Source of the DNA: an uncultured Clostridia bacterium
GTDB taxonomy: Bacteria > Bacillota > Clostridia > Monoglobales > Monoglobaceae
Direction: 5' to 3'
Assembly: GCA_947589045.1 (NCBI GenBank)
Contig: CANQBQ010000002.1
Coordinates: 1-64,000, forward strand
Length of the DNA stretch: 64,000 nt
Below the pieces are notes generated by a model. The model was not told where the DNA came from. It made no database searches and was given only the letters and a program-made list of their open reading frames with translations. Position 1 is the stretch's first letter, and every line of letters starts with the position of its first letter. Positions 1 to 64,000 of the stretch are shown here, piece by piece. The position numbers and the translations under genes were made by a program.

Positions 1-106
1 TATACCATAACACAAAAACGGAGTTTCCGTATATTCTTTTTTTCACTATTTGTAACACTTCTATTGTAAACCTACAGAATGGGCGTTTTATGCACTTTAA
101 AAAATA

Positions 107-135
107 TTGACACAGTCCAAAATATACTATATAAT
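107..135 (+). promoter_or_regulatory. Sigma-A promoter for the Hpt/hybrid kinase/tmk unit
   Basis: Perfect consensus: TTGACA at 107-112, 17-nt spacer, TATAAT at 130-135. Transcription would start near 142, about 100 nt ahead of the Hpt gene. Confidence 0.85.
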
Positions 136-140
136 AATTT

Positions 141-204
141 GGATATTAAGCATATAATATCCGACGCTTAAAATAAAGTTTTGCAAGCTGAGAATATTTA
201 AGCG
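141..204 (+). promoter_or_regulatory. Structured 5' leader of the Hpt transcript
   Basis: Two inverted repeats lie between the promoter and the Hpt start. GGATATT (141-147) pairs with AATATCC (156-162) right at the predicted RNA 5' end. CGCTTAAA (165-172) pairs with TTTAAGCG (197-204). No T-run follows, so these are not terminators. They match no riboswitch class I recognise and may only stabilise the 5' end. Confidence 0.4.
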
Positions 205-242
205 ATTATTTAAATTATTAAAAATGGAAAGGATTTAAAATT

Positions 243-593
243 ATGGTTCTTAAAGAGTGTTATGAGCGGCTCGGCGGCGACTACGACGGCGTTTTGTCGA
301 GAATGATGAGCGAGGCGACGGTGAAAAAATTTGCCGTTAAATTTTTGTCCGACAAAAGCTATGAGCTGCTTATATTGTCGCTGGAAAAATCCGACCTCAA
401 GGAAGCATTCAGAGCGGCGCACACGATAAAGGGAATATGCCAAAATCTTGGATTTAATATGCTGTTGGACTCGGTATCCCCTTTGACCGAGAGCCTCAGA
501 GACGCCGCCGCGCCTCCGCCCGAGGAGCTGGTGGACGCGGTAAAGCGCGACTACGAGAAAACGGTGTCGGCAATCAATATGCTTGACGACTGA
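243..593 (+). CDS. Hpt domain phosphotransfer protein
   Basis: A 116-residue stand-alone histidine phosphotransfer protein. Such proteins carry phosphate between receiver domains in multistep phosphorelays in the cytoplasm. The Hpt signature is visible as HTIKGICQNLG, with the phospho-accepting histidine at residue 60 in a helical context. The AAAGGAT-like ribosome site lies just upstream of the ATG. It is followed after about 40 nt by a hybrid histidine kinase with two receiver domains, so the natural inference is that this protein is the kinase's relay partner. It probably shares the strong promoter at 107-135. No DNA-binding output regulator is encoded nearby, so the end point of the relay is unknown. 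Family assignment is secure; partnership rests on adjacency. Confidence 0.85.
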   Translation: MVLKECYERLGGDYDGVLSRMMSEATVKKFAVKFLSDKSYELLILSLEKSDLKEAFRAAHTIKGICQNLGFNMLLDSVSPLTESLRDAAAPPPEELVDAVKRDYEKTVSAINMLDD

Positions 594-632
594 GACGGCA
601 GACGGCTGTAAAACGGCGAAAGGGTGGTTCTT

Positions 633-3197
633 TTGGAAGATTTTGAGGGCTCTAAGAAAAAGACGATGCGTTTTTTGACGGTCAGTCTTATTATCCTTAT
701 AATTATTTGCGTCGGCTCACTCTCGACGTTTGCGTGGGTCGTCAGCAAAAAGAACGAAAGCACGCTCAACAACGTGGGCGAGCTTTATATGCACGGAATG
801 AGTGAGAGAATATCCGACCATTTCGGAACTACGATAAGTCTTCGTATGGACCAGGTGGAGGCTATGGTGAGGAGCTTCCCGCCCGATGAGGTCGTATCGG
901 CGGAGAACACATACAGCGGTCTTGTCGAGCAGGCTAAAATATGCGAGTTCGGCTCTCTTGCGCTGTGCGACGATAACGGAAAATTTGAGGTGCTGTACGG
1001 CGACGCGCTCGAAATGATAGAGCCGATTTCGTTTTTCAACTCCTTAAACAACGGAGAGGAAAAGATTGGAGTCGCCCGAACTCAGGCGGGGGAAAAGGTT
1101 ATGATTTTGTGCGTACCCGCCAAGTACCCCATGCCGCAGGGCGGTACGTCCTCGGCTTTGGTGGCGTCGGTATCCGCGGATTACATAAGGCAAATACTCG
1201 CGCTTGACGCGACAGACCTTTTGACGTATTCCCACATCATAAGGCACGACGGAACCTATGTTATAAGAAGCGTTGACAGGGAAAAGGACAACTATTTTGA
1301 GAGAGCGCTGGAAAATCTTTCGGAATATGACGGAAAAACGCCTCAGATATATCTTGCCGAACTGCGTGCAAGTATGGAGGCGCACGAGGACTATTCCACC
1401 ATTATGATTATGGACAACGAGCGCAGGCATCTCTACTGCACGCCTTTGCCGTATACCGACTGGTATCTTATAACGGTTATGCCCTACGGTATGCTCGATG
1501 AAACGCTCAGCAGTCTGAGCGAGCAGGTGCTTATCTGCCTGTTTGTATCTTTGGGCGTGATACTGCTGGTGATTTCCATTATATTTGCGATGTACCTCAG
1601 AATGACGCAGAAGCAGATACGCGTGCTTGAGGACACCCGTCTCGAGGCGGTGCGCGCAAATAAGGCAAAGAGCGAGTTTTTGTCCAATATGAGCCACGAC
1701 ATACGAACTCCAATGAACGCCATAGTCGGTATGACGGCTATCGCTATGGCGAATATAGACAACAAGCCGCAGGTGCAGAACAGCCTGAAAAAGATTGCGG
1801 TTTCGGGCAAGCATCTGCTCGGACTTATAAACGATGTTCTCGATATGTCCAAGATAGAGAGCGGCAAGATGACATTGTCGCTCGAGCCGATTTCCCTGCG
1901 GGAGACGGTGGACAATATCGTAAGCATAATACAGCCGCAGATAAAATCCAAGTCGCAGAAGTTCGACGTGTTTATATACGACATAGAAAACGAGAACGTC
2001 TACTGCGACAGCGTTCGCTTAAATCAGGTGCTATTGAACCTGCTGTCGAACGCCATAAAATACACGCCCGAGGGCGGCAGTATATCTATGTCTCTGCGTG
2101 AGGAAAAGTCGCCCAAGGGAGACAACTTTGTGCGTATGAATATCTGCATTAAGGACAGCGGAATAGGTATGATCCCCGAATTTAAGGAGCAGATTTTCGA
2201 TTCGTTTACCCGAGAGGACAGAAAGCGCGTGCGAAAGACCGAGGGCTCGGGTCTGGGTATGGCGATAACCAAGTATATTGTTGACGCGATGGACGGAGAG
2301 ATAAGCGTTGAGAGCGAGAAGGGCGTCGGAAGTGAGTTCCGCGTCGTCATAGATTTGGAATGTGTGGACATATCCGAGGAGGAAATGGTGCTGCCGAACT
2401 GGAATATGCTCGTTGTGGACGATGACGAACAGCTACGCGACAGCGCGGCGGCGGCTCTTAGCTCAATCGGAATTAGCGCGGAGTGCGCTCCCGACGGCGA
2501 AAGCGCGATTGAGATGCTTAAGGAGAAGCACGGCAAGCCAAACGATTATCAGATAATTTTGCTTGACTGGAAGCTCCCCGGAATGGACGGTATCGAGACG
2601 GCGCGGGCGATACACAAACAGCTCGGCGACGACATACCGATTTTGCTCATATCCGCGTATGATTGGAGCGATATTGAGGACGAGGCGCGCGAGGCGGGCA
2701 TAAGCGGATTTATTCAGAAGCCGCTGTTTAAATCCACGCTGTATTTGGGCTTGAAAAAGTATGCCGGAGAAGAATTTGCCGACAACAGCAGTCCGAGCGA
2801 AAAGGTCTCACTCGACGGATTGAGAGTGCTTATCGCAGAGGACAACGAACTGAACTGGGAAATCGCTTCCGAACTGCTCAATTCACAACTCGGCGTGGAG
2901 ACCGAACTGGCGGAGAACGGTCAGATTTGCGTTGAAAAATTCAAAAATTCTCCCGTCGGATACTACGACGCGATACTTATGGACATCAGAATGCCTGTTA
3001 TGACGGGCTATGAGGCGACAGAAGCCATACGCGCGTCCGGCAGAGAGGACAGCGACGTGCTCATTGTGGCAATGACCGCAGACGTGTTCTCCGAGGACGT
3101 TGCAAAATGCTTAAAGTGCGGTATGAACGCTCACGTCGCAAAGCCGATAGACATAGATATGATAGGCAGAATTCTACAAAATCATCTTGGAAAATAA
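633..3197 (+). CDS. Membrane hybrid sensor histidine kinase, two receiver domains
   Basis: Residue numbers count from the GTG at 624. N-terminal membrane helix (about 16-40), extracellular sensor region of about 260 residues resembling Cache domains, second helix (about 300-325), then HisKA with SNMSHDIRTP (phospho-His 358) and a HATPase domain with an N-box near 470 and G-boxes DSGIGM and GSGLGMAITKYI. Two receiver domains follow, with phospho-acceptor Asp 648 (LLDWKLPGMDG) and Asp 787 (LMDIRMP). All catalytic motifs are intact. I prefer the TTG at 633 because AAGGGTGG (620-627) sits 5 nt before it, whereas the GTG at 624 lies inside that ribosome site. The Hpt gene lies upstream and tmk 23 nt downstream, so the three are probably co-transcribed. 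The ligand is unknown. Confidence 0.9.
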   Translation: MEDFEGSKKKTMRFLTVSLIILIIICVGSLSTFAWVVSKKNESTLNNVGELYMHGMSERISDHFGTTISLRMDQVEAMVRSFPPDEVVSAENTYSGLVEQAKICEFGSLALCDDNGKFEVLYGDALEMIEPISFFNSLNNGEEKIGVARTQAGEKVMILCVPAKYPMPQGGTSSALVASVSADYIRQILALDATDLLTYSHIIRHDGTYVIRSVDREKDNYFERALENLSEYDGKTPQIYLAELRASMEAHEDYSTIMIMDNERRHLYCTPLPYTDWYLITVMPYGMLDETLSSLSEQVLICLFVSLGVILLVISIIFAMYLRMTQKQIRVLEDTRLEAVRANKAKSEFLSNMSHDIRTPMNAIVGMTAIAMANIDNKPQVQNSLKKIAVSGKHLLGLINDVLDMSKIESGKMTLSLEPISLRETVDNIVSIIQPQIKSKSQKFDVFIYDIENENVYCDSVRLNQVLLNLLSNAIKYTPEGGSISMSLREEKSPKGDNFVRMNICIKDSGIGMIPEFKEQIFDSFTREDRKRVRKTEGSGLGMAITKYIVDAMDGEISVESEKGVGSEFRVVIDLECVDISEEEMVLPNWNMLVVDDDEQLRDSAAAALSSIGISAECAPDGESAIEMLKEKHGKPNDYQIILLDWKLPGMDGIETARAIHKQLGDDIPILLISAYDWSDIEDEAREAGISGFIQKPLFKSTLYLGLKKYAGEEFADNSSPSEKVSLDGLRVLIAEDNELNWEIASELLNSQLGVETELAENGQICVEKFKNSPVGYYDAILMDIRMPVMTGYEATEAIRASGREDSDVLIVAMTADVFSEDVAKCLKCGMNAHVAKPIDIDMIGRILQNHLGK

Positions 3198-3220
3198 TTT
3201 GTAAAAAGAGGAAATCATAG

Positions 3221-3847
3221 ATGCAAAAGGGCAAATTTATAGTTTTTGAGGGAATTGACGGCAGCGGGAAAAGTACGCAGATACGGCTCTTGCACCGCAG
3301 ACTTACCGACGCGGGCATTCGCTGTGTCGAAACCTTTGAGCCGTCGGGCGGTCCCGTCGGGGCGCTCGTCAATCAGATTATGACCAAGCGTATGCGTGCG
3401 GACGAGAGAGTGACGGCTTCGCTTTTCGCGGCAGACCGCCTTGACCATATTTTAAACGAGCAGGACGGACTTTTAAAGGTGATAGAGAGCGGAATAACGG
3501 TTCTGAGCGACAGATACTATTTTTCGTCTTACGCTTATAACGGGGTTTCGCTTCCCATGGAATGGATAATAGAGCTTAACGCACAGTGCGCGGAGCTTTT
3601 GCGTCCCGACCTGAATGTCTTTATCGACATAGACCCCGAAAAGACGCTTAAACGCATAGAGAACGACCGTGTCTCAAAGGAGCTTTACGAGACATACGAA
3701 CGGCTTTCAAAGGTGCGCGAGAACTACTTTTCGGCATTTTCCCGGTTTGAGGGAAAGGAGAATGTCACGGTGGTGGACGGCGACCGTCCTCCCGAGCTGA
3801 TTGCCGACGAGATTTGGGAAAAGGTCAGGGGCTGTTTTAATATTTGA
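3221..3847 (+). CDS. tmk: Thymidylate kinase
   Basis: Phosphorylates dTMP to dTDP with ATP, an essential step in dTTP supply. The 208-residue length is normal for the family. The P-loop GIDGSGKST is at residues 11-19, a DRYYFSSYAYNG segment corresponds to the substrate-binding DRY motif, and FIDIDPE follows the nucleotide-binding core. A GAGGAAA ribosome site precedes the ATG. It follows the hybrid kinase after 23 nt and is probably read from the same transcript. In many Firmicutes tmk lies near holB and the yabA region; here it precedes yicC. The stop codon overlaps the -35 of the next promoter. Confidence 0.95.
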   Translation: MQKGKFIVFEGIDGSGKSTQIRLLHRRLTDAGIRCVETFEPSGGPVGALVNQIMTKRMRADERVTASLFAADRLDHILNEQDGLLKVIESGITVLSDRYYFSSYAYNGVSLPMEWIIELNAQCAELLRPDLNVFIDIDPEKTLKRIENDRVSKELYETYERLSKVRENYFSAFSRFEGKENVTVVDGDRPPELIADEIWEKVRGCFNI

Positions 3848-3872
3848 TTTTTTGGAAAAAGTATGTTAAAAT
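3844..3872 (+). promoter_or_regulatory. Extended -10 promoter for yicC-remA-gmk-rpoZ-coaBC
   Basis: TTGATT at 3844-3849, 17-nt spacer, TAAAAT at 3867-3872 preceded by TGT (extended -10). It overlaps the tmk stop codon. Confidence 0.7.
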
Positions 3873-3901
3873 AAAGTATTGATATGTTGCGAGGTGTTGT
3901 T

Positions 3902-4777
3902 ATGTTAAAAAGTATGACGGGTTTCGGTATGGCGGAGCGTCTTATAGACGGCGTTAATATAAAAATTCAGATAAAATCGGTCAACCACCGATACTTTGAC
4001 TGCTCGGTGAAAACGCCGAGATATTATATGTTTTTGGAAGATAAAATACGCTCGCTTGCGGCGGGCTGTATATCCCGCGGCAAGGTCGAAATTTACGTGT
4101 CACTCGAGCAAAAGGAGCAGGACGACCGCGAAATAAGGCTCAACACGCCTGTGGCACAGGGTTACATAAACGCGCTCCGTGAGCTTGAGCCTCTCGGAGT
4201 CGAGAACGACATAACCGCGTCGGCTCTCGCGCGTTTTAACGATATTTTTAAGATTGAATATAAGGACATTGACGAGGACGCGGTTTTTGCGAATGTAAAG
4301 TCCGTATTCGAGGACGCGGCGGCGGAGTTCCTCAATATGCGAGCCTCGGAGGGTGAAAGGCTTAAAACCGCGCTTTGCGGCAGCTTGGAACGGGTTTTGG
4401 AGCTTGTCTCGGAGGTTGAGCGCCGCTCGCCCGAGAGCGTCAGGGAGCATCGCGAAAAGCTCGAAGCCCGTATGAAGGAGCTTTTGGACGGCGTGGATGT
4501 TGACGAGACGAGGCTCCTCACAGAGACGGCGATTTTTGCCGACAAGGTTTGCGTTGACGAAGAAACCGTGCGTTTGAAAAGCCACGTCAAGGAATTTGCA
4601 ACGGCTCTCGAAAATGATGCGCCGGTGGGTAAAAAGCTCGATTTTATCGTGCAGGAGATGAACCGTGAGGCAAACACGATAGGCTCCAAGGCGAACGACT
4701 TTGAGAACGCGAAGTATGTTGTGGAGCTGAAATCCGAAATAGAAAAAATCAGAGAGCAGATACAGAATATAGAGTAG
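3902..4777 (+). CDS. yicC: YicC family endoribonuclease
   Basis: About 291 residues. The family hallmark MLKSMTGFG is at the N terminus, and the conserved C-terminal segment ([20 protein letters not shown]) is complete. YicC-type proteins are RNases; in E. coli YicC promotes turnover of the RyhB small RNA. The start at 3902 was chosen because it gives the canonical family N terminus and has GCGAGGTG a few bases upstream; an ATG at 3884 would overlap that ribosome site. First gene of a conserved Firmicute cluster with remA, gmk, rpoZ and coaBC. The window also encodes Hfq, so an RNA-based regulatory role is plausible, though untested here. Confidence 0.92.
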
Positions 4778-4800
4778 GCATACGAGAGGACGGAGATAGT

Positions 4801-5085
4801 ATGAAGCTGATAAATATAGGCTTTGGAAACATCGTTTCGGGCGACCGCGTGGTTGCGATAGTCAGCCCCGAATCCGCGCCCATAAAGCGTATAGTTCAGG
4901 AGGCGCGGGACAAGGGACTTTTGATTGACGCCTCGTGCGGCAGGCGCACCCGTGCGGTCATAATAACCGACAGCGACCACGTAATTCTTTCGGCGATACA
5001 GACCGAGACCATCGCGGGTCGTGCGGGAGCGAAGCAGGATACGGCTCTGTCCGAGGAAGAGGTTGCGGGCGATGAAGGAAAATAG
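4801..5085 (+). CDS. remA: RemA/DUF370 family DNA-binding regulator
   Basis: A 94-residue protein opening with [20 protein letters not shown] and containing [15 protein letters not shown] and [19 protein letters not shown], the RemA/DUF370 signature. In Bacillus subtilis RemA activates extracellular-matrix and osmoprotection genes by binding repeated DNA sites as a ring-shaped oligomer. Its place between yicC and gmk is typical of Firmicutes. Its 3' end overlaps the gmk start by 14 nt, implying translational coupling. Whether it controls matrix genes here cannot be told from the sequence. Confidence 0.92.
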
Positions 5086-5674
5086 AGTTTCTGAAAACAA
5101 AGGACTTTTGATTGTAATTTCGGGCCCCTCCGGGGTCGGGAAGGGAACTATCTGCAAACGCCTTTTGGAGCGCAACGACGGGCTTTCGGTGTCGGTCTCG
5201 GCGACCACGAGAGCACCGCGGGAAGAGGATACCGACGGCGTGACCTACTTTTTCAAAACGGTAGATGAGTTTAAGGCTATGATAGAAAAGGGCGAGTTTT
5301 TCGAGTGGGCGGTATATAACGGAAATTATTACGGTACGCCCGCGCCGCCGGTTCTGGAAAGTCTTGAAAACGGCAAGGACATTATTCTTGAGATAGATGT
5401 GCAGGGAGCACTGAATGTAAAGCCGCGTTTTCCGCAGGGCGTTTACGTGTTTGTCGCGCCGCCTGACAGGGAGACTCTGCACGAGCGTCTTAAAGGGCGC
5501 GGCAGCGAGAGCGCGGAGCAAATTTCAAAGCGTATTGCCGCCGCCGACGGCGAAATGGCTAAGCGTTTTGAATACGATTATATAGTGGTAAATGACAGCT
5601 TGGACAACGCGGTAGCGGACGTTGAGGCGATAATCCGCGCGGAAAAGCTGAAATCCGAGCGCAAAGCAAAATAA
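5072..5674 (+). CDS. gmk: Guanylate kinase
   Basis: Converts GMP to GDP using ATP. A 200-residue protein with P-loop GPSGVGKGT near residue 14 and the GMP-binding region [20 protein letters not shown], followed by [17 protein letters not shown] place the start at ATG 5072 ([11 protein letters not shown]) because it gives the usual family N terminus and has GAGGT about 8 nt upstream inside remA. A longer in-frame start at 5021 adds an arginine-rich tail with no family counterpart. Overlaps remA by 14 nt. Confidence 0.95.
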
Positions 5675-5727
5675 AAAACAAAAATTAAAACCATATTGTC
5701 AAATAAATTTAAGGAGAGTGTATAAAT

Positions 5728-5940
5728 ATGATGATCAATCCGCCAATTCAGGAGTTGGTTAATAAGACGGGGAACCGCTATGTCCTTGTTATTGAAGCGG
5801 CAAAGCGCGCAAGACAGCTTGCGGACGGGGAAACTCCGCTTTGCGACGTTGACTCGAACAAGGATGTAACCCGTGCGGTGCAGGAAATTTATCAGGACAA
5901 AATAAGCTACGTTGACTTTTCGGACGGCAAGAATGAATGA
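5728..5940 (+). CDS. rpoZ: DNA-directed RNA polymerase omega subunit
   Basis: A 70-residue omega subunit that helps RNA polymerase assembly. It shows the family core: INPPIQELV at the start, then NRYVLVIEAAKRARQL, matching the conserved helix that contacts the beta' subunit, with KDVTRAVQEI near the end. Two adjacent ATG codons (5728, 5731) are possible starts; AAGGAG lies upstream. Its place between gmk and coaBC is standard for Firmicutes, which supports the call for so short a protein. Confidence 0.9.
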   Translation: MMINPPIQELVNKTGNRYVLVIEAAKRARQLADGETPLCDVDSNKDVTRAVQEIYQDKISYVDFSDGKNE

Positions 5941-5948
5941 GGTAAAAT

Positions 5949-7142
5949 ATGCTTGAAGGTAAGACAATAGTTCTCGGCGTGAGCGGCGGCATCGCGGCGT
6001 ACCGTGCGCTGGAGCTTACTTCTATGCTCAAAAAACGCGGAGCGGCGGTCAAGGTCATTATGACAAAGTCCGCCGCCGAGTTCGTTTCGCCCCTGAGCTT
6101 TCGCACTCTTTCGCAAAATCCGGTCGCGTTGGATATGTTTGCGGAAACCGACTGCTGGGAGGTTGAGCATATATCTCTCGCAAAGGCGGCGGACGTTTTT
6201 GCGATAGTTCCGGCGACGGCGAATGTAATCGGGAAAATAGCAAACGGCATCGCGGACGATATGCTCTCCACGGTCGCTATGGCTACCCGCGCGCCTATGG
6301 TTATAGCTCCCGCCATGAACACGGGTATGTTTGAAAACGAGGCGGTTCAAAAGAATATCGAAACGCTTATGTCGCGCGGCGCGGAAATAGTAATGCCCGC
6401 GAGCGGCAGACTTGCCTGCGGAGACGTGGGTCGCGGCAGACTTGAAAATCTGGATGTTATCTTGGATGCTGTTTCGGGCGCGCTTCGCAAAAAGGATATG
6501 ACGGGAATACGTGTGCTCGTGACGGCGGGCGCGACCCGTGAGGCAATAGACCCCGTGAGGTATATAACCAACCACTCGACGGGGAAAATGGGATACGCTC
6601 TCGCACAGGCGGCGCGTCATAGGGGCGCGGAGGTCACTCTCGTGTCGGGTATGACCAACCTCACTCCGCCCTACGGCGTGAAAACCGTGGATGTCGTTTC
6701 GGCTCTCGATATGTACCATACGTCGCTTAAACACGCGGAGAATTCGGATATAATCATTTCGGCGGCGGCGGTGGCGGATTTCAGACCGATTGAGGTCGCG
6801 GAAAACAAGATAAAAAAGGACGGACGCACGTCGATTGAAATAGAGCTTACCGAAAATCCCGACATAATTTCGGAAATACGCAAGACGTACCCCGAAAAGT
6901 TTGTCGCGGGGTTTTGTATGGAAACCGAAAACCTGATTGAAAATGCGAGAGATAAAATGGAGAAGAAGGGGCTTGATTTAATTGCCGCAAACTCTCTGTG
7001 CGAGGAGGGTGCGGGATTTGGAACGGATACCAACCGCGTCACCGTATTCACGAACGAAGGTGAGCCGGTGCTGGCGGGCGGAAGCAAGTATGAGGTTGCG
7101 GACGTCATTCTCGACATTTGCACCGCAAATTTAAAGAAATAA
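5949..7142 (+). CDS. coaBC: Bifunctional phosphopantothenoylcysteine decarboxylase/synthetase
   Basis: Two steps of coenzyme A synthesis in one 397-residue polypeptide. The N-terminal CoaC flavoprotein domain (about 1-180) has LGVSGGIAAYRALEL, the PAMNTGMF motif and the substrate-loop cysteine in GRLACGDVGRGRL. The C-terminal CoaB domain (about 185-397) has TAGATREAIDPVRYITNHSTG and AAAVADFRP, typical of the CTP-dependent synthetase. Length and domain order are normal. It starts 8 nt after rpoZ and ends the operon at a strong terminator. Confidence 0.96.
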   Translation: MLEGKTIVLGVSGGIAAYRALELTSMLKKRGAAVKVIMTKSAAEFVSPLSFRTLSQNPVALDMFAETDCWEVEHISLAKAADVFAIVPATANVIGKIANGIADDMLSTVAMATRAPMVIAPAMNTGMFENEAVQKNIETLMSRGAEIVMPASGRLACGDVGRGRLENLDVILDAVSGALRKKDMTGIRVLVTAGATREAIDPVRYITNHSTGKMGYALAQAARHRGAEVTLVSGMTNLTPPYGVKTVDVVSALDMYHTSLKHAENSDIIISAAAVADFRPIEVAENKIKKDGRTSIEIELTENPDIISEIRKTYPEKFVAGFCMETENLIENARDKMEKKGLDLIAANSLCEEGAGFGTDTNRVTVFTNEGEPVLAGGSKYEVADVILDICTANLKK

Positions 7143-7150
7143 AATAAGAA

Positions 7151-7199
7151 AAAAAGCAACAGGCGAGGCGTTATATAACACCTTGCCTGTTGCTTTTTT
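7151..7199. terminator. Bidirectional Rho-independent terminator
   Basis: AAAAAGCAACAGGC pairs with GCCTGTTGCTTTTT across an imperfect inner stem. It sits between coaBC (+) and the convergent zinc-ribbon gene (-), with an A-run on the left and T-run on the right, so it can serve both. Confidence 0.85.
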
Positions 7200-7238
7200 G
7201 ATTGCGTGAATATGACGTTTGCGGTGACTTTGTATATG

Positions 7239-8117
7239 CTACTCGCCTAAAAGTATTTGAGTTTTCTTATATATAATCATGGCTTCCGAGTCTGCATTGC
7301 CAAAATCACTTGTATAACTGTTCAAACTTCCTGTGGGGTTTATAGCCAAATTGGTAAATTCAACGTAAGTCTCGTAATATTCGCACAAACTGTCATAAGC
7401 GTCTCTATATTCATCGGGCGGATTATTCAGTTTCTTCATTACATTATCAACCGAATTTTGATTTTCTTTTATATCATCAATTTGTTTTTGAAAATCCTCA
7501 TCCGAAAATAAATTATTCAACGCCTCATTAAAATCGGACGTACCTGTTAAATACTTTGCCGTTTCCGCATTATAATTTTCTTCATAAATCGCATCATGCC
7601 AAACCCCGACTATGAGATTGCCTGCTTTCTCTGCTTTGGCGGTACCGGACAACATTAACGAAAGCACTTTTTTCATATTTCCATTGTAGGCTTTCACATA
7701 TTCTTCTTGCCGTTTTTCTTCTTGTTGTTTAGCATATTCTTCTTGTCGCTTTTCTTCTTGCTTGTTATGATAAATACTTGCGCCCAATATAATACCCGAA
7801 ATAAGGATTATGCACCCGAATATCGAAATCCAAAAAGACTTTTTCTTAAATAAAGGAATATTTGTTTTGGTAGGTTCAGCTTGTTGCGGAGACTTTATCT
7901 CTTTGACCTCTTCGTCGGATATATGAACAGGTCGTCCGCAATTCGGACATATGTCGACCCCCTCAGAGAGTTCATTCCCGCAATCTTTGCATATGTTTTT
8001 CCGAACTTCCGGCGCACTGTCCGTCTCGGGCTTCAATAGCTGAAATCCGCATTGAGGACAAGCCGACGCCTTATCACTAACTTCTTTCCCGCACGACGGA
8101 CAATTTATAAGTGCCAT
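7239..8117 (-). CDS. Double zinc-ribbon membrane protein of unknown function
   Basis: A 292-residue protein. Two N-terminal zinc ribbons are visible: CPSCG with CPQCG (residues about 7-24) and CKDCG with CPNCG (about 43-60). A hydrophobic helix of about 20 residues (KKSFWISIFGCIILISGIIL region, about 92-115) follows, then a charged coiled coil with repeated QEEKRQEEY units, then a C-terminal domain of about 150 residues that I do not recognise. The predicted arrangement is ribbons inside the cell and a C-terminal domain outside, or the reverse. It stands alone between two terminators, with its own consensus promoter. Such zinc-ribbon/TM proteins are common in clostridia but lack an assigned job. 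Confidence 0.8.
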   Translation of the reverse strand: MALINCPSCGKEVSDKASACPQCGFQLLKPETDSAPEVRKNICKDCGNELSEGVDICPNCGRPVHISDEEVKEIKSPQQAEPTKTNIPLFKKKSFWISIFGCIILISGIILGASIYHNKQEEKRQEEYAKQQEEKRQEEYVKAYNGNMKKVLSLMLSGTAKAEKAGNLIVGVWHDAIYEENYNAETAKYLTGTSDFNEALNNLFSDEDFQKQIDDIKENQNSVDNVMKKLNNPPDEYRDAYDSLCEYYETYVEFTNLAINPTGSLNSYTSDFGNADSEAMIIYKKTQILLGE

Positions 8118-8157
8118 GATACAGGTCTTCCTTCGTAATAAATTTTCTATAAATCAC

Positions 8158-8186
8158 ATTATAATAAAATCATAATAATTTGTCAA
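8158..8186 (-). promoter_or_regulatory. Sigma-A promoter of the zinc-ribbon gene
   Basis: On the minus strand, TTGACA (complement of 8181-8186), 17-nt spacer, TATAAT (complement of 8158-8163): a perfect consensus. It gives a leader of about 35 nt. Confidence 0.85.
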
Positions 8187-8251
8187 TATTTGCCTCATTT
8201 TCAAAAATAAAGTTTGCCGTGCAATCAGACCGAAAAGCGAAGCAGTAATTT

Positions 8252-8293
8252 TTTGTAAAAAAATCGCGGCGAGCCCAAAAGGACTTGCCGCGA
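8252..8293 (-). terminator. Terminator downstream of tRNA-Asn
   Basis: On the minus strand a GC-rich stem (TCGCGGC with GCCGCGA, 8264-8293) is followed by a run of T (8257-8263). It begins directly after the tRNA 3' CCA. Confidence 0.85.
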
Positions 8294-8295
8294 CG

Positions 8296-8371
8296 TGGCT
8301 CCCCAAGTTGGACTCGAACCAACGACCCTGCGGTTAACAGCCGCATGCTCTACCGACTGAGCTATTGAGGA
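8296..8371 (-). tRNA. tRNA-Asn (GUU)
   Basis: A full 76-nt cloverleaf can be drawn. The acceptor stem is TCCTCAA with TTGGGGA (one G-U pair), with discriminator G and encoded CCA. The D-arm holds AGCTCAGTCGGTAGAGC, the anticodon loop CTGTTAA (anticodon complement at 8336-8338), and the T-arm GGTTCGAGTCC. A consensus promoter lies upstream and a terminator directly downstream, so it is a single-gene unit. Confidence 0.97.
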
Positions 8372-8390
8372 ATATTTTCAAAACAATATT

Positions 8391-8418
8391 ATTATAGCAC
8401 CTTTTTTGAAATTGTCAA
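8391..8418 (-). promoter_or_regulatory. Promoter of tRNA-Asn
   Basis: Minus strand TTGACA (complement of 8413-8418), 16-nt spacer, TATAAT (complement of 8391-8396), with TGC before the -10. Confidence 0.85.
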
Positions 8419-8552
8419 CATTTTTTTGAAACTTTTTTTGCGGGAACTTCAACTTCGGATTTACGCGCTCATAAAAATTTCTCTTAAACATATATTTTTT
8501 AACGGTTTAAATTGTGTCAATAATGTGTCAACAAAATGTAATATTAAATTTA

Positions 8553-8581
8553 TTGACAATGTACGACAAAAGAGATAAAAT
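8553..8581 (+). promoter_or_regulatory. Sigma-A promoter of glmS
   Basis: TTGACA at 8553-8558, 17-nt spacer, TAAAAT at 8576-8581. The implied leader is only about 20 nt, which leaves no room for a glmS ribozyme. Confidence 0.85.
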
Positions 8582-8607
8582 ATTCTTAATTCTAAGGAGG
8601 GTTTATT

Positions 8608-10434
8608 ATGTGCGGGATAGTAGGATATGTCGGCGACAAGCAGGTTGCGCCGGTTTTGCTTGACGGACTCAGTAAGCTGGAATACAGAGGATACGACTCC
8701 GCCGGAATAGCGGTTTACGGCGATGGTAAAATAAATGTTGCAAAAGCGAGAGGCAGGCTCAAGGTTCTGAGCGAAATGACGAACGAGGGAAAGTCTGTTT
8801 CGGGAGTTATGGGAATAGGTCATACGCGCTGGGCGACGCACGGCGAGCCTTCCGACGTAAATTCGCATCCGCACGTTTCGAGCAGCGGACGTTTTGCGGT
8901 CGTTCACAACGGCATAATAGAGAACTATATTCCTCTCAAAAAGCGTCTTATGAATAAGGGCTACGAGTTCGTTTCGGAAACCGATACCGAGATAATAGCT
9001 CAGCTTATCGAATACTACTACAAGGGCGACCTTCTGGAAGCTCTTATAAAAGTTATCGAGCGAGTTGAGGGCTCGTATGCTCTCGGCGTGCTCTGCTCGG
9101 ACTATCCCGACAGGTTCGTTGCGGTGAGAAAGGCGAGCCCGCTCATCGTAGGCGTGGGAGAGGGCGAAAACTTTATCGCGTCCGACGTCACCGCAATACT
9201 CAAATACACCCGCAATGTGTATTATTTGGAGGACAACGAGATAGTCGTATTGAGCAAGGACAGCGTTGACGTCTACAATACCGACAAGGAGCTTGTCAAT
9301 AAAGAGATATTCAAGGTAGACTGGGATGTTTCGGCTGCCGAAAAGGGCGGTTACGAGCATTTTATGATGAAAGAAATAGAGGAACAGCCCAAGGCTATAC
9401 GCGACACCGTAAGCGCGAGAATAAAAGACGGAAAAATCGTGCTTGACAATGTTTCGCTTGACGAAAAATACATAAAGGGCATAAATAAAATTTTTATAGT
9501 TGCCTGCGGAAGCGCGTACCACGTCGGGGTCGTGGCGAAGTACGTCATTGAAAAGATGTGCCGTATACCCGTTGAGGCTCAAATCGCTTCGGAGTTCCGC
9601 TACTGCGACCCGATAGTTTCGTGCAACGATTTGGTCATTGTCATAAGTCAGTCGGGAGAGACCGCCGACACGCTTGCGGCGCTTAAAGAGGCGAAGGCGC
9701 GGGGCGCGAGGGTGCTTTCGATAGTGAATGTTGTCGGCTCGGCTATTGCGAATGCGTCGGACGACGTGCTCTATACGTGGGCGGGACCCGAGATTGCGGT
9801 TGCGACGACCAAGGCGTACAGCACACAGCTCTCGGTCGTATATATGCTTGCGGTCTATATGGCTGAAAAGCTGGGACTTCTCACGGTCGGAGAATACGCC
9901 AAAATGGTTCGTGAAATACAGGAGCTTCCCGATAAGGTCGCGGAAATACTCAAATCAAAAGAAAAGATACAGTATCTCGCGTCGCAGTTCTACAACTGCC
10001 ATTCCATTTTCTTTATAGGCAGAAATCTGGATTACGCGGTGTCGCTCGAAGGCTCTCTCAAGCTGAAGGAAATCTCGTATATCCACTCCGAGGCATATGC
10101 GGCGGGTGAACTCAAGCACGGCACCATTTCTCTGATTGAGGAGGGAACGCTTGTTGTCGCGCTTGTTACGGGCAACGAGCTGTTTGACAAGACGGTTTCC
10201 AACATAAAAGAGGTAAAGGCGCGCGGCGCGGTGGTTATGGCGGTCAGGACGGACGCGCATCTGCACGACGACGATATAGCCGACCACGTTATAACAATTC
10301 CCTCGACAAACGAGATGTTTTTACCGTCGCTCTCGGTTATACCGCTTCAGCTTTTCGGCTACTATGTTGCGTCGCTCAAGGGTCTTGATATTGACAAGCC
10401 GAGAAATTTGGCGAAATCGGTCACGGTTGAATAA
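8608..10434 (+). CDS. glmS: Glutamine--fructose-6-phosphate aminotransferase (isomerizing)
   Basis: Makes glucosamine-6-phosphate from fructose-6-phosphate and glutamine, the entry to peptidoglycan amino sugars. A 608-residue protein of full length. The N-terminal glutaminase starts MCGIVGYVG with catalytic Cys2 and includes GHTRWATHGEPS and HNGIIENY. Two SIS sugar-isomerase domains follow (about 285-425 and 455-600), with ACGSAYH, SQSGETADT and the C-terminal ending KPRNLAKSVTVE. AAGGAGG is ideally placed before the ATG. It is a single-gene unit with its own promoter. The following hairpin at 10553 lies beyond an intervening promoter. Confidence 0.97.
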   Translation: MCGIVGYVGDKQVAPVLLDGLSKLEYRGYDSAGIAVYGDGKINVAKARGRLKVLSEMTNEGKSVSGVMGIGHTRWATHGEPSDVNSHPHVSSSGRFAVVHNGIIENYIPLKKRLMNKGYEFVSETDTEIIAQLIEYYYKGDLLEALIKVIERVEGSYALGVLCSDYPDRFVAVRKASPLIVGVGEGENFIASDVTAILKYTRNVYYLEDNEIVVLSKDSVDVYNTDKELVNKEIFKVDWDVSAAEKGGYEHFMMKEIEEQPKAIRDTVSARIKDGKIVLDNVSLDEKYIKGINKIFIVACGSAYHVGVVAKYVIEKMCRIPVEAQIASEFRYCDPIVSCNDLVIVISQSGETADTLAALKEAKARGARVLSIVNVVGSAIANASDDVLYTWAGPEIAVATTKAYSTQLSVVYMLAVYMAEKLGLLTVGEYAKMVREIQELPDKVAEILKSKEKIQYLASQFYNCHSIFFIGRNLDYAVSLEGSLKLKEISYIHSEAYAAGELKHGTISLIEEGTLVVALVTGNELFDKTVSNIKEVKARGAVVMAVRTDAHLHDDDIADHVITIPSTNEMFLPSLSVIPLQLFGYYVASLKGLDIDKPRNLAKSVTVE

Positions 10435-10482
10435 GGGATTTTGTGCAGTTTTAACAAACCGAAAAAATTTTCAAAAAATCAC

Positions 10483-10511
10483 TTGCATTTTGTAAGATGT
10501 AAGAGTATAAT
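10483..10511 (+). promoter_or_regulatory. Sigma-A promoter between glmS and amt
   Basis: TTGCAT at 10483-10488, 17-nt spacer, TATAAT at 10506-10511. The predicted start near 10518 is only about 35 nt ahead of a terminator-like hairpin. Confidence 0.75.
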
Positions 10512-10552
10512 TTTAGTATAAAAATTAAATATGCGTATAAATTTAAGCACAA

Positions 10553-10591
10553 AGGCGTGTTTGTTCCGAGGGGGAACGGACACGTCTTTTT
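10553..10591 (+). terminator. Terminator or attenuator ahead of amt
   Basis: 15-bp stem with three G-U pairs: AGGCGTGTTTGTTCC (10553-10567), 5-nt loop, GGAACGGACACGTCT (10573-10587), followed by TTTT. It could end glmS read-through. Because a promoter lies just upstream, it could also release a short RNA of about 75 nt or act as an attenuator. Confidence 0.8.
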
Positions 10592-10638
10592 GATTTTACG
10601 GCTTGTCTTATATGTATATTACGAAATTATTTGAAAGA

Positions 10639-10702
10639 GGGTGTCTTTTGAGATGATTGTATCTAAAGACCCATTCCGACAGAAAACAGAGGGGAAAGTC
10701 GG
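10639..10702 (+). promoter_or_regulatory. Two further stem-loops in the amt leader
   Basis: First stem: GGG/CCC, TCTTT/AAAGA and AGAT/ATCT stacked with two 2-nt TG bulges on the 5' side and a 6-nt loop GATTGT (10639-10672). Second: CCGAC (10676-10680) with GTCGG (10698-10702), then TTTT. The pair loosely resembles ANTAR-type dual hairpins, but the loop lacks the usual A1/G4 identities, so I do not assign that class. Confidence 0.4.
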
Positions 10703-10766
10703 TTTTGCGGTCTTGGGCAGGAGTTATTAAAAAGTCATAAAGTCATTTTGAAAGGGGTTAAGAGTT

Positions 10767-12521
10767 ATGGATTTAATGAGTTTATTGAACGAACAGATTT
10801 TCAGCGTATGGTTTTTGATAGGCGCGGCTCTCGTATTCTTTATGCAGGCGGGCTTCGCGATGGTGGAGGCGGGCTTTACAAGAGCTAAGAACTCCGGTAA
10901 CATCATTATGAAGAACCTTATGGATTTCTGTATAGGAACCGTAATGTTCATCGCGATAGGCTTCGGCTTGCTGTGCGGTGAGGACGCGCTCGGCGGATTT
11001 CTCGGTTTGCCCACGATGGGAATTTTTACCGACTATGCAAATTTTGATTGGTCGAGCTTCGTATTCAACCTGGTGTTCTGCGCAACTACCGCTACCATCG
11101 TTTCCGGCGCTATGGCGGAGAGAACCAAGTTCTCGGCTTACTGCGTATACTCCGCTGTAATATCGGCGGTCGTATATCCGATTGAGGCGCACTGGATTTG
11201 GGGCGGTGGCTGGCTCTCACAGCTCGGCTTCCACGATTATGCGGGTTCTACCGCGATACATATGGTCGGCGGTTTGTCGGCGCTCATCGGCGCGGCTATC
11301 CTCGGCGCTCGTATCGGTAAGTTTACAAAGGGCAAGGACGGAAAGGTTCAGGTTCACGCATTCCCCGGTCACAACATAGTTATCGGCGCGCTCGGCTGCT
11401 TTATACTGTGGTTCGGCTGGTACGGCTTCAACGGCGCGGCGGCTACCAACGCATCAGAACTCGGTTCGATATTCCTCACCACGACTGTTGCCCCCGCTGT
11501 GGCGACCGTTACCTGTATGCTGTTTACGTGGATAAAGTACGGCAAGCCCGATGTTTCGATGTGTCTTAACGCATCTCTTGCGGGTCTGGTTGCGATTACC
11601 GCTCCCTGTGATGTGGTAACCTGCGGCGCTGCGGCAGTTATCGGTATTGTTGCAGGTCTTTTGACCCCGTTCGGCGTATGGCTTCTCGACAACGTGCTTC
11701 ACGTTGACGACCCTGTCGGCGCGGTTGCTGTCCACTTCTTAAACGGTTTGTGGGGTACTCTTGCGGTAGGTATATTCGCAAATCCCTCGTCGCCCGGCTT
11801 TGAGACCGCGGGAATACTTCCCGGCTTGACCGCAGGCGGCGGATTTACGCAGCTCGGTATCCAGGCTCTCGGTATGGTTACGGTATGCGCTTGGACGGCT
11901 GTACTTATGACGATATTCTTTATTATAATCAAGCATACGATAGGACTTCGCGTAAGTGCCGAGGAAGAAATCGGAGGTCTTGATATTTACGAGCACGGTA
12001 TCGCTTCGGCTTATGCCGACTTTATGCCCTCGGCTCTCGCTTCGAGCGAAGGTGCGGTAGCTCCCGATGCGTCCGACGCGGCTCCGATGCCCAAGGCGGT
12101 TCCGATTGTTAAGGTTCCCAAGGAAGCGGGCGGCGAAGCGGCTGACGCGGATGGTCATCCGATAACGAAGATTACGATTGTCTGCAAGGAGTCCAAGTTT
12201 GAAGCTCTCAAGCATTCACTCGGCGAAATCGGCGTAACGGGTATGACGGTATCTCACGTTCTCGGCTGCGGTATGCAGAAAGGTAAGAGCGAATATTACC
12301 GCGGTGTTGCGGTTGAAGCAACTCTGCTTCCCAAGATTAAGATTGACATCGTTGTATGCCGTGTTCCGGTTCAGGATGTTATCGAGACTGCGGTTAAGAC
12401 GCTTTACACGGGTCATATCGGCGACGGTAAGATATTCGTATACGGCGTTCAGGACGTCATAAAGGTTCGTACCGGCGAGTCGGGCTACGACGCTATGACT
12501 GAGGACGGCGAAAACTGCTGA
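10767..12521 (+). CDS. Ammonium transporter fused to a PII signalling domain
   Basis: A 584-residue fusion. Residues 1 to about 405 form an Amt/Mep/Rh channel of about 11 helices opening with an AALVFFMQAGFAMVEAGFTR segment. The twin pore histidines are His165 (AIHMVGG) and His323 (VHFLNGLWG). A linker rich in Ala, Pro and Asp (about 420-460) leads to a complete C-terminal PII/GlnK domain (about 463-575) with a T-loop QKGKSEYYRGV, Tyr511 matching the residue modified in classical PII proteins, and LLPKIKIDIVV. In most bacteria GlnK is a separate protein that plugs the Amt trimer; here the gate is tethered. Such fusions are known in some clostridia. The leader upstream suggests RNA-level control. 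Confidence 0.95.
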   Translation: MDLMSLLNEQIFSVWFLIGAALVFFMQAGFAMVEAGFTRAKNSGNIIMKNLMDFCIGTVMFIAIGFGLLCGEDALGGFLGLPTMGIFTDYANFDWSSFVFNLVFCATTATIVSGAMAERTKFSAYCVYSAVISAVVYPIEAHWIWGGGWLSQLGFHDYAGSTAIHMVGGLSALIGAAILGARIGKFTKGKDGKVQVHAFPGHNIVIGALGCFILWFGWYGFNGAAATNASELGSIFLTTTVAPAVATVTCMLFTWIKYGKPDVSMCLNASLAGLVAITAPCDVVTCGAAAVIGIVAGLLTPFGVWLLDNVLHVDDPVGAVAVHFLNGLWGTLAVGIFANPSSPGFETAGILPGLTAGGGFTQLGIQALGMVTVCAWTAVLMTIFFIIIKHTIGLRVSAEEEIGGLDIYEHGIASAYADFMPSALASSEGAVAPDASDAAPMPKAVPIVKVPKEAGGEAADADGHPITKITIVCKESKFEALKHSLGEIGVTGMTVSHVLGCGMQKGKSEYYRGVAVEATLLPKIKIDIVVCRVPVQDVIETAVKTLYTGHIGDGKIFVYGVQDVIKVRTGESGYDAMTEDGENC

Positions 12522-12539
12522 TAAGATAATTACTCTTAA

Positions 12540-12576
12540 AATATCCCCATCGGGCTCCGATGGGGATATTTATTTT
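12540..12576 (+). terminator. Rho-independent terminator after amt
   Basis: Perfect 14-bp stem AATATCCCCATCGG (12540-12553) with CCGATGGGGATATT (12557-12570), 3-nt loop, then TATTTT. Confidence 0.92.
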
Positions 12577-12585
12577 AAAAATGTA

Positions 12586-12614
12586 TTGTAGAACGGATTT
12601 TTTAATGATATACT
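12586..12614 (+). promoter_or_regulatory. Promoter of mutS2
   Basis: TTGTAG at 12586-12591, 17-nt spacer, TATACT at 12609-12614 preceded by TGA (extended -10). Confidence 0.75.
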
Positions 12615-12645
12615 ATATATGATTACTTGATATACGGTGATATAT

Positions 12646-15006
12646 ATGGATACCAAAACCTTAAAAACGCTTGAATTTGATAAAATACTCGATATGCTCG
12701 CGGCTTTTGCAGTGAACGACGGCGCAAAGTCGGAGCTTTTGTCGCTTAAACCGTCGTCTGATTACGGCGAGGTGAGCCGCCGTCTTGCCGAAACGGATCA
12801 CGCCGTGGTTCTGCTTTTGAAGTACGGCACGCCCGACATAGGCAGAATAGGCGAAATAAAGAGTGCGGTGAGGCGCATGGAGCTTGGCGGCGCGCTGTCT
12901 GCGGGAGAGCTTTTGGGAGCCGCAAAAATTTTGCGTACCGCTTCAAACCTTTCAAAGTATTACAGCGGAGCGGAGGACGGTGCGCTCGGCGAATATTTCA
13001 AAAGTCTCGTGCCGAATAAAACCGTGGAGAGTCTGATAACCTCGGCGATAGTTTCAGAGGATGAAATTGCGGACTCCGCAAGCCCCGCGCTCTCGTCAAT
13101 ACGCCGAAAAATAAAGGGCGCGGAGGCGAGAGTTAAAAGCTCTCTGAACGATATGCTCCACTCCGAACACTACAAAAAAATGCTTCAGGATTTTATAGTT
13201 ACGATGCGCAACGGACGCTATGTAATACCCGTCAAGGCGGAGTACCGAAGCGAGGTGCGCGGAATAGTGCACGATGTGTCGTCGTCGGGCGGAACGGTGT
13301 TTATCGAGCCGTCGGCGGTCGTCAACGCCAACAACGAGATAAACGAGCTTGCGGCAAAGGAGCGCAACGAAATCGAGAGGATTTTGTTTGAGCTTACCTC
13401 TTACGTCTCCGAAATCTCGGAGGATTTGCAAAACAACTGCGAACTGATAATCTTGATTGACAGCGCGTTTGCAAAGGCAAAATTTTCGGTTGACATAAAG
13501 GCTATGTGCCCGCGTCTTAACAAAGAGGGCAAAATGCGTATAAAGAACGGCAGACACCCGCTTATCGACAGAGATAAGGTGGTGCCGTCAAACGTCAGCC
13601 TCGGCTATGATTTTGACAGCCTTATAGTCACGGGACCCAATACCGGAGGCAAGACCGTCGTGCTTAAAACGATAGGTCTGTTTTGCCTTATGGCTCAGTC
13701 CGGCTTGCACATTCCCGCGGACGACGGCTCCGAAATGCCGGTGTTTGACAGCATCTTTGCCGATATAGGCGACGAGCAGAGCATAGAGCAGAGCCTCAGC
13801 ACGTTCTCGGCGCATATGAAAAATATAGTTTACATAACCGAGAATGTTACGTCGGGCAGTCTTGTGCTGTTCGACGAGCTCGGAGCGGGTACCGACCCGA
13901 CCGAGGGCGCGGCGCTCGCAACCTCGGTTCTGGAGTACGTCAAATCATTCGGCGCAAAGACGGTAGCCACCACGCATTACAGCGAACTTAAGCTTTACGC
14001 GCTGTCGGCGGACAGGGTGGAGAATGCGTCCTGCGAATTTAACGTCGAGACTCTCAGCCCGACTTACAGACTGCTCATAGGCGTGCCGGGCAAGAGCAAC
14101 GCTTTTGCGATAGCGCAAAAGCTCGGACTTTCGCCGCATATAATAGAAAATTCCAAAAAGAGGCTGAGCCGCGGCAACATAAAATTTGAGGACGTTTTGT
14201 CAAACATCGAGGAGAACAGGCAGACCTCCGAGCGCGAAAAGGACGAGGCAGCGCGTTTGCGTGCGGAAATTGAGGAGCTGCGCCGAAAGTCCGAAAAAGA
14301 GCATCAAAAGATTATGGCGGAGCGCGACAAGATAATAAGCAGGGCGGAAAAGTCGGCCGAAAAGATTGTCGAGAGGGCGCAGGAGGAGACCGATAAGCTG
14401 ATTGATGAGATAAAAGCCGCCCAAAAGGCACGCGACGAAAAAGAGCTTCGCCGCACAATGCAGGAGGTAAAGAAGGAACTTAACATAAAACGTAAAAAAT
14501 TGAACAAAAGCGGCGGCGAAAGGACGCAGAGACGTTCAAACGTCAACGTGAACACTCTGAAGCTCGGCGACACGGTGATTATTTCGGAACTTAACGACAA
14601 GGGTATAGTAAGCTCGATAAACAAAAAGGACGAAACCGCGGTAATTCAGGTCGGAATAATGAAGATAACATCGAAAATTTCGGGGCTTGTGCGAGTGGAG
14701 GAGCAACCGCAGACACCCGCGTATACTCCGCGAAGAGCGGGCGGAGGGCTGCGGCGTGCGGCGGTCAAAAGCGAGATAGACCTCAGAGGCAAAACGCTGG
14801 AGGACGCGCTTCTCGAAACCGACAAATTTATAGACGACGCGTGTCTTGCGGGCTTGCCGAGCGTTACGGTAATACACGGAAAAGGCACGGGAACGCTTCG
14901 CGCGGGAGTTCACGATTTACTGCGGCGCGACAAGAGGGTAAAGGAATTTCGGCTCGGAAAGTACGGCGAGGGTGAGAACGGAGTTACCGTCGTGACGCTG
15001 AAATAA
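12646..15006 (+). CDS. mutS2: Endonuclease MutS2
   Basis: About 786 residues. MutS2 proteins act on branched DNA to restrain homologous recombination and, in Bacillus, also rescue collided ribosomes. Seen here: ATPase Walker A TGPNTGGKTV, Walker B LVLFDELGAGTDPTEGAAL, the ATTHYSELK motif, a long charged coiled coil (about 510-620), and a C-terminal Smr nuclease domain with EIDLRGKTLEDAL and VIHGKGTGTLRAG. There is no N-terminal mismatch-recognition domain, which separates it from MutS. ATG 12646 is preferred because GGTGA lies 5 nt before it; the GTG at 12637 sits in the ribosome site. It lies between two predicted promoters, so probably monocistronic. Confidence 0.95.
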   Translation: MDTKTLKTLEFDKILDMLAAFAVNDGAKSELLSLKPSSDYGEVSRRLAETDHAVVLLLKYGTPDIGRIGEIKSAVRRMELGGALSAGELLGAAKILRTASNLSKYYSGAEDGALGEYFKSLVPNKTVESLITSAIVSEDEIADSASPALSSIRRKIKGAEARVKSSLNDMLHSEHYKKMLQDFIVTMRNGRYVIPVKAEYRSEVRGIVHDVSSSGGTVFIEPSAVVNANNEINELAAKERNEIERILFELTSYVSEISEDLQNNCELIILIDSAFAKAKFSVDIKAMCPRLNKEGKMRIKNGRHPLIDRDKVVPSNVSLGYDFDSLIVTGPNTGGKTVVLKTIGLFCLMAQSGLHIPADDGSEMPVFDSIFADIGDEQSIEQSLSTFSAHMKNIVYITENVTSGSLVLFDELGAGTDPTEGAALATSVLEYVKSFGAKTVATTHYSELKLYALSADRVENASCEFNVETLSPTYRLLIGVPGKSNAFAIAQKLGLSPHIIENSKKRLSRGNIKFEDVLSNIEENRQTSEREKDEAARLRAEIEELRRKSEKEHQKIMAERDKIISRAEKSAEKIVERAQEETDKLIDEIKAAQKARDEKELRRTMQEVKKELNIKRKKLNKSGGERTQRRSNVNVNTLKLGDTVIISELNDKGIVSSINKKDETAVIQVGIMKITSKISGLVRVEEQPQTPAYTPRRAGGGLRRAAVKSEIDLRGKTLEDALLETDKFIDDACLAGLPSVTVIHGKGTGTLRAGVHDLLRRDKRVKEFRLGKYGEGENGVTVVTLK

Positions 15007-15073
15007 AGGCTTTTCACCGCTTAAATCGGCGGAGCTTCTTAATTTTAGTTATACTTGAATTTTTAAAAAACTA

Positions 15074-15102
15074 TTGTAATTTTGGGAAAATAGTGTTAAA
15101 AT
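15074..15102 (+). promoter_or_regulatory. Extended -10 promoter for recJ-relA-MBL-hemZ
   Basis: TTGTAA at 15074-15079, 17-nt spacer, TAAAAT at 15097-15102 preceded by TGT. Same layout as the yicC and rpsT promoters. Confidence 0.75.
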
Positions 15103-15135
15103 GTTTTTCGACAAATTAAATTCGGGAGAAGAACT

Positions 15136-16845
15136 ATGCTTGAGAAAAAATGGTGCTTTAAAAATTTCGATAAAGAGGCAGTAATAGAAATTTCAAAAAA
15201 GTTTAATATATCGCCTCTTACCGCCATAGTCTTATATAACAGAGGAGTGCGCGATTTCGACGATATAGAGAAATTCCTGCATTGTGATTTGAGCGGGCTT
15301 AAAGACCCGTTCCTTATGCTTGATATGGACAAGGCGGTTGAGCGTATAAAGCGTGCAAAGGACAACGGCGAGAAAATTACCATCTACGGAGATTACGACG
15401 TGGACGGAATTACGAGTATTGCCATTTTGTATAAGCATTTAAAGAGTATGGGCATAAATGTCGATTACTATATTCCGAACCGCATAACCGAGGGCTACGG
15501 AGTCAACTGCGGCGCGCTCGAAAAGATTAAGGCGGGCGGTACGGATTTGGTAATTACGGTCGACACCGGCATAACCGCCGTTGAAGAAACAGAATACGCC
15601 AAGTCTATCGGACTTGACATAATAGTTACCGACCACCACGAGTGTAAGGAGAAAATTCCCGCGGCTTACGCGGCTATCGACCCCAAGCGCAAGGAGGACG
15701 GTTATCCGTTTAAAAACCTTGCCGGAGTCGGCGTGGCTTTTAAGCTCATTCAGGCGCTCGGCGGCAAGGAGACTCTGCCCGAGCTTATAGACGAGTATTC
15801 GGATTTGGTATGCCTCGGTACGGTCGCGGACATATCTCCGCTCGTAGACGAAAACAGAATTTTGGTAATTGAGGGTTTAAAACGCTTTAAAAATACAAAA
15901 AATATAGGCTTGAAGGCGCTTATCGACGTTTCGGTAAACAACGATAAGGAGATAAACACGGGTACGATAGGCTATATCATCGCTCCGAGAATTAACGCGA
16001 GCGGACGTCTCGGCTGTGCGTCGAGAAGCGTTGACCTGTTCCTGACGGAAGATAAGAAGCTGGCTTCGGAGCTTGCTTTAAACCTCTGTGAGGAAAACGT
16101 AACGCGTCAGCAGACCGAACAGAAAATGTTTGCGGAGGCGTTTGAATATATAGAACAGCACCCCGAAATAAAGGACGACAACATTCTTGTCATTCCTCAT
16201 AAGGACTGGCACCACGGAATAATAGGAATAGTATCGTCAAAAATAACAGAGAAATTCTATAAGCCCTCCATTCTTTTCGCTATTGACGGCGACGAGGCTA
16301 AGGGCTCGGGACGAAGCATCGGCAACTTCAATCTGTTTGACGCGCTCGAAAATTCTTCGGATTTGCTCGAAAAGTTCGGCGGACACGAGCTGGCGGCGGG
16401 ACTTTCAATCAAGACCGAAAATATAGACGAGTTCAGACGCAAGATAAACGAATATTCGGCGGGAAAAATCAATGTCAGCGACCTCGTGCCGACGATTTCG
16501 ATAGACGCGCAGATAAAGGTGCCGTACATTACAATATCCACCATAAACGATATAAACAAGTTGCAGCCGTTCGGCGTTGAAAATCCCACGCCTATTTTCT
16601 CGGTGCGTAACATAAAAATACATAAGTTAAGCGTAATGAGCGGAGGTAAGCATCTCCGTATGACCCTTTTCAAGGACAACAAGTATCTCGACTCGGTAGG
16701 CTTCGGAATGGGAGAATACGCAAAGCATCTCAAAGAGGGCGACTTTATTGACGTTGCCTTCGGACTTGACATAAATGATTTCAGAGGATTTAGGAACGCA
16801 CAGCTTATTATTAAGGATATTAAGAAAAATGGCGAAGGAAATTGA
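15136..16845 (+). CDS. recJ: Single-stranded-DNA-specific exonuclease RecJ
   Basis: A 569-residue 5'-3' single-strand DNA exonuclease of the DHH superfamily, used in recombinational repair. Conserved motifs in order: YGDYDVDGITS (motif I), VTVDTGITA, VTDHHECKE (the DHH motif), GTVADISPL, then the DHHA1 domain with GSGRSIGNFNLFDAL and GGHELAAGLSI, and a C-terminal OB fold. Metal-binding Asp and His residues are intact. GGGAGAAG precedes the ATG. The stop overlaps the preferred relA start by 17 nt, so translation of the two is probably coupled. Confidence 0.95.
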   Translation: MLEKKWCFKNFDKEAVIEISKKFNISPLTAIVLYNRGVRDFDDIEKFLHCDLSGLKDPFLMLDMDKAVERIKRAKDNGEKITIYGDYDVDGITSIAILYKHLKSMGINVDYYIPNRITEGYGVNCGALEKIKAGGTDLVITVDTGITAVEETEYAKSIGLDIIVTDHHECKEKIPAAYAAIDPKRKEDGYPFKNLAGVGVAFKLIQALGGKETLPELIDEYSDLVCLGTVADISPLVDENRILVIEGLKRFKNTKNIGLKALIDVSVNNDKEINTGTIGYIIAPRINASGRLGCASRSVDLFLTEDKKLASELALNLCEENVTRQQTEQKMFAEAFEYIEQHPEIKDDNILVIPHKDWHHGIIGIVSSKITEKFYKPSILFAIDGDEAKGSGRSIGNFNLFDALENSSDLLEKFGGHELAAGLSIKTENIDEFRRKINEYSAGKINVSDLVPTISIDAQIKVPYITISTINDINKLQPFGVENPTPIFSVRNIKIHKLSVMSGGKHLRMTLFKDNKYLDSVGFGMGEYAKHLKEGDFIDVAFGLDINDFRGFRNAQLIIKDIKKNGEGN

Positions 16846-19018
16846 GGTTAACGAATTTCAGGTTTTAGAAGAAAAAATTCGCAAATATATGCCCTCGGCA
16901 GACCTTTCAATGGTTGAAAAGGCATACCGCGTTGCAAATGAAATGCACGGCGGGCAGAAGCGGGCTTCGGGCGAGCCGTTTGTGACTCACCCTATTGAGG
17001 TTGCGAAAATTATTGCGGATATGGAGCTTGATTTGGAGTCCGTGACCGCCGCTCTGCTTCACGACGTCGTTGAGGACACCGATTACACAAAAGAGGATGT
17101 GAAGCGTGAATTTAACGCCAACGTCGCGCTTCTTGTGGACGGCGTTACAAAGCTGAGCAAGATACAGTATTCGTCCAAAGAGGAGCATCAGATAGAGAGC
17201 CTCAGAAAAATGTTTTTCGCTATGGCGAAGGACGTTCGCGTAATCTTAATTAAGCTGGCTGACAGACTGCACAATTTGCGAACGATGAAGTCTATGCCCG
17301 AAGAAACTCAAAGGCAGAAGGCACGCGAGACGCTGGAGGTTTACGCGCCCCTCGCTCACAGGCTCGGTATGTCGAAGGTTCAGTGCGAGCTTGAGGATTT
17401 GTCGCTTAAGTATATCGACCCGATAGGCTACTATGAGATAATCGACAAGATAGCGCAAAAGAGGAGCGAGCGCGAGCAGTATATAAACGACATTATCGAA
17501 ATTCTCAAAAAGCGTCTTGACGAGGACGGAATGCACTATCAGATAAACGGCAGGGCGAAGCACTTTTACAGCATATATCGAAAAATGTTTACCCAGAACA
17601 AGAGCATAGATGATATTTATGATTTATTCGCGGTGCGTATAATCGTGGACACCGTGGCGGACTGCTACGCCGTTTTGGGTACGGTGCACGACCTGTTCAG
17701 CCCCGTGCCGGGCAGGTTTAAGGATTATATAGCGATGCCGAAGCCGAATATGTATCAGTCGCTTCATTCGACTATGTTCGGTCCCAACGGAACGCCGTTT
17801 GAAATTCAGATAAGAACGTGGGAAATGCACAACACCGCCGAAAACGGAATTGCGGCTCACTGGAAATACAAAGAGGGCAAGAGCGGACAGAGCGACCTTG
17901 ACAGTAAGCTCGAGTGGATAAAGAGCTTTCTTGAAATACAAAAGGACGCGACCGACGCCGACGATTTTATGTACACGCTTAAAATCGACTTGTTCAGCGA
18001 CGAGGTTTTTGTGTTTACGCCGAGCGGAGACGTTGTAAATCTGCCCGCGGGTTCGACTCCCATAGATTTTGCTTATTCGATACACAGCGCGGTAGGAAAC
18101 TCTATGACAGGCGCGAAGGTCAACGGAAAAATCGTGACTTTGGACTATCATCTCAACAACGGCGATATTGTTGAGGTCATAAAAGGTGCGGCAAATCACG
18201 GACCCAATCTCGACTGGCTCAAAATCGCAAAGACGTCTCAGGCGCGCAACAAGATAAATCAGTGGTTCAAGAAAGAAAACCGCGAGGAAAATATCGCAAA
18301 GGGCAAGGAAATGATGGAGCGCGAGCTGAAAAAGGCGCACATCGATCTCAATATTTTAAACGACGAGAACTTTGTCGCACCGATGCTCAAACGGTACGGC
18401 TTCAAACAGCTTGACGACGTTTACTCAACGCTCGGATACGGCGGTGCGAGTGCGACTAAGTTCCTGGCAAAACTCAAAAACGCGAAGGACGCTCAGCTCT
18501 TAAAGCCCGAAACTCCCGCTATCGGAGATTTGGTATCCTCGAAGCCGAGCAAGCCGACCTCCAACAGCGGCGTAATAGTCGAGGGCGTGGAAAACTGTCT
18601 TATCAGATTTTCTCATTGTTGCAATCCGGTGCCGGGCGACGATATTGTCGGATATATTACGCGCGGACGCGGAGTTGCGATACACCGCCGCGACTGCGTT
18701 AACATAACTCACGATTTGCAGGGCGTGGAAGCCGACCGATTTATCAAGGTTTCGTGGGATATGGGTGCGGACAGCAACTATCAGACGCTTTTGTGCGTCA
18801 CCGCTACAGACCGCGAAATGCTGATAGTAGACACCACTCTCGCGCTCAAGGACAACAACGCGGTAATCAAAAATTACAACGCGCGAACCGTTAAAAACGG
18901 AATTGCGATTATTGACATAGTTATTGAAATAAGCAGCACACAGCAGCTTGAAAAGATTATGAAATCGCTGAAAAAGATTGACGGCGTGCTGTCGGTTGTA
19001 AGGCGCAGACAGGGATAG
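16829..19018 (+). CDS. relA: Bifunctional (p)ppGpp synthetase/hydrolase
   Basis: A Rel-type protein of about 729 residues controlling the stringent response. The hydrolase HD domain is intact (THPIEVAKII and LLHDVVEDT, the HDxxED motif), so it should both make and degrade (p)ppGpp. The synthetase domain follows (about 220-340) with RAKHFYSIYRKM and YDLFAVRIIV. A TGS domain (VFVFTPSGDVVNLPAGSTP), a helical region with a HCCNPVPGDDI zinc-finger-like segment and a C-terminal ACT domain complete the normal order. ATG 16829 (MAKEIEVNEF) is chosen; an earlier in-frame start at 16775 would overlap recJ by 71 nt. The dtd gene often found next is absent here. Confidence 0.95.
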   Translation: MAKEIEVNEFQVLEEKIRKYMPSADLSMVEKAYRVANEMHGGQKRASGEPFVTHPIEVAKIIADMELDLESVTAALLHDVVEDTDYTKEDVKREFNANVALLVDGVTKLSKIQYSSKEEHQIESLRKMFFAMAKDVRVILIKLADRLHNLRTMKSMPEETQRQKARETLEVYAPLAHRLGMSKVQCELEDLSLKYIDPIGYYEIIDKIAQKRSEREQYINDIIEILKKRLDEDGMHYQINGRAKHFYSIYRKMFTQNKSIDDIYDLFAVRIIVDTVADCYAVLGTVHDLFSPVPGRFKDYIAMPKPNMYQSLHSTMFGPNGTPFEIQIRTWEMHNTAENGIAAHWKYKEGKSGQSDLDSKLEWIKSFLEIQKDATDADDFMYTLKIDLFSDEVFVFTPSGDVVNLPAGSTPIDFAYSIHSAVGNSMTGAKVNGKIVTLDYHLNNGDIVEVIKGAANHGPNLDWLKIAKTSQARNKINQWFKKENREENIAKGKEMMERELKKAHIDLNILNDENFVAPMLKRYGFKQLDDVYSTLGYGGASATKFLAKLKNAKDAQLLKPETPAIGDLVSSKPSKPTSNSGVIVEGVENCLIRFSHCCNPVPGDDIVGYITRGRGVAIHRRDCVNITHDLQGVEADRFIKVSWDMGADSNYQTLLCVTATDREMLIVDTTLALKDNNAVIKNYNARTVKNGIAIIDIVIEISSTQQLEKIMKSLKKIDGVLSVVRRRQG

Positions 19019-19028
19019 GGAGGACACT

Positions 19029-19655
19029 ATGTTTTTTCACAAACTTACGCTCGGCGATTTGGCTACAAACTGTTATTTTTTAGCCGACGAAAAAACGGGA
19101 GACGCGATTATGATAGACGCGCCCGACGAGCACGAGCTTATAGAAAGGTTTTTGGAGGAGAAGGGATACACGCTCCGAAAAATCCTGCTCACTCACGCCC
19201 ATTTTGACCATATTCTCGCACTCGGCTATCTTAAAGAGCATACCGGCGCGGAAATTTATTTGCATGAGGACGAGGCGGATGTGCTGGGCGACGAGGAACT
19301 AAATCACCTTTTCTTTCACGGAAAGACATATTCGCCGAGCCGCCCTGAGCCCGATGTTTTGCTGAAGGACGGAGACACGGTAACCGTCGGGGAAATTTTT
19401 ATTAAGGTTATTCATACGCCCGGGCACACAAAGGGCGGCGCGAGCTATCTCGCGGGTGACCTTTTGTTCAGCGGCGACACTCTTTTCAGACACAGTATAG
19501 GAAGGACCGACCTGCCGACAGGAGATTACAAATCCGAAATAAAATCCATCAAAGAGAAGCTGCTGCCGCTCGGCGACGATATTAAGGTATATCCGGGACA
19601 CGGCGCGGCGACGACTATCGGCGAGGAGAGAAAGGAAAATCCTTATTTGATATGA
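19029..19655 (+). CDS. MBL-fold metallo-hydrolase (glyoxalase II-like)
   Basis: A 208-residue metallo-beta-lactamase-fold hydrolase. The metal-binding motif LTHAHFDHILAL is clear, with further ligands in HTPGHTKGG, FSGDTLFRHSIGRTDL and YPGHGAATTIGEE. The size and motifs match the small glyoxalase-II-like group often found after relA in clostridia. The true substrate is not established for this group; thioester or detoxification roles are possible. The ATG follows the relA stop by 10 nt with AGGGAGG ahead, and the gene overlaps hemZ by 4 nt. Confidence 0.88.
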   Translation: MFFHKLTLGDLATNCYFLADEKTGDAIMIDAPDEHELIERFLEEKGYTLRKILLTHAHFDHILALGYLKEHTGAEIYLHEDEADVLGDEELNHLFFHGKTYSPSRPEPDVLLKDGDTVTVGEIFIKVIHTPGHTKGGASYLAGDLLFSGDTLFRHSIGRTDLPTGDYKSEIKSIKEKLLPLGDDIKVYPGHGAATTIGEERKENPYLI

Positions 19656-20833
19656 GCGATACGAATATGTGGGGAGAGATGACGGGAATACGCCCCGTTA
19701 AAATTGCGGGCGCGCTTTTAAAAAAGGGTGCGTCGCGCGAAGAAATAATAGAGTATTATATAAAGAACTACGGAGTTTCCTATGAAAAGGCGGAGCTTTG
19801 TTTTAATGTTGCAAAGGTTGAAGAACCGATTGCGGAAAGCATACACAAAAACGGTGTTTCGATTTATATCGGAATACCGTTTTGTCCTACACGCTGTCTT
19901 TACTGCTCGTTTGTCACCAACGGAGCGGGCAGGACAGGGAAATACATACCTCAGTATCTCGACTGCCTTGCGCGGGAGATAGAATATGTCGGAGAAATAT
20001 TAAAGAATAACGGGAATGTCGTGGAGAGCGTTTACATAGGCGGCGGAACGCCGACCACCCTTTCGGCGGAGCAGCTTCGCTTCTTGTTTCAAAAAATACG
20101 CGGCGGCTTTGATTTGTCAAACGTGCGCGAATACACCGTGGAGGCGGGCAGACCCGACACAATAACGCGGGACAAGCTGATTGCAATATCGGATTTCGGG
20201 ATTGACAGAATAAGCATAAATCCGCAGAGTATGAATGAAAAGACGCTTAAAATAATCGGCAGGAACCACACTCCGCAGGATATAATCGACGCGTACCGTC
20301 TCGCGCGCGAGTGCGGAATAAAAAATATAAATATGGACATAATCGCGGGACTTCCCGACGAGACCTTTGAGGAGTTTAAATACACCGTTGAAAAAGTCGA
20401 GGAATTGTCGCCCGAGGATACCACAGTACACACGATGAGCATAAAACGCTCGTCCCGCCTTAACGAAATGCTTGATAAGTACACGTTGACCGACGGAAGC
20501 GAAATAAGAAAAATGGTGGACTTTGCCGCAGAGTATCTGAAAGGAGCGGGAAAGCACCCGTATTATCTTTACAGGCAGAAGAATATGCTCGGGAATTTTG
20601 AGAACGTGGGCTATTCAAAACCGGGCTTTGAAAGCCTTTACAACATTTTCATTATGGAGGAAATCCAGACCATAATCTCGCTTGGCGGGGGCGGCGTGAC
20701 AAAAACAGTGGACAGGGAAACGGGCAGAATAGAGCGCATATTTAACGTCAAGGAGCCCAAGGATTACATAGAGAGAATTGACGAGATGCTGACGAGAAAA
20801 GCTGTTTTGAAAAAAATCGATAAAAATGATTGA
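19652..20833 (+). CDS. hemZ: HemZ-like coproporphyrinogen III dehydrogenase, short N terminus
   Basis: A radical-SAM protein of 393 residues. The cluster motif CPTRCLYCSF (CxxxCxxC) lies in IPFCPTRCLYCSFVTNGAG, followed by YIGGGTPTTLSAEQL, EAGRPDTI, RISINPQSMN and NMDIIAGLPDET, all typical of HemZ/HemN. HemZ members oxidise coproporphyrinogen anaerobically or act in related heme chemistry. Most HemZ proteins I know have about 100 extra residues before the WGEMTGIRPVK segment; here that segment is at residue 7. The ATGA overlap with the MBL gene fixes the start, so the N-terminal domain seems truly missing. Other heme genes are not in the window, so the function may differ. Confidence 0.85.
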   Translation: MSDTNMWGEMTGIRPVKIAGALLKKGASREEIIEYYIKNYGVSYEKAELCFNVAKVEEPIAESIHKNGVSIYIGIPFCPTRCLYCSFVTNGAGRTGKYIPQYLDCLAREIEYVGEILKNNGNVVESVYIGGGTPTTLSAEQLRFLFQKIRGGFDLSNVREYTVEAGRPDTITRDKLIAISDFGIDRISINPQSMNEKTLKIIGRNHTPQDIIDAYRLARECGIKNINMDIIAGLPDETFEEFKYTVEKVEELSPEDTTVHTMSIKRSSRLNEMLDKYTLTDGSEIRKMVDFAAEYLKGAGKHPYYLYRQKNMLGNFENVGYSKPGFESLYNIFIMEEIQTIISLGGGGVTKTVDRETGRIERIFNVKEPKDYIERIDEMLTRKAVLKKIDKND

Positions 20834-20858
20834 AAAATTTGCAAATATATTGTATAAT
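20830..20858 (+). promoter_or_regulatory. Promoter of the pectate lyase gene
   Basis: TTGAAA at 20830-20835, 17-nt spacer, TATAAT at 20853-20858. The -35 overlaps the hemZ stop codon. Confidence 0.8.
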
Positions 20859-20908
20859 TTTAATATATTTGCGTTTGATTAAAAATTCAAAAAGGAAGTC
20901 GGGTTTTT

Positions 20909-23900
20909 ATGAAAAAGATTTTGTCACTTATTATGGCTTTGTGTATGCTCGGTACGCTCTGCATAGTTTATGCGGCGGATGATACTCCGACGGCGGGCGA
21001 TGCTCCGACCACGGCGTCGGACGCTCTTTTGGCGTTCCCCGGAGCCGAGGGCGGCGGAAAATATACCAAGGGTGCGCGCGGTGCGCTTGACGCCGAGGGC
21101 GGCAGGGTAGAAGTGTACCACGTCACAAATCTTGACGCCACGGGTGAAGGCTCGTTCTCGGACGCGGTGGGCAACGGCGTTCAGGAGGACGACTCTGAGA
21201 CCGTCGGACGAATTGTCGTGTTTGACGTGGGCGGTATAATCGAAGTTCCCGGCACCGTATATGTGAACAGGAACAACATTACCATTCTCGGTCAGACTGC
21301 GCCCGGCGACGGTATTACCATAACGGGCGGCGATGTCAGGATAGGCAACGCAAGGCAGAATGTTATTATGAGGTATCTGCGCGTCCGTCCCACCAACAAA
21401 AACGGCGGAGAGTATGACGGCATAGGAGGTCAGTGGAACAAGGACGTTATAATCGACCACTGCTCCACGAGCTGGTTTGTTGACGAGGGAATGACCCTGT
21501 ATGCGGGAAATGCCGAGAACAGCAATGGCTACGAGCAGGGACAAAGGCTTACCGTGCAAAACTCGATTACTGCCGAGAGTATGCGTCTTTCGGGTCACTT
21601 TAAGGGAGCGCACGGCTACGGCGGAATTATAGGCGGCACCAACGCCACCTATTACAGAAACCTCTGGGCGCATCACGACAGCCGTTCACCGCGACTTGAC
21701 AGAGCGCTTCAAAAGACCGACTTCAGAAACAATGTTGTATATAACTGGGGTGTTACCAATTCGGCATACGGCGGCGAGCCTTGCTCTCCGCATAACCGTG
21801 TAATAAACCCCTCTAAGGTAAATTACGCAAACAACTTTTACAGCTTCGGTCCCAGCACCCGCGATGACAGGAAGGCGAGAATTTATGACTTTGACAAACT
21901 CGCAAAAACCATTGACGGCGTTACCTACAAGAGCCAATTCTATATGGAGGACAACTATGTAGAGGGATACTCCGACGTTACGGCGAACAACTGGCTCAGC
22001 AAGTCGGCTAATAAAGCGGAAAATCAGGTTGACAGAATGACAGAGCCGTTTTCTCTCGGCGATGATTTGTACTCGGATTTGAACCTTACAAGCGTTCTGC
22101 CCGGCAAGGATGTTCGCGAAAGCGTGCTCTCAGACGTGGGAGCGACTCTCCCGAAGCGTGACGCGGTCGACGCGAGAATTATCGCGGACGCGGCGAACAG
22201 AACGGGAAGAATTATAAACAATTCGAGCGAGGTCGGCGGCATTTCCGGCTTTGAAAAAGTTGAGCAGCCATTTGAAATTCCCGCTCAATGGAAAACCGAT
22301 AACGGTATGGGTGATGCGGCTGAAACCGATATAGTTTCGGACGGCACGTGGAAGGGCTACACCTGGATTGAGGCGTATGTGAATGATTGGACTCAGCAGC
22401 AGAGCGCGGTCGCGCCTACCAATCCGAGCATTACGGTCACAAGTCCCGCTATTGCGTCGGTAAACGGCAGTGTTAACGGCGTAACCGTAAACAAGGGCAA
22501 CTGGTCGGTCATAAAAGAAGGTCAGACCGTCAGCTATAAGGCGCAGGCGACTCCGGTCGGTGATACCTCGATAACCAAAATGGAGCTTTGGGACGGCGAG
22601 ACGAAAATAAAGGATTACGACGGTCAGTCCGGCATAGACGATACGGTTTCTTTGGATATAGGCGAGCATTACCTTTCGTGTATGGCGTACAACAACCTCG
22701 GCGAGAGTACGCGAAGCACAACCTCGATAGTGTATGTCAACGGCGCAAATCAGCCCGAGGGCTGGAGTTTTAAGGCGATAGGCTCTCCCACATACGGAAG
22801 CGGCGGAGTCTCGGTTGACGAAAACGGAATTTATACGATAGGCGGAAGCGGCAAGATTGGCGGCAAGACGGATAAATTCAACTTTATGTATCAGCAGATT
22901 ACCGGCGACTTTGACATATCCCTCAAAATGGAAGATGTTATGGCAAACGAGAACGGTCCCGTATTCGGACTTATGGTTCGCAACACGCTTGACGCGAACT
23001 CGATTTCGGCGGCGCTTGTGGACGGCTGGATAAAGCTGGGCAGAAATCCGAGAATAGTTGCACGCAAAACCAAGGGCGGCGACCTTGCGACGGATGGAAA
23101 TCAGACCAATTCAACCGATAAGAAAACGGGTATATTCTTTACGGATAAAAACGGCGGAATAATCTCGGCAAACGTTCTGGGCGAGTACAACGACGGAAAT
23201 AAAACGGGTTATAACTGGCTTCCCGGCGAGGCGCACGAGCTTCCGAACTATCTGAGAATACAAAGAAGCGGCAAAAGGCTTATATTCTCTGTTTCAAACG
23301 ACGGAGTTGACTATACCGACAATATCAGACAGCCGTATATAATGGAGATTAGCGGACTTTCCGACACGGTCTATGTCGGCGTTGCGATAGATGCGCATCA
23401 GGGACAGTCGGACGCGTCTCCCAAGCCTTACTACTCTATGGCGACGTTCAGCGATTTGAAACTGGATAATCAGTCGAACTATGTAGACCCCGAGCCGACC
23501 GAGACTCCCGAGCCTACCGAAACGCCCGCACCCGTAGACCCCGAGCTTGCCGAAAAGTACGGAAAGTGGCTGGTGGGTCAGGCAGACCCAAACAACGACG
23601 ACGGAAAGCTTGACATCACCACATATGAGGGCAAGGGCGCGCTTGAAGTGACTCACAGAAACGCGTATATGCCTTTGAACAGCGCAATATCGAGCGGAAA
23701 GGTCGATTTTAACTTTGACCTCTATATAGATACCGAAATGGACAGAAATTTCAGAGTGTACCTTGAAAATAGCGTGTCGAAGCTCGCTGTCTCGGGCAAC
23801 GTGTTTGCGGAGGTTATAAACAACCGCGGCGGCAAAGTAAATCTCGGACCCGCGATAGATGAACAGAACAAGACCCTTTTCACATACGAACAGCTCGGCG

Positions 23901-24391
23901 AAAGTCAATGGGTCAATTTCAATGTAACGCTCGATTACGACAAGGTCGGCACCGAGGAGTTTATAACGCTCACGGCGAAGCGGTACGACGGAGAGGTTCT
24001 CGCGTCGGTGAACATCGGCTCGATAGAGGGCAGAGACACAACGCTCAAGTCTATTCGTCTGGTGCAGACCGCAGACGTTGCGTATTTCGCAAATATGGAG
24101 CTTACAAAGGAATTTACTTCGACCGACGTATTCTATGCCGAAGCACCCGCGCTTGAAAACGGCACGGTTACGGCGTCGGTGCAAAATAACGGCGACGAGG
24201 GCGGCGCACTGCTTATTGCGGCGGCTTACAACAGCGGTATGATTGTCGAGGCGAAAGCGGAAAAGATACCGAAGGGAGCAGACCCGACGCAGGTTTCGCT
24301 GACGTTTGACAAGCCCTATACCGATGTAAAGCTCTACCTTTTATCGGGGCTGTCGCTTATGCCTTACAGTAATGTTATAAAATTAAAATAA
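20909..24391 (+). CDS. Secreted multidomain pectate lyase
   Basis: A 1160-residue exported protein. The signal peptide is residues 1 to about 22 (MKKILSLIMALCMLG start, cut near VYAADD). The right-handed beta-helix lyase domain (about 45-430) has AFPGAEGGGKY, VFDVGGIIEV, ITILGQTAPGDGITITGG, MRYLRVRP and IIDHCSTSWFVDEG, matching the polysaccharide lyase family 1 type that cleaves polygalacturonate by Ca2+-dependent beta-elimination. Next come an Ig-like region (about 510-610), a concanavalin/DUF1349-like region (about 615-850), a Pro/Thr linker with PEPTETPEPTE, a second concanavalin-like region (about 880-1070) and a C-terminal module of about 85 residues. No SLH or LPXTG anchor is visible. 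The C-terminal module resembles that of the protein at 58531. Confidence 0.92.
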   Translation: MKKILSLIMALCMLGTLCIVYAADDTPTAGDAPTTASDALLAFPGAEGGGKYTKGARGALDAEGGRVEVYHVTNLDATGEGSFSDAVGNGVQEDDSETVGRIVVFDVGGIIEVPGTVYVNRNNITILGQTAPGDGITITGGDVRIGNARQNVIMRYLRVRPTNKNGGEYDGIGGQWNKDVIIDHCSTSWFVDEGMTLYAGNAENSNGYEQGQRLTVQNSITAESMRLSGHFKGAHGYGGIIGGTNATYYRNLWAHHDSRSPRLDRALQKTDFRNNVVYNWGVTNSAYGGEPCSPHNRVINPSKVNYANNFYSFGPSTRDDRKARIYDFDKLAKTIDGVTYKSQFYMEDNYVEGYSDVTANNWLSKSANKAENQVDRMTEPFSLGDDLYSDLNLTSVLPGKDVRESVLSDVGATLPKRDAVDARIIADAANRTGRIINNSSEVGGISGFEKVEQPFEIPAQWKTDNGMGDAAETDIVSDGTWKGYTWIEAYVNDWTQQQSAVAPTNPSITVTSPAIASVNGSVNGVTVNKGNWSVIKEGQTVSYKAQATPVGDTSITKMELWDGETKIKDYDGQSGIDDTVSLDIGEHYLSCMAYNNLGESTRSTTSIVYVNGANQPEGWSFKAIGSPTYGSGGVSVDENGIYTIGGSGKIGGKTDKFNFMYQQITGDFDISLKMEDVMANENGPVFGLMVRNTLDANSISAALVDGWIKLGRNPRIVARKTKGGDLATDGNQTNSTDKKTGIFFTDKNGGIISANVLGEYNDGNKTGYNWLPGEAHELPNYLRIQRSGKRLIFSVSNDGVDYTDNIRQPYIMEISGLSDTVYVGVAIDAHQGQSDASPKPYYSMATFSDLKLDNQSNYVDPEPTETPEPTETPAPVDPELAEKYGKWLVGQADPNNDDGKLDITTYEGKGALEVTHRNAYMPLNSAISSGKVDFNFDLYIDTEMDRNFRVYLENSVSKLAVSGNVFAEVINNRGGKVNLGPAIDEQNKTLFTYEQLGESQWVNFNVTLDYDKVGTEEFITLTAKRYDGEVLASVNIGSIEGRDTTLKSIRLVQTADVAYFANMELTKEFTSTDVFYAEAPALENGTVTASVQNNGDEGGALLIAAAYNSGMIVEAKAEKIPKGADPTQVSLTFDKPYTDVKLYLLSGLSLMPYSNVIKLK

Positions 24392-24407
24392 AAGCGTTTT
24401 AATAATT

Positions 24408-24445
24408 AAAATTCCGCAGAGTTTTTCGCTCTGCGGAATTTTTTT
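24408..24445 (+). terminator. Terminator after the pectate lyase
   Basis: AAAATTCCGCAGAG pairs with CTCTGCGGAATTTT, followed by a T-run. Confidence 0.92.
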
Positions 24446-24521
24446 GCATAGCTCGGAGCTTGTCTGAATAAGAATTAAGTAAACCTATTCAAAAAAGCTG
24501 AAAGACACGGAGGATACGACT

Positions 24522-27146
24522 ATGCGAAGCTACAACGGATTACAGAGCGGCGAGGTTGAAGCCCAAAGAAGGAAGTACGGCTCAAACGAGCTTGAAGCCG
24601 TGGGCGGAAAAACTTTTTTCCGGAAGTATATGGAAAATTTTGAAGACCCGATAATCAAAATTTTGCTCGTCGCGCTCGGGATAAACGTCCTGTTTACATT
24701 TACGGGCAGAGTGGATTGGTATGAGTGTTTCGGAATACTCCTATCGGTACTGCTCGCCACGTTTGTAAGCACAATTTCTGAGTACAAGAACGAAAACATA
24801 TTTAAAAAGCTCAAAGCGGAGGCTTCCAAAACTCTCTGTATGGTCTACCGCGACGGCGAGCTGACCGAAATAAGCACCGACGATTTGGTGGTCGGCGACC
24901 ATGTACTTTTGCAGTCGGGAAACCTCGTCCCCGCCGACGGACACGTCATAGACGGCTGTGTAACAGTTGATCAGTCGGCTCTCAACGGGGAGAGCCGAGA
25001 GGTGAAAAAGTCGGCGGAGCAGAGCCGCGGCTGCCCCGACTTTTGGGATAAAAGCTCGCTTTACCGCGGCTCGGTTGTGCGCGAGGACGAATGTGTTATG
25101 ATAGTCGACAGCGTGGGCGAAAATACGGTCTACGGCAACATCTCCAAAGAGGCTCAGACCGAAAGCGGCACAAGTCCGCTCACCGAAAAACTGACCGAGC
25201 TTGCCAAAAGTATAAGCAAATTCGGATATATTGCCGCTATTTTGGTTGTCATAATCTGTATGCTTGAACATTCGGTTATTGACAGCGGCTTTTCTCCCGC
25301 GCTGATACGGGCGTATTTTCTTGATTTTCAGCGCGTGACGTCCGACTTTGTGGAGTCGGTTATATACGGAATAATAGTGATAGTCGTGGCAATTCCCGAA
25401 GGTTTGCCGCTTATGATAGCGATAGTGTGCTCCCTCAATATGAAAAAGATGCTGAAGGGCAACGTGCTTGTGCGCCGCCTTATAGGAATTGAGACGGCGG
25501 GAAGTATGAACATTTTGTTTTCGGATAAGACGGGAACCATAACAAAAGGAAAGCTCAACGTGGTGACGTTTGTAAACGGCTTCGGAAAGGAGTATAAGAG
25601 CTTTTATACAATCGAGGACGATTTGCGCGACATACTGTGTACGTCGATAGTAAATAACACCTCGTCTCATCTTTCAAAGGACGGGGTAATAGGCGGCAAT
25701 GCGACCGAAAAGGCGTTGCTTGAATATGTGCCTTCCAACCGCGTGGAGCGCTATAAAGCCGAGATTCTGTGGAAGCTTCCGTTTTCAAGCCAAAACAAGT
25801 TTTCCGCCGCCGCTTTGGAAAAGCAGTCGCTGACGCTTTATAAGGGTGCACCCGAAAAAATACTGCCCAAATGCACATACTGTTATTCGCAATTCGGAAA
25901 GTCCGAACGCTTTGAAGCGCGGCGTGAGATTGACAAAAAACTGCTTGAGCTTGCGGGAAAGAGTTACAGACTTATCGCGCTCGCGGTCAAGCCGTCCGTA
26001 AGCCGCACCGCACCGGGCAAGGCTGAAATACCCGACGGGCTTATACTGGTCGGACTTATCGGCATACGCGACGACGTGCGCCCCGAAGCCAAAAACGCGA
26101 TACGAGAGGTGAGAGCGGCGGGGATACAGGTCGTTATGATAACGGGCGATAAGCGGGAAACGGCGGTGGCTATCGCAAAAGAGGTAAAGCTCATAGACAG
26201 CGACGATGATGTTGTGCTGACCTCGGACGACCTCGACAAAATGAGCGATGAAAAGCTTAAAGAGCTTATGCCGAGAATACGCGTCATCGCCCGCGCACGT
26301 CCGAACGATAAAAGCCGCCTTGTGCGTATAGCGAGGGAGATGGAGCTGGTCGTCGGAATGACGGGCGACGGCGTAAACGACTCCCCCGCACTCAAGCAGG
26401 CTGATGTGGGCTTTGCGATGGGAAGCGGTACTGAGGTTGCCAAGGAAGCGGGCGATATTGTAATACTGGACGACAATTTCGGCTCGGTAAGAAACGCCGT
26501 GCTGTACGGCAGGACGATTTACAACAGCATCAAAAAATTTATAAAGTTTCAGCTTGCCATAAATGTGGCGGCGGTCTCGGTTTCGATTGCGGGGCGCATA
26601 ATAGGCATTGAAAAGCCGTTTTCGATAACTCAGATGCTGTGGATAAACCTGGTTATGGACACTCTCGCGGCGATAGCGTTCGGCGGTGAGCCCGCCCTGC
26701 GGCGTTATCTCGACGCTCCGCCCAAGTCCAGAAACGAAAAGCTGCTCGACCGCGATATGTGGAGCTCGATTATCTTCGGAGGGCTGACGATATGCGCCAT
26801 AAGTATGTTTATGTTTGTGTCGCCCAAGATACACTCGATGTTCAGAGCGGGCGACGGGGACATTTACTTTTACACGGGGTATTTTACATTTTTCATATTC
26901 AGCTGTATATTCAACGGTTTTAACGCCCGCGCGGACGGGATAGATTTGATTGAAAACCTTGCGATAAACAAGCAGTTTATATGGATTATGGGGCTTATCT
27001 GCGCGGTTCAGATAATAATGACCTACTTCGGCGGAGCCATACTGCGTACCGCGGGACTCTCGATTTCGGAATGGGCGGTCGCTCTGTCGCTCGCGTTTTT
27101 GATAATCCCGCTGGATTTGGCAAGAAAAATTTTATTTAATAAATAA
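24522..27146 (+). CDS. Calcium-translocating P-type ATPase
   Basis: An 874-residue P2-type ATPase that should export Ca2+ from the cytoplasm at the cost of ATP. Seen in order: N-terminal actuator with LNGESREVK (the TGES loop, here NGES), membrane helix 4 with AIPEGLPL (Ca2+-coordinating PEGL), phosphorylation motif SDKTGTITKG with Asp335, nucleotide-binding KGAPEKIL, hinge MITGDKRETA and GMTGDGVNDSPALKQADVGFAMG, then helices with INLVMDTLAA. The PEGL and NLVMDT segments point to the plasma-membrane/SERCA calcium group. ACGGAGG precedes the ATG. Terminators or promoters separate it from both neighbours. Pectate lyases need Ca2+ and pectin is Ca2+-bridged, but a link is only suggested by adjacency. 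Confidence 0.93.
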   Translation: MRSYNGLQSGEVEAQRRKYGSNELEAVGGKTFFRKYMENFEDPIIKILLVALGINVLFTFTGRVDWYECFGILLSVLLATFVSTISEYKNENIFKKLKAEASKTLCMVYRDGELTEISTDDLVVGDHVLLQSGNLVPADGHVIDGCVTVDQSALNGESREVKKSAEQSRGCPDFWDKSSLYRGSVVREDECVMIVDSVGENTVYGNISKEAQTESGTSPLTEKLTELAKSISKFGYIAAILVVIICMLEHSVIDSGFSPALIRAYFLDFQRVTSDFVESVIYGIIVIVVAIPEGLPLMIAIVCSLNMKKMLKGNVLVRRLIGIETAGSMNILFSDKTGTITKGKLNVVTFVNGFGKEYKSFYTIEDDLRDILCTSIVNNTSSHLSKDGVIGGNATEKALLEYVPSNRVERYKAEILWKLPFSSQNKFSAAALEKQSLTLYKGAPEKILPKCTYCYSQFGKSERFEARREIDKKLLELAGKSYRLIALAVKPSVSRTAPGKAEIPDGLILVGLIGIRDDVRPEAKNAIREVRAAGIQVVMITGDKRETAVAIAKEVKLIDSDDDVVLTSDDLDKMSDEKLKELMPRIRVIARARPNDKSRLVRIAREMELVVGMTGDGVNDSPALKQADVGFAMGSGTEVAKEAGDIVILDDNFGSVRNAVLYGRTIYNSIKKFIKFQLAINVAAVSVSIAGRIIGIEKPFSITQMLWINLVMDTLAAIAFGGEPALRRYLDAPPKSRNEKLLDRDMWSSIIFGGLTICAISMFMFVSPKIHSMFRAGDGDIYFYTGYFTFFIFSCIFNGFNARADGIDLIENLAINKQFIWIMGLICAVQIIMTYFGGAILRTAGLSISEWAVALSLAFLIIPLDLARKILFNK

Positions 27147-27152
27147 TTTGTA

Positions 27153-27181
27153 TTGACGTAAATTAAAATTTGTTATACAAT
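27153..27181 (+). promoter_or_regulatory. Promoter of the isomerase-like gene
   Basis: TTGACG at 27153-27158, 17-nt spacer, TACAAT at 27176-27181. Confidence 0.8.
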
Positions 27182-27221
27182 AAATTTGTCATTAAATTGA
27201 ATATTTTAGGAGGTCTATGAA

Positions 27222-28706
27222 ATGGCAAATATTCCCGAAGTTAAACTTGGACTTGTCGCGGTCAGCCGTGACTGTTTCCCCGTGTCATTGAGCGAGAAAA
27301 GACGCGGAGTTTTGGCAGAAGCCTGCAAGAATGCCGGACTTGAGGTGTTTGAGGCGAAAACGACGGTCGAAAACGAAAAGCACGTTCTGGCGGCTTTAGA
27401 CGAGCTTAAATCGGCGGGTGTCAACGCGCTGGTTATCTATCTCGGCAATTTCGGTCCCGAGGGTCCCGAGACAATGCTCGCGCAAAAGTTCGGCGGTCCG
27501 ACAATGTTTGCGTCGGCTGCTGAGGAAACGCAAAACGACCTTATCGACGGACGCGGAGACGCTTACTGCGGTATGCTCAACGCTTCGTACAGCCTGGGTC
27601 TGCGCGGCATTAAAGCTTACATACCCGAATATCCCGTAGGTCTGCCCGAGGACATCGCAAAAATGATAGGCGATTTTGAAAATATTGCCAGGGCGGTCAT
27701 AGGTTTGAGACAGCTTAAGGTCATTTCCTTCGGTCCCCGTCCGTTTGATTTTCTCGCTTGCAACGCGCCCATCCGTGCACTCTACGATTTGGGAGTTGAA
27801 ATTCAGGAAAATTCGGAACTTGATTTGCTCGTTTCATTTAAAGCTCACGAGGGCGACGCTCGTATCCCCGGAGTTGTCGAGGATATGAAGAAGGAACTTG
27901 CGGACGGCATAAACTATATTGATTTGCTCCCGAAGCTCGCCCAGTATGAAATCACGCTTCTCGACTGGGCTGAGGCAAACCGCGGCGCGAGCGAGAGCGT
28001 TGTATTTGCCAACAAGTGCTGGCCTGCTTTCCAGACTCAGTTCGGCTTCTGCCCCTGCTATGTAAATTCAAGACTTACGGGCAGAGGTATTCCGGTTGCC
28101 TGCGAAACCGATATTTACGGCGCCGTGACCGAATTTATAATAGCTTGTGCAACAGGAGTTGCACCGACACTCCTTGATATAAACAACTCGGTTCCGCGCG
28201 ATATGTTTGAGAGCAATCCCGATAAGTTTAAGGGCTATGACTTAAAGGATACGTTTATGGGCTTCCACTGCGGAAATACCGCGGCGTTCCTTATGAAGGA
28301 CTACGCTCTTAAATATCAGCTTATTCAAAAGAGGACGCTTGAGCCCGACCTCCCCGAGCCGAATGTTTCGAGAGGTACTCTGGAGGGAGCTATAAATCCG
28401 GGCAAGATTACGCTGTTCAGACTTCAGAGCACCGCTGATACTCAGCTCAGAAGCTATATAGCCGAGGGTGAGATTGTGGACGTTGACCCGAAGTCGTTTG
28501 GCGGTATAGGCGTATTCGCAGTTCCCGAAATGGGCAGATTTTACAGACACGTTCTCATCGAAAAGAGATACCCCCATCACGCGGGAGTCGCGTTCGGACA
28601 CGCGGGCAAGGTGCTTTTCGAGGTTATGAAGCTTTTGGGAGTAGGCGATATTGCCTTTAACCAGCCCAAAAATATGCTTTACAAGACCGAAAATCCGTTC
28701 GCATAA
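27222..28706 (+). CDS. L-fucose/L-arabinose isomerase family protein
   Basis: A 494-residue cytoplasmic protein of the fucose/arabinose isomerase superfamily, which interconverts aldoses and ketoses with a Mn2+ centre. Likely metal ligands are Glu295 (VACETDIYGA), Asp319 (LLDINNSV) and a histidine in the HHAGVAFGHAGK segment near the C terminus. The N-terminal part (VIYLGNFGPEGPETMLA) fits the substrate domain. Divergence from well-studied FucI and AraA prevents naming the sugar; fucose, arabinose and rhamnose are all pectin side-chain components. AGGAGG lies 7 nt before the ATG. It is a single-gene unit with its own promoter and terminator. No kinase or aldolase for the product is nearby. 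Confidence 0.82.
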   Translation: MANIPEVKLGLVAVSRDCFPVSLSEKRRGVLAEACKNAGLEVFEAKTTVENEKHVLAALDELKSAGVNALVIYLGNFGPEGPETMLAQKFGGPTMFASAAEETQNDLIDGRGDAYCGMLNASYSLGLRGIKAYIPEYPVGLPEDIAKMIGDFENIARAVIGLRQLKVISFGPRPFDFLACNAPIRALYDLGVEIQENSELDLLVSFKAHEGDARIPGVVEDMKKELADGINYIDLLPKLAQYEITLLDWAEANRGASESVVFANKCWPAFQTQFGFCPCYVNSRLTGRGIPVACETDIYGAVTEFIIACATGVAPTLLDINNSVPRDMFESNPDKFKGYDLKDTFMGFHCGNTAAFLMKDYALKYQLIQKRTLEPDLPEPNVSRGTLEGAINPGKITLFRLQSTADTQLRSYIAEGEIVDVDPKSFGGIGVFAVPEMGRFYRHVLIEKRYPHHAGVAFGHAGKVLFEVMKLLGVGDIAFNQPKNMLYKTENPFA

Positions 28707-28721
28707 AAAATTTGATTTGAA

Positions 28722-28760
28722 AAATCGGAGCACGGCTTTTGCCGCGCTCCGATTTATTTT
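28722..28760 (+). terminator. Terminator after the isomerase-like gene
   Basis: AAATCGGAGC-A-CGGC pairs with GCCG-C-GCTCCGATTT (one mismatch), TTTT loop, then T-rich tail. Confidence 0.9.
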
Positions 28761-28886
28761 TATATTTTTATATTAAACGGGAGATTGGTGGTATTCTCGA
28801 TTGTTTTTCAAAAATTTTCAAGTGTAATAAATTAAAGTTCGGTTAAAATAATCTTGAATTTATTTTGAATTGGAGGTGAAACAGTT

Positions 28887-29066
28887 ATGTTGAACGATAA
28901 GGCAAAGGCAGCTATGGAACAGTTCAAAATGGAGGCTGCTTCCGAGGTAGGTGTTCAGCTCAATCAGGGCTACAACGGCGACCTTACTTCCAGACAGGCC
29001 GGCTCGATAGGCGGTCAGATGGTTAAGAAGATGATCGAGAGAGCGGAGCAGAGCATGGCTCAGTAA
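28887..29066 (+). CDS. Alpha/beta-type small acid-soluble spore protein
   Basis: A 59-residue SASP. These proteins coat DNA in the spore core, shift it toward the A-form and protect it from UV and chemicals; after germination GPR cuts them. The family core is clear: EAASEVGVQLNQ, then GDLTSRQAGSIGGQMVKKMI. Length is typical of the clostridial type. GGAGGTGA is well placed before the ATG. The GPR site normally reads Glu-Ile/Phe-Ala-Ser-Glu; here it is Glu-Ala-Ala-Ser-Glu, an unusual change at the residue after the cut. A forespore-type promoter is expected upstream but I could not pick one with confidence. The GPR gene lies about 2.5 kb downstream. Confidence 0.95.
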   Translation: MLNDKAKAAMEQFKMEAASEVGVQLNQGYNGDLTSRQAGSIGGQMVKKMIERAEQSMAQ

Positions 29067-29145
29067 TTGTAATTGAATGATGATATATGACCTCACACGA
29101 GAGGTTGAACCGCCGAAAGGCGGCATTTGATAAAATTTTATAAAG

Positions 29146-29187
29146 ACGGTGCGGCTTGCCCGAGTGCAGACCGCACCGTTTTTTTGT
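29146..29187 (+). terminator. Terminator after the SASP gene
   Basis: ACGGTGCGG pairs with CCGCACCGT around a loop of about 16 nt, followed by seven T. A smaller CCGCC/GGCGG stem lies just ahead at about 29110. Confidence 0.85.
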
Positions 29188-29205
29188 AAAAATTCAAAAA
29201 AAGTG

Positions 29206-29234
29206 TTGCATTTATCCGACAACTGTGGTAGAAT
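29206..29234 (+). promoter_or_regulatory. Promoter of rpsB-tsf
   Basis: TTGCAT at 29206-29211, 17-nt spacer, TAGAAT at 29229-29234. Confidence 0.75.
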
Positions 29235-29241
29235 ATTTCGG

Positions 29242-29365
29242 TGTTTGAAAAAACACAAATAAAAATACGCACGTCGGAGGATTGACCGGGAGTTGCCGCA
29301 CATTTCCCATAACGGTACTCGGCAAGAGGATTTCGGCGGAGGTATAAAACTTTGGAGGTGTAATT
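29242..29365 (+). promoter_or_regulatory. Long 5' leader of rpsB
   Basis: About 125 nt between the predicted start and rpsB. It contains TTGCCG and CGGCAA about 20 nt apart and a GGAGGT before a second GGAGGTG at the gene. Ribosomal-protein leaders often bind their own product; no named S2 leader class could be matched by eye. Confidence 0.4.
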
Positions 29366-30124
29366 ATGGGAGTAATTCAAATGAAGCAGTTGCTTGAGGC
29401 GGGCGTTCATTTCGGTCACCAGACGCGCAGATGGAACCCCAAGATGGCAGAGTACATCTTTACGGAGAGAAACGGTATTTACATTATCGACTTGCAGAAA
29501 ACCGTAAAGAAGGTCGAGGAGGCGTACAGCTTTATCCGCGACGTTGCGGCTGACGGCGGCAGCGTTCTCTTTGTCGGAACAAAGAAGCAGGCGCAGGAGG
29601 CTATCCGCGAGGAAGCGGAGCGCACGGGTATGTATTTCGTTAATGCGAGATGGCTCGGCGGTATGCTTACCAACTTCAAGACCATTAAAAAGAGAATTGA
29701 CAGACTGTTCCAACTCAAGAAGATGAGAGAGGACGGCACTATGGACCTTCTCCCCAAGAAAGAGGTTATAAAGCTCAACCTTGAGGAAGAAAAGCTCGAA
29801 AAGTTCCTCGGCGGAATTAAGGAAATGAAGGATCTTCCGTCGGCTATATTCATAGTTGACCCGCGCAAGGAAAAGAACGCTATTGCAGAGGCTCACAGGC
29901 TCGGTATTCCGATTGTTGCAATCGTTGATACTAACTGCGACCCCGAGGAGGTTGACTATCCTATCCCCGGAAACGACGACGCTATCCGTGCGGTCAAGCT
30001 GATTGTTTCGACAATGGGCAACGCTATTTTAGAGGGCAAGCAGGGCGAGCAGTTTGATGTTGACAGCGAGGAAAAGGAAGCTGAGGAGACCGAAGAGGTA
30101 AACCTCGATATGATTGATGAATAA
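29366..30124 (+). CDS. rpsB: 30S ribosomal protein S2 (uS2)
   Basis: A 252-residue uS2 protein of the small ribosomal subunit. [22 protein letters not shown] at the start, YIDLQKT-like region, [46 protein letters not shown] and [19 protein letters not shown] are all hallmark segments. The acidic C-terminal tail is usual. GGAGGTG precedes the ATG. It is followed by tsf after 55 nt, the standard pairing; pyrH and frr, often next, are not here. Confidence 0.98.
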
Positions 30125-30179
30125 TTGATTTTCTGTGTTTGAAAATTTACTGTAAAATATTCGGAAAGGAAGAAGATAA

Positions 30180-31094
30180 ATGGCTTTTACGGCTCAAGAT
30201 GTTAAAACGCTCAGAGAAATGACGAACTGCGGTATGATGGACTGCAAAAAGGCGCTCGTCGAAACTGACGGCGATATGGATAAGGCGGTTGAGTTTTTGA
30301 GAGAAAACGGACTTGCCAAGGCGGCTAAAAAGGCGGGCAGAGTTGCGGCTGAGGGTTTGGTCGAGGCGGTTGTTTTCGGCAACTCAGGCGTTGTTGTTGA
30401 GGTTAACTCCGAGACCGACTTCGTTGCAAAGAACGAGGACTTCCGCAATTTTGTTCACAGTGTTGCAAAGGCGATAGCCGACAACAACCCTGCGGACGTT
30501 GATGCGCTCAAAGAAATTAAAACCGAGAGCGGTCAGACTATCGGCGATGTTCTCACCGAGAAAATCGCTACTATCGGAGAGAATATGAACATAAGACGCT
30601 TTGCGAGATATGACGGCGTTAATGAGGCATATATCCACGGCGAAGGACGTATCGGCGTTCTCGTAAACTTCAAGGTTGCGGACGAGGCAAAGGCTCAGAG
30701 CGCGGAATTTAAGACGTTTGCAAAGGACGTTGCGATGCAGATTGCCGCGGCAGCTCCGCAGTATGCAAGACGCGAGGAAGTTCCGACCGACACTCTCGAA
30801 AAGGAAAAGGAAATCCTGAGAGTTCAGGCTCTCAACGAGGGCAAGCCCGAAGCGATAGTCGACAAGATGGTTACGGGACGTATTCAGAAGTTCTATAAAG
30901 AGGTATGCCTGGTTGAGCAGCCCTTTATAAAGGACCCCGACATCAGCGTTTCAAAGTATGTCGATAATACCGCGAAGGCTCTCGGCACGGACATCGAGAT
31001 AGTTAAGTTTACCCGCTTTGAAAGAGGCGAGGGTATCGAAAAGAAAGAGGACGATTTTGCGGCAGAAGTTGCAAAAATGACCGGAATGGCGTAA
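30180..31094 (+). CDS. tsf: Elongation factor Ts
   Basis: A 304-residue nucleotide-exchange factor for EF-Tu. The N-terminal UBA-like domain with [22 protein letters not shown], then [17 protein letters not shown] and [20 protein letters not shown] are diagnostic. Length is normal and a GGAAAGGAAG ribosome site precedes the ATG. Co-transcribed with rpsB; the unit ends at a shared bidirectional terminator facing rpsT. Confidence 0.98.
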
Positions 31095-31130
31095 GTTCTC
31101 GCCAAAGAGATACAAATAAATATACAAACA

Positions 31131-31163
31131 AAAACGCTTCCGAAAAATTCGGAAGCGTTTTTA
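31131..31163. terminator. Bidirectional terminator between tsf and rpsT
   Basis: AACGCTTCCGAA pairs with TTCGGAAGCGTT, flanked by an A-run on the left and a T-run on the right, so it can stop both convergent genes. Confidence 0.9.
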
Positions 31164-31189
31164 TTAACTTAAAATCAAGCTCTGAAGAT

Positions 31190-31450
31190 TTAGGCAACCT
31201 TGTTAAACTTAGCCGCCATCTGACTCTTTCTGCGAGCCGCTGTGTTCTTGTGCAGAATACCCTTTGCAACGGCCTGGTCGATTTTCTTTGTAACAAGAGC
31301 ATAAGCCTCAGAGGCGGCTTCTTTGCCTTGCGAAAGAGAAGCGTTGAACTTCTTTATAACAGTCTTAAGCTCCGACTTTAACATCTGATTTCTGAGAGTC
31401 TTGGTTTTGGTAACACGTACTCTCTTTTTTGCTGATTTAATGTTAGGCAT
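31190..31450 (-). CDS. rpsT: 30S ribosomal protein S20 (bS20)
   Basis: An 86-residue basic protein of the small subunit. The N terminus MPNIKSAKKRVRVTKTKTLRN and the later NTAARRKSQMA segment are diagnostic of bS20. The start is the ATG at 31450, with GGAGGTG six bases ahead; an upstream in-frame GTG overlaps that site. Transcribed alone on the minus strand from a good promoter. Confidence 0.97.
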   Translation of the reverse strand: MPNIKSAKKRVRVTKTKTLRNQMLKSELKTVIKKFNASLSQGKEAASEAYALVTKKIDQAVAKGILHKNTAARRKSQMAAKFNKVA

Positions 31451-31495
31451 AAAATTCACCTCCGTTTTCTTAACTCTTTAAAATCATACCAAAGT

Positions 31496-31524
31496 ATTTT
31501 AACACGAAAATTTCTAAAAAGCAA
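31496..31524 (-). promoter_or_regulatory. Extended -10 promoter of rpsT
   Basis: Minus strand TTGCTT (complement of 31519-31524), 17-nt spacer, TAAAAT (complement of 31496-31501) preceded by TGT. Confidence 0.78.
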
Positions 31525-31615
31525 TACTTTTTTTAAAATTTTTTAATATATTTTCTTTTTGGTGCAAAAATATGCAGTAAAGGGTTATACAAATTCAAAA
31601 ATTCAGGAGGTTATT

Positions 31616-32578
31616 ATGGCGTATCGTACCGACCTTGCGCTTGAAGCGCGCGAAATGTATTACGAAACCGCGGCGGCAGAAGCCGAAATTGACGGTGTGG
31701 AGGTGAGCGGAGAGGAGTTTGGCGAGGATTTAAAGGTGACCCGCGTCAAAATAACATCGCCCGCAGGCGAAAAAGCGCTGAATAAGCCTATGGGCAACTA
31801 TGTCACCATTGAAATACCAAATCCTATGTGCGAGGACAGCGAGCTTTATAAAAAAGTGCGCGACATATGCGCTAAGGAAATAAAAAATATATTGAATTTG
31901 AGCGGTAAAGAGACGGTTATGGTTATAGGGCTCGGCAACCAGAATATAATTGCGGACGCGCTCGGTCCGCGTGTCGTGGAGGAGCTTGTTATAACGCGCC
32001 ACCTCAAAAAGTATATTCCGAGCGAGTTCGGCGAGGAGACGCGCTCGGTTTGTGCGCTGTCGCCCGGGGTTTTGGGCACTACGGGAATTGAAACGGGCGA
32101 GGTGGTAAAAGGGCTTGTCGAAAAGGTTAACCCCGACATTTTGATTGCGGTGGACGCGCTTTGCTCCCGCCGTATGGACAGGGTGAATTCCACAATACAG
32201 ATTGCGGATACCGGCATTACGCCGGGCGCTGGAGTCGGCAATACCCGTATGTCGCTCAGCCGTGAGACTCTCGGAATACCGGTTATCGCGGTAGGAGTTC
32301 CGACTGTGGTGGACGCGGCGACGATTGCGGGCGACACGATAGATTTGATTGCCGAGGAATTTAAAAGTCATTCAGCGGAGAAGGGCAAGCTGCTTGAAAA
32401 CCTCGGGGAACTGGGCGACGAGCCGGATAAATACACTTTAATAAAAAAGGTGCTCTCGCCATCGTTCGGGGATTTGATAGTCGCGCCCAAGGATGTTGAC
32501 AAGGCGGTGGAGGATATTTCCTCGGTAATCGCGGCGGGAATAAATCTTGCGCTTCACGATGAGGAGACCGCCGTTTGA
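31616..32578 (+). CDS. gpr: GPR germination protease
   Basis: A 320-residue aspartic-like protease that starts degradation of SASPs when a spore germinates. It is made in the forespore as a zymogen that removes its own N-terminal propeptide. Family segments visible include RTDLALEAREMY at the start, VIGLGNQNIIADALGPRVVE, LSPGVLGTTGIETGEVV and IAVDALCSRRMDRVNSTIQIADTGITPGAGVGN. ATG 31616 with CAGGAGG six nucleotides ahead is preferred over a GTG at 31559 that has no ribosome site. The likely substrate is encoded at 28887. A forespore sigma-factor promoter is expected but was not clearly seen. Confidence 0.95.
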   Translation: MAYRTDLALEAREMYYETAAAEAEIDGVEVSGEEFGEDLKVTRVKITSPAGEKALNKPMGNYVTIEIPNPMCEDSELYKKVRDICAKEIKNILNLSGKETVMVIGLGNQNIIADALGPRVVEELVITRHLKKYIPSEFGEETRSVCALSPGVLGTTGIETGEVVKGLVEKVNPDILIAVDALCSRRMDRVNSTIQIADTGITPGAGVGNTRMSLSRETLGIPVIAVGVPTVVDAATIAGDTIDLIAEEFKSHSAEKGKLLENLGELGDEPDKYTLIKKVLSPSFGDLIVAPKDVDKAVEDISSVIAAGINLALHDEETAV

Positions 32579-32608
32579 CATAAATTTGACATAAAAATTA
32601 TTAAAAAC

Positions 32609-32650
32609 AAATTCGCCCGAGAAAAATTTTGCTCGGGCGAATTTTGATAT
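32609..32650 (+). terminator. Terminator after gpr
   Basis: AAATTCGCCCGAG pairs with CTCGGGCGAATTT around a 10-nt loop, followed by a T-rich tail. Confidence 0.85.
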
Positions 32651-32747
32651 TTTTACTCCAAAAGCCCCGATTTTCCCCGAAAAATAAGGCTTTGTTAACA
32701 AAACTGTTTCCGCAATGTTACAGGCTTGTTAATTTTACTATACATTT

Positions 32748-32775
32748 TTGTTAGAAAAGCCCAAGTAGACATAAT
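32748..32775 (+). promoter_or_regulatory. Possible promoter of hfq
   Basis: TTGTTA at 32748-32753, 16-nt spacer, CATAAT at 32770-32775. A TGTTAAAAT extended -10 at 32779-32787 is an alternative but lacks a good -35. Confidence 0.35.
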
Positions 32776-32827
32776 ATGTGTTAAAATGTAAACGTAATTT
32801 ATTATGGCGTGAATAGAGGGGTGCAAA

Positions 32828-33070
32828 ATGGCGACAATAAATTTACAGGACTCAATATTAAACTCAGTAAGAAAAGAAAAGATACCGGTTACGGTATTCC
32901 TAACAAACGGATTTCAGACCAAAGGCGTTGTCCTCGGATATGACTCGTATGTTATCGTCCTGGACGTCGGCGGCAAACAAAATATGATATATAAGCACGC
33001 AGTTTCAACAATCGCGCCCGCAACCAATATAAGATATTCGGACGCAACCGCGAAGCCCGAGCAGGAGTAA
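32828..33070 (+). CDS. hfq: RNA chaperone Hfq
   Basis: An 80-residue Sm-like protein that forms hexameric rings and helps small RNAs meet mRNAs. The Sm1 motif shows QDSILNSVRKEKIPVTVFL and NGFQTKGVVLGYDSYVIVL; Sm2 shows GKQNMIYKHAVSTIAP with the YKHA proximal-face residues. The usual Q8-D9 pair is present. GAGGGG lies about six bases ahead of the ATG. In many Firmicutes hfq follows miaA and mutL; here it precedes an HlyD-like adaptor after 60 nt. No known sRNA gene is obvious, but the 75-nt hairpin RNA proposed near 10518 is a possible client. Confidence 0.96.
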   Translation: MATINLQDSILNSVRKEKIPVTVFLTNGFQTKGVVLGYDSYVIVLDVGGKQNMIYKHAVSTIAPATNIRYSDATAKPEQE

Positions 33071-33130
33071 GGCTTCAAAAGCTTTAAGCGGGAACGCTGT
33101 CTCGAGTAATTTATTTTAAGGAGAATATCA

Positions 33131-34375
33131 ATGCCGAAAAAACCTAATAAAGACGGACGCAAATTTAAAATCGGCGGTTTTTTGGTCAAAACGGCACTGG
33201 CGTTTGTCCTGGTAGTTATTGCGGTAAATGTGTTGAGAGTGATTTTTGACGACCGCCCCGAGACAACCGTGGCAGTCAGCGGAAGCGTTGAGGACAGCAT
33301 TGACGCCGAGGGCTACATATTCAAGAGTATGCAGATTGTAGACCCGCAGATGTCGGGTTTTCTCGAGAGCGTCGCGGGCGAGGGAGAAAAGGTCGCTATG
33401 GGCGAGACCGTCGCGTTTATTTATCAAAGCGAGGGCGATTATGCTCAGAAGAAGGCGCTTCAGGACGTTGAGAAGCAGATTGCCGAACTTGAAAACGAGT
33501 CGGTGAAAAAAGAGACATATGCAAGCGATACGGCTCGAATTGAGCAGAGCATATTGCAGGAAATACGCGATTTTAATGATAAGGCGGACCGAAGCCCGGT
33601 CGCGCTTGCCGCTCTCAAAGAGGACATAAATAAACTGATAACGAAAAAGGCGGCGGCTGACGGAGAGATAGCGGACGCTCAGGAAAACCGCTTGAACGAG
33701 CTTTACGCAAAAAGAACCGAATTGTCATCGTCGGGCATATCTCAGGGAACTCCGATAACCGCTCCGACTGCCGGACTCTATTCGGCAAGGGTTATGCCGA
33801 TTGAAAACGAGCTTTCCGCGGACAAGGTAGATAGCCTTGTGACAAGCGACTTCGATAAGCTGGACGAGCTTTACGAAAACGGCGGCGCGGAAGCTTTGGA
33901 CGAAAACGTGTTTAAGATAGTAAATGATTTTAAATGGTATTTTGTGACGGTTGTAAACGAAAACGTCGTGCAGGACATTAAGGTCGGCAAAAGCGTGGGC
34001 TTGCGTTTCTTCGATGTTACAGACAGCACGATTGACGGAGAAATAGCGTATATTTCGGGGGCTGACAACGGCAAGTGCGTGGTTGCGGTATCTTCGGAGG
34101 GGTATGTGGACTCTATTTATTCAACGCCCCGCGCGTCGGTTGAAATCGTTTTCAATACTTACAGCGGAATTAAAATTCCGACCGAGAGCATACGCGTTGT
34201 GGACGGCGTCCGCGGCGTCTATGTAATAAGAAACGGTTATACAAAGTTTGTGGAGGTAGACCTTTTATATAACGACAAGGAGCAGTCTATTGTAAAGGCG
34301 GACGAGCAGTTGTCTATGTATGATACGGTCGTCACCAAATACGCAAATATTCGGGACGGTATGTCGGTGAGGTGA
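33131..34375 (+). CDS. HlyD-like membrane-anchored adaptor protein
   Basis: A 414-residue protein with one N-terminal membrane helix (about 17-40, after a basic tail), then an extracellular part. Half of a barrel-sandwich (SGFLESVAGEGEKVAMGETVAFIY) is followed by a coiled-coil hairpin of about 100 residues (QKKALQDVEKQIAEL through NRLNELYAKRTEL), the second half (ITAPTAGLYSARV) and beta-rich domains. This matches HlyD-type adaptors of efflux or secretion systems. No transporter gene is adjacent. It sits directly before yggS, with an ATP-free overlap of stop and ribosome site, in the division cluster. A similar gene is seen at this site in other clostridia; its job there is not established. 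Confidence 0.8.
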   Translation: MPKKPNKDGRKFKIGGFLVKTALAFVLVVIAVNVLRVIFDDRPETTVAVSGSVEDSIDAEGYIFKSMQIVDPQMSGFLESVAGEGEKVAMGETVAFIYQSEGDYAQKKALQDVEKQIAELENESVKKETYASDTARIEQSILQEIRDFNDKADRSPVALAALKEDINKLITKKAAADGEIADAQENRLNELYAKRTELSSSGISQGTPITAPTAGLYSARVMPIENELSADKVDSLVTSDFDKLDELYENGGAEALDENVFKIVNDFKWYFVTVVNENVVQDIKVGKSVGLRFFDVTDSTIDGEIAYISGADNGKCVVAVSSEGYVDSIYSTPRASVEIVFNTYSGIKIPTESIRVVDGVRGVYVIRNGYTKFVEVDLLYNDKEQSIVKADEQLSMYDTVVTKYANIRDGMSVR

Positions 34376-34381
34376 TTGAGG

Positions 34382-35068
34382 TTGGGTTCCGTCAGGGAAA
34401 ATCTTATATCAATAAATGAAAAAATTTCCGAAGCGGCGCTTGCCGCGGGCAGAAAACCGTCAGACGTAAAACTCATAGCGGTAACCAAAACCGTCACGGC
34501 AGACAGAATTATGGAGGCGGTAGCGTGCGGAGTGCGCGAACTCGGCGAAAACCGCGTGCAGGAGCTTTGCGGAAAGTACGACGATATCAAAGACGTAAAT
34601 TGGCACCTTATCGGTCATCTTCAGACCAACAAGGTGAAATATATAATAAATAAAGTTTCGCTCATTCATTCGGTGGACAGTCTCGCGCTTGCGTCCGAGA
34701 TAAACCGCCGAGCGGAAAAAATCGGCAAGACGCAGGACATTCTTATAGAGGTCAACATTTCGGGTGAGGAGTCCAAATTCGGCATAACGGCCGGCGAGTG
34801 CGTTCCGCTGTGTGAGAGCATTGCGGAGCTGAAAAACGTCAGAGTTAAAGGGCTTATGACCATCGCGCCGTTTGCCGAGACGAGAGAAAACATCGAGCGG
34901 ATTTTCGAGCGGCTCAGACTTCTTTCACGAAGCGTGGACGAGCGAAAAATAGACGGTATCGAAATGACCGAACTCTCTATGGGAATGAGCGGAGATTTTG
35001 AGCTTGCGATAGCGCAGGGCGCGACGTATGTCAGAGTAGGGCGCGGGATTTTCGGAGCGCGCTCGTGA
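34382..35068 (+). CDS. yggS: YggS family PLP-binding protein
   Basis: About 228 residues, a pyridoxal-phosphate carrier involved in PLP homeostasis and amino-acid balance (PLPBP family). Motifs: KLIAVTKTVTADRI with the PLP lysine, ELGENRVQEL, WHLIGHLQTNKVK, VNISGEESKFG and ELSMGMSGDFELAIAQGATY. The first ATG is far inside, so a TTG start is needed; TTG 34382 has GAGGTG 8 nt ahead, and TTG 34376 is a weaker choice. Located just after the HlyD-like gene and before sepF, as is usual in Firmicute division clusters. Confidence 0.94.
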   Translation: MGSVRENLISINEKISEAALAAGRKPSDVKLIAVTKTVTADRIMEAVACGVRELGENRVQELCGKYDDIKDVNWHLIGHLQTNKVKYIINKVSLIHSVDSLALASEINRRAEKIGKTQDILIEVNISGEESKFGITAGECVPLCESIAELKNVRVKGLMTIAPFAETRENIERIFERLRLLSRSVDERKIDGIEMTELSMGMSGDFELAIAQGATYVRVGRGIFGARS

Positions 35069-35141
35069 GAAATTTGTATATTATTAGCCGCCTGTGAGCG
35101 GATAAAAATATAAAAAAGATAAAAATTTGGAGGTAGTTAAA

Positions 35142-35591
35142 ATGGGATTGGTAGAGAAAGTGCTGGATTTTGTAGGTTACAATTCGAGCGAGTATGACGA
35201 CGAGTATTATGAGGAGGAACGTGTAAACGATTACGAGGAAGAGCAAAATGTTCCCGAATACGAGCCGCCTATTCGTTCAAGACGCGGTAAGATTGTAACC
35301 CTCAATCAGAATGCGCCGGTAAACCTTGTTGTGGTTAAGCCCGAGGTGTTCGACGAGGCGAGAGACGCGGCAAACCATCTCAAGGAGAGAAAGACGGTTG
35401 TTATGAACCTTGAGAATGTTGACCTTGACGTGGCTCGCAGGATAGTTGATTTTATGAGCGGCGCGGTATTTGCTCTGGATGCCAACATCCGCAAGGTCTC
35501 CAACGGCATATTCGTTATTGCTCCGAATAACGTGGGCATTATGGGCGATTTTAAGGACGATTTCAAAAAGTCGTCGTTCCTTTGGAATTAA
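35142..35591 (+). CDS. sepF: Cell division protein SepF
   Basis: A 149-residue protein that helps bundle FtsZ and anchors it to the membrane. N-terminal amphipathic segment MGLVEKVLDFVGYNSS, an acidic linker rich in Asp, Glu and Tyr, and a C-terminal SepF core with VVVKPEVFDEARDAANHLK, TVVMNLENVD, ARRIVDFMSGAVFALDANIRKVSNGIFVIAP. ATG 35142 fits the amphipathic start and has GGAGG 8 nt ahead. The gene for YggT/YlmG, commonly between sepF and ylmH, is absent. Confidence 0.95.
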   Translation: MGLVEKVLDFVGYNSSEYDDEYYEEERVNDYEEEQNVPEYEPPIRSRRGKIVTLNQNAPVNLVVVKPEVFDEARDAANHLKERKTVVMNLENVDLDVARRIVDFMSGAVFALDANIRKVSNGIFVIAPNNVGIMGDFKDDFKKSSFLWN

Positions 35592-35594
35592 GTA

Positions 35595-36365
35595 ATGCCG
35601 CAAAAACGGGAATTCCCCTCGGATGAAAAATTGATTTTGTCAAAAGCGGAGGACGCCGTGCGTATGTGTTCGAAACATCGCACGGTGAAGTCCGTCGGTT
35701 TCCTTACGCCCGCCGAACGCTCGGCTATTATGACAAACCTGAGGGAAGAAGCTGATGTGAAAACATTTTTTGCGGGCGGTTATGAAGACGCCGAACGCAC
35801 GATTTTTATGTGCTGTCCCGACTTTATGGATACGGACGACGTTTTGCCGCCTATTGTGCCCGTCGAAATTACGGGGAGCGGTATAGACGCGCTCAGCCAC
35901 CGCGACTTTCTCGGCTCCGTTTTGGGGCTTGGAATAAAGCGGGAGGTAATAGGCGATATTTTGCCGATGGAGGACAGATGCGTTATGTTTGTCCACGAAA
36001 ATATATATGAATATATTTCGGCAAATCTGGAGAGGATAGGAAAATACAGGGTCAACGTCCGTGCGCTCGATTTATCCGAAAATATAACGCCGAGCAGAGA
36101 GGTCAAAGAAATTTTCGGCACGGTCGCAAGTCCGCGCCTTGACGCGGTTTTGTCGCTCGCACTCGGAATTTCGAGAGCAAACGCCGCGGAGCTTATAAAG
36201 GCGGGGCGGGTATTCGTCAATTGGAAACTCGCGCTCAAAACCGACTTTGAGCTAAAGGCGGAGGATATGATTTCGGCGCGCGGCTTCGGCAGGATAAAGG
36301 TCGCCGAGGTCGGAGGATTATCGCGCAAAGGACGTTTTAAAATAAACCTTGAAAGATATTTATGA
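35595..36365 (+). CDS. ylmH: YlmH family S4-domain RNA-binding protein
   Basis: A 256-residue protein with an N-terminal region typical of YlmH (GYEDAERTIFMCCPDFM, DFLGSVLGLGIKREVIGDIL) and a C-terminal S4 RNA-binding domain (about 180-240) with SPRLDAVLSLALGISRANAAELI and GRVFVNW. YlmH of Bacillus binds the large ribosomal subunit and takes part in rescue of stalled peptidyl-tRNA complexes. It begins 3 nt after the sepF stop and precedes divIVA, the normal order. Confidence 0.92.
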   Translation: MPQKREFPSDEKLILSKAEDAVRMCSKHRTVKSVGFLTPAERSAIMTNLREEADVKTFFAGGYEDAERTIFMCCPDFMDTDDVLPPIVPVEITGSGIDALSHRDFLGSVLGLGIKREVIGDILPMEDRCVMFVHENIYEYISANLERIGKYRVNVRALDLSENITPSREVKEIFGTVASPRLDAVLSLALGISRANAAELIKAGRVFVNWKLALKTDFELKAEDMISARGFGRIKVAEVGGLSRKGRFKINLERYL

Positions 36366-36389
36366 TTAAGTAATTGGGAGGTCTGCCGT

Positions 36390-37061
36390 ATGCTTACACC
36401 TATTGAAATCGAAAACCAGCAGTTTAAAAAGACGTTTTTGGGCTACAATGCGTCTGAGGTAAACGATTTTTTGGAGCGAGTATTTGAAAATTACGAAAAG
36501 ATTTATAAGGAAAATATTGCCGCTAAGGAGAAAATATCGGTTTTGTCCGACGCGGTAAAGCAGTACAAGACGATTGAGGAAACGCTGCAAAATACCCTTG
36601 TTGTCGCGCAGAGCGCGGGAGACGAGGTAAAGCGCAACGCATATGAAAAGGCGGAGAACATCATCAAGGAAGCCGAGACGAAGGCGTCCGAGATTATAGC
36701 CAACGCAAACGGTGAGGTTTCGAGAATTTCCTATAAATATGAGGAAATGAAGAGCAATATCGACACGTTCAGAGCTAAGATAGTTTCTCTCCTTAAAAGT
36801 CAGCTTGATATTGCAAATGAATTTAAGGCGGACGCCAATATAAGCGGCTTTAAGACTGAATCACAGGCTTCGGAAGCGCCAAAATCGGAGGAAAAGCCCG
36901 CCGAGGAGAGCGGACTTTCCAAGGTGGAGAAAATCGTTGACGATATAAATGCGACTACCACGGCAGATATTCCGCAGTTTATCAAGGAATTGGAAGCGAT
37001 AACGCGCGAACTGCCTCAGATTGATGAAAGCGAGTACGCTGTTTCGGCGGAAGGCGCGTAA
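36390..37061 (+). CDS. divIVA: DivIVA-like cell-pole/septum protein
   Basis: A 223-residue coiled-coil protein that senses curved membrane and guides division and pole functions. The N-terminal DivIVA domain begins MLTPIEIENQQFKKTFLGYNA and continues EVNDFLERVFENYEKIYKEN, followed by long coiled coils and an acidic C-terminal tail (about 155-223). GGGAGGT is placed before the ATG. It ends the sepF-ylmH-divIVA unit at a terminator. In related genomes lspA or ileS follows; here a giant surface-protein gene intervenes. Confidence 0.93.
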   Translation: MLTPIEIENQQFKKTFLGYNASEVNDFLERVFENYEKIYKENIAAKEKISVLSDAVKQYKTIEETLQNTLVVAQSAGDEVKRNAYEKAENIIKEAETKASEIIANANGEVSRISYKYEEMKSNIDTFRAKIVSLLKSQLDIANEFKADANISGFKTESQASEAPKSEEKPAEESGLSKVEKIVDDINATTTADIPQFIKELEAITRELPQIDESEYAVSAEGA

Positions 37062-37081
37062 AAAGTATATAGATATTTTAT

Positions 37082-37109
37082 AAGACGGCTTTATAAGCCG
37101 TCTTTTTTT
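37082..37109 (+). terminator. Terminator after divIVA
   Basis: AAGACGGCTT (37082-37091) pairs with AAGCCGTCTT (37095-37104), then TTTTT. Confidence 0.9.
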
Positions 37110-37131
37110 ATTAAAATTGGGAAAATATGAG

Positions 37132-37180
37132 TATAATTTTGACGTTCGTGACGTAAAACGCGCTCTATGCGACACGAACG
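37132..37180 (+). promoter_or_regulatory. -10 element and inverted repeat ahead of the SLH giant
   Basis: A TATAAT at 37132-37137 has only a poor -35 (TTATTA at 37108-37113, 18-nt spacer). Right after the expected start lies a perfect 8-bp inverted repeat, CGTTCGTG (37143-37150) and CACGAACG (37173-37180). It could be an operator or an RNA stem in the leader. Confidence 0.4.
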
Positions 37181-37241
37181 GTTCTTGAAATGGAGTTTTG
37201 AGTATGGTAAAATTAAGACAGTATTTATAAAAGGAGTAATG

Positions 37242-40200
37242 ATGATGAAAAGGCGAATTTTAAGTTTAACTGTTGTATTTGCTATGATATTAACGGTTAT
37301 TCCGACGTTCACGCTGACTGCGTCGGCGGAGAGCCTTACGGTTTCGGGCGGCGGTACGGGCGGTGTGGGCGATCCGTACAAAATCGCAAACCTTGCCGAC
37401 CTTGAGGTGTTTTGCGAATATATTAACACTGATGAGGACGGCGGCAGCGGCGAGTATTTTGAGCTGACGGCGCCTATTGATATGTCGGCAAATTATAACG
37501 CAGAAAACGGTACATCATGGACGCCAATCGGAACAGAAAGCAATAAATTTCAAGGCACTTTCGACGGCGGCAAATTCACGATAAGCGGGCTTTACATTAA
37601 CGCCAAGGAAGGTCATCAAGGTCTGTTTGGGGATTCCTACGGTACGATTAAAAATCTAACCGTTTCGGGCAGCGTCTCCGGCAACGGTGAAGTGGGCGGT
37701 ATCGTGGGAGAGAACTATGGCGGCAGTATCTTAAACTGCCGCAGTGATTGCGCTGTCAGCGGCAGCGGTAATTATGTAGGCGGCATTGCGGGCTATCACA
37801 CAGGCACTATTAAAAACTGCTATAACACCGGTACGGTAAACGGCGGCACAGGCGGCGATAACGACTATGTAGGCGGCATTGCGGGAAACAACTCCGGCAG
37901 CATTGAAAATTGCCATAACGCGGGTACAATAAAAGGCACGGGCAGCTATACAGGCGGTGTTGTAGGAGAGAATAAAAGCAGCGGCAGCGGCAGCATTAAA
38001 AATTGCTATAACGAGGGCACGGTAAACGGCGTTTCCTATACAGGCGGCATTGCGGGAAACAACGATAGCGCCGGCGTTGAAAGCTGCTATAACACGGGTA
38101 CGGTAAGCGGCAGCGATACGATTGGCGGCATTGTGGGAAGCAACACCGGCAGTATTAAAAATTGCTACTACCTCAATTCTTGCGGCGCGGCAGGAGATTA
38201 CGGCACGTCAAAAACAGAGGATGCGTTTAATTCCGGCGAGGTAACGTGGTCTTTGCAAAACGGTCAAGGCACGCAGGCGTGGGGACAGAAGCTCGGCGAC
38301 GGCGCTGATAAGTATCCCTTGCTTACGAGCGAGGAAAGCAAGAAGGTGCTGAAAGTCACGTTCGCAACGAAGGATAACCCAAATTATGACATTCAGTATA
38401 TAAATCTAAATGGAAAAGTAACGCCACCGAAAAATCCCGAAAAGGATAATTATACGTTTGAAAAGTGGGCAAAGACGCAGGAAGCGGAAGGTGAAGAGTT
38501 TGACACGAGTGCGAGCGTTACCGAGGATATGACGGTGTACGCCGTCGGACAAGAGAAATTCGGCGGCGACAGTGATGAAATTCCGCTCAGCGGAACTTAC
38601 GGCTACGAAGCACCGCTTACGGTCAATTTGGATAATTATATGAAGTACGCAAACACAGATATTTCGTCCGAAGATAAGTTTGTGTACATTATAGCGAGTG
38701 ATGAAAATAAGACGAAAGCAGATATAGTAAGCAACAATACGCTGTCGGTACCCACAGGGCTTGACGCGGGCGATTATACGATTAAGATTAAGGCAGCAGA
38801 AAAAATGCCGCAGTATTCGCTTATGAGCGTGGAGAGTTACGGTACGGAAGATGTGACGCTCACGGTTAAAGTGAGCATAGCGAAAGCCGATTCGATCGCA
38901 ACGGTGACGGCAAAGGATTTGACGTACACGGGCAGTGAGCAGGAGCTTGTTAGCGGCAGCGCAGAGGGCGGTACGCTTCAGTATGCGACATCACAGGAAG
39001 GTGTGTACAGCGAAGATATTCCGACGGGCATAAATGCACAGGACTACGAAGTTTGGTACAAGGTGGTCGGCGACAGTAATCATAATAATATAGATCCTAC
39101 GAAGGTTGAGAACGTCGAGATTAAAAAAGCAAATTCAGAAATCACCGAGACGCCGACAGCAAAGGATTTGACGTATGACGGCACGGCGCAGGAGCTTGTG
39201 ACGGCGGGTGAAGCGACCGGCGGTGAATTTCAGTACAGCCTTGATAATGTTGAATATTCTACCAATATACCAAAAGGCACAGAAGCTAAAACATACACCG
39301 TTTATTATAAAGTAGTTGAAAATGAAAACTATAACGGTATTGAAGAAACAAGTATATCGGTTGAAATAAAGGCTCAGCCGGAGGCAACGCCGAATATTGC
39401 AATCGATTATGAGACGGAGCAGCTTACGGGCTTTGAAAGCAGCGCGACCTATCAGATAACCGGCAGCGATATATCGAACACTGTTACAAGCGCGACAACA
39501 GCTTCGGCGGTAGAATATATGGGTAAAGGCGAGCTTAGCATTGTTCGTAAAGCGCGTAATGATAACTATGCCGACAGCACCGCACAGTCATTGACGGTAC
39601 CCGCGCGTTTGGGTGAGCCGAGCGTGGAGGGCGCGGCTCCGACGACGCACGACGGCAAGGGCAAAATCACAGGCACCGATACGACAATGGAGTACCGCGA
39701 AAAGACGGACGGCGATACAGAAGAATGGCAGGACTGCACAGAGGGAGAAATCGAGGTTGAGCCGGATAAAACATACGAGGTACGCACAAAAGCGGTAGCC
39801 GAAAGCGCGTTCGCGTCGGAAATAAAAGAGGTAAATGTACCGAAGTTTGAGCCGACAGAGATTACCGGCACGGTTACAATCGAAGGCGACGCGATATTCG
39901 GTCAGCAGCTTACGGCGGTTACAACGGCGGTTGAACCTGAGGGTGCGAGAGGCACTCTTAAATATCAGTGGCAGAGGTCGGGCGACGACGGCGGTTACAC
40001 CGATATTAGCGGCGCGACCGAAAGTACATATAAGATAACAACAGAGGATATAGGCAAAACAATTCAGGTTGTCGTAACGGCAAATGATTTGGATTACACC
40101 GGCTCGATTACGTCCGCGCCGACAAGCGAAGTCCAAAGGGCGACAATCAGCGGAATAGAAGTAGCGGCAAATCCGAGCATTACGGCATATACCTGCTCGG

Positions 40201-43200
40201 AGCAGACGCTTGTAAACGTAACCGGCAATCAGGAAGAAGACACTATTGAATACAAGGTTGAAAAGAAGGGCGACGGCGACGCTTATGAGGATTTCGGCAC
40301 AGATAACAGCGCGACCGACGCGGGTACATATAAGGTGACGGTAACCGTTAAGCGCGAGGGACATAATGATTATACGTCGGAAGGCACCGAGGTTACAATC
40401 GCGAAGGCTAATTCGACCGTTACCGCTCCGACGGCGAAGCAAAATCTTACATATACCGGCGACGAGTTAGAGCTTCTTGACGATAAAGGCTCGGCGAACG
40501 GCGGTCAGTTGCAGTACAGCCTTAATAATGCCGACTATTCTACCGATATACCGAAAGGCACAGAAGCTAAAACATACACGGTTTATTATAAAGTCGTTGG
40601 AAATGACAACTATAACGGTATTGACGAAGCAAATATAAAGGTCACAATCGCAAAAGCGACGCCGGTATTCCCGACTGTTGAGGCGGTTGACGGCGGAACA
40701 TATGAGCCCGAAAAGAAGCTCAGCAGCGTAGATGTGCCTGATGTAGACGGCGGTACGCTTGCGTGGAAGAACGACGAAACAGTTCTTACGGCGGGCGAAA
40801 ACAGCGTGCAGGCGATATTCACTCCCGAAAACAGCGAGAACTACGAGCCTGCAACCATTGAAGGAACGGTTATTGTAAACGTCGCAAAGGCTGATTCGAC
40901 CGTTGTCGCTCCGACCGCAAAGACGGATTTGACGTATAACGGCGAGGCGCAGGAACTTCTTGAGACGGCAGGCTCGGCGACCGGCGGTCAGTTGCAGTAC
41001 AAGGTTGACGAGGGCGAGTACTCGACAGCCGCGCCGACTGCAATAACCGCGGGAGAGCACACCGTTTATTATAAAGTCGTTGAAAATGAAAATTATAAAG
41101 GTATTGACGAGGCAAATATAAAGGTTAATATCGCCAAAGCAACGCCGGTATTCCCCGAGGTCGGAGATGTTGACGGCGGTACATATGAACCCGGCAAGAA
41201 GCTTAGCGATGTAACCGTGCCGGAAGTAGACGGCGGTACGCTCGCATGGAGCGACGGCGAAACGGCACTTAATGCGGGCGCAAACAGCGTGCAGGCGGTA
41301 TTTACGCCCGATAACAGCGAGAATTACGATCCCGAGACCGTTACCGAAACGGTTACGGTAAATGTCGCAAAGGCGACGATTACCGGCGTGAAGGTCGAGA
41401 ACGTATTGGCGCAGTTTGACGAGGAGCAGCCGACAAAGCAGTACGCGCTCGCCGCGCCGACCGGAACGATTGACGGCGATACCGTAAGATATGCCGAGGG
41501 TGAGTATGACGCGGACACCGACGCAAGCGCGTCCTGGCAGGAAACCTGCCCGAGTTACAGTGACGAGGGCACAAATCAGACAATTACGGTCAGAATAGAG
41601 AGAGAAAACTACAACAACCTCTATCTTAAAGCGATCATAAAGATTACAAACGAGCCGCTCATCACAGGCGTTGACGTAACGGCAAACGAGGGTCTTGTTT
41701 ACAACGGCGGCGCGCAGGAGCTTGTAACCGTAACGGGAACGAGTGACAGTGATACCGTTACATACTATGTAAACGGCGATACAGTCGGAACCCAGACAGC
41801 ACAGGGTACGAACGCGGGCGATTACTCGGTCAGGGTGAAGGTTGAAAGAGACGGTTATCATCATTTTGAAAAGACGGTCGATGTTACAATCGCGAAAGCA
41901 ACCCCGACATTCCCCGAGGTTGGAGATGTTGACGGCGGAACATATGAACCGGGTAAGAAGCTTGGCAACGTAACCGTGCCAGAGGTTCAGGGCGGTACGC
42001 TTGCGTGGAGTGACGGCGAAACGGCACTTAATGCGGGCGCAAACAGCGCTCAGGCGGTATTTACTCCGTCCGACAAGGCAAATTACGAGGATACGACCGT
42101 TACGGGAACTGTTACGGTAAATGTCGCAAAGGCGACGATTACCGACGTGGAGGTTCAGGGCGTATCGGTGCAGTTTGACGAGACACAGCCGACAAAAGAG
42201 TACACGCTCGAAGCGCCGACAGGAACGATTGAGGGCGACGTCGTAAGCTACGCCGAGGGCGAATATAACGAAGTGAATGACAGCGAGGCGGATTGGAAGG
42301 ACACTTGCCCGAGTTACAGCGCGGAAAATACAAATCAGACGATTACGGTCAGAATAGAGAGAAAAAATTACAACACGCTCTATCTTACAGCCACTATAAA
42401 CATTATAGGCGAGCCGACAATCGATGACGTTGACGTAACGGCGAATGAAGGTCTTGTTTACAACGGCAGCGCGCAGGAGCTTGTGACCGTGACGGGTGCG
42501 CTTGAAACCGACACCGTCACATACTATGTAAATGACGACACTACGGGCAGCACGGAAAAGGCGACCGGTACGAACGCAGGCAGCTATTCGGTTAAGGTGA
42601 AGGTTGAAAGAGCCGATTATCATCATTTTGAAAAGACAGTTGATGTCACAATCGCAAAGGCGACTCCGACATTCCCCGAAGTCGCGGCGGTTGACGGCGG
42701 AATATATGCGCCCGATAAGAAGCTCGGCGATGTAGAATTGCCGACGGTAGACGGCGGTACGCTCGCGTGGAGCGATGAAAACGCCGTTCTTACGGCGGGC
42801 GAAAACAGCGTGCAGGCGGTATTCACCCCGTCCGACACGGCAAATTACGAGGATGCGGTAACGGGAACGATTACGGTAAATGTTGCAAACGCTACGATTA
42901 CCGCCGCTGACGTGGTAATCTCCGGCGACGGCGATATTACGCATGACGGCGCGGCGCACGGCTTAACAGTAACGCTCGGCGGCAGCGCGGAAGGCGGAGC
43001 GGTCAAGTATATCGAAGGCGAGTACAACGCCGATACCGATACGGAGCTTGACTGGCTCGACACTTGCCCGACTGTGACCGAGGTCGGCGATACAAAGACG
43101 ATTACGGTCAAAGTAAGCAAGGAAAATTATGACGATTACTACACGACAAAGACGATAACAATTACCGACGAGCCGACGGTAAGCGACATCACCGTTGCGC

Positions 43201-45296
43201 CGTACGGCGGCACATATGACGGCGCGTCGCATAACGCGGTAACGGTAGTCGGCGCGGAAAGTACCGATACGATTAAGTATCAGCTTGACGGTTCCGAAAC
43301 GGCATCTGTGCCGCAGATTACCGACGCGGGTACATACAGCGTGACGGTTACCGTTGAGCGCGCAGGCTATCACCCGTACACAACCACGGTTGAGGCGGCT
43401 ATCGCGCAGGCGGAGTCGACATTCCCGACGGTTAAGGCAATAGACGTGACATATACCGAGGGCATAACTCTTGCTGACGTAGAGCTTCCGACGGTGACTG
43501 GCGGCGCACTTTCGTGGGCTGACGAGACAATTTCGGTAACCGAGGGTACGAGTGAGTACGACGCGGTATTTACGCCGACCGACGCGGTTAACTATAAGAC
43601 TGCAAGCGGCAAAATAACGGTAACCGCAACCGCAGAGGTAACTCCGAGCCCGTCACCGTCACCTGAGCCGTCAACAGCATTTGATGTGACGGGAACGGTT
43701 AAGAACAATGACGGTACGGCGGCGGCAAATCGCAAGATTACGCTGAAACCGCTCGGATTGGAAACGACCACGGACGAGGACGGCAACTACGCGTTTAATG
43801 GCGTTGAGGCGGGCAGCTACAATATAGTTGTCGAAACGGGTGGCGAAAAAACGGTTACAACGCTTGTTGACGTAACGGACAGTAGCGTAAGCGCGGACAT
43901 AACGCTCCCCGCGGCTAATGTGGGCAGCGCGGTTGAAACAACCGACAGCGACAACAACTCCGATATAAAGGTTGAGGACATTGTTGTGGGCGGTCTTGAC
44001 GAATTTGCAGAAGCGGTTGTCGAGGCGCTTCCCGAGGCGGATAAGACAAAGAATATTGAAGTAAAGATGATTATCGAGAGCAAGAAAGAAAGCTCTGCCG
44101 ACATGGTACAGCAGGCGATAAAACAGCAGAGCAAAAACAAGGACGAAAAGCTGGATTACATTGATATAGACATCATTAAAATCGTCGGCACGGAGAGCGA
44201 GAACGTAACCGAGACGACGAACCTTATCACAATCATAATCCCGTTCGTGACGGACGGCAAGAAGGACATAACGGTTTACCGATACCATGACGGCGAGGCG
44301 GCGGCTATGACAAAGGGCGGCATCGGCGAGCGTTATGAGGTCGAAGACGGAGTTATCACAATTTACACGCAAAAATTCTCGACCTACGCGATAGCGTATA
44401 ACGACCGGTCAACGACTCCGACCCCGACGCCGACGCCCGATACGGGCGGCACGTCACGCGGTGGTTCCGCGTCATATACGGTTCGGTTTGAGACGAACGA
44501 CGGCAGTGATGTAGCCTCTCAAAGGATTTCGCGTAACGGCGTTGTGAAAGAGCCGACCGCTCCGACAAAGGACGGCTATACGTTCGCAGGCTGGTACACG
44601 GATAAGAATTTGACAGCCGAATATGACTTTACCTCGAAGGTTACAGGCAGCTTTACCCTGTATGCTAAGTGGAACGAGGACAAGACGAACGACGAGACGG
44701 AAGCAACTCCCGCACCGACGGATGAGCCGCAGCCGACGGCAAAATCAATGCCGTTTACGGACGTAAATATAGGCGATTGGTTCTACAATGACGTGCAGTA
44801 CGTATACGAAAACGGATTGATGAACGGAGTCAGCGGCACCGAGTTCGCACCGAACGAAACCATCACAAGAGGAATGTTTGTAACAATCCTCTATCGTATG
44901 GACGGTGAGCCGAGCACCGGCGCAAGCGCATTTACCGATGTTCCGTCCGGCGCATACTACGCGAATGCGGTCGCGTGGGCGAGTGTAAACGGAATTGTTA
45001 AAGGATATTCCGACACCGAGTACGCGCCCGACGATGCCGTAACGCGTGAGCAAGCCGCGGCGATACTGTTCAGATATGCGGCGTATAAAGGTGAAAGTCC
45101 GACGGGAGCATGGGTGATACAGCTCGGCTATACAGACCTTTCGGATATTTCCGATTGGGCGGCTGAAGGAGTGATGTTCTGCAACATGAAAAATATTATG
45201 GCAGGACGCGACAGCGGAGAATTTGACCCGCAGTCCGACATAACCCGCGCCGAGGGCGCAGCCGTGTTTGAGCGGTATTTGAATATGGCTGAGTAA
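37242..45296 (+). CDS. Giant SLH-anchored repeat surface protein
   Basis: About 2684 residues. A signal peptide (MMKRRILSLTVVFAMIL, cleaved near TASAES) is followed by about six GLUG-type repeats (37680-38170, GGIVGENYGGSI, NYVGGIAGY, SYTGGIAGNN). Then an InlB-like repeat (38350-38560), then a long array of YDG/MBG-type beta domains (38600-43620) with repeated LTYTG/LTYDGTAQELV and WSDGETALNAGANS elements. Next a Cna-B-like domain (43680-43900, NDGTAAANRKITL), an uncharacterised region, a PTPTPTP linker, another InlB B-repeat (44470-44675, GYTFAGWYTDKN) and three SLH domains (44745-45290) that should bind the secondary cell-wall polymer. Three ATGs at 37239-37245 are possible; AAGGAG favours the later two. 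No enzyme domain was seen; adhesion or S-layer role is inferred. Confidence 0.9.
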   Translation: MMKRRILSLTVVFAMILTVIPTFTLTASAESLTVSGGGTGGVGDPYKIANLADLEVFCEYINTDEDGGSGEYFELTAPIDMSANYNAENGTSWTPIGTESNKFQGTFDGGKFTISGLYINAKEGHQGLFGDSYGTIKNLTVSGSVSGNGEVGGIVGENYGGSILNCRSDCAVSGSGNYVGGIAGYHTGTIKNCYNTGTVNGGTGGDNDYVGGIAGNNSGSIENCHNAGTIKGTGSYTGGVVGENKSSGSGSIKNCYNEGTVNGVSYTGGIAGNNDSAGVESCYNTGTVSGSDTIGGIVGSNTGSIKNCYYLNSCGAAGDYGTSKTEDAFNSGEVTWSLQNGQGTQAWGQKLGDGADKYPLLTSEESKKVLKVTFATKDNPNYDIQYINLNGKVTPPKNPEKDNYTFEKWAKTQEAEGEEFDTSASVTEDMTVYAVGQEKFGGDSDEIPLSGTYGYEAPLTVNLDNYMKYANTDISSEDKFVYIIASDENKTKADIVSNNTLSVPTGLDAGDYTIKIKAAEKMPQYSLMSVESYGTEDVTLTVKVSIAKADSIATVTAKDLTYTGSEQELVSGSAEGGTLQYATSQEGVYSEDIPTGINAQDYEVWYKVVGDSNHNNIDPTKVENVEIKKANSEITETPTAKDLTYDGTAQELVTAGEATGGEFQYSLDNVEYSTNIPKGTEAKTYTVYYKVVENENYNGIEETSISVEIKAQPEATPNIAIDYETEQLTGFESSATYQITGSDISNTVTSATTASAVEYMGKGELSIVRKARNDNYADSTAQSLTVPARLGEPSVEGAAPTTHDGKGKITGTDTTMEYREKTDGDTEEWQDCTEGEIEVEPDKTYEVRTKAVAESAFASEIKEVNVPKFEPTEITGTVTIEGDAIFGQQLTAVTTAVEPEGARGTLKYQWQRSGDDGGYTDISGATESTYKITTEDIGKTIQVVVTANDLDYTGSITSAPTSEVQRATISGIEVAANPSITAYTCSEQTLVNVTGNQEEDTIEYKVEKKGDGDAYEDFGTDNSATDAGTYKVTVTVKREGHNDYTSEGTEVTIAKANSTVTAPTAKQNLTYTGDELELLDDKGSANGGQLQYSLNNADYSTDIPKGTEAKTYTVYYKVVGNDNYNGIDEANIKVTIAKATPVFPTVEAVDGGTYEPEKKLSSVDVPDVDGGTLAWKNDETVLTAGENSVQAIFTPENSENYEPATIEGTVIVNVAKADSTVVAPTAKTDLTYNGEAQELLETAGSATGGQLQYKVDEGEYSTAAPTAITAGEHTVYYKVVENENYKGIDEANIKVNIAKATPVFPEVGDVDGGTYEPGKKLSDVTVPEVDGGTLAWSDGETALNAGANSVQAVFTPDNSENYDPETVTETVTVNVAKATITGVKVENVLAQFDEEQPTKQYALAAPTGTIDGDTVRYAEGEYDADTDASASWQETCPSYSDEGTNQTITVRIERENYNNLYLKAIIKITNEPLITGVDVTANEGLVYNGGAQELVTVTGTSDSDTVTYYVNGDTVGTQTAQGTNAGDYSVRVKVERDGYHHFEKTVDVTIAKATPTFPEVGDVDGGTYEPGKKLGNVTVPEVQGGTLAWSDGETALNAGANSAQAVFTPSDKANYEDTTVTGTVTVNVAKATITDVEVQGVSVQFDETQPTKEYTLEAPTGTIEGDVVSYAEGEYNEVNDSEADWKDTCPSYSAENTNQTITVRIERKNYNTLYLTATINIIGEPTIDDVDVTANEGLVYNGSAQELVTVTGALETDTVTYYVNDDTTGSTEKATGTNAGSYSVKVKVERADYHHFEKTVDVTIAKATPTFPEVAAVDGGIYAPDKKLGDVELPTVDGGTLAWSDENAVLTAGENSVQAVFTPSDTANYEDAVTGTITVNVANATITAADVVISGDGDITHDGAAHGLTVTLGGSAEGGAVKYIEGEYNADTDTELDWLDTCPTVTEVGDTKTITVKVSKENYDDYYTTKTITITDEPTVSDITVAPYGGTYDGASHNAVTVVGAESTDTIKYQLDGSETASVPQITDAGTYSVTVTVERAGYHPYTTTVEAAIAQAESTFPTVKAIDVTYTEGITLADVELPTVTGGALSWADETISVTEGTSEYDAVFTPTDAVNYKTASGKITVTATAEVTPSPSPSPEPSTAFDVTGTVKNNDGTAAANRKITLKPLGLETTTDEDGNYAFNGVEAGSYNIVVETGGEKTVTTLVDVTDSSVSADITLPAANVGSAVETTDSDNNSDIKVEDIVVGGLDEFAEAVVEALPEADKTKNIEVKMIIESKKESSADMVQQAIKQQSKNKDEKLDYIDIDIIKIVGTESENVTETTNLITIIIPFVTDGKKDITVYRYHDGEAAAMTKGGIGERYEVEDGVITIYTQKFSTYAIAYNDRSTTPTPTPTPDTGGTSRGGSASYTVRFETNDGSDVASQRISRNGVVKEPTAPTKDGYTFAGWYTDKNLTAEYDFTSKVTGSFTLYAKWNEDKTNDETEATPAPTDEPQPTAKSMPFTDVNIGDWFYNDVQYVYENGLMNGVSGTEFAPNETITRGMFVTILYRMDGEPSTGASAFTDVPSGAYYANAVAWASVNGIVKGYSDTEYAPDDAVTREQAAAILFRYAAYKGESPTGAWVIQLGYTDLSDISDWAAEGVMFCNMKNIMAGRDSGEFDPQSDITRAEGAAVFERYLNMAE
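37680..38170 (+). repeat. GLUG-type repeat array within the SLH giant
   Basis: About six units of 25-40 residues with a shared core of the form G(G)IxGxNxGSIxNCYNxGTV. They are typical of adhesin-like clostridial surface proteins. Confidence 0.8.
40660..43430 (+). repeat. Tandem composite repeats within the SLH giant
   Basis: Units of about 760 bp begin near 41140, 41900 and 42661, each opening with ATPxFPEV-DVDGGxYxP and containing a YAEGEY/CPSYS block and a YNG-AQELVTVTG block. A shorter related unit begins near 40660. Units two and three from the left are the most alike, suggesting recent duplication. Confidence 0.8.
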
Positions 45297-45307
45297 AAGC
45301 CGTATAT

Positions 45308-45347
45308 AAAAAAGCGTTATCCTATTTTATGAGGATAGCGCTTTTTA
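45308..45347 (+). terminator. Terminator after the SLH giant
   Basis: AAAAAGCGTTATCCT pairs with AGGATAGCGCTTTTT (one G-T pair). Confidence 0.88.
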
Positions 45348-45408
45348 TGTTTGCGCGTTACTATGAGGAGCCCGCAAAGATATTTTTCTTTACATAAATA
45401 TCTTTATG

Positions 45409-45560
45409 TGGTAAAATAAATGCAACGCATTTATTTTACGCCTCCGGCGGGGATTAAAAGCGTGTGCAAAATTTTCCTCGCGCTGTGCGCTCGGAAACGC
45501 ACATACGCAATTTTACCATTTACGCCGACACGCTTTGCGTGCGGCTATGGTAAAATAAAT
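45409..45560. repeat. Palindromic intergenic element bounded by 13-bp direct repeats
   Basis: The 13-mer TGGTAAAATAAAT occurs at 45409-45421 and 45548-45560. Between them lie a perfect 13-bp hairpin (GTAAAATAAATGC with GCATTTATTTTAC, 45411-45439), a CGCC-TCC-GGCG mini-stem, a bulged stem starting GCGTGTGC, and a nested hairpin in which ATTTTACCAT (45510-45519) and ATGGTAAAAT (45547-45556) enclose GCCG(A)CACGC and GCGTGCGGC. This layout resembles REP- or MITE-type dispersed repeats. No transposase is present. Confidence 0.6.
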
Positions 45561-45605
45561 TAAAATTTATAAGAAATCGGAATTTATATTGGGAGATGTA
45601 TCGGA

Positions 45606-46079
45606 GTGCAGTTTTTGGTTTTCGGAATTATTGCGGTATGCGCGGTTGCGGCGGATATGGTCGTAAAGTACCTTGCGGTCAATTTTTTGCAGCCGCTCGG
45701 CTCGGTTTCGCTGATTGACGGCGTTTTCAGTCTTACCTACCTTGAAAACCGAGGCGCGGCTTTCGGAATATTGCAAAATAAGCAATATTTTTTTATTGCG
45801 TTTACCGCCGTTGTGCTGATATTGATTATAGTCTATCTCGCGGTAAAAAGACCCAAGTCGATTTTTATGTGGGTCTCTCTCGCCCTTGTGTGCGGCGGTG
45901 CGCTCGGAAATCTTATTGACCGCGTCCGCCTCGGATATGTTGTGGATTTGTTTTATTTTGAACCGATAAATTTTCCCGTTTTCAACGTCGCTGATATTTG
46001 CGTGTGTGTCGGTGCGGCACTCGCGGTCATATTGATTTTGCTTGACAAAGAGAACGGAAACAAAAAGGATAAGGTATAG
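45606..46079 (+). CDS. lspA: Lipoprotein signal peptidase II
   Basis: A 157-residue membrane protein that cuts signal peptides from prolipoproteins. Four membrane helices are apparent. The catalytic aspartates lie in GNLIDRVRLGYVVDLF and FNVADICVCVG; the conserved NRGAAFGIL is also present. The only suitable start is a GTG at 45606, with GGGAG about 11 nt upstream, a rather loose spacing. rluD starts 3 nt after the stop, the normal Firmicute pairing. Confidence 0.95.
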   Translation: MQFLVFGIIAVCAVAADMVVKYLAVNFLQPLGSVSLIDGVFSLTYLENRGAAFGILQNKQYFFIAFTAVVLILIIVYLAVKRPKSIFMWVSLALVCGGALGNLIDRVRLGYVVDLFYFEPINFPVFNVADICVCVGAALAVILILLDKENGNKKDKV

Positions 46080-46082
46080 GCG

Positions 46083-47015
46083 ATGTATGAAACAGTTGTG
46101 CCGCCCGAAAAGGCGGGGTTAAGACTTGACAGGTTCTTGTCGGAGGAAATGACGGATTACACCCGTTCGTACATTCAAAAACTGATTGAGAGCGGCTGTG
46201 TCACCTGCCGCGGCGAGGCGATTGTCAAGACAAATTATAAGACGCGGGAGGGCGATGCGATTTCGGTTGAAATACCAAAGTCGCGCGAGGTAGGCATAGA
46301 AGCCGAAAATATCCCGCTCGACATTGTTTTTGAGGACGAATATATGCTCGTTGTGAACAAACCGCAGGGGATGGTGGTTCATCCCGCCGCGGGAAATTAC
46401 AGCGGAACGCTCGTTAACGCACTTTTGGCTCACTGCAGCGGGAATTTGTCAGGTATAAACGGCGAGAAGCGCCCGGGCATACTTCACCGCATAGACAAGG
46501 ACACCAGCGGGCTTTTGCTTGTGGCAAAGACCGACTTGGCGCACCAAAGGCTTGCGGCGCAGATAAGCGCGCACAGCCTGACCCGTGCGTATCTCGCGCT
46601 CGTTCACGCGAATATCAAAGAGGACAGCGGAACAATATGCGCCCCTATCGGCAGACACCCGACAGACCGAAAGAAAATGACGGTGACTTATAAAAATTCT
46701 CGTGAGGCGACTACTCATTTTAAGGTTTTGGAGCGCTTCGGGCGCTATACCTACATCGAATGTGTGCTTGAAACGGGCAGGACGCACCAGATACGCGTGC
46801 ATATGTCAAATAACGGGCATCCTATTGTCGGGGATAAGACATATGGCGTAAAAAAAGAGGAATTTTCGCTCAAAGGACAGCTCCTTCACGCGTACAAGGT
46901 CGGCTTTATACACCCGATTTCGGGGGAATATATGGAGTTTACCGCGCCGCTTCCCGAATATTTCGACAGAATACTTAAAAATTTGAGAAAAATATGGACA
47001 AGTACCGAAAGTTAA
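46083..47015 (+). CDS. rluD: RluD-type 23S rRNA pseudouridine synthase
   Basis: A 310-residue RNA modification enzyme. The N-terminal S4 domain (about 12-75, LRLDRFLSEEMTDYTRSYIQKLI) is followed by the catalytic domain with GILHRIDKDTSGLLLVAKT, containing the nucleophilic Asp, then TRAYLALV, GRHPTDRKKMTV and GRTHQIRVHM. RluD, RluC and RluA-like enzymes are hard to separate by sequence; the context next to lspA fits the YlyB/RluD type. The stop codon lies inside the pyr promoter. Confidence 0.92.
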   Translation: MYETVVPPEKAGLRLDRFLSEEMTDYTRSYIQKLIESGCVTCRGEAIVKTNYKTREGDAISVEIPKSREVGIEAENIPLDIVFEDEYMLVVNKPQGMVVHPAAGNYSGTLVNALLAHCSGNLSGINGEKRPGILHRIDKDTSGLLLVAKTDLAHQRLAAQISAHSLTRAYLALVHANIKEDSGTICAPIGRHPTDRKKMTVTYKNSREATTHFKVLERFGRYTYIECVLETGRTHQIRVHMSNNGHPIVGDKTYGVKKEEFSLKGQLLHAYKVGFIHPISGEYMEFTAPLPEYFDRILKNLRKIWTSTES

Positions 47016-47024
47016 TGGTATAAT
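46995..47024 (+). promoter_or_regulatory. Promoter of the pyr operon
   Basis: TGGACA at 46995-47000, 18-nt spacer, TATAAT at 47019-47024, overlapping the rluD stop. A second TATAAT at 47047-47052 has a poor -35. The leader of about 45 nt is too short for a PyrR attenuator. Confidence 0.6.
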
Positions 47025-47074
47025 TTACTTAATATGTACCGACAGGTATAATTCGGAATAGGGGAATATGTGGA

Positions 47075-47983
47075 ATGAAGCACCTATTAGGCTTAAAGGA
47101 CGTTTCGGCGGACGAGATAAAGAACATTCTCGATACCGCGGAAATTATGAAAAAAAGGCTCGACGGAGACGTTAAAAAGTTTGACGATTTGAGAGGAAAA
47201 AGCGTTATCACCGTTTTCTTTGAAAACAGCACCCGCACCAGACTCTCGTTTGAACTTGCCGCAAAGTATCTCAGCGCGGACGCGGCAAATATCACGTCTA
47301 CGGGCAGCAGCGTTGCCAAAGGGGAGACCCTTATAGACACCGTTAAAACCATAAATATGATGGCGGCGGATATTCTGGTCGTGCGTCACAGCTCGTCGGG
47401 TGCGCCCAAACTGGTCTCGGAAAACGTGGATTGCAGTGTCGTAAACGCCGGAGACGGAATGAACGAGCATCCCACGCAGGCTCTCTTGGATATGCTCACG
47501 ATACGGGAGAAAAAGGGCAAAATATCGGGGCTTAAGGTCGCAATCATAGGCGACGTTAAGCACAGCAGAGTTGCAAGAAGCAATATATACGGACTTAAAA
47601 AGATGGGCGCGGAGGTAGTTTTGGCAGGACCCAGCACTCTTCTGCCCGCTCGGCTTGAAGAACTCGGAGTGCGCGTCTATACCGACGTCAATAAGGCTAT
47701 CGAGGGCGCGGATGCCGTTATGGGACTTCGTATTCAGCTTGAACGCCAGAAGTCGGGCAACTTCCCGACGGTGAGGGAGTATTCCGAGCTGTTCGGAGTT
47801 AACAGTGAGCGAATGAAGCTCGCAAAGCCCGATGCGATACTGCTCCATCCCGGTCCTGTGAACCGCGGAGTGGAGCTTACGACCGAGATAACGGACGGAG
47901 CGCAGTCGTGCATAAACGAGCAGGTCAAGAGCGGCGTGGCTGTAAGAATGGCGGTTTTGTCCATTCTCGCAAAAAACGGTTGA
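47075..47983 (+). CDS. pyrB: Aspartate carbamoyltransferase catalytic subunit
   Basis: Joins carbamoyl phosphate to aspartate, the first committed step of pyrimidine synthesis. The 302-residue protein has the carbamoyl-phosphate motif FENSTRTRLSFELA, GDGMNEHPTQALLDM, IGDVKHSRVARSN and LHPGPVNRGVE. Length is normal. No pyrI regulatory subunit gene follows, as in Bacillus. First gene of a pyrB-C-F-K-D run; pyrR, pyrE and carAB are not in the window. Confidence 0.97.
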   Translation: MKHLLGLKDVSADEIKNILDTAEIMKKRLDGDVKKFDDLRGKSVITVFFENSTRTRLSFELAAKYLSADAANITSTGSSVAKGETLIDTVKTINMMAADILVVRHSSSGAPKLVSENVDCSVVNAGDGMNEHPTQALLDMLTIREKKGKISGLKVAIIGDVKHSRVARSNIYGLKKMGAEVVLAGPSTLLPARLEELGVRVYTDVNKAIEGADAVMGLRIQLERQKSGNFPTVREYSELFGVNSERMKLAKPDAILLHPGPVNRGVELTTEITDGAQSCINEQVKSGVAVRMAVLSILAKNG

Positions 47984-47995
47984 GGAGGAGCGTAA

Positions 47996-49282
47996 TTGAA
48001 AATTTTGATTAAAGGCGGCAATGTTATCGACCCCGCCAACAACATTTCGGAAAAGCTTGATATTCTTACGGACGGCAAAGTAATAGCGGCCGTGGGCAAG
48101 GATATTTCCGCTCCCGACGCGGAAGTTATAAATGCGGAAGGGCTTACCGTGGTTCCCGGGCTTGTGGATATTCACGTTCACTTCCGCGACCCCGGTTACG
48201 AATACAAAGAGGATATAATTACGGGAAGCCGCGCGGCGGCTCGCGGCGGCGTAACATCAGTCGCTTGTATGCCCAACACAAAGCCCGCGCTCGACTGCGC
48301 CGCTTTAATTCAGTACGTCAAAAACAAGGCGGAAAAGGCGGGAATTATAAACGTATTTCCCGTGGGCTGTATAAGCAAGGGCTTAAAGGGCGAGGAGCTT
48401 GCCGAAATCGGAGAACTTAAAGCTGCCGGAGCGGTCGGCGTTTCGGACGACGGCCGGCCGGTTATTTCGTCAACACTTATGCGCCGTGCGCTGGAGTACG
48501 CCAATATGTTTGATATACCCGTTATGTCGCACTCGGAGGATTTGGGGCTTGTGGACGGCGGCTCAATGAACGAGGGATATATGTCGACCTATCTCGGACT
48601 TCGCGGAATACCCAAGGCGGCGGAAAGTGTTGCGGTAACGCGCGACATTCTGATTGCCGAGGAGGTCGGAGCAAGAATTCACATCTGCCACGTCAGCACC
48701 GCCAACTCCATAGATGCGGTAAGACAGGCCAAAAAGCGCGGAGTGCGCGTGACGTGTGAGACTGCGCCGCACTATTTTTCGCTCACCGATGCGGCGTGCG
48801 ACGGCTTTAACACCAACGCCAAGATGAATCCGCCTTTGAGAAGTGCGGAGGACGTGGAGGCTGTTATCGCGGGTCTTGCGGACGGCACGATAGACGCTAT
48901 CGCAACAGACCACGCGCCGCACCATATAGACGAGAAAAACGTGGAGTTTGACAAAGCCTTAAACGGAATAATTGGGCTTGAGACCTCGCTCTCGCTCGGA
49001 ATTACAAATCTTGTAAACACCGGCAAACTTACGCTTTGCGAGCTTATAAAGAAAATGACATATAATCCCGCAAAGATAATAGGAACAGACCGCGGTACGC
49101 TGTCGGTCGGCGCACCCGCCGATATTACGATTTTTGACGCGGCGGAGAAATACGTAGTGGATGTGTCAAAGTTCGCGTCCAAGAGCAAAAACTCGCCCTA
49201 CGGCGGTATGAAGCTGTGCGGAGTTGTGAAGAAAACGATAGCAAACGGAAAAATTGTCTATGACGGAGGCATTGAAATATGA
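47996..49282 (+). CDS. pyrC: Dihydroorotase
   Basis: Closes carbamoyl-aspartate to dihydroorotate. A 428-residue class I dihydroorotase of the amidohydrolase fold. Zinc-binding [17 protein letters not shown], then [35 protein letters not shown] and IATDHAPHH are present. It begins with TTG at 47996 after GGAGGAG, a strong site. The last four bases overlap the pyrF start (ATGA). Confidence 0.96.
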
Positions 49283-50181
49283 CGGACATATTGATTGAAA
49301 AAATAAAAAAGACGGGAAATCCGACTGTTGCGGGTCTTGACCCGAAGCTGGCGTATATCCCGGAGGAGATGAAAAAGGCGGCGTTTTCGGAGTTTGGAAA
49401 CGGCTTTGAGGGAGCGGCGAACGCGCTGCTTAGGTTCAACAAGGCTCTTATCGACTGCCTTTGCGACATAGTTCCCGCCGTGAAGCCTCAGTCGGCATAC
49501 TATGAAATGTACGGCGTTCCGGGTATCCGCACTCTGTGTGAAACCATTGAATACGCGCGTTCAAAGGGAATGTATGTAATAGTTGACGCAAAGCGCGGCG
49601 ACATAGGCGCGACATCCGAGGCGTATGCGACGGCGTACCTCGGAGAAACCGACCTTGAGGGAGCTTCCGCACCTGCGTTCGGCGCGGACAGTATGACCGT
49701 CAATCCGTATCTCGGAACCGACGGCGTTAAGCCGTTCGCTGACCTTTGCGAAAAGAATGGAAAGAGCATTTTTGTACTTGTGAAAACCTCAAACAAATCG
49801 TCGGGCGAGCTTCAGGATTTGACGGTTGACGGAAAACCGATTTACGAGCATATCGCGGATTTGGTCAATCAATGGGGCGGAAGCTCGCGCGGAAAATACG
49901 GCTATGCCAATGTCGGCGCGGTAGTCGGGGCGACATATCCTCAGCAGGCGGAGACGCTCCGCAAGATTATGCCGTCGGCTTACTTCCTCGTTCCCGGCTA
50001 CGGGGCGCAGGGAGGCACCGCTAAGGACGTTAAAAAGAGCTTTAACAGCGACGGTCTCGGCGCGATAGTAAACGCTTCGCGTTCGATTATGTGCGCTTAT
50101 CAAAAAAACGGCGGTACGCTTCAGGAGGCAGCTCGTGCCGAGGCGATAAGAATGCGCGACGATATAACGTCGGTGCTTTAA
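49279..50181 (+). CDS. pyrF: Orotidine 5'-phosphate decarboxylase (type 2)
   Basis: Makes UMP from OMP. The 300-residue length and the motif [20 protein letters not shown] place it in the longer type 2 group rather than the 230-240-residue group of Bacillus. [14 protein letters not shown] and [10 protein letters not shown] further support this. It overlaps pyrC by 4 nt and precedes pyrK. Confidence 0.95.
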
Positions 50182-50211
50182 CTGCTTGACTGCGGAACGG
50201 AGGCTTTGCAT

Positions 50212-50967
50212 ATGCTTTGTAAACTTATATCAAAGAAAAACACGGTCGGAAAAATTTACGATTTTACGATAGAAGCGCCCGAAATCGCAAAGACTGCAAA
50301 GGCGGGTCAGTTTTTGCATATTTTGTGCGGCGGCTCGGCATATCTTCGCCGCCCGATAAGTATTTGCGACTCATTCGGGAAAACCGTTCGCTTTGTCTTT
50401 GAGGTTCGCGGAAAGGGTACCGAGGAGCTGGCGAAGAAAGAGGTCGGCGAATATATCGACCTGCTCGGACCTCTCGGAAACGGCTTTGACACGTCTATGG
50501 CGGAAAATACCGACGGCGCAATAATTTTGCTGGGCGGCGGAATAGGAATTTATCCGCTCTACAAGCTCTCAAAAGAGCTGGGCGGCAAGGCTACGGCAAT
50601 ACTGGGCTTCAGAAACGCCGCGGCGGTAACTCATACGTATGAATTTCAGCAGTCCTGCCGTGACTTGTTTGTCGCGACCGACGACGGAAGCGCGGGCTAC
50701 CACGGTTTTGCAACGGACGTTTTGAAAAATATAGCGGCTTCAAACAAAGTCGGCGCGCTTTACGTGTGCGGACCTACTCCGATGATGAAGATTGCATCAG
50801 AAATTGCGGCGGAGAAGGAAATCCCCGCGCAGGTTTCAATGGAGCAGAGGATGGGCTGCGGCATAGGCGCGTGCGTTACCTGTACCTGTAGCGTCGGAGG
50901 CTCGAACGTCCGCGTTTGCAAGGACGGCCCCGTATTTTTGGCAAAGGATGTGAATTGGAATGAGTAA
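50212..50967 (+). CDS. pyrK: Dihydroorotate dehydrogenase electron-transfer subunit
   Basis: About 251 residues. FAD- and [2Fe-2S]-containing partner of PyrD that passes electrons to NAD+. The FAD site is seen in YLRRPISICDS, the NAD region in LLGGGIGIYPLYKL, and the cluster cysteines in MGCGIGACVTCTC followed by RVCKDGPVF. ATG 50212 is preferred, with GGAACGGAGG about 8 nt before it; a TTG at 50206 is too close. It overlaps pyrD by 8 nt, which couples the two subunits. Confidence 0.96.
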   Translation: MLCKLISKKNTVGKIYDFTIEAPEIAKTAKAGQFLHILCGGSAYLRRPISICDSFGKTVRFVFEVRGKGTEELAKKEVGEYIDLLGPLGNGFDTSMAENTDGAIILLGGGIGIYPLYKLSKELGGKATAILGFRNAAAVTHTYEFQQSCRDLFVATDDGSAGYHGFATDVLKNIAASNKVGALYVCGPTPMMKIASEIAAEKEIPAQVSMEQRMGCGIGACVTCTCSVGGSNVRVCKDGPVFLAKDVNWNE

Positions 50968-51874
50968 TCCCAATATGTCGGTAAATATTGCGGGCGTGAC
51001 CTGGAAAAACCCCGTGACTACCGCGTCGGGTACGTTCGGCTTCGGCAGGGAGTACGCGGAATATTTTGACTTGGGCGAGCTTGGAGCGGTGTGCTTAAAG
51101 TCGCTTTCGTCCGAGAAGCGGCTCGGGAACAAGTCGCCGAGGATTGCCGAAACAAACGGCGGAATTTTAAACAGCGTGGGACTTCAAAATCCTGGCGCCG
51201 AATACTTCCTTGAAAATGAGCTTGAAAATCTGAGAAAGTATGACACAAAGCTGATTGCGAATATATGCGGAAGAGAAATCGAGGATTACGTCGAAGTGAC
51301 CGAAATCCTTGGAGACAGCGTGGATATGCTGGAGCTTAACATTTCCTGCCCTAACGTGAGGTCGGGCGGGCTTGCGTTCGGCACAGACCCGAAAACGGTG
51401 GAAGAAATCACCAAAAGAGTCAAAGCCGCCGCAAAAGTTCCGCTTATTGTAAAGCTGTCGCCCAATGTTACGGATATTGCCGAAATTGCGAGAGCCGCCG
51501 AGGCGGGCGGCGCGGATTGTCTTTCGCTTATAAATACGTTACTCGGAATGAAAATAGATATAAAGACAAGGCGCCCCGTGCTTAAAAACAACACGGGCGG
51601 ATTTTCTGGTCCCGCGGTAATGCCGGTCGCGGTGCGTATGGTATATCAGGTGCGCTGTGCGGTATCTCTGCCCATAATCGGTATGGGCGGTATCAGCAGC
51701 GGAGAGGACGCTATTGAGTTTATCCTTGCGGGCGCGAATGCGGTCGCGGTAGGCACGGCGGGATTTGTCGACCCGCTTGCGTGGATAAAGGTTCGCGACG
51801 GAATTTATGACTATTTGGTTGAAAATAATATTGATGATGTGAATGATTTGGTCGGTATGATAAACTTAAACTAA
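50960..51874 (+). CDS. pyrD: Dihydroorotate dehydrogenase B, catalytic subunit
   Basis: A 304-residue FMN enzyme oxidising dihydroorotate to orotate. Class 1B assignment follows from the paired pyrK and from TASGTFGFGREYAEYFD, NISCPNVRSGG (catalytic Cys), VKLSPNVTDI, NNTGGFSGPAVMP and GMGGISSGEDAIEFILAGA. Last biosynthetic gene of the pyr run; radC begins 15 nt later. Confidence 0.97.
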   Translation: MSNPNMSVNIAGVTWKNPVTTASGTFGFGREYAEYFDLGELGAVCLKSLSSEKRLGNKSPRIAETNGGILNSVGLQNPGAEYFLENELENLRKYDTKLIANICGREIEDYVEVTEILGDSVDMLELNISCPNVRSGGLAFGTDPKTVEEITKRVKAAAKVPLIVKLSPNVTDIAEIARAAEAGGADCLSLINTLLGMKIDIKTRRPVLKNNTGGFSGPAVMPVAVRMVYQVRCAVSLPIIGMGGISSGEDAIEFILAGANAVAVGTAGFVDPLAWIKVRDGIYDYLVENNIDDVNDLVGMINLN

Positions 51875-51889
51875 GGAGCTTTTACGGAT

Positions 51890-52585
51890 ATGGCAGGTGC
51901 CGATTTGGAAAAGAAGAATATTCACGCAAATCACAGAAAAAGGCTTGACGAAAAGGTTGCGTCCGCAGGGCTTGAATTTCTGTCGGAGCACGAGCAGCTT
52001 GAGTACATACTGTTTGACACCGTAAAGCGTTGCGACACCAACGCGCTTGCTCACAGGATTTTGGACAGGTTCGGAGATTTGCGCGGAGTATTCTCGGCGA
52101 CTATGGAGGAGCTTATGCGCGTTGAGGGCGTAGGCAGGGAGATAGCGAGAAATCTCTCAACTCAGTATGACCGTATGCGTATAGCGGAGCGCAGTCTCAT
52201 AAGCTCGGTAAAGGAGTATAACAACATAAGCGACATTTGCAGTTATGTTCTTACATGGCTTCGCGGGCGGCAGAATGAAATGTGCCTTTTGATAAGCCTC
52301 AACGGCTCGAACAGAATTATTAAAACCGAGATAATGTCGGAGGGGACGATAGACCACGTTTCGGTTTATACAAGAAATATAGTTAAACGCGCGATGGACA
52401 ATTACGCATCGTCTGTCGTGCTGGCTCATAATCATCCGAGCGGTGTGCCCGAACCGTCGCAGGATGATATTTATGTGACCGAAAATATAATAAGCGCGCT
52501 CAAACCTCTTGAAATTTATCTGCGCGACCACATAATCGTTGCGGACGGCAAGTGTTACAGCTTGCGGGAACACGGTATGATATGA
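51890..52585 (+). CDS. radC: RadC family JAB-domain protein
   Basis: A 231-residue protein with a helix-hairpin-helix segment (MRVEGVGREIARNLS, about 70-85) and a JAB/MPN metal site HNHPSGVPEPSQDD (about 183-196). RadC proteins were named for a repair phenotype that later proved not theirs, so the function is open; the metal site is intact. It directly follows pyrD with AAGGAG ahead and so probably shares the pyr transcript. Confidence 0.94.
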   Translation: MAGADLEKKNIHANHRKRLDEKVASAGLEFLSEHEQLEYILFDTVKRCDTNALAHRILDRFGDLRGVFSATMEELMRVEGVGREIARNLSTQYDRMRIAERSLISSVKEYNNISDICSYVLTWLRGRQNEMCLLISLNGSNRIIKTEIMSEGTIDHVSVYTRNIVKRAMDNYASSVVLAHNHPSGVPEPSQDDIYVTENIISALKPLEIYLRDHIIVADGKCYSLREHGMI

Positions 52586-52617
52586 TGCCAAATCAAAAAT
52601 TGAAAAGGTGAATAAAA

Positions 52618-53355
52618 TTGTCAAAAATTGCGGTTGTAACGGGTGCGTCGCGCGGCATAGGCAGACGTACCGCCGCTCTGCTTGCGGAGCGCGGATACGT
52701 TGTGGCGGTCAATTATAATAAGAGCGAGGCGGAGGCGGCTTCGCTTGTGCGTGAAATCGAGGTTTTGGGCGGACGCGCTTTTTCGGTGCGTGCGGACGTG
52801 TCCGATATGAATGAAGTTAACATAATGATAGATAAGGTACATTCGGAGCTGGGAGCGGTAGACCTGCTCGTAAACAATGCGGGCGTTGCTCTGCCGCAGT
52901 CGCTTTTTTCGGACTGCACCGAGGCGGAGCGGGACAAAGTTTTCGGCGTGAACGTGTACGGCGCGATGAATTGCGCGAGAGCGGTGCTCCCCGATATGGT
53001 ACACAAAAAAAGAGGATGTATAATAAATGTTTCGTCGGTATGGGGAATTACGGGCGGCTCGTGCGAGGTGGTGTATTCCGCGTCAAAGGCGGCTGTTATA
53101 GGATTTACAAAGGCTCTCGCAAAGGAGCTTGCACCGTCTGATATACGCGTAAACTGCGTTGCGCCCGGCGTTATCGACACCGATATGAACGCTCATCTGA
53201 GCCGCGAGGATATAAATGCTTTGAGTGAGGAAATTCCTCTCGGCAGAACGGGTACGCCGGAGGAGGTCGCGGAGCTTATATGCTTTCTCGCGTCGGACAA
53301 TGCTAAGTATATAACGGGGCAGACGGTGAGCGCGGACGGCGGAATGATTATGTAA
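52618..53355 (+). CDS. SDR family oxidoreductase (FabG-like)
   Basis: A 245-residue short-chain dehydrogenase/reductase. NAD(P) motif TGASRGIGRRTAAL, NNAGVA, catalytic Ser in NVSSVWG, Tyr and Lys in VYSASKAAV, then GVIDTDMN and SADGGM at the C terminus. This is the 3-oxoacyl-ACP reductase (FabG) profile, but it is not in a fatty-acid cluster, so its substrate is uncertain. It starts with TTG at 52618 after AAAAGGTG. It ends the pyr-radC run at a strong terminator. Confidence 0.9.
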   Translation: MSKIAVVTGASRGIGRRTAALLAERGYVVAVNYNKSEAEAASLVREIEVLGGRAFSVRADVSDMNEVNIMIDKVHSELGAVDLLVNNAGVALPQSLFSDCTEAERDKVFGVNVYGAMNCARAVLPDMVHKKRGCIINVSSVWGITGGSCEVVYSASKAAVIGFTKALAKELAPSDIRVNCVAPGVIDTDMNAHLSREDINALSEEIPLGRTGTPEEVAELICFLASDNAKYITGQTVSADGGMIM

Positions 53356-53378
53356 TGGCGTGTCTTATTGACTGACAG

Positions 53379-53418
53379 CGGTTCTCAAAAGCGAAAACGC
53401 TTTTGAGAACCGTTTTTT
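53379..53418 (+). terminator. Terminator after the SDR gene
   Basis: 15-bp perfect stem CGGTTCTCAAAAGCG (53379-53393) with CGCTTTTGAGAACCG, AAAA loop, then six T. Confidence 0.95.
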
Positions 53419-53448
53419 ATGTATTTTTAAATTTGTCAATTAAAAACA

Positions 53449-53477
53449 TTGTGTTATTTATTAAACTGTGATACAAT
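53449..53477 (+). promoter_or_regulatory. Promoter of uvrB-uvrA
   Basis: TTGTGT at 53449-53454, 17-nt spacer, TACAAT at 53472-53477 preceded by TGA. No clear LexA box (GAACnnnnGTTC) is seen nearby. Confidence 0.65.
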
Positions 53478-53532
53478 AAAAAGAAGTTTTGACATTTTTA
53501 AAATATATTTTAAGGTGTGTTAAGGAGCAGGT

Positions 53533-55494
53533 ATGGATTTTAAGGTTGTATCGGAATATAAACCCGCGGGAGATCAGGGCGCGGCTATCGACGCTCTCGT
53601 GCGCGGCATAAAAAACGGCGACAGGTTTCAGACCCTTATGGGTGTGACGGGCAGCGGAAAGACATTTACAATGGCGAATATCATTGAAAAGGTGAACCGC
53701 CCGACGCTCGTCCTCGCCCATAACAAAACGCTGGCGGCGCAGCTTTGCAGCGAGTTTAAGGAGCTGTTCCCCGAAAACGCGGTCGAGTATTTTGTGTCGT
53801 ACTATGACTACTATCAGCCCGAAGCGTATATACCGCATACCGATTTGTATATCGAAAAGGATGCGCAGACCAACGAGGAGATTGACAAGCTCAGGCACAG
53901 CGCGACCGCGGCACTTTTTGAGCGGCGCGACGTTCTCATAGTGGCGAGCGTCTCGTGCATATACGGTCTGGGCGACCCGATAGACTATAACAATATGGTA
54001 ATTTCGCTCCGACCGGGTATGGAAAAGGACCGCGACAAGATGATTGAAAAGCTAATTGAGATAAGATATGAGCGCAACGACATAGATTTTTCGAGAAACA
54101 AGTTTCGGGTTCGCGGCGATGTGGTGGACATTTTTCCGTCCGACTCGCACGGAAACGCGATACGGGTTGAATTTTTCGGCGATGAGGTAGACAGAATAAC
54201 CGAGATAAATCCCGTCACGGGAGAGGCGGTCGCGGTCAGAAATCATTGTGCGATTTATCCCGCGTCCCACTACGTTACGACGGCGGATAAAATGGAGCGC
54301 GCGATAGGCACCATAAAAGAGGAACTGGCTCAGCGGATAAGCGAGTTCAAGGCGGAAAATAAGCTTGTAGAGGCGCAGAGAATACAGCAGCGCACGATGT
54401 ACGACATAGAGATGATGCGTGAGACAGGCTTTTGCAGCGGAATTGAGAACTATTCCCGCCACATAAGCGGACGGGCTCCGGGCAGTCCTCCGTTTACGCT
54501 TATGGACTATCTGCCGAAGGACTTTCTTTTGATGGTGGACGAGTCGCACGTAACCCTCCCGCAGGTGAGAGCTATGTTTGCGGGCGACAGGGCGAGAAAG
54601 GAAAACCTTGTCAACTACGGCTTCCGTCTGCCGTCGGCGTTTGACAACAGACCGCTTTGCTTTGACGAGTTTTACGACAAAATAAATCAGGCGGTGTTCG
54701 TGAGCGCGACGCCTGCCGAGTTTGAGCGAGAGCGTTCCGCGCAGATTGTGGAACAGGTTATCCGCCCGACCGGTCTTTTGGACCCCGAAATAATCGTACG
54801 CCCGATAAGCGGACAGATAGACGATTTGTATTCCGAGATAGTAAAGCGCGTCGAAAGAAACGAGAGGGTTTTGATAACCACGCTCACAAAAAGGATGGCG
54901 GAAAAGCTGACCGAATATTTTGAGGATATGGAGCTTCGCGTGAGATACCTGCACTCTGACGTTCAGACGATTGAGCGTATGGAGATAATCAGAGATTTGC
55001 GCCTCGGAAAGTTTGACGTTCTGGTAGGCATAAATCTTTTGCGCGAGGGCTTGGACATACCCGAGGTGTCGCTCGTCGCGATTTTGGACGCGGACAAAGA
55101 GGGCTTTCTGCGCTCCGAAACGTCGCTTGTTCAGACGATAGGACGCGCGGCGAGAAACGCGAACGGAACGGTAATAATGTATGCGGACACGATTACAAAT
55201 TCAATGAGGTACGCAATCGACGAAACCAACCGCCGCCGCTCAATTCAGAAGGCGTACAACGAGGAACACGGCATAACTCCGCAGACGATACAAAAGGGTG
55301 TGCATGAGGTAATAGAAGCCACGCACGCGGTCGAGGAAACCAAGGCGAGGGGCAGCGTAAAGGCAAAGGATATAGAAAAAGAGATAACAGAGCTTACGAC
55401 CGATATGAAGAAGGCGGCGGAGCTTTTGCAGTTCGAGCTTGCGGCACAGCTCAGAGATGAGATAAAACGGCTGAGGGAGCAGATGAAGCCGTGA
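53533..55494 (+). CDS. uvrB: Excinuclease ABC subunit B
   Basis: The 653-residue damage-verifying helicase of nucleotide-excision repair. Walker [11 protein letters not shown], beta-hairpin [10 protein letters not shown], helicase motifs DESHVTLPQ and [32 protein letters not shown], and the C-terminal UVR domain [21 protein letters not shown]. All are intact. AAGGAG is well placed. uvrA begins 13 nt downstream. Confidence 0.98.
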
Positions 55495-55507
55495 GGAGGG
55501 GTAGGTT

Positions 55508-58375
55508 ATGAGAAAGGATATATTTATAAAAGGCGCGAGGGAAAACAACCTTAAAAATATCAATGTGACTATTCCGCGCGACAAGCTGGTGGTGCTTACG
55601 GGACTTAGCGGCTCGGGCAAGTCGTCTCTGGCGTTTGAGACGATTTATGCGGAGGGTCAAAGACGCTATGTGGAGTCTTTATCCGCGTATGCGCGTATGT
55701 TTCTCGGTCAGATGGAAAAGCCCGACGTGGATTATATCGAGGGATTGTCGCCCGCGATTTCGATAGATCAGAAAACCACGAGCAAAAACCCACGCTCTAC
55801 CGTGGGTACCGTCACCGAGGTCTATGACTATATACGACTTCTTTTTGCGCGAATAGGAATACCGCACTGCCCGAAGTGCGGCAAGGAGATAAAGCCGCAG
55901 TCGATAGACCAGATAGTGGACGCGGTTACAAGCCTTCCCGAGCGCACAAAAATACAGATACTTGCTCCCGTTGCGAGAGGCAGAAAGGGCGAGTATGTAA
56001 AAACCTTTGAGGATGCGAAAAAATCGGGCTTTGTCCGCGCGAGAGTGGACGGAGAGATGATAGAGCTTCAGGACGGAATTATGCGTCTTGACAAGCAGAA
56101 AAAGCATAATATAGATATAGTTGTGGACAGGCTTATCGTAAAGCCGGATATGGAAAAGCGTCTTGCCGATTCGGTTGAAACCGCGCTTGAGATGGCGGGC
56201 GGAATTGTGAATATACTGCGCGGTGACGGCGAGGAACTCACGTTCAGCCAGAACTATGCCTGCGAGGACTGCGGTATAAGCATAGAGGAGCTTTCTCCGC
56301 GTATGTTTTCATTCAACACTCCGTACGGCGCGTGTCCCGAATGTACGGGTCTCGGAAGTATTGCCAAAATCGATCCCGACCTTGTTATACCCGACAGGGA
56401 AAAGAGCATAAACGAGGGCGCAATTTGCGCAAGCGGCTGGTCGGGCGGCGACGACGGATATATCGCGGGTATGTATTACGAAGGTCTGGCACGTCACTAC
56501 GGGTTCAGCCTCGACACTCCGATTTGCGAGCTTGACGACAAAATAGTTGACATAATATTATACGGTACGGGCAACGAGAAAATCAAGCTGACCTATAACC
56601 GAAAATACGCGAGAGGGGAGCAGTTCGCGCGGTTTGAGGGCATTATAAACAACCTTGCGAGACGGTATAAGGAGACGACTTCGGACTGGCGCAAGGCGGA
56701 AATCGAGCGTTATATGGTAAATATGCCGTGTCCGTCGTGCGGCGGAGCGAGACTCAAAAAAGAGGTGCTTGCGGTCACGGTCAACGATAAAAACATCAAC
56801 GAGGTGTGCGCTCTCTCGGTGGCGAAGGCGATGGAGTTTTTTGACGGACTGACCCTCACCGAAAAGGAGCAGAAAATTGCGGCACAGGTTTTGAAGGAGA
56901 TAAGAGAGAGACTGCATTTTCTCGTAAATGTCGGGCTGGATTACCTTACGCTTAACCGTTCGGCGGGAACGCTGTCGGGCGGCGAGGCGCAGAGGATAAG
57001 GCTGGCGACTCAGATAGGCTCGAGCCTTATGGGAGTGCTGTATATACTTGACGAGCCGAGCATAGGACTTCACCAGCGCGACAACGACCGCCTCATAGAC
57101 ACGCTCAAAAACCTGCGCGACCTCGGAAATACTCTTATAGTTGTGGAGCACGACGAGGACACTATGCTTGCCGCCGACCACATAATAGATATAGGTCCCG
57201 GAGCGGGAGTACACGGCGGAGAGATAGTCGCCGAGGGTACCGCAAAGGACATTATGGAGTGTGAACGCTCCGAAACGGGAATGTATCTGAGCGGTGCAAA
57301 GAGCATCCCCGTACCCGAAAAAAGGCGCAAGGGCAACGGCTTTAAGCTGGAGATTACGGGCGCCGCCGAGAACAATCTGAAAAATATCAACGTGAAAATT
57401 CCGCTCGGCACGTTTACCTGCGTGACCGGCGTGTCGGGCAGCGGTAAAAGCTCGTTTGTGAACGAGGTGCTGTATAAGGTGCTTGCAAATAAGCTCAACC
57501 GCGCGAGAAAAAAGCCCGGAAAGTACAAGTCGATAAAGGGCGTTGAACATCTGGACAAGGTGATTGCGATAGACCAGTCGCCGATAGGCAGAACTCCGCG
57601 CTCCAACCCCGCGACATATACCGGTCTTTTCGGCGATATACGCGAGCTTTTTGCGTCCACAGCCGAGGCAAAGGCGCGCGGCTATAAGTCGGGCAGGTTC
57701 AGCTTTAACGTAAAGGGCGGAAGATGCGAGACCTGTATGGGCGACGGAATACTCAAAATAGAAATGCACTTTTTGCCCGACGTATATGTTACCTGCGATG
57801 TTTGCGGCGGAAAGCGGTACAACAGGGAGACGCTCGAGGTCAGATATAAGGGCAAAAACATATATGAGGTGCTCGAAATGACCGTTGAGGAGGGCGTTGA
57901 GTTTTTCGAGAACATACCGAAAATAAGACGAAAGCTCGAAACGCTGTACGACGTGGGTATGGGCTACGTTAAAATAGGTCAGCCGTCCACAACTCTTTCG
58001 GGCGGCGAGGCACAGCGCGTCAAGCTCGCCACCGAGTTGAGCCGACGAAGTACGGGCAAGACGATATATATTCTCGACGAGCCGACAACGGGGCTTCACA
58101 CCGCGGACGTACACCGACTTATAGACGTGCTTCAAAAGCTGGTGGATTTGGGCAACACCGTAATCGTCATAGAGCATAATCTCGACGTTATAAAGACGGC
58201 GGATTATATCATAGATTTGGGACCCGAGGGCGGCGAACGCGGCGGCGAGGTCGTGGTTTGCGGAACTCCCGAAAAGGTTGCGAAATGCGAGGCGTCATAT
58301 ACGGGTCAGTACCTCAAAAATAAGCTCAAGAAGCGAAAAATGGCTAAAAAGACACAAAACGGCGCAAAGTCTTGA
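55508..58375 (+). CDS. uvrA: Excinuclease ABC subunit A
   Basis: The 955-residue damage-sensing ATPase of nucleotide-excision repair. Two ABC modules: Walker [11 protein letters not shown] and [10 protein letters not shown], signatures [12 protein letters not shown] and [12 protein letters not shown], Walker [14 protein letters not shown] and [10 protein letters not shown]. Two zinc modules are visible: CEDCG with CPECT 19 residues apart, and CETCM with CDVCG. The lysine-rich tail is ordinary. Paired with uvrB in one unit. Confidence 0.98.
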
Positions 58376-58414
58376 TTTGCGAAAATGTATAAAAATATGG
58401 GGAATATGGCATAT

Positions 58415-58450
58415 TAGCTAACCAAAAGTATATATTTTTGGCTATTTTTC
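58415..58450 (+). terminator. Likely terminator after uvrA
   Basis: TAGC-(TAAC)-CAAAA pairs with TTTTGGCTA with a 4-nt bulge, followed by TTTTT. A-T rich and weaker than the other terminators. Confidence 0.5.
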
Positions 58451-58454
58451 AATA

Positions 58455-58483
58455 TTGACTTTATATGCTATGTATGATATGTT
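58455..58483 (+). promoter_or_regulatory. Probable promoter of the second giant protein
   Basis: TTGACT at 58455-58460, 17-nt spacer, TATGTT at 58478-58483. The -10 is only moderate. Confidence 0.5.
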
Positions 58484-58530
58484 GTAATTATGAATGATTT
58501 ATAAAATATTTTGATAAAAGGAGAGAGGAT

Positions 58531-61500
58531 ATGAGTAGGGGCAAAAGATTTTTATCATTTTTGACGGTGCTTACAATGCTGGCATCGTTTTTAACCGTGA
58601 ATGTTACGGCGGCGGACGATCTTAGCATAATCGCGGTGAGATTCAGAGCTCACCCCCAGACGTACAGTATATTCGATGAGAAAGTTCCGACCAATTTGTT
58701 ATGGGTGGAGTTTAACAATCCGATAGACCATGCGGCAACATACGACGATGCTTCAAAGACGTATGAGCTGGACGGCAAGTATTATCAAATTGAGATTGAG
58801 CGTCCCGCTCACGGTCCGAGTGACCGTCAGCACGAGAAGGTGTCAATCGTTCCCGGCAACGCCGTTTCGGGTCTTGTCAAGGACGATGTGCTTGTTCAAA
58901 ACAATCAGAAGCACCGTTATCACGGCTGGCAGATAGGAAGTCATGGTGATTTGTTTGAAAAGGACGAAACCGCCGAGTATCAGGTCGGCGAATATATCGC
59001 AAAGCTGAATTTAATCAATACGGACAGCAGACCCGGAAGCCTTGAAGAGGCTAATGCGCATAAAGAAAATATTGACAGCAAAAGCCTTACAATCGTGGAG
59101 ATTACGTATCAGCTCAGTGAAAAAGATAAGGCGAAAAACTATAAGCTGAAATGCCCGAATGAGGTACAGGCAAGCGAAAAGATAACCGAGCTTGCTATGG
59201 TCGGCGACTGGATAACGCTGGTCGACCCGAGCCTTGACACCGAAAGCGTGGCGGACGACGGCGGCAAGAATATGACCATTTTGGGCTGGAAAGTCGTGAA
59301 ACAGGACGGCTCGACTCTTGATACTACTGTCGGCGACGCTATCCCCGAAGATAATCAGGACGGAAAAGAGGACAACAAAATAACGCTCGAAGCGGTGCTT
59401 GGCGAGCCTAAGTCATATACATACGAATTTCGCGAGAACAAGGAGGACGGCACCAAGGTTGACAATCCCGATGAAGCGGCTTCGTATAACAAAATACTCG
59501 GAGGCGACACCGAGAAAAAGCTGGAGTACAAGGCGGAGGAAACGCTGGAACCGCTTGAACTGCGCCTTGTAAATACGGGAAATCAGCGTATCTGCGTATC
59601 GACTTACGCGGAGGACGATATGTTCACAGTGGAGAAGATAAATCAGAACACGGGCACGGAGGCTCAGAAGCTGTACAGTGACGGCGGTCTTGAGGTAAAC
59701 AACAGCCGTTTTTGGTACATACCCTCGCAAAAGGACGTTGATGCGCAACAGTCCGAAAAGTGGGTAAACTATGCCATTGTTAAAATAACTCCGCGCAAAG
59801 GACTTGCCGCGGGAACTCATACCGGCACGATTACCTCCCTTAATTCCTCGGGCGGCGGACGAGTTTCGCAGTCTTTCAAAATTCAAATTAAGGTAGACAG
59901 GAAAACCGTTCAAATCGCGCCTGAGAACATCACAAAGCCCTACGGAAAGGCGCTTACACAGTCGGATATAATCTGCGACGTGTACGATACCGACGGAGTT
60001 AAGCCCCTTGAGCAGGATAAGACAGCCGCAGAGCTTGGAGTCACCATAAGCAGCGACGGTATCGGCAAGGACGCGGCGGTAAACGGCGGAACTCCCTATC
60101 CTTTCAAAATAGATGTAAGGGAGGGCGTGAAAAATTACGACGTTGAGCTTAAAGCGGACAGCGGTACCGGCATAACGGTTCAAAAGTCGGTCCCGAAAAG
60201 AATGACAATGAGCGTTATAAACATAAACAGCGGAAATACGCTTACTGACAGTATGCTTGACGGACATTATGTGAATGAATATTCGGGCGATGAGGTAGCC
60301 GGAACTTTCTCCCTGGTAAACGGAGAAGAAAAGGTTACGGGCTCGGGAATGATACAAAAGGACATTCAATTTACACCGAAGGACGACCAAAATTACAACA
60401 AGCCTGAGAAGAGCTATGTATTTGTTAATATTACGCAGAAACAGTCGTCAGGACTCAGCGTTGTGAGCAGCACTCTCAACAGGACATATAACGGAAGCCC
60501 TCAGAAGCCGACGTATAGGTGGACCAGAGGCGACGACCTCAGCAGCAAACTGACAGTTCTTTACAAGAAGGTGGAGAACAAGGAGGACGAGGAGTTCAAA
60601 GAGGACGAGCAGTTCGACGAGAGCGGCGGATATTCAAGCACTCCCCCGACAAAGGCGGGAACATATAAGGTACACGCCGTTACTGCCGAAAATAAGTACT
60701 ATGCTGAGGGAATAGTAAATTCGATTATGACGATAAACCCGTTTCAGCTTGAATTAAGCCTTTCGGGAAGCGTTAATGACAAGGTGTACGACGGTACGAA
60801 TGCTGCAACGGTGGACGCTTCGAAGGTTAAGTTCGTTAAAAAACCCGGCGTGTCCGACGAAGTATCGGTTAAGGAAAGCGCGTTCACCGCGACGTTTAAT
60901 TCAAAAAATGCCGACCCGCATTATATTCAGCAGGTAACCGTTGTTGTAAACGGCAGAGACGCGCTGGAGGGCGCGGACGCGGAAAACTATACGCTTGCGG
61001 ACAGTCAGACGTACCACACCACCGCGAGTATATCTCAAAGACCGATAAGACTGGCTTTGAAGAATACAATTAAAAAGCCCTACGGCAAGGCATACGAATT
61101 TACCTCGAATGATTATACGGCGGCATTGAGCCAGCCCGAAGGCGGCGGCCTTGCAGCAAATGATACGGTAGATATGCTTCGGGCTGTGGTTAAGGCTGAA
61201 AATAACGGAGTTGACGGTGCGTCCGCCGAAGCAAAGGTCGGAACTTACACCGTTACGGCGTCTACGCCCGGCATAAGCGGCTATAACTATTCGATAACCG
61301 GAGATTCGCTCGGTTCGCTTGTTGTCGAAAAGGCAACTCCGCAGGTATTGGGCGAGGTCAGCGCAACGGTCGGTCTTGTCGGAAACCCGCTCTCAAGCGT
61401 TAATCTTGACGGCACGTTTATAAATCCGAACAACTCCGGTATGCAGGTTCAGGGTAATCTGGAGTGGAGCGATTCCTCCACGCTTCTCCAAGAGGGCCAG

Positions 61501-63963
61501 CAGCCCTACGGTTGGAAGTTTACGCCCAACGATAATGAGAATTACAACTCTACGACAGGCGAAGTGCTTGTGACGGCGGGTAACAAAGAACCGGCGCCGC
61601 TGGAACTTATCGTTCCCCAAGACGTGGTTTACGACGGAGAGCCGCATCCCGCGACCGTTAAGACCGACAACGAGGCGAAAACCACGATAGAGTACAAAAA
61701 GAATGATGATATTGAGCTGCACGACGAAGCGGAGGTATTGTCGGATACATGGACGCAGGAAGTGCCAAAGGACGCGGGTTCGTATGAGGTTCGCGCGACG
61801 GTTTATGCGTTCGGCGATTACGCGCAGAACGTCGAGATTAAGTCTATGACTATTTTGCCCGCCGAGCCCAAAGGTGCGGTTACGGCTTCGTCTGTGGACA
61901 GAGGCTCGTATTTGAGCGCGTCACAGCTTACGCACGACTATAAGGACATTAACGGCGAAACCCTTGAGGGAACGCTCACATGGAAGCTGCAGGGAGTCAG
62001 CGAGCCTACGACTATCATAGTAGACCCCGACACCGAGTACGACTGGATCTTCGTTCCGTTTGACAGGAACTACAAGGATATGGAAGGCAAGACAAAGGTT
62101 GCCATTAACGTAGATACGCGCACCGCTGAGGCTGTAATTTACAATCTGCCCACAGGATATGACAATATCGGCGATTACGCCCGCGTGAATGTTGACGGCT
62201 TAAAGGTCGGCGACGTGGTTCAGTTCTTCGGCGACGCGGATATGCAAAATCCCGAGAGCGATCGGCTTGAAATAATTGACGGAATGAGCGGTATGGTTAA
62301 GGTCAATGTAGACGACGACGCTTTGAACTCCGGCAAAGGCACATTGTATGTGAATATCCTGGGTTCGACCGAGGTTACGCCGATTGAGTACAAAGCCGAG
62401 GTCGGCTTCAGATTGCTTCCCACGCAGATTTATCTGAAAGAGGGCGAGAACGAAAGCGTTTCGATAAATAAATCGGACGAGAGCTACACCGTAAAATCGG
62501 TCAACTGGTCATCCGAGCAGGAAGGCACCGCTTCTGTTGAAGGCGATTTGAACGGCGCAACGGTGCATGGCGTTAACGACGGTTCCACGAGAATAACGGC
62601 GGCGGCGGAGTTTAACCACCCCGACCCGTCGGAGGCGGATAAGAGCATACCGTTTACGAATTATGCGACGGTGACCGTAACGGAGGAACAGGCGCCCGAT
62701 TATAAATACACGACAAATCAGGCGGAGAATGTTACGTCAACCGGCGCGACTCTTAAAGGTCATATTGAAATAACGAGATACGGCACCACGATAACGCCGA
62801 ATGCGGTCGGTATGTTCCTGCTTTGGGAGGAGAGCAATCCTTCGGCAAAGGTAAGGTACGGCAACGACAGCCCGATAGTTCTCCAGGAGAGCGGCGATTA
62901 TGAGATTGCGGTCGACGGCTTGACGCCTAACACAAATTATGTATATCAGGCGGTCGGCATCGAAGGTCAGACCGTTACGCAGGGAGAGCCTGTTACGTTT
63001 ACGACAGGCGAGGAACAGGCGCCCGATTATAAGTACACGACAAATCATGCTGAGAATATTACGGCGACCGGCGCGACCCTCAAAGGTCATATTCAAATAA
63101 CGAGATACGGCACTACGATAACGCCGAATGCGGTCGGTATGTTTTTGCTTTGGGAAGAGGGCAATCCCTCGGAAAAGGTAAGATACGGCTCAGAAGACCG
63201 GAATATTCTTCATGAGAGCGGCGATTATGAAATTGCGGTTAACGACTTGAAACCTAACACAAAATATGTATATCAGGCTGTCGGAATGGAAGGTCAAAGC
63301 TTTACGCCCGGAGAGACTGTTACGTTTACTACGGGCGAGGAACAGGCGCCCGATTATAAATACACGACAAATGAGGCGGAGAATATTACGGCGACGGGTG
63401 CTACCCTCAAAGGTCATATTGAAATAACGAGATACGGCACTACGATAACGCCGAATGCGGTCGGTATGTTCCTGCTTTGGGAGGAGAGCAATCCCTCGGA
63501 AAAGGTAAGATACGGCTCGGAAGACCGGAATATTCTTCATGAGAGCGGCGATTATGAAATTGCGGTTAACGACTTGAAGCCTAACACGAAATATATGTAT
63601 CAGGCTGTCGGAATGGAAGGTCAAAGCTTTACGCCCGGAGAGACTGTTACGTTTACTACGGGAGAGGGCGAGGTTATTCTTCCCTACGTTGTAACGAACT
63701 TCAACGTCGATAACAGCGGCGTTGCGAACGCGACGTTTACGAATAACAGCTCGGAGTCGGTTGACGTTTCGCTAATAAGCGCATCGTATAACGCACTCGA
63801 GCGTCTCGCGTCCGCTCAGCTGACTACCCTCTCGGTCGGCGTGGGTGAGACTGTTACGCTCACGACCGAAGCGCTTACGGATATAGCGGCTAAAATCAAG
63901 GCGTATTTGTGGAACGCGAACACATATCAGCCCTATGCGGATGCGGTAGCTCCCGAGCAGTAA
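58531..63963 (+). CDS. Giant secreted repeat protein without SLH domains
   Basis: 1810 residues. A signal peptide (MSRGKRFLSFLTVLTMLASF, cut near VTAADD) is followed by a long unassigned N-terminal region (to about 450). Then YDG/MBG-type beta domains: TKPYGKALTQSDI, RTYNGSPQKPTYRW, DKVYDGTNAATVDASKVKF, KKPYGKAYEF, QDVVYDGEPHPATV. A bacterial Ig-like segment (about 1290-1380) precedes three tandem 109-residue repeats (1385-1711) and a C-terminal module of about 90 residues ending DAVAPEQ. No SLH, LPXTG or enzyme motif was found. Its last module resembles that of the pectate lyase. GGAGAGAGG precedes the ATG. Shares domain types with the SLH giant, so a cell-surface or secreted structural role is inferred. 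Confidence 0.88.
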   Translation: MSRGKRFLSFLTVLTMLASFLTVNVTAADDLSIIAVRFRAHPQTYSIFDEKVPTNLLWVEFNNPIDHAATYDDASKTYELDGKYYQIEIERPAHGPSDRQHEKVSIVPGNAVSGLVKDDVLVQNNQKHRYHGWQIGSHGDLFEKDETAEYQVGEYIAKLNLINTDSRPGSLEEANAHKENIDSKSLTIVEITYQLSEKDKAKNYKLKCPNEVQASEKITELAMVGDWITLVDPSLDTESVADDGGKNMTILGWKVVKQDGSTLDTTVGDAIPEDNQDGKEDNKITLEAVLGEPKSYTYEFRENKEDGTKVDNPDEAASYNKILGGDTEKKLEYKAEETLEPLELRLVNTGNQRICVSTYAEDDMFTVEKINQNTGTEAQKLYSDGGLEVNNSRFWYIPSQKDVDAQQSEKWVNYAIVKITPRKGLAAGTHTGTITSLNSSGGGRVSQSFKIQIKVDRKTVQIAPENITKPYGKALTQSDIICDVYDTDGVKPLEQDKTAAELGVTISSDGIGKDAAVNGGTPYPFKIDVREGVKNYDVELKADSGTGITVQKSVPKRMTMSVININSGNTLTDSMLDGHYVNEYSGDEVAGTFSLVNGEEKVTGSGMIQKDIQFTPKDDQNYNKPEKSYVFVNITQKQSSGLSVVSSTLNRTYNGSPQKPTYRWTRGDDLSSKLTVLYKKVENKEDEEFKEDEQFDESGGYSSTPPTKAGTYKVHAVTAENKYYAEGIVNSIMTINPFQLELSLSGSVNDKVYDGTNAATVDASKVKFVKKPGVSDEVSVKESAFTATFNSKNADPHYIQQVTVVVNGRDALEGADAENYTLADSQTYHTTASISQRPIRLALKNTIKKPYGKAYEFTSNDYTAALSQPEGGGLAANDTVDMLRAVVKAENNGVDGASAEAKVGTYTVTASTPGISGYNYSITGDSLGSLVVEKATPQVLGEVSATVGLVGNPLSSVNLDGTFINPNNSGMQVQGNLEWSDSSTLLQEGQQPYGWKFTPNDNENYNSTTGEVLVTAGNKEPAPLELIVPQDVVYDGEPHPATVKTDNEAKTTIEYKKNDDIELHDEAEVLSDTWTQEVPKDAGSYEVRATVYAFGDYAQNVEIKSMTILPAEPKGAVTASSVDRGSYLSASQLTHDYKDINGETLEGTLTWKLQGVSEPTTIIVDPDTEYDWIFVPFDRNYKDMEGKTKVAINVDTRTAEAVIYNLPTGYDNIGDYARVNVDGLKVGDVVQFFGDADMQNPESDRLEIIDGMSGMVKVNVDDDALNSGKGTLYVNILGSTEVTPIEYKAEVGFRLLPTQIYLKEGENESVSINKSDESYTVKSVNWSSEQEGTASVEGDLNGATVHGVNDGSTRITAAAEFNHPDPSEADKSIPFTNYATVTVTEEQAPDYKYTTNQAENVTSTGATLKGHIEITRYGTTITPNAVGMFLLWEESNPSAKVRYGNDSPIVLQESGDYEIAVDGLTPNTNYVYQAVGIEGQTVTQGEPVTFTTGEEQAPDYKYTTNHAENITATGATLKGHIQITRYGTTITPNAVGMFLLWEEGNPSEKVRYGSEDRNILHESGDYEIAVNDLKPNTKYVYQAVGMEGQSFTPGETVTFTTGEEQAPDYKYTTNEAENITATGATLKGHIEITRYGTTITPNAVGMFLLWEESNPSEKVRYGSEDRNILHESGDYEIAVNDLKPNTKYMYQAVGMEGQSFTPGETVTFTTGEGEVILPYVVTNFNVDNSGVANATFTNNSSESVDVSLISASYNALERLASAQLTTLSVGVGETVTLTTEALTDIAAKIKAYLWNANTYQPYADAVAPEQ
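62683..63663 (+). repeat. Three tandem 327-bp coding repeats
   Basis: Units begin at 62683, 63010 and 63337, each exactly 327 bp (109 codons), opening with EEQAPDYKYTTN. Shared segments include TGATLKGHI and ITPNAVGMFLLWEE. Units two and three are nearly identical at the DNA level; unit one is more diverged. Each resembles a fibronectin-like fold ending GEPVTFTTG. Confidence 0.93.
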
Positions 63964-64000
63964 GGCGGATATATAATTAAATACGTAAAACCAAAAAACG

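Follow-up and report, generated by a model that had tools for sequence, protein, structure and literature searches.

A candidate single-hexaloop ANTAR attenuator before nitrogen-assimilation genes of Clostridia

An ammonium transporter gene fused to a P-II domain (amt, 10767-12521, + strand; Pfam PF00909 with E 8e-118 and PF00543 with E 2e-23) lies downstream of an RNA leader that can fold in two mutually exclusive ways. It is very probable that this leader represents ANTAR antitermination of nitrogen-assimilation genes in a variant that uses a single hexaloop; the protein binding, the nitrogen response and the transcript ends are what we infer. The first-pass annotation of this DNA had raised regulated termination of amt, dependent on a protein, and this is well supported by the two exclusive folds, a conserved loop rule and an association with ANTAR genes. 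In what follows, the window is the whole 64-kb stretch of DNA that was analysed, and positions refer to it.

Competing folds in the amt leader

A promoter-like site, recognized from the sequence at 10483-10511 (+ strand), was found exactly as the first-pass annotation had described it, with TTGCAT at 10483-10488, a 17-nt spacer and TATAAT at 10506-10511, and from it an RNA start is predicted near 10518. The -10 box is perfect. The -35 box is weak (3/6 consensus matches), and because our promoter scan works by a 4-of-6 rule, the site is unlisted by it. The ribosome-binding site of amt, GAAAGGGG, can be read at 10750-10757 (+ strand).

Between these lies an intrinsic terminator (10551-10591, + strand), with arms at 10551-10567 and 10573-10589 and a U-tract at 10587-10591. 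The hairpin at 10551-10589 has 17 pairs (7 G-C) and a 5-nt loop, runs into the T-run at 10587-10591 and reaches -25 kcal/mol. A hairpin of 15 bp, ending the RNA about 75 nt after its start, had been proposed here; the terminator is confirmed, with 17 pairs rather than 15, and the RNA end is a prediction. The 83 nt at 10518-10600 fold far more stably than shuffled sequence (z = -6.35, with none of 200 shuffles equally stable). The two additional stems that had been placed before amt did not hold up: the fold of 10595-10770 is no more stable than that of shuffled sequence (z = +0.65), and stems downstream of the terminator were seen in just one relative, which is uninformative given an Amt 98% identical. 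The same stretch between the terminator and amt contains a 25-codon ORF, MIVSKDPFRQKTEGKVGFAVLGRSY (window 10653-10730, + strand). Its frame is kept in the close relative G001, but three of the four codon changes there replace the residue, and the ORF is therefore without sign of coding.

The 5' arm of the terminator holds the loop and the 3' strand of a P2-type ANTAR hairpin, a candidate antiterminator, at 10544-10563 (+ strand). ANTAR target RNAs are characterized by a six-base loop with A at position 1, G at position 4 and a C-G closing pair, in a P2 hairpin that overlaps the terminator (PMC3369931). All of this is present in the window: the hairpin UAAGCAC[AAAGGC]GUGUUUG has a stem of 7 bp (10544-10550/10557-10563) worth about -5 kcal/mol, a hexaloop AAAGGC at 10551-10556 with A1 at 10551 and G4 at 10554, and the C-G closing pair. 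The earlier statement that the leader mismatches the ANTAR loop identities thus does not apply to P2; it stands only for P1, the upstream hairpin of known targets, of which no loop is present. P2 and the terminator are mutually exclusive, the latter beginning at loop position 1 of P2. Indeed, P2 takes the first 13 bases of the terminator 5' arm, six as its loop and seven as its 3' strand, and the terminator therefore cannot form together with it.

It had also been stated that nothing upstream could pair with the terminator arm, whereas two such segments exist. One is the P2 5' strand (10544-10550, 7 bp, with the hexaloop); the other is the leader segment UAAAUAUGC at 10526-10534 (+ strand), a possible extra competitor of the terminator that forms 9 bp with 10555-10563. 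The fold of 10518-10563 with the UAAAUAUGC pairing reaches -6.3 kcal/mol, and its conservation, being limited to the close relative G001, argues for it weakly. In the absence of protein, the terminator is calculated to exceed the forced P2 fold in stability by about 12 kcal/mol, and any switch must therefore be kinetic or protein-stabilized.

Counting both strands, the 64-kb window holds a single P2-type hairpin that overlaps a terminator, and 5000 dinucleotide shuffles of the intergenic region gave none. A known Rfam riboswitch or leader family was rejected as an identity for the leader: across the whole window, the Rfam covariance models gave only a tRNA at gathering score, and matches in the leader were at chance level.

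We observed the same arrangement elsewhere in the genome. Searching the genome for C[AAAGNN]G combined with a matching arm of a terminator produced 86 raw matches. Only three of these combine a P2 stem of 7-8 bp with a terminator that overlaps it, and each stands in front of nitrogen genes or of an operon that includes glutamine synthetase III (GSIII); as the pattern covered only AAAGNN loops, three is a minimum for the genome. The three elements precede amt-PII (window 10544-10591, + strand), a split glutamate-synthase cluster (G000:C2:110455) and an operon of asp/asn-tRNA synthetase and GSIII (G000:C6:21005). The latter two have TTGACA-type promoters with the -10 box immediately 5' of the hairpin, and both were also recovered by a promoter-plus-hairpin model. 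The leader of the tRNA synthetase and GSIII operon (L094, from G000:C6) has a second A1/G4 hexaloop at 2994-3007, TGTT[AATGAA]AACA, closed by T-A; it overlaps the P2 5' strand, would exclude the full P2 and is possibly of chance origin.

Distribution of the element and absence of P1

We scanned the leaders of orthologous genes (amt, GSIII and glutamate synthase) in 60 related genomes and found leaders of all three that bear the same hairpin-plus-terminator element. Conservation of the stems in relatives had been set as a check by the first-pass annotation, and for this element it is borne out across Clostridia. In two genera (g5 and g8), an amt without its own element sits behind GSIII, whose leader has one. 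Among named clostridial organisms, the element was found in 51 of 79 amt leaders, a set drawn from Lachnospiraceae, Butyrivibrio, Ruminococcus, Roseburia, Eubacterium, Oribacterium, a Monoglobus and others. Several amt genes are preceded by two single-hexaloop attenuators in tandem, each unit with its own terminator (L227, L233, L234, L248, L206, L226, L262, L208 and L216).

The promoter-plus-P2 model located the element also before gdhA-guaA-pyrG (G058), gdhA (G057) and nadE (G057), and in two places without a clear nitrogen link, an ATP-synthase operon (G005) and a permuted ATP-grasp operon (G012). For these genes, gdhA, the ATP-synthase A chain and NAD synthase are confirmed by Pfam, and guaA, pyrG and ATP-grasp were named by eye. 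Below about 40 bits the model (R1) matches any strong promoter; weak matches and per-genome tallies were left unused.

P1 is consistently missing from these elements. It is present in the RNA of 0/80 promoter-proximal elements of relatives, and in 63 elements the 60 nt preceding P2 contain no P1-like hairpin. The position of P2 explains this: its stem follows the -10 box by 5-18 nt (mode 11) in 65 of the 69 distinct elements close to a promoter, which puts it at the transcription start or shortly beyond and leaves no room for P1. The gap between the -10 box and P2 is 32 nt in the window, longer than in most relatives. One could thus suppose that the window carries a dual-hexaloop target whose P1 is degenerate or was unrecognized, for instance in the AU-rich leader at 10518-10543. 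These 26 nt could fit a small hairpin, and P1, called the recruitment hairpin, is required in vivo for eutP (PMC3369931; PMC8934654). Moreover, a true dual element exists in G052, from another family of the class, where GATGC[AACGAG]GCATC is followed by AAAGC[AAAGGC]GCTTT. The detection of that element indicates that our scan sees P1 where it is present, however, and the window has no A..G.. hexamer between the predicted RNA start and P2. Given also the position of P2 and the missing P1 in relatives, we regard a hidden P1 as unlikely.

Compared with the dual-hexaloop ANTAR family, the window has a P2 of at least 3 bp with an A1/G4 hexaloop that overlaps the terminator 5' arm, and its genome encodes an ANTAR protein. 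What the window lacks is a P1 obeying that loop rule at 5-12 nt before P2, and membership of that family fails on this point.

For EutV, binding to P1 alone or to P2 alone does not differ significantly from binding to the two combined (PMC8934654), from which it follows that one hexaloop can suffice for binding. In the structure of EutV, the dimer grips one hexaloop at a time, and the extent of natural single-hexaloop sites was left as a question (PMC8934654).

The ANTAR protein and its association with the element

The genome encodes one ANTAR protein (PF03861, a single match of 62.8 bits), whose gene is directly 3' of the glutamine synthetase gene glnA. Pfam recognizes only the ANTAR domain in it; by comparison with PDB, the protein matches EutV, AmiR and Rv1626. 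At the place of the expected phosphorylated Asp, assigned by eye, its receiver-like part has Asn (VNTPL / INTPL), as do five aligned relatives, and it thus departs from a phosphorylation-controlled response regulator of the EutV type, which has the receiver Asp. Control by a partner protein appears more likely than control by phosphorylation, because of this Asn and because of the parallel with AmiR, a pseudo-receiver protein controlled by its partner AmiC (PMC8934654). As a speculative candidate for such a partner, we point to the neighboring glutamine synthetase.

GSIII is found both with and without an ANTAR gene in the genome, and therefore provides a natural control. The element precedes GSIII in 24/27 genomes with an ANTAR gene versus 2/21 genomes without (p = 2.6e-8), and the difference is also seen when counting by genus (10/13 versus 1/8, p = 0.0075). 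In 26 of 33 genomes with ANTAR, including that of the window, glnA-type and ANTAR matches lie together on one strand (hand count).

These observations bear on the identity of the protein that would read the hexaloop. Two genomes of one genus have a perfect promoter, a hexaloop hairpin and a terminator before GSIII (G042:C85:4123-4199, L117; G049:C154:4863-4939, L116), and a search of both detected no ANTAR gene, nor the glnA-type match usual beside it; either loss or incomplete assembly may be the cause. Furthermore, at the places of the EutV loop contacts Arg142, Lys149, Glu160 and Tyr164, the ANTAR protein of the window's genome has Met, Lys, Glu and His, keeping two of four, with AmiR likewise having His at the place of Tyr164 (residue names from PMC8934654, a shift of two bringing the published numbering onto the PDB chain, alignment read by eye). 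Both points would fit recognition of the hexaloop by a non-ANTAR RNA-binding protein or a small RNA. Against such a reader, the loop rule is exactly that of ANTAR targets, the element and the ANTAR gene co-occur strongly, and in G044 the glnA-ANTAR operon is itself preceded by the element. We consider a non-ANTAR reader improbable and retain the ANTAR protein in this role.

In Monoglobus-like relatives, units of promoter, hexaloop and terminator occur with no obvious gene directly 3' (L300, G033:C58:4774; L307, G036:C19; L315, G035:C13; L309, G007:C40), and these are possibly stand-alone small RNAs that could titrate the ANTAR protein. By extension, the amt locus itself might mainly yield a short stable RNA of about 75 nt acting in trans, for example through ANTAR titration as proposed for EutX; an RNA of this kind, with the P2 sequence exposed, is also the predicted default product. 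Yet in most genomes the element is directly before nitrogen genes, as expected for attenuation in cis, and none of our findings indicates a separate function of the terminated product, so that we give the trans-acting RNA very little credence relative to antitermination of amt.

In the 79 amt leaders, A and G at loop positions 1 and 4 were found in 51, versus 3 or fewer for each of the other 15 combinations. The closing pair C-G and the loop size of six were likewise each found in 51, versus 8 or fewer for any other pair or any other size. The fourth P2 pair, which is outside the scan requirements, is formed in 86 of 96 distinct elements versus 44 expected by partner shuffling (never above 58 in 2000 shuffles); for the fifth pair the figures are 57 and 40. 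The 96 elements include close relatives and are not independent events, while the named set spans many genera. That we are dealing with an ordinary terminator plus a chance inner hairpin is scarcely credible: glmS, whose end at 10434 is 116 nt before the terminator, may use it, or it may be a constitutive brake, but the loop controls favor A1/G4, C-G and size six, the shuffles and the single match in 64 kb speak against chance, and the element is conserved before amt, GSIII and glutamate synthase despite differing upstream genes.

Proposed mechanism and relation to known systems

We propose that, by default, the nascent RNA would fold the 17-bp terminator and stop about 75 nt after its start. 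An active ANTAR protein, encoded beside glnA, would bind the hexaloop of the hairpin at 10544-10563; P2 would then occupy the terminator 5' arm, no terminator would form, and transcription would read through into amt-PII. With this element also standing before the glutamate-synthase cluster and the GSIII operon, the cell would induce ammonium uptake at the same time as both arms of assimilation, presumably under nitrogen shortage. A single hairpin, in most relatives at the 5' end of the RNA, would perform the whole task.

On balance we favor the broader view that many Clostridia run a nitrogen-assimilation regulon by start-proximal single-hexaloop ANTAR attenuators without a recruitment hairpin. 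If this is true, the two-hairpin model describes one sub-type, and another route of ANTAR loading must exist, such as position at the 5' end, contact with the polymerase, or pre-formed dimers under the control of glutamine synthetase. In the work on EutV, both hexaloops were obligatory in vivo; here, in contrast, nearly all of the 96 distinct terminator-overlapping elements are without P1. They precede genes for ammonium transporters, glutamine synthetase III, glutamate synthase and glutamate dehydrogenase, and some are in cultured organisms (Butyrivibrio, Ruminococcus flavefaciens and Eubacterium oxidoreducens). A short template would now be enough to put the single-hexaloop question to a direct in vitro test, and for Clostridia whose ANTAR gene sits with glnA the elements suggest a candidate mechanism of nitrogen control.

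In solvent-forming Clostridium, GlnR is reportedly an ANTAR protein encoded beside glnA, for which antitermination of nitrogen genes has been proposed. The ANTAR protein studied here resembles it in that its gene adjoins glnA and in the antitermination of nitrogen genes proposed for it; we found no paper in the open literature on the RNA target of the clostridial glnA-linked ANTAR protein or GlnR.

The clostridial elements share with the targets of EutV (eutP), NasR (nasF) and AmiR (amiE) the A1/G4 hexaloop, the C-G closing pair, the overlap of P2 with the terminator, the nitrogen-related genes and the ANTAR protein (PMC3369931). The loop, the closing pair and the R at loop position 5 of the published 13-mer AGCAANGRRGCUY (PMC3369931) also recur in the core of the clostridial P2. 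Unlike those targets, the clostridial elements are without P1, are mostly at the RNA 5' end and serve several operons per genome, and the receiver part of the ANTAR protein is without Asp. They agree with the single-hexaloop site proposed from the EutV-RNA structure in having one hexaloop as the minimal binding unit (PMC8934654). That proposal concerned sites free of the time limit of transcription and held P1 obligatory for antitermination, whereas the clostridial single hexaloops overlap terminators.

ANTAR control of amt, P-II and glutamine/glutamate synthase genes was predicted earlier in Desulfotomaculum, Pelobacter and others (PMC3369931), and our elements likewise precede amt, P-II and glutamate/glutamine synthase genes. 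Those regulons were found by a dual-hairpin model, which the clostridial single-hairpin elements would fail. In the open literature, natural single-hexaloop sites are raised only as a possibility, PMC8934654 being the sole paper with both terms. An ANTAR nitrogen regulon is therefore a known idea; the single-hexaloop variant is apparently new, although not certainly so, and priority is limited to the open literature.

Finally, we noted a short RNA, with its own promoter, the sequence AAAGGCAAAGCCGYAAGGGTTATGCC and a terminator, which is repeated in the genome (G000:C29:8534, C29:1965, C20:8140, C28:15673 and C4:58068; L303, L304, L305, L317 and L310) and has similar copies in L306 and L312. 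Rfam gave no match for it. On the opposite strand of L303, L305 and L306, a small hydrophobic ORF, MVYTYIMMYLITLIVLILTIKK, with a strong ribosome-binding site converges on the short RNA, and the two together look like a type I toxin-antitoxin pair.
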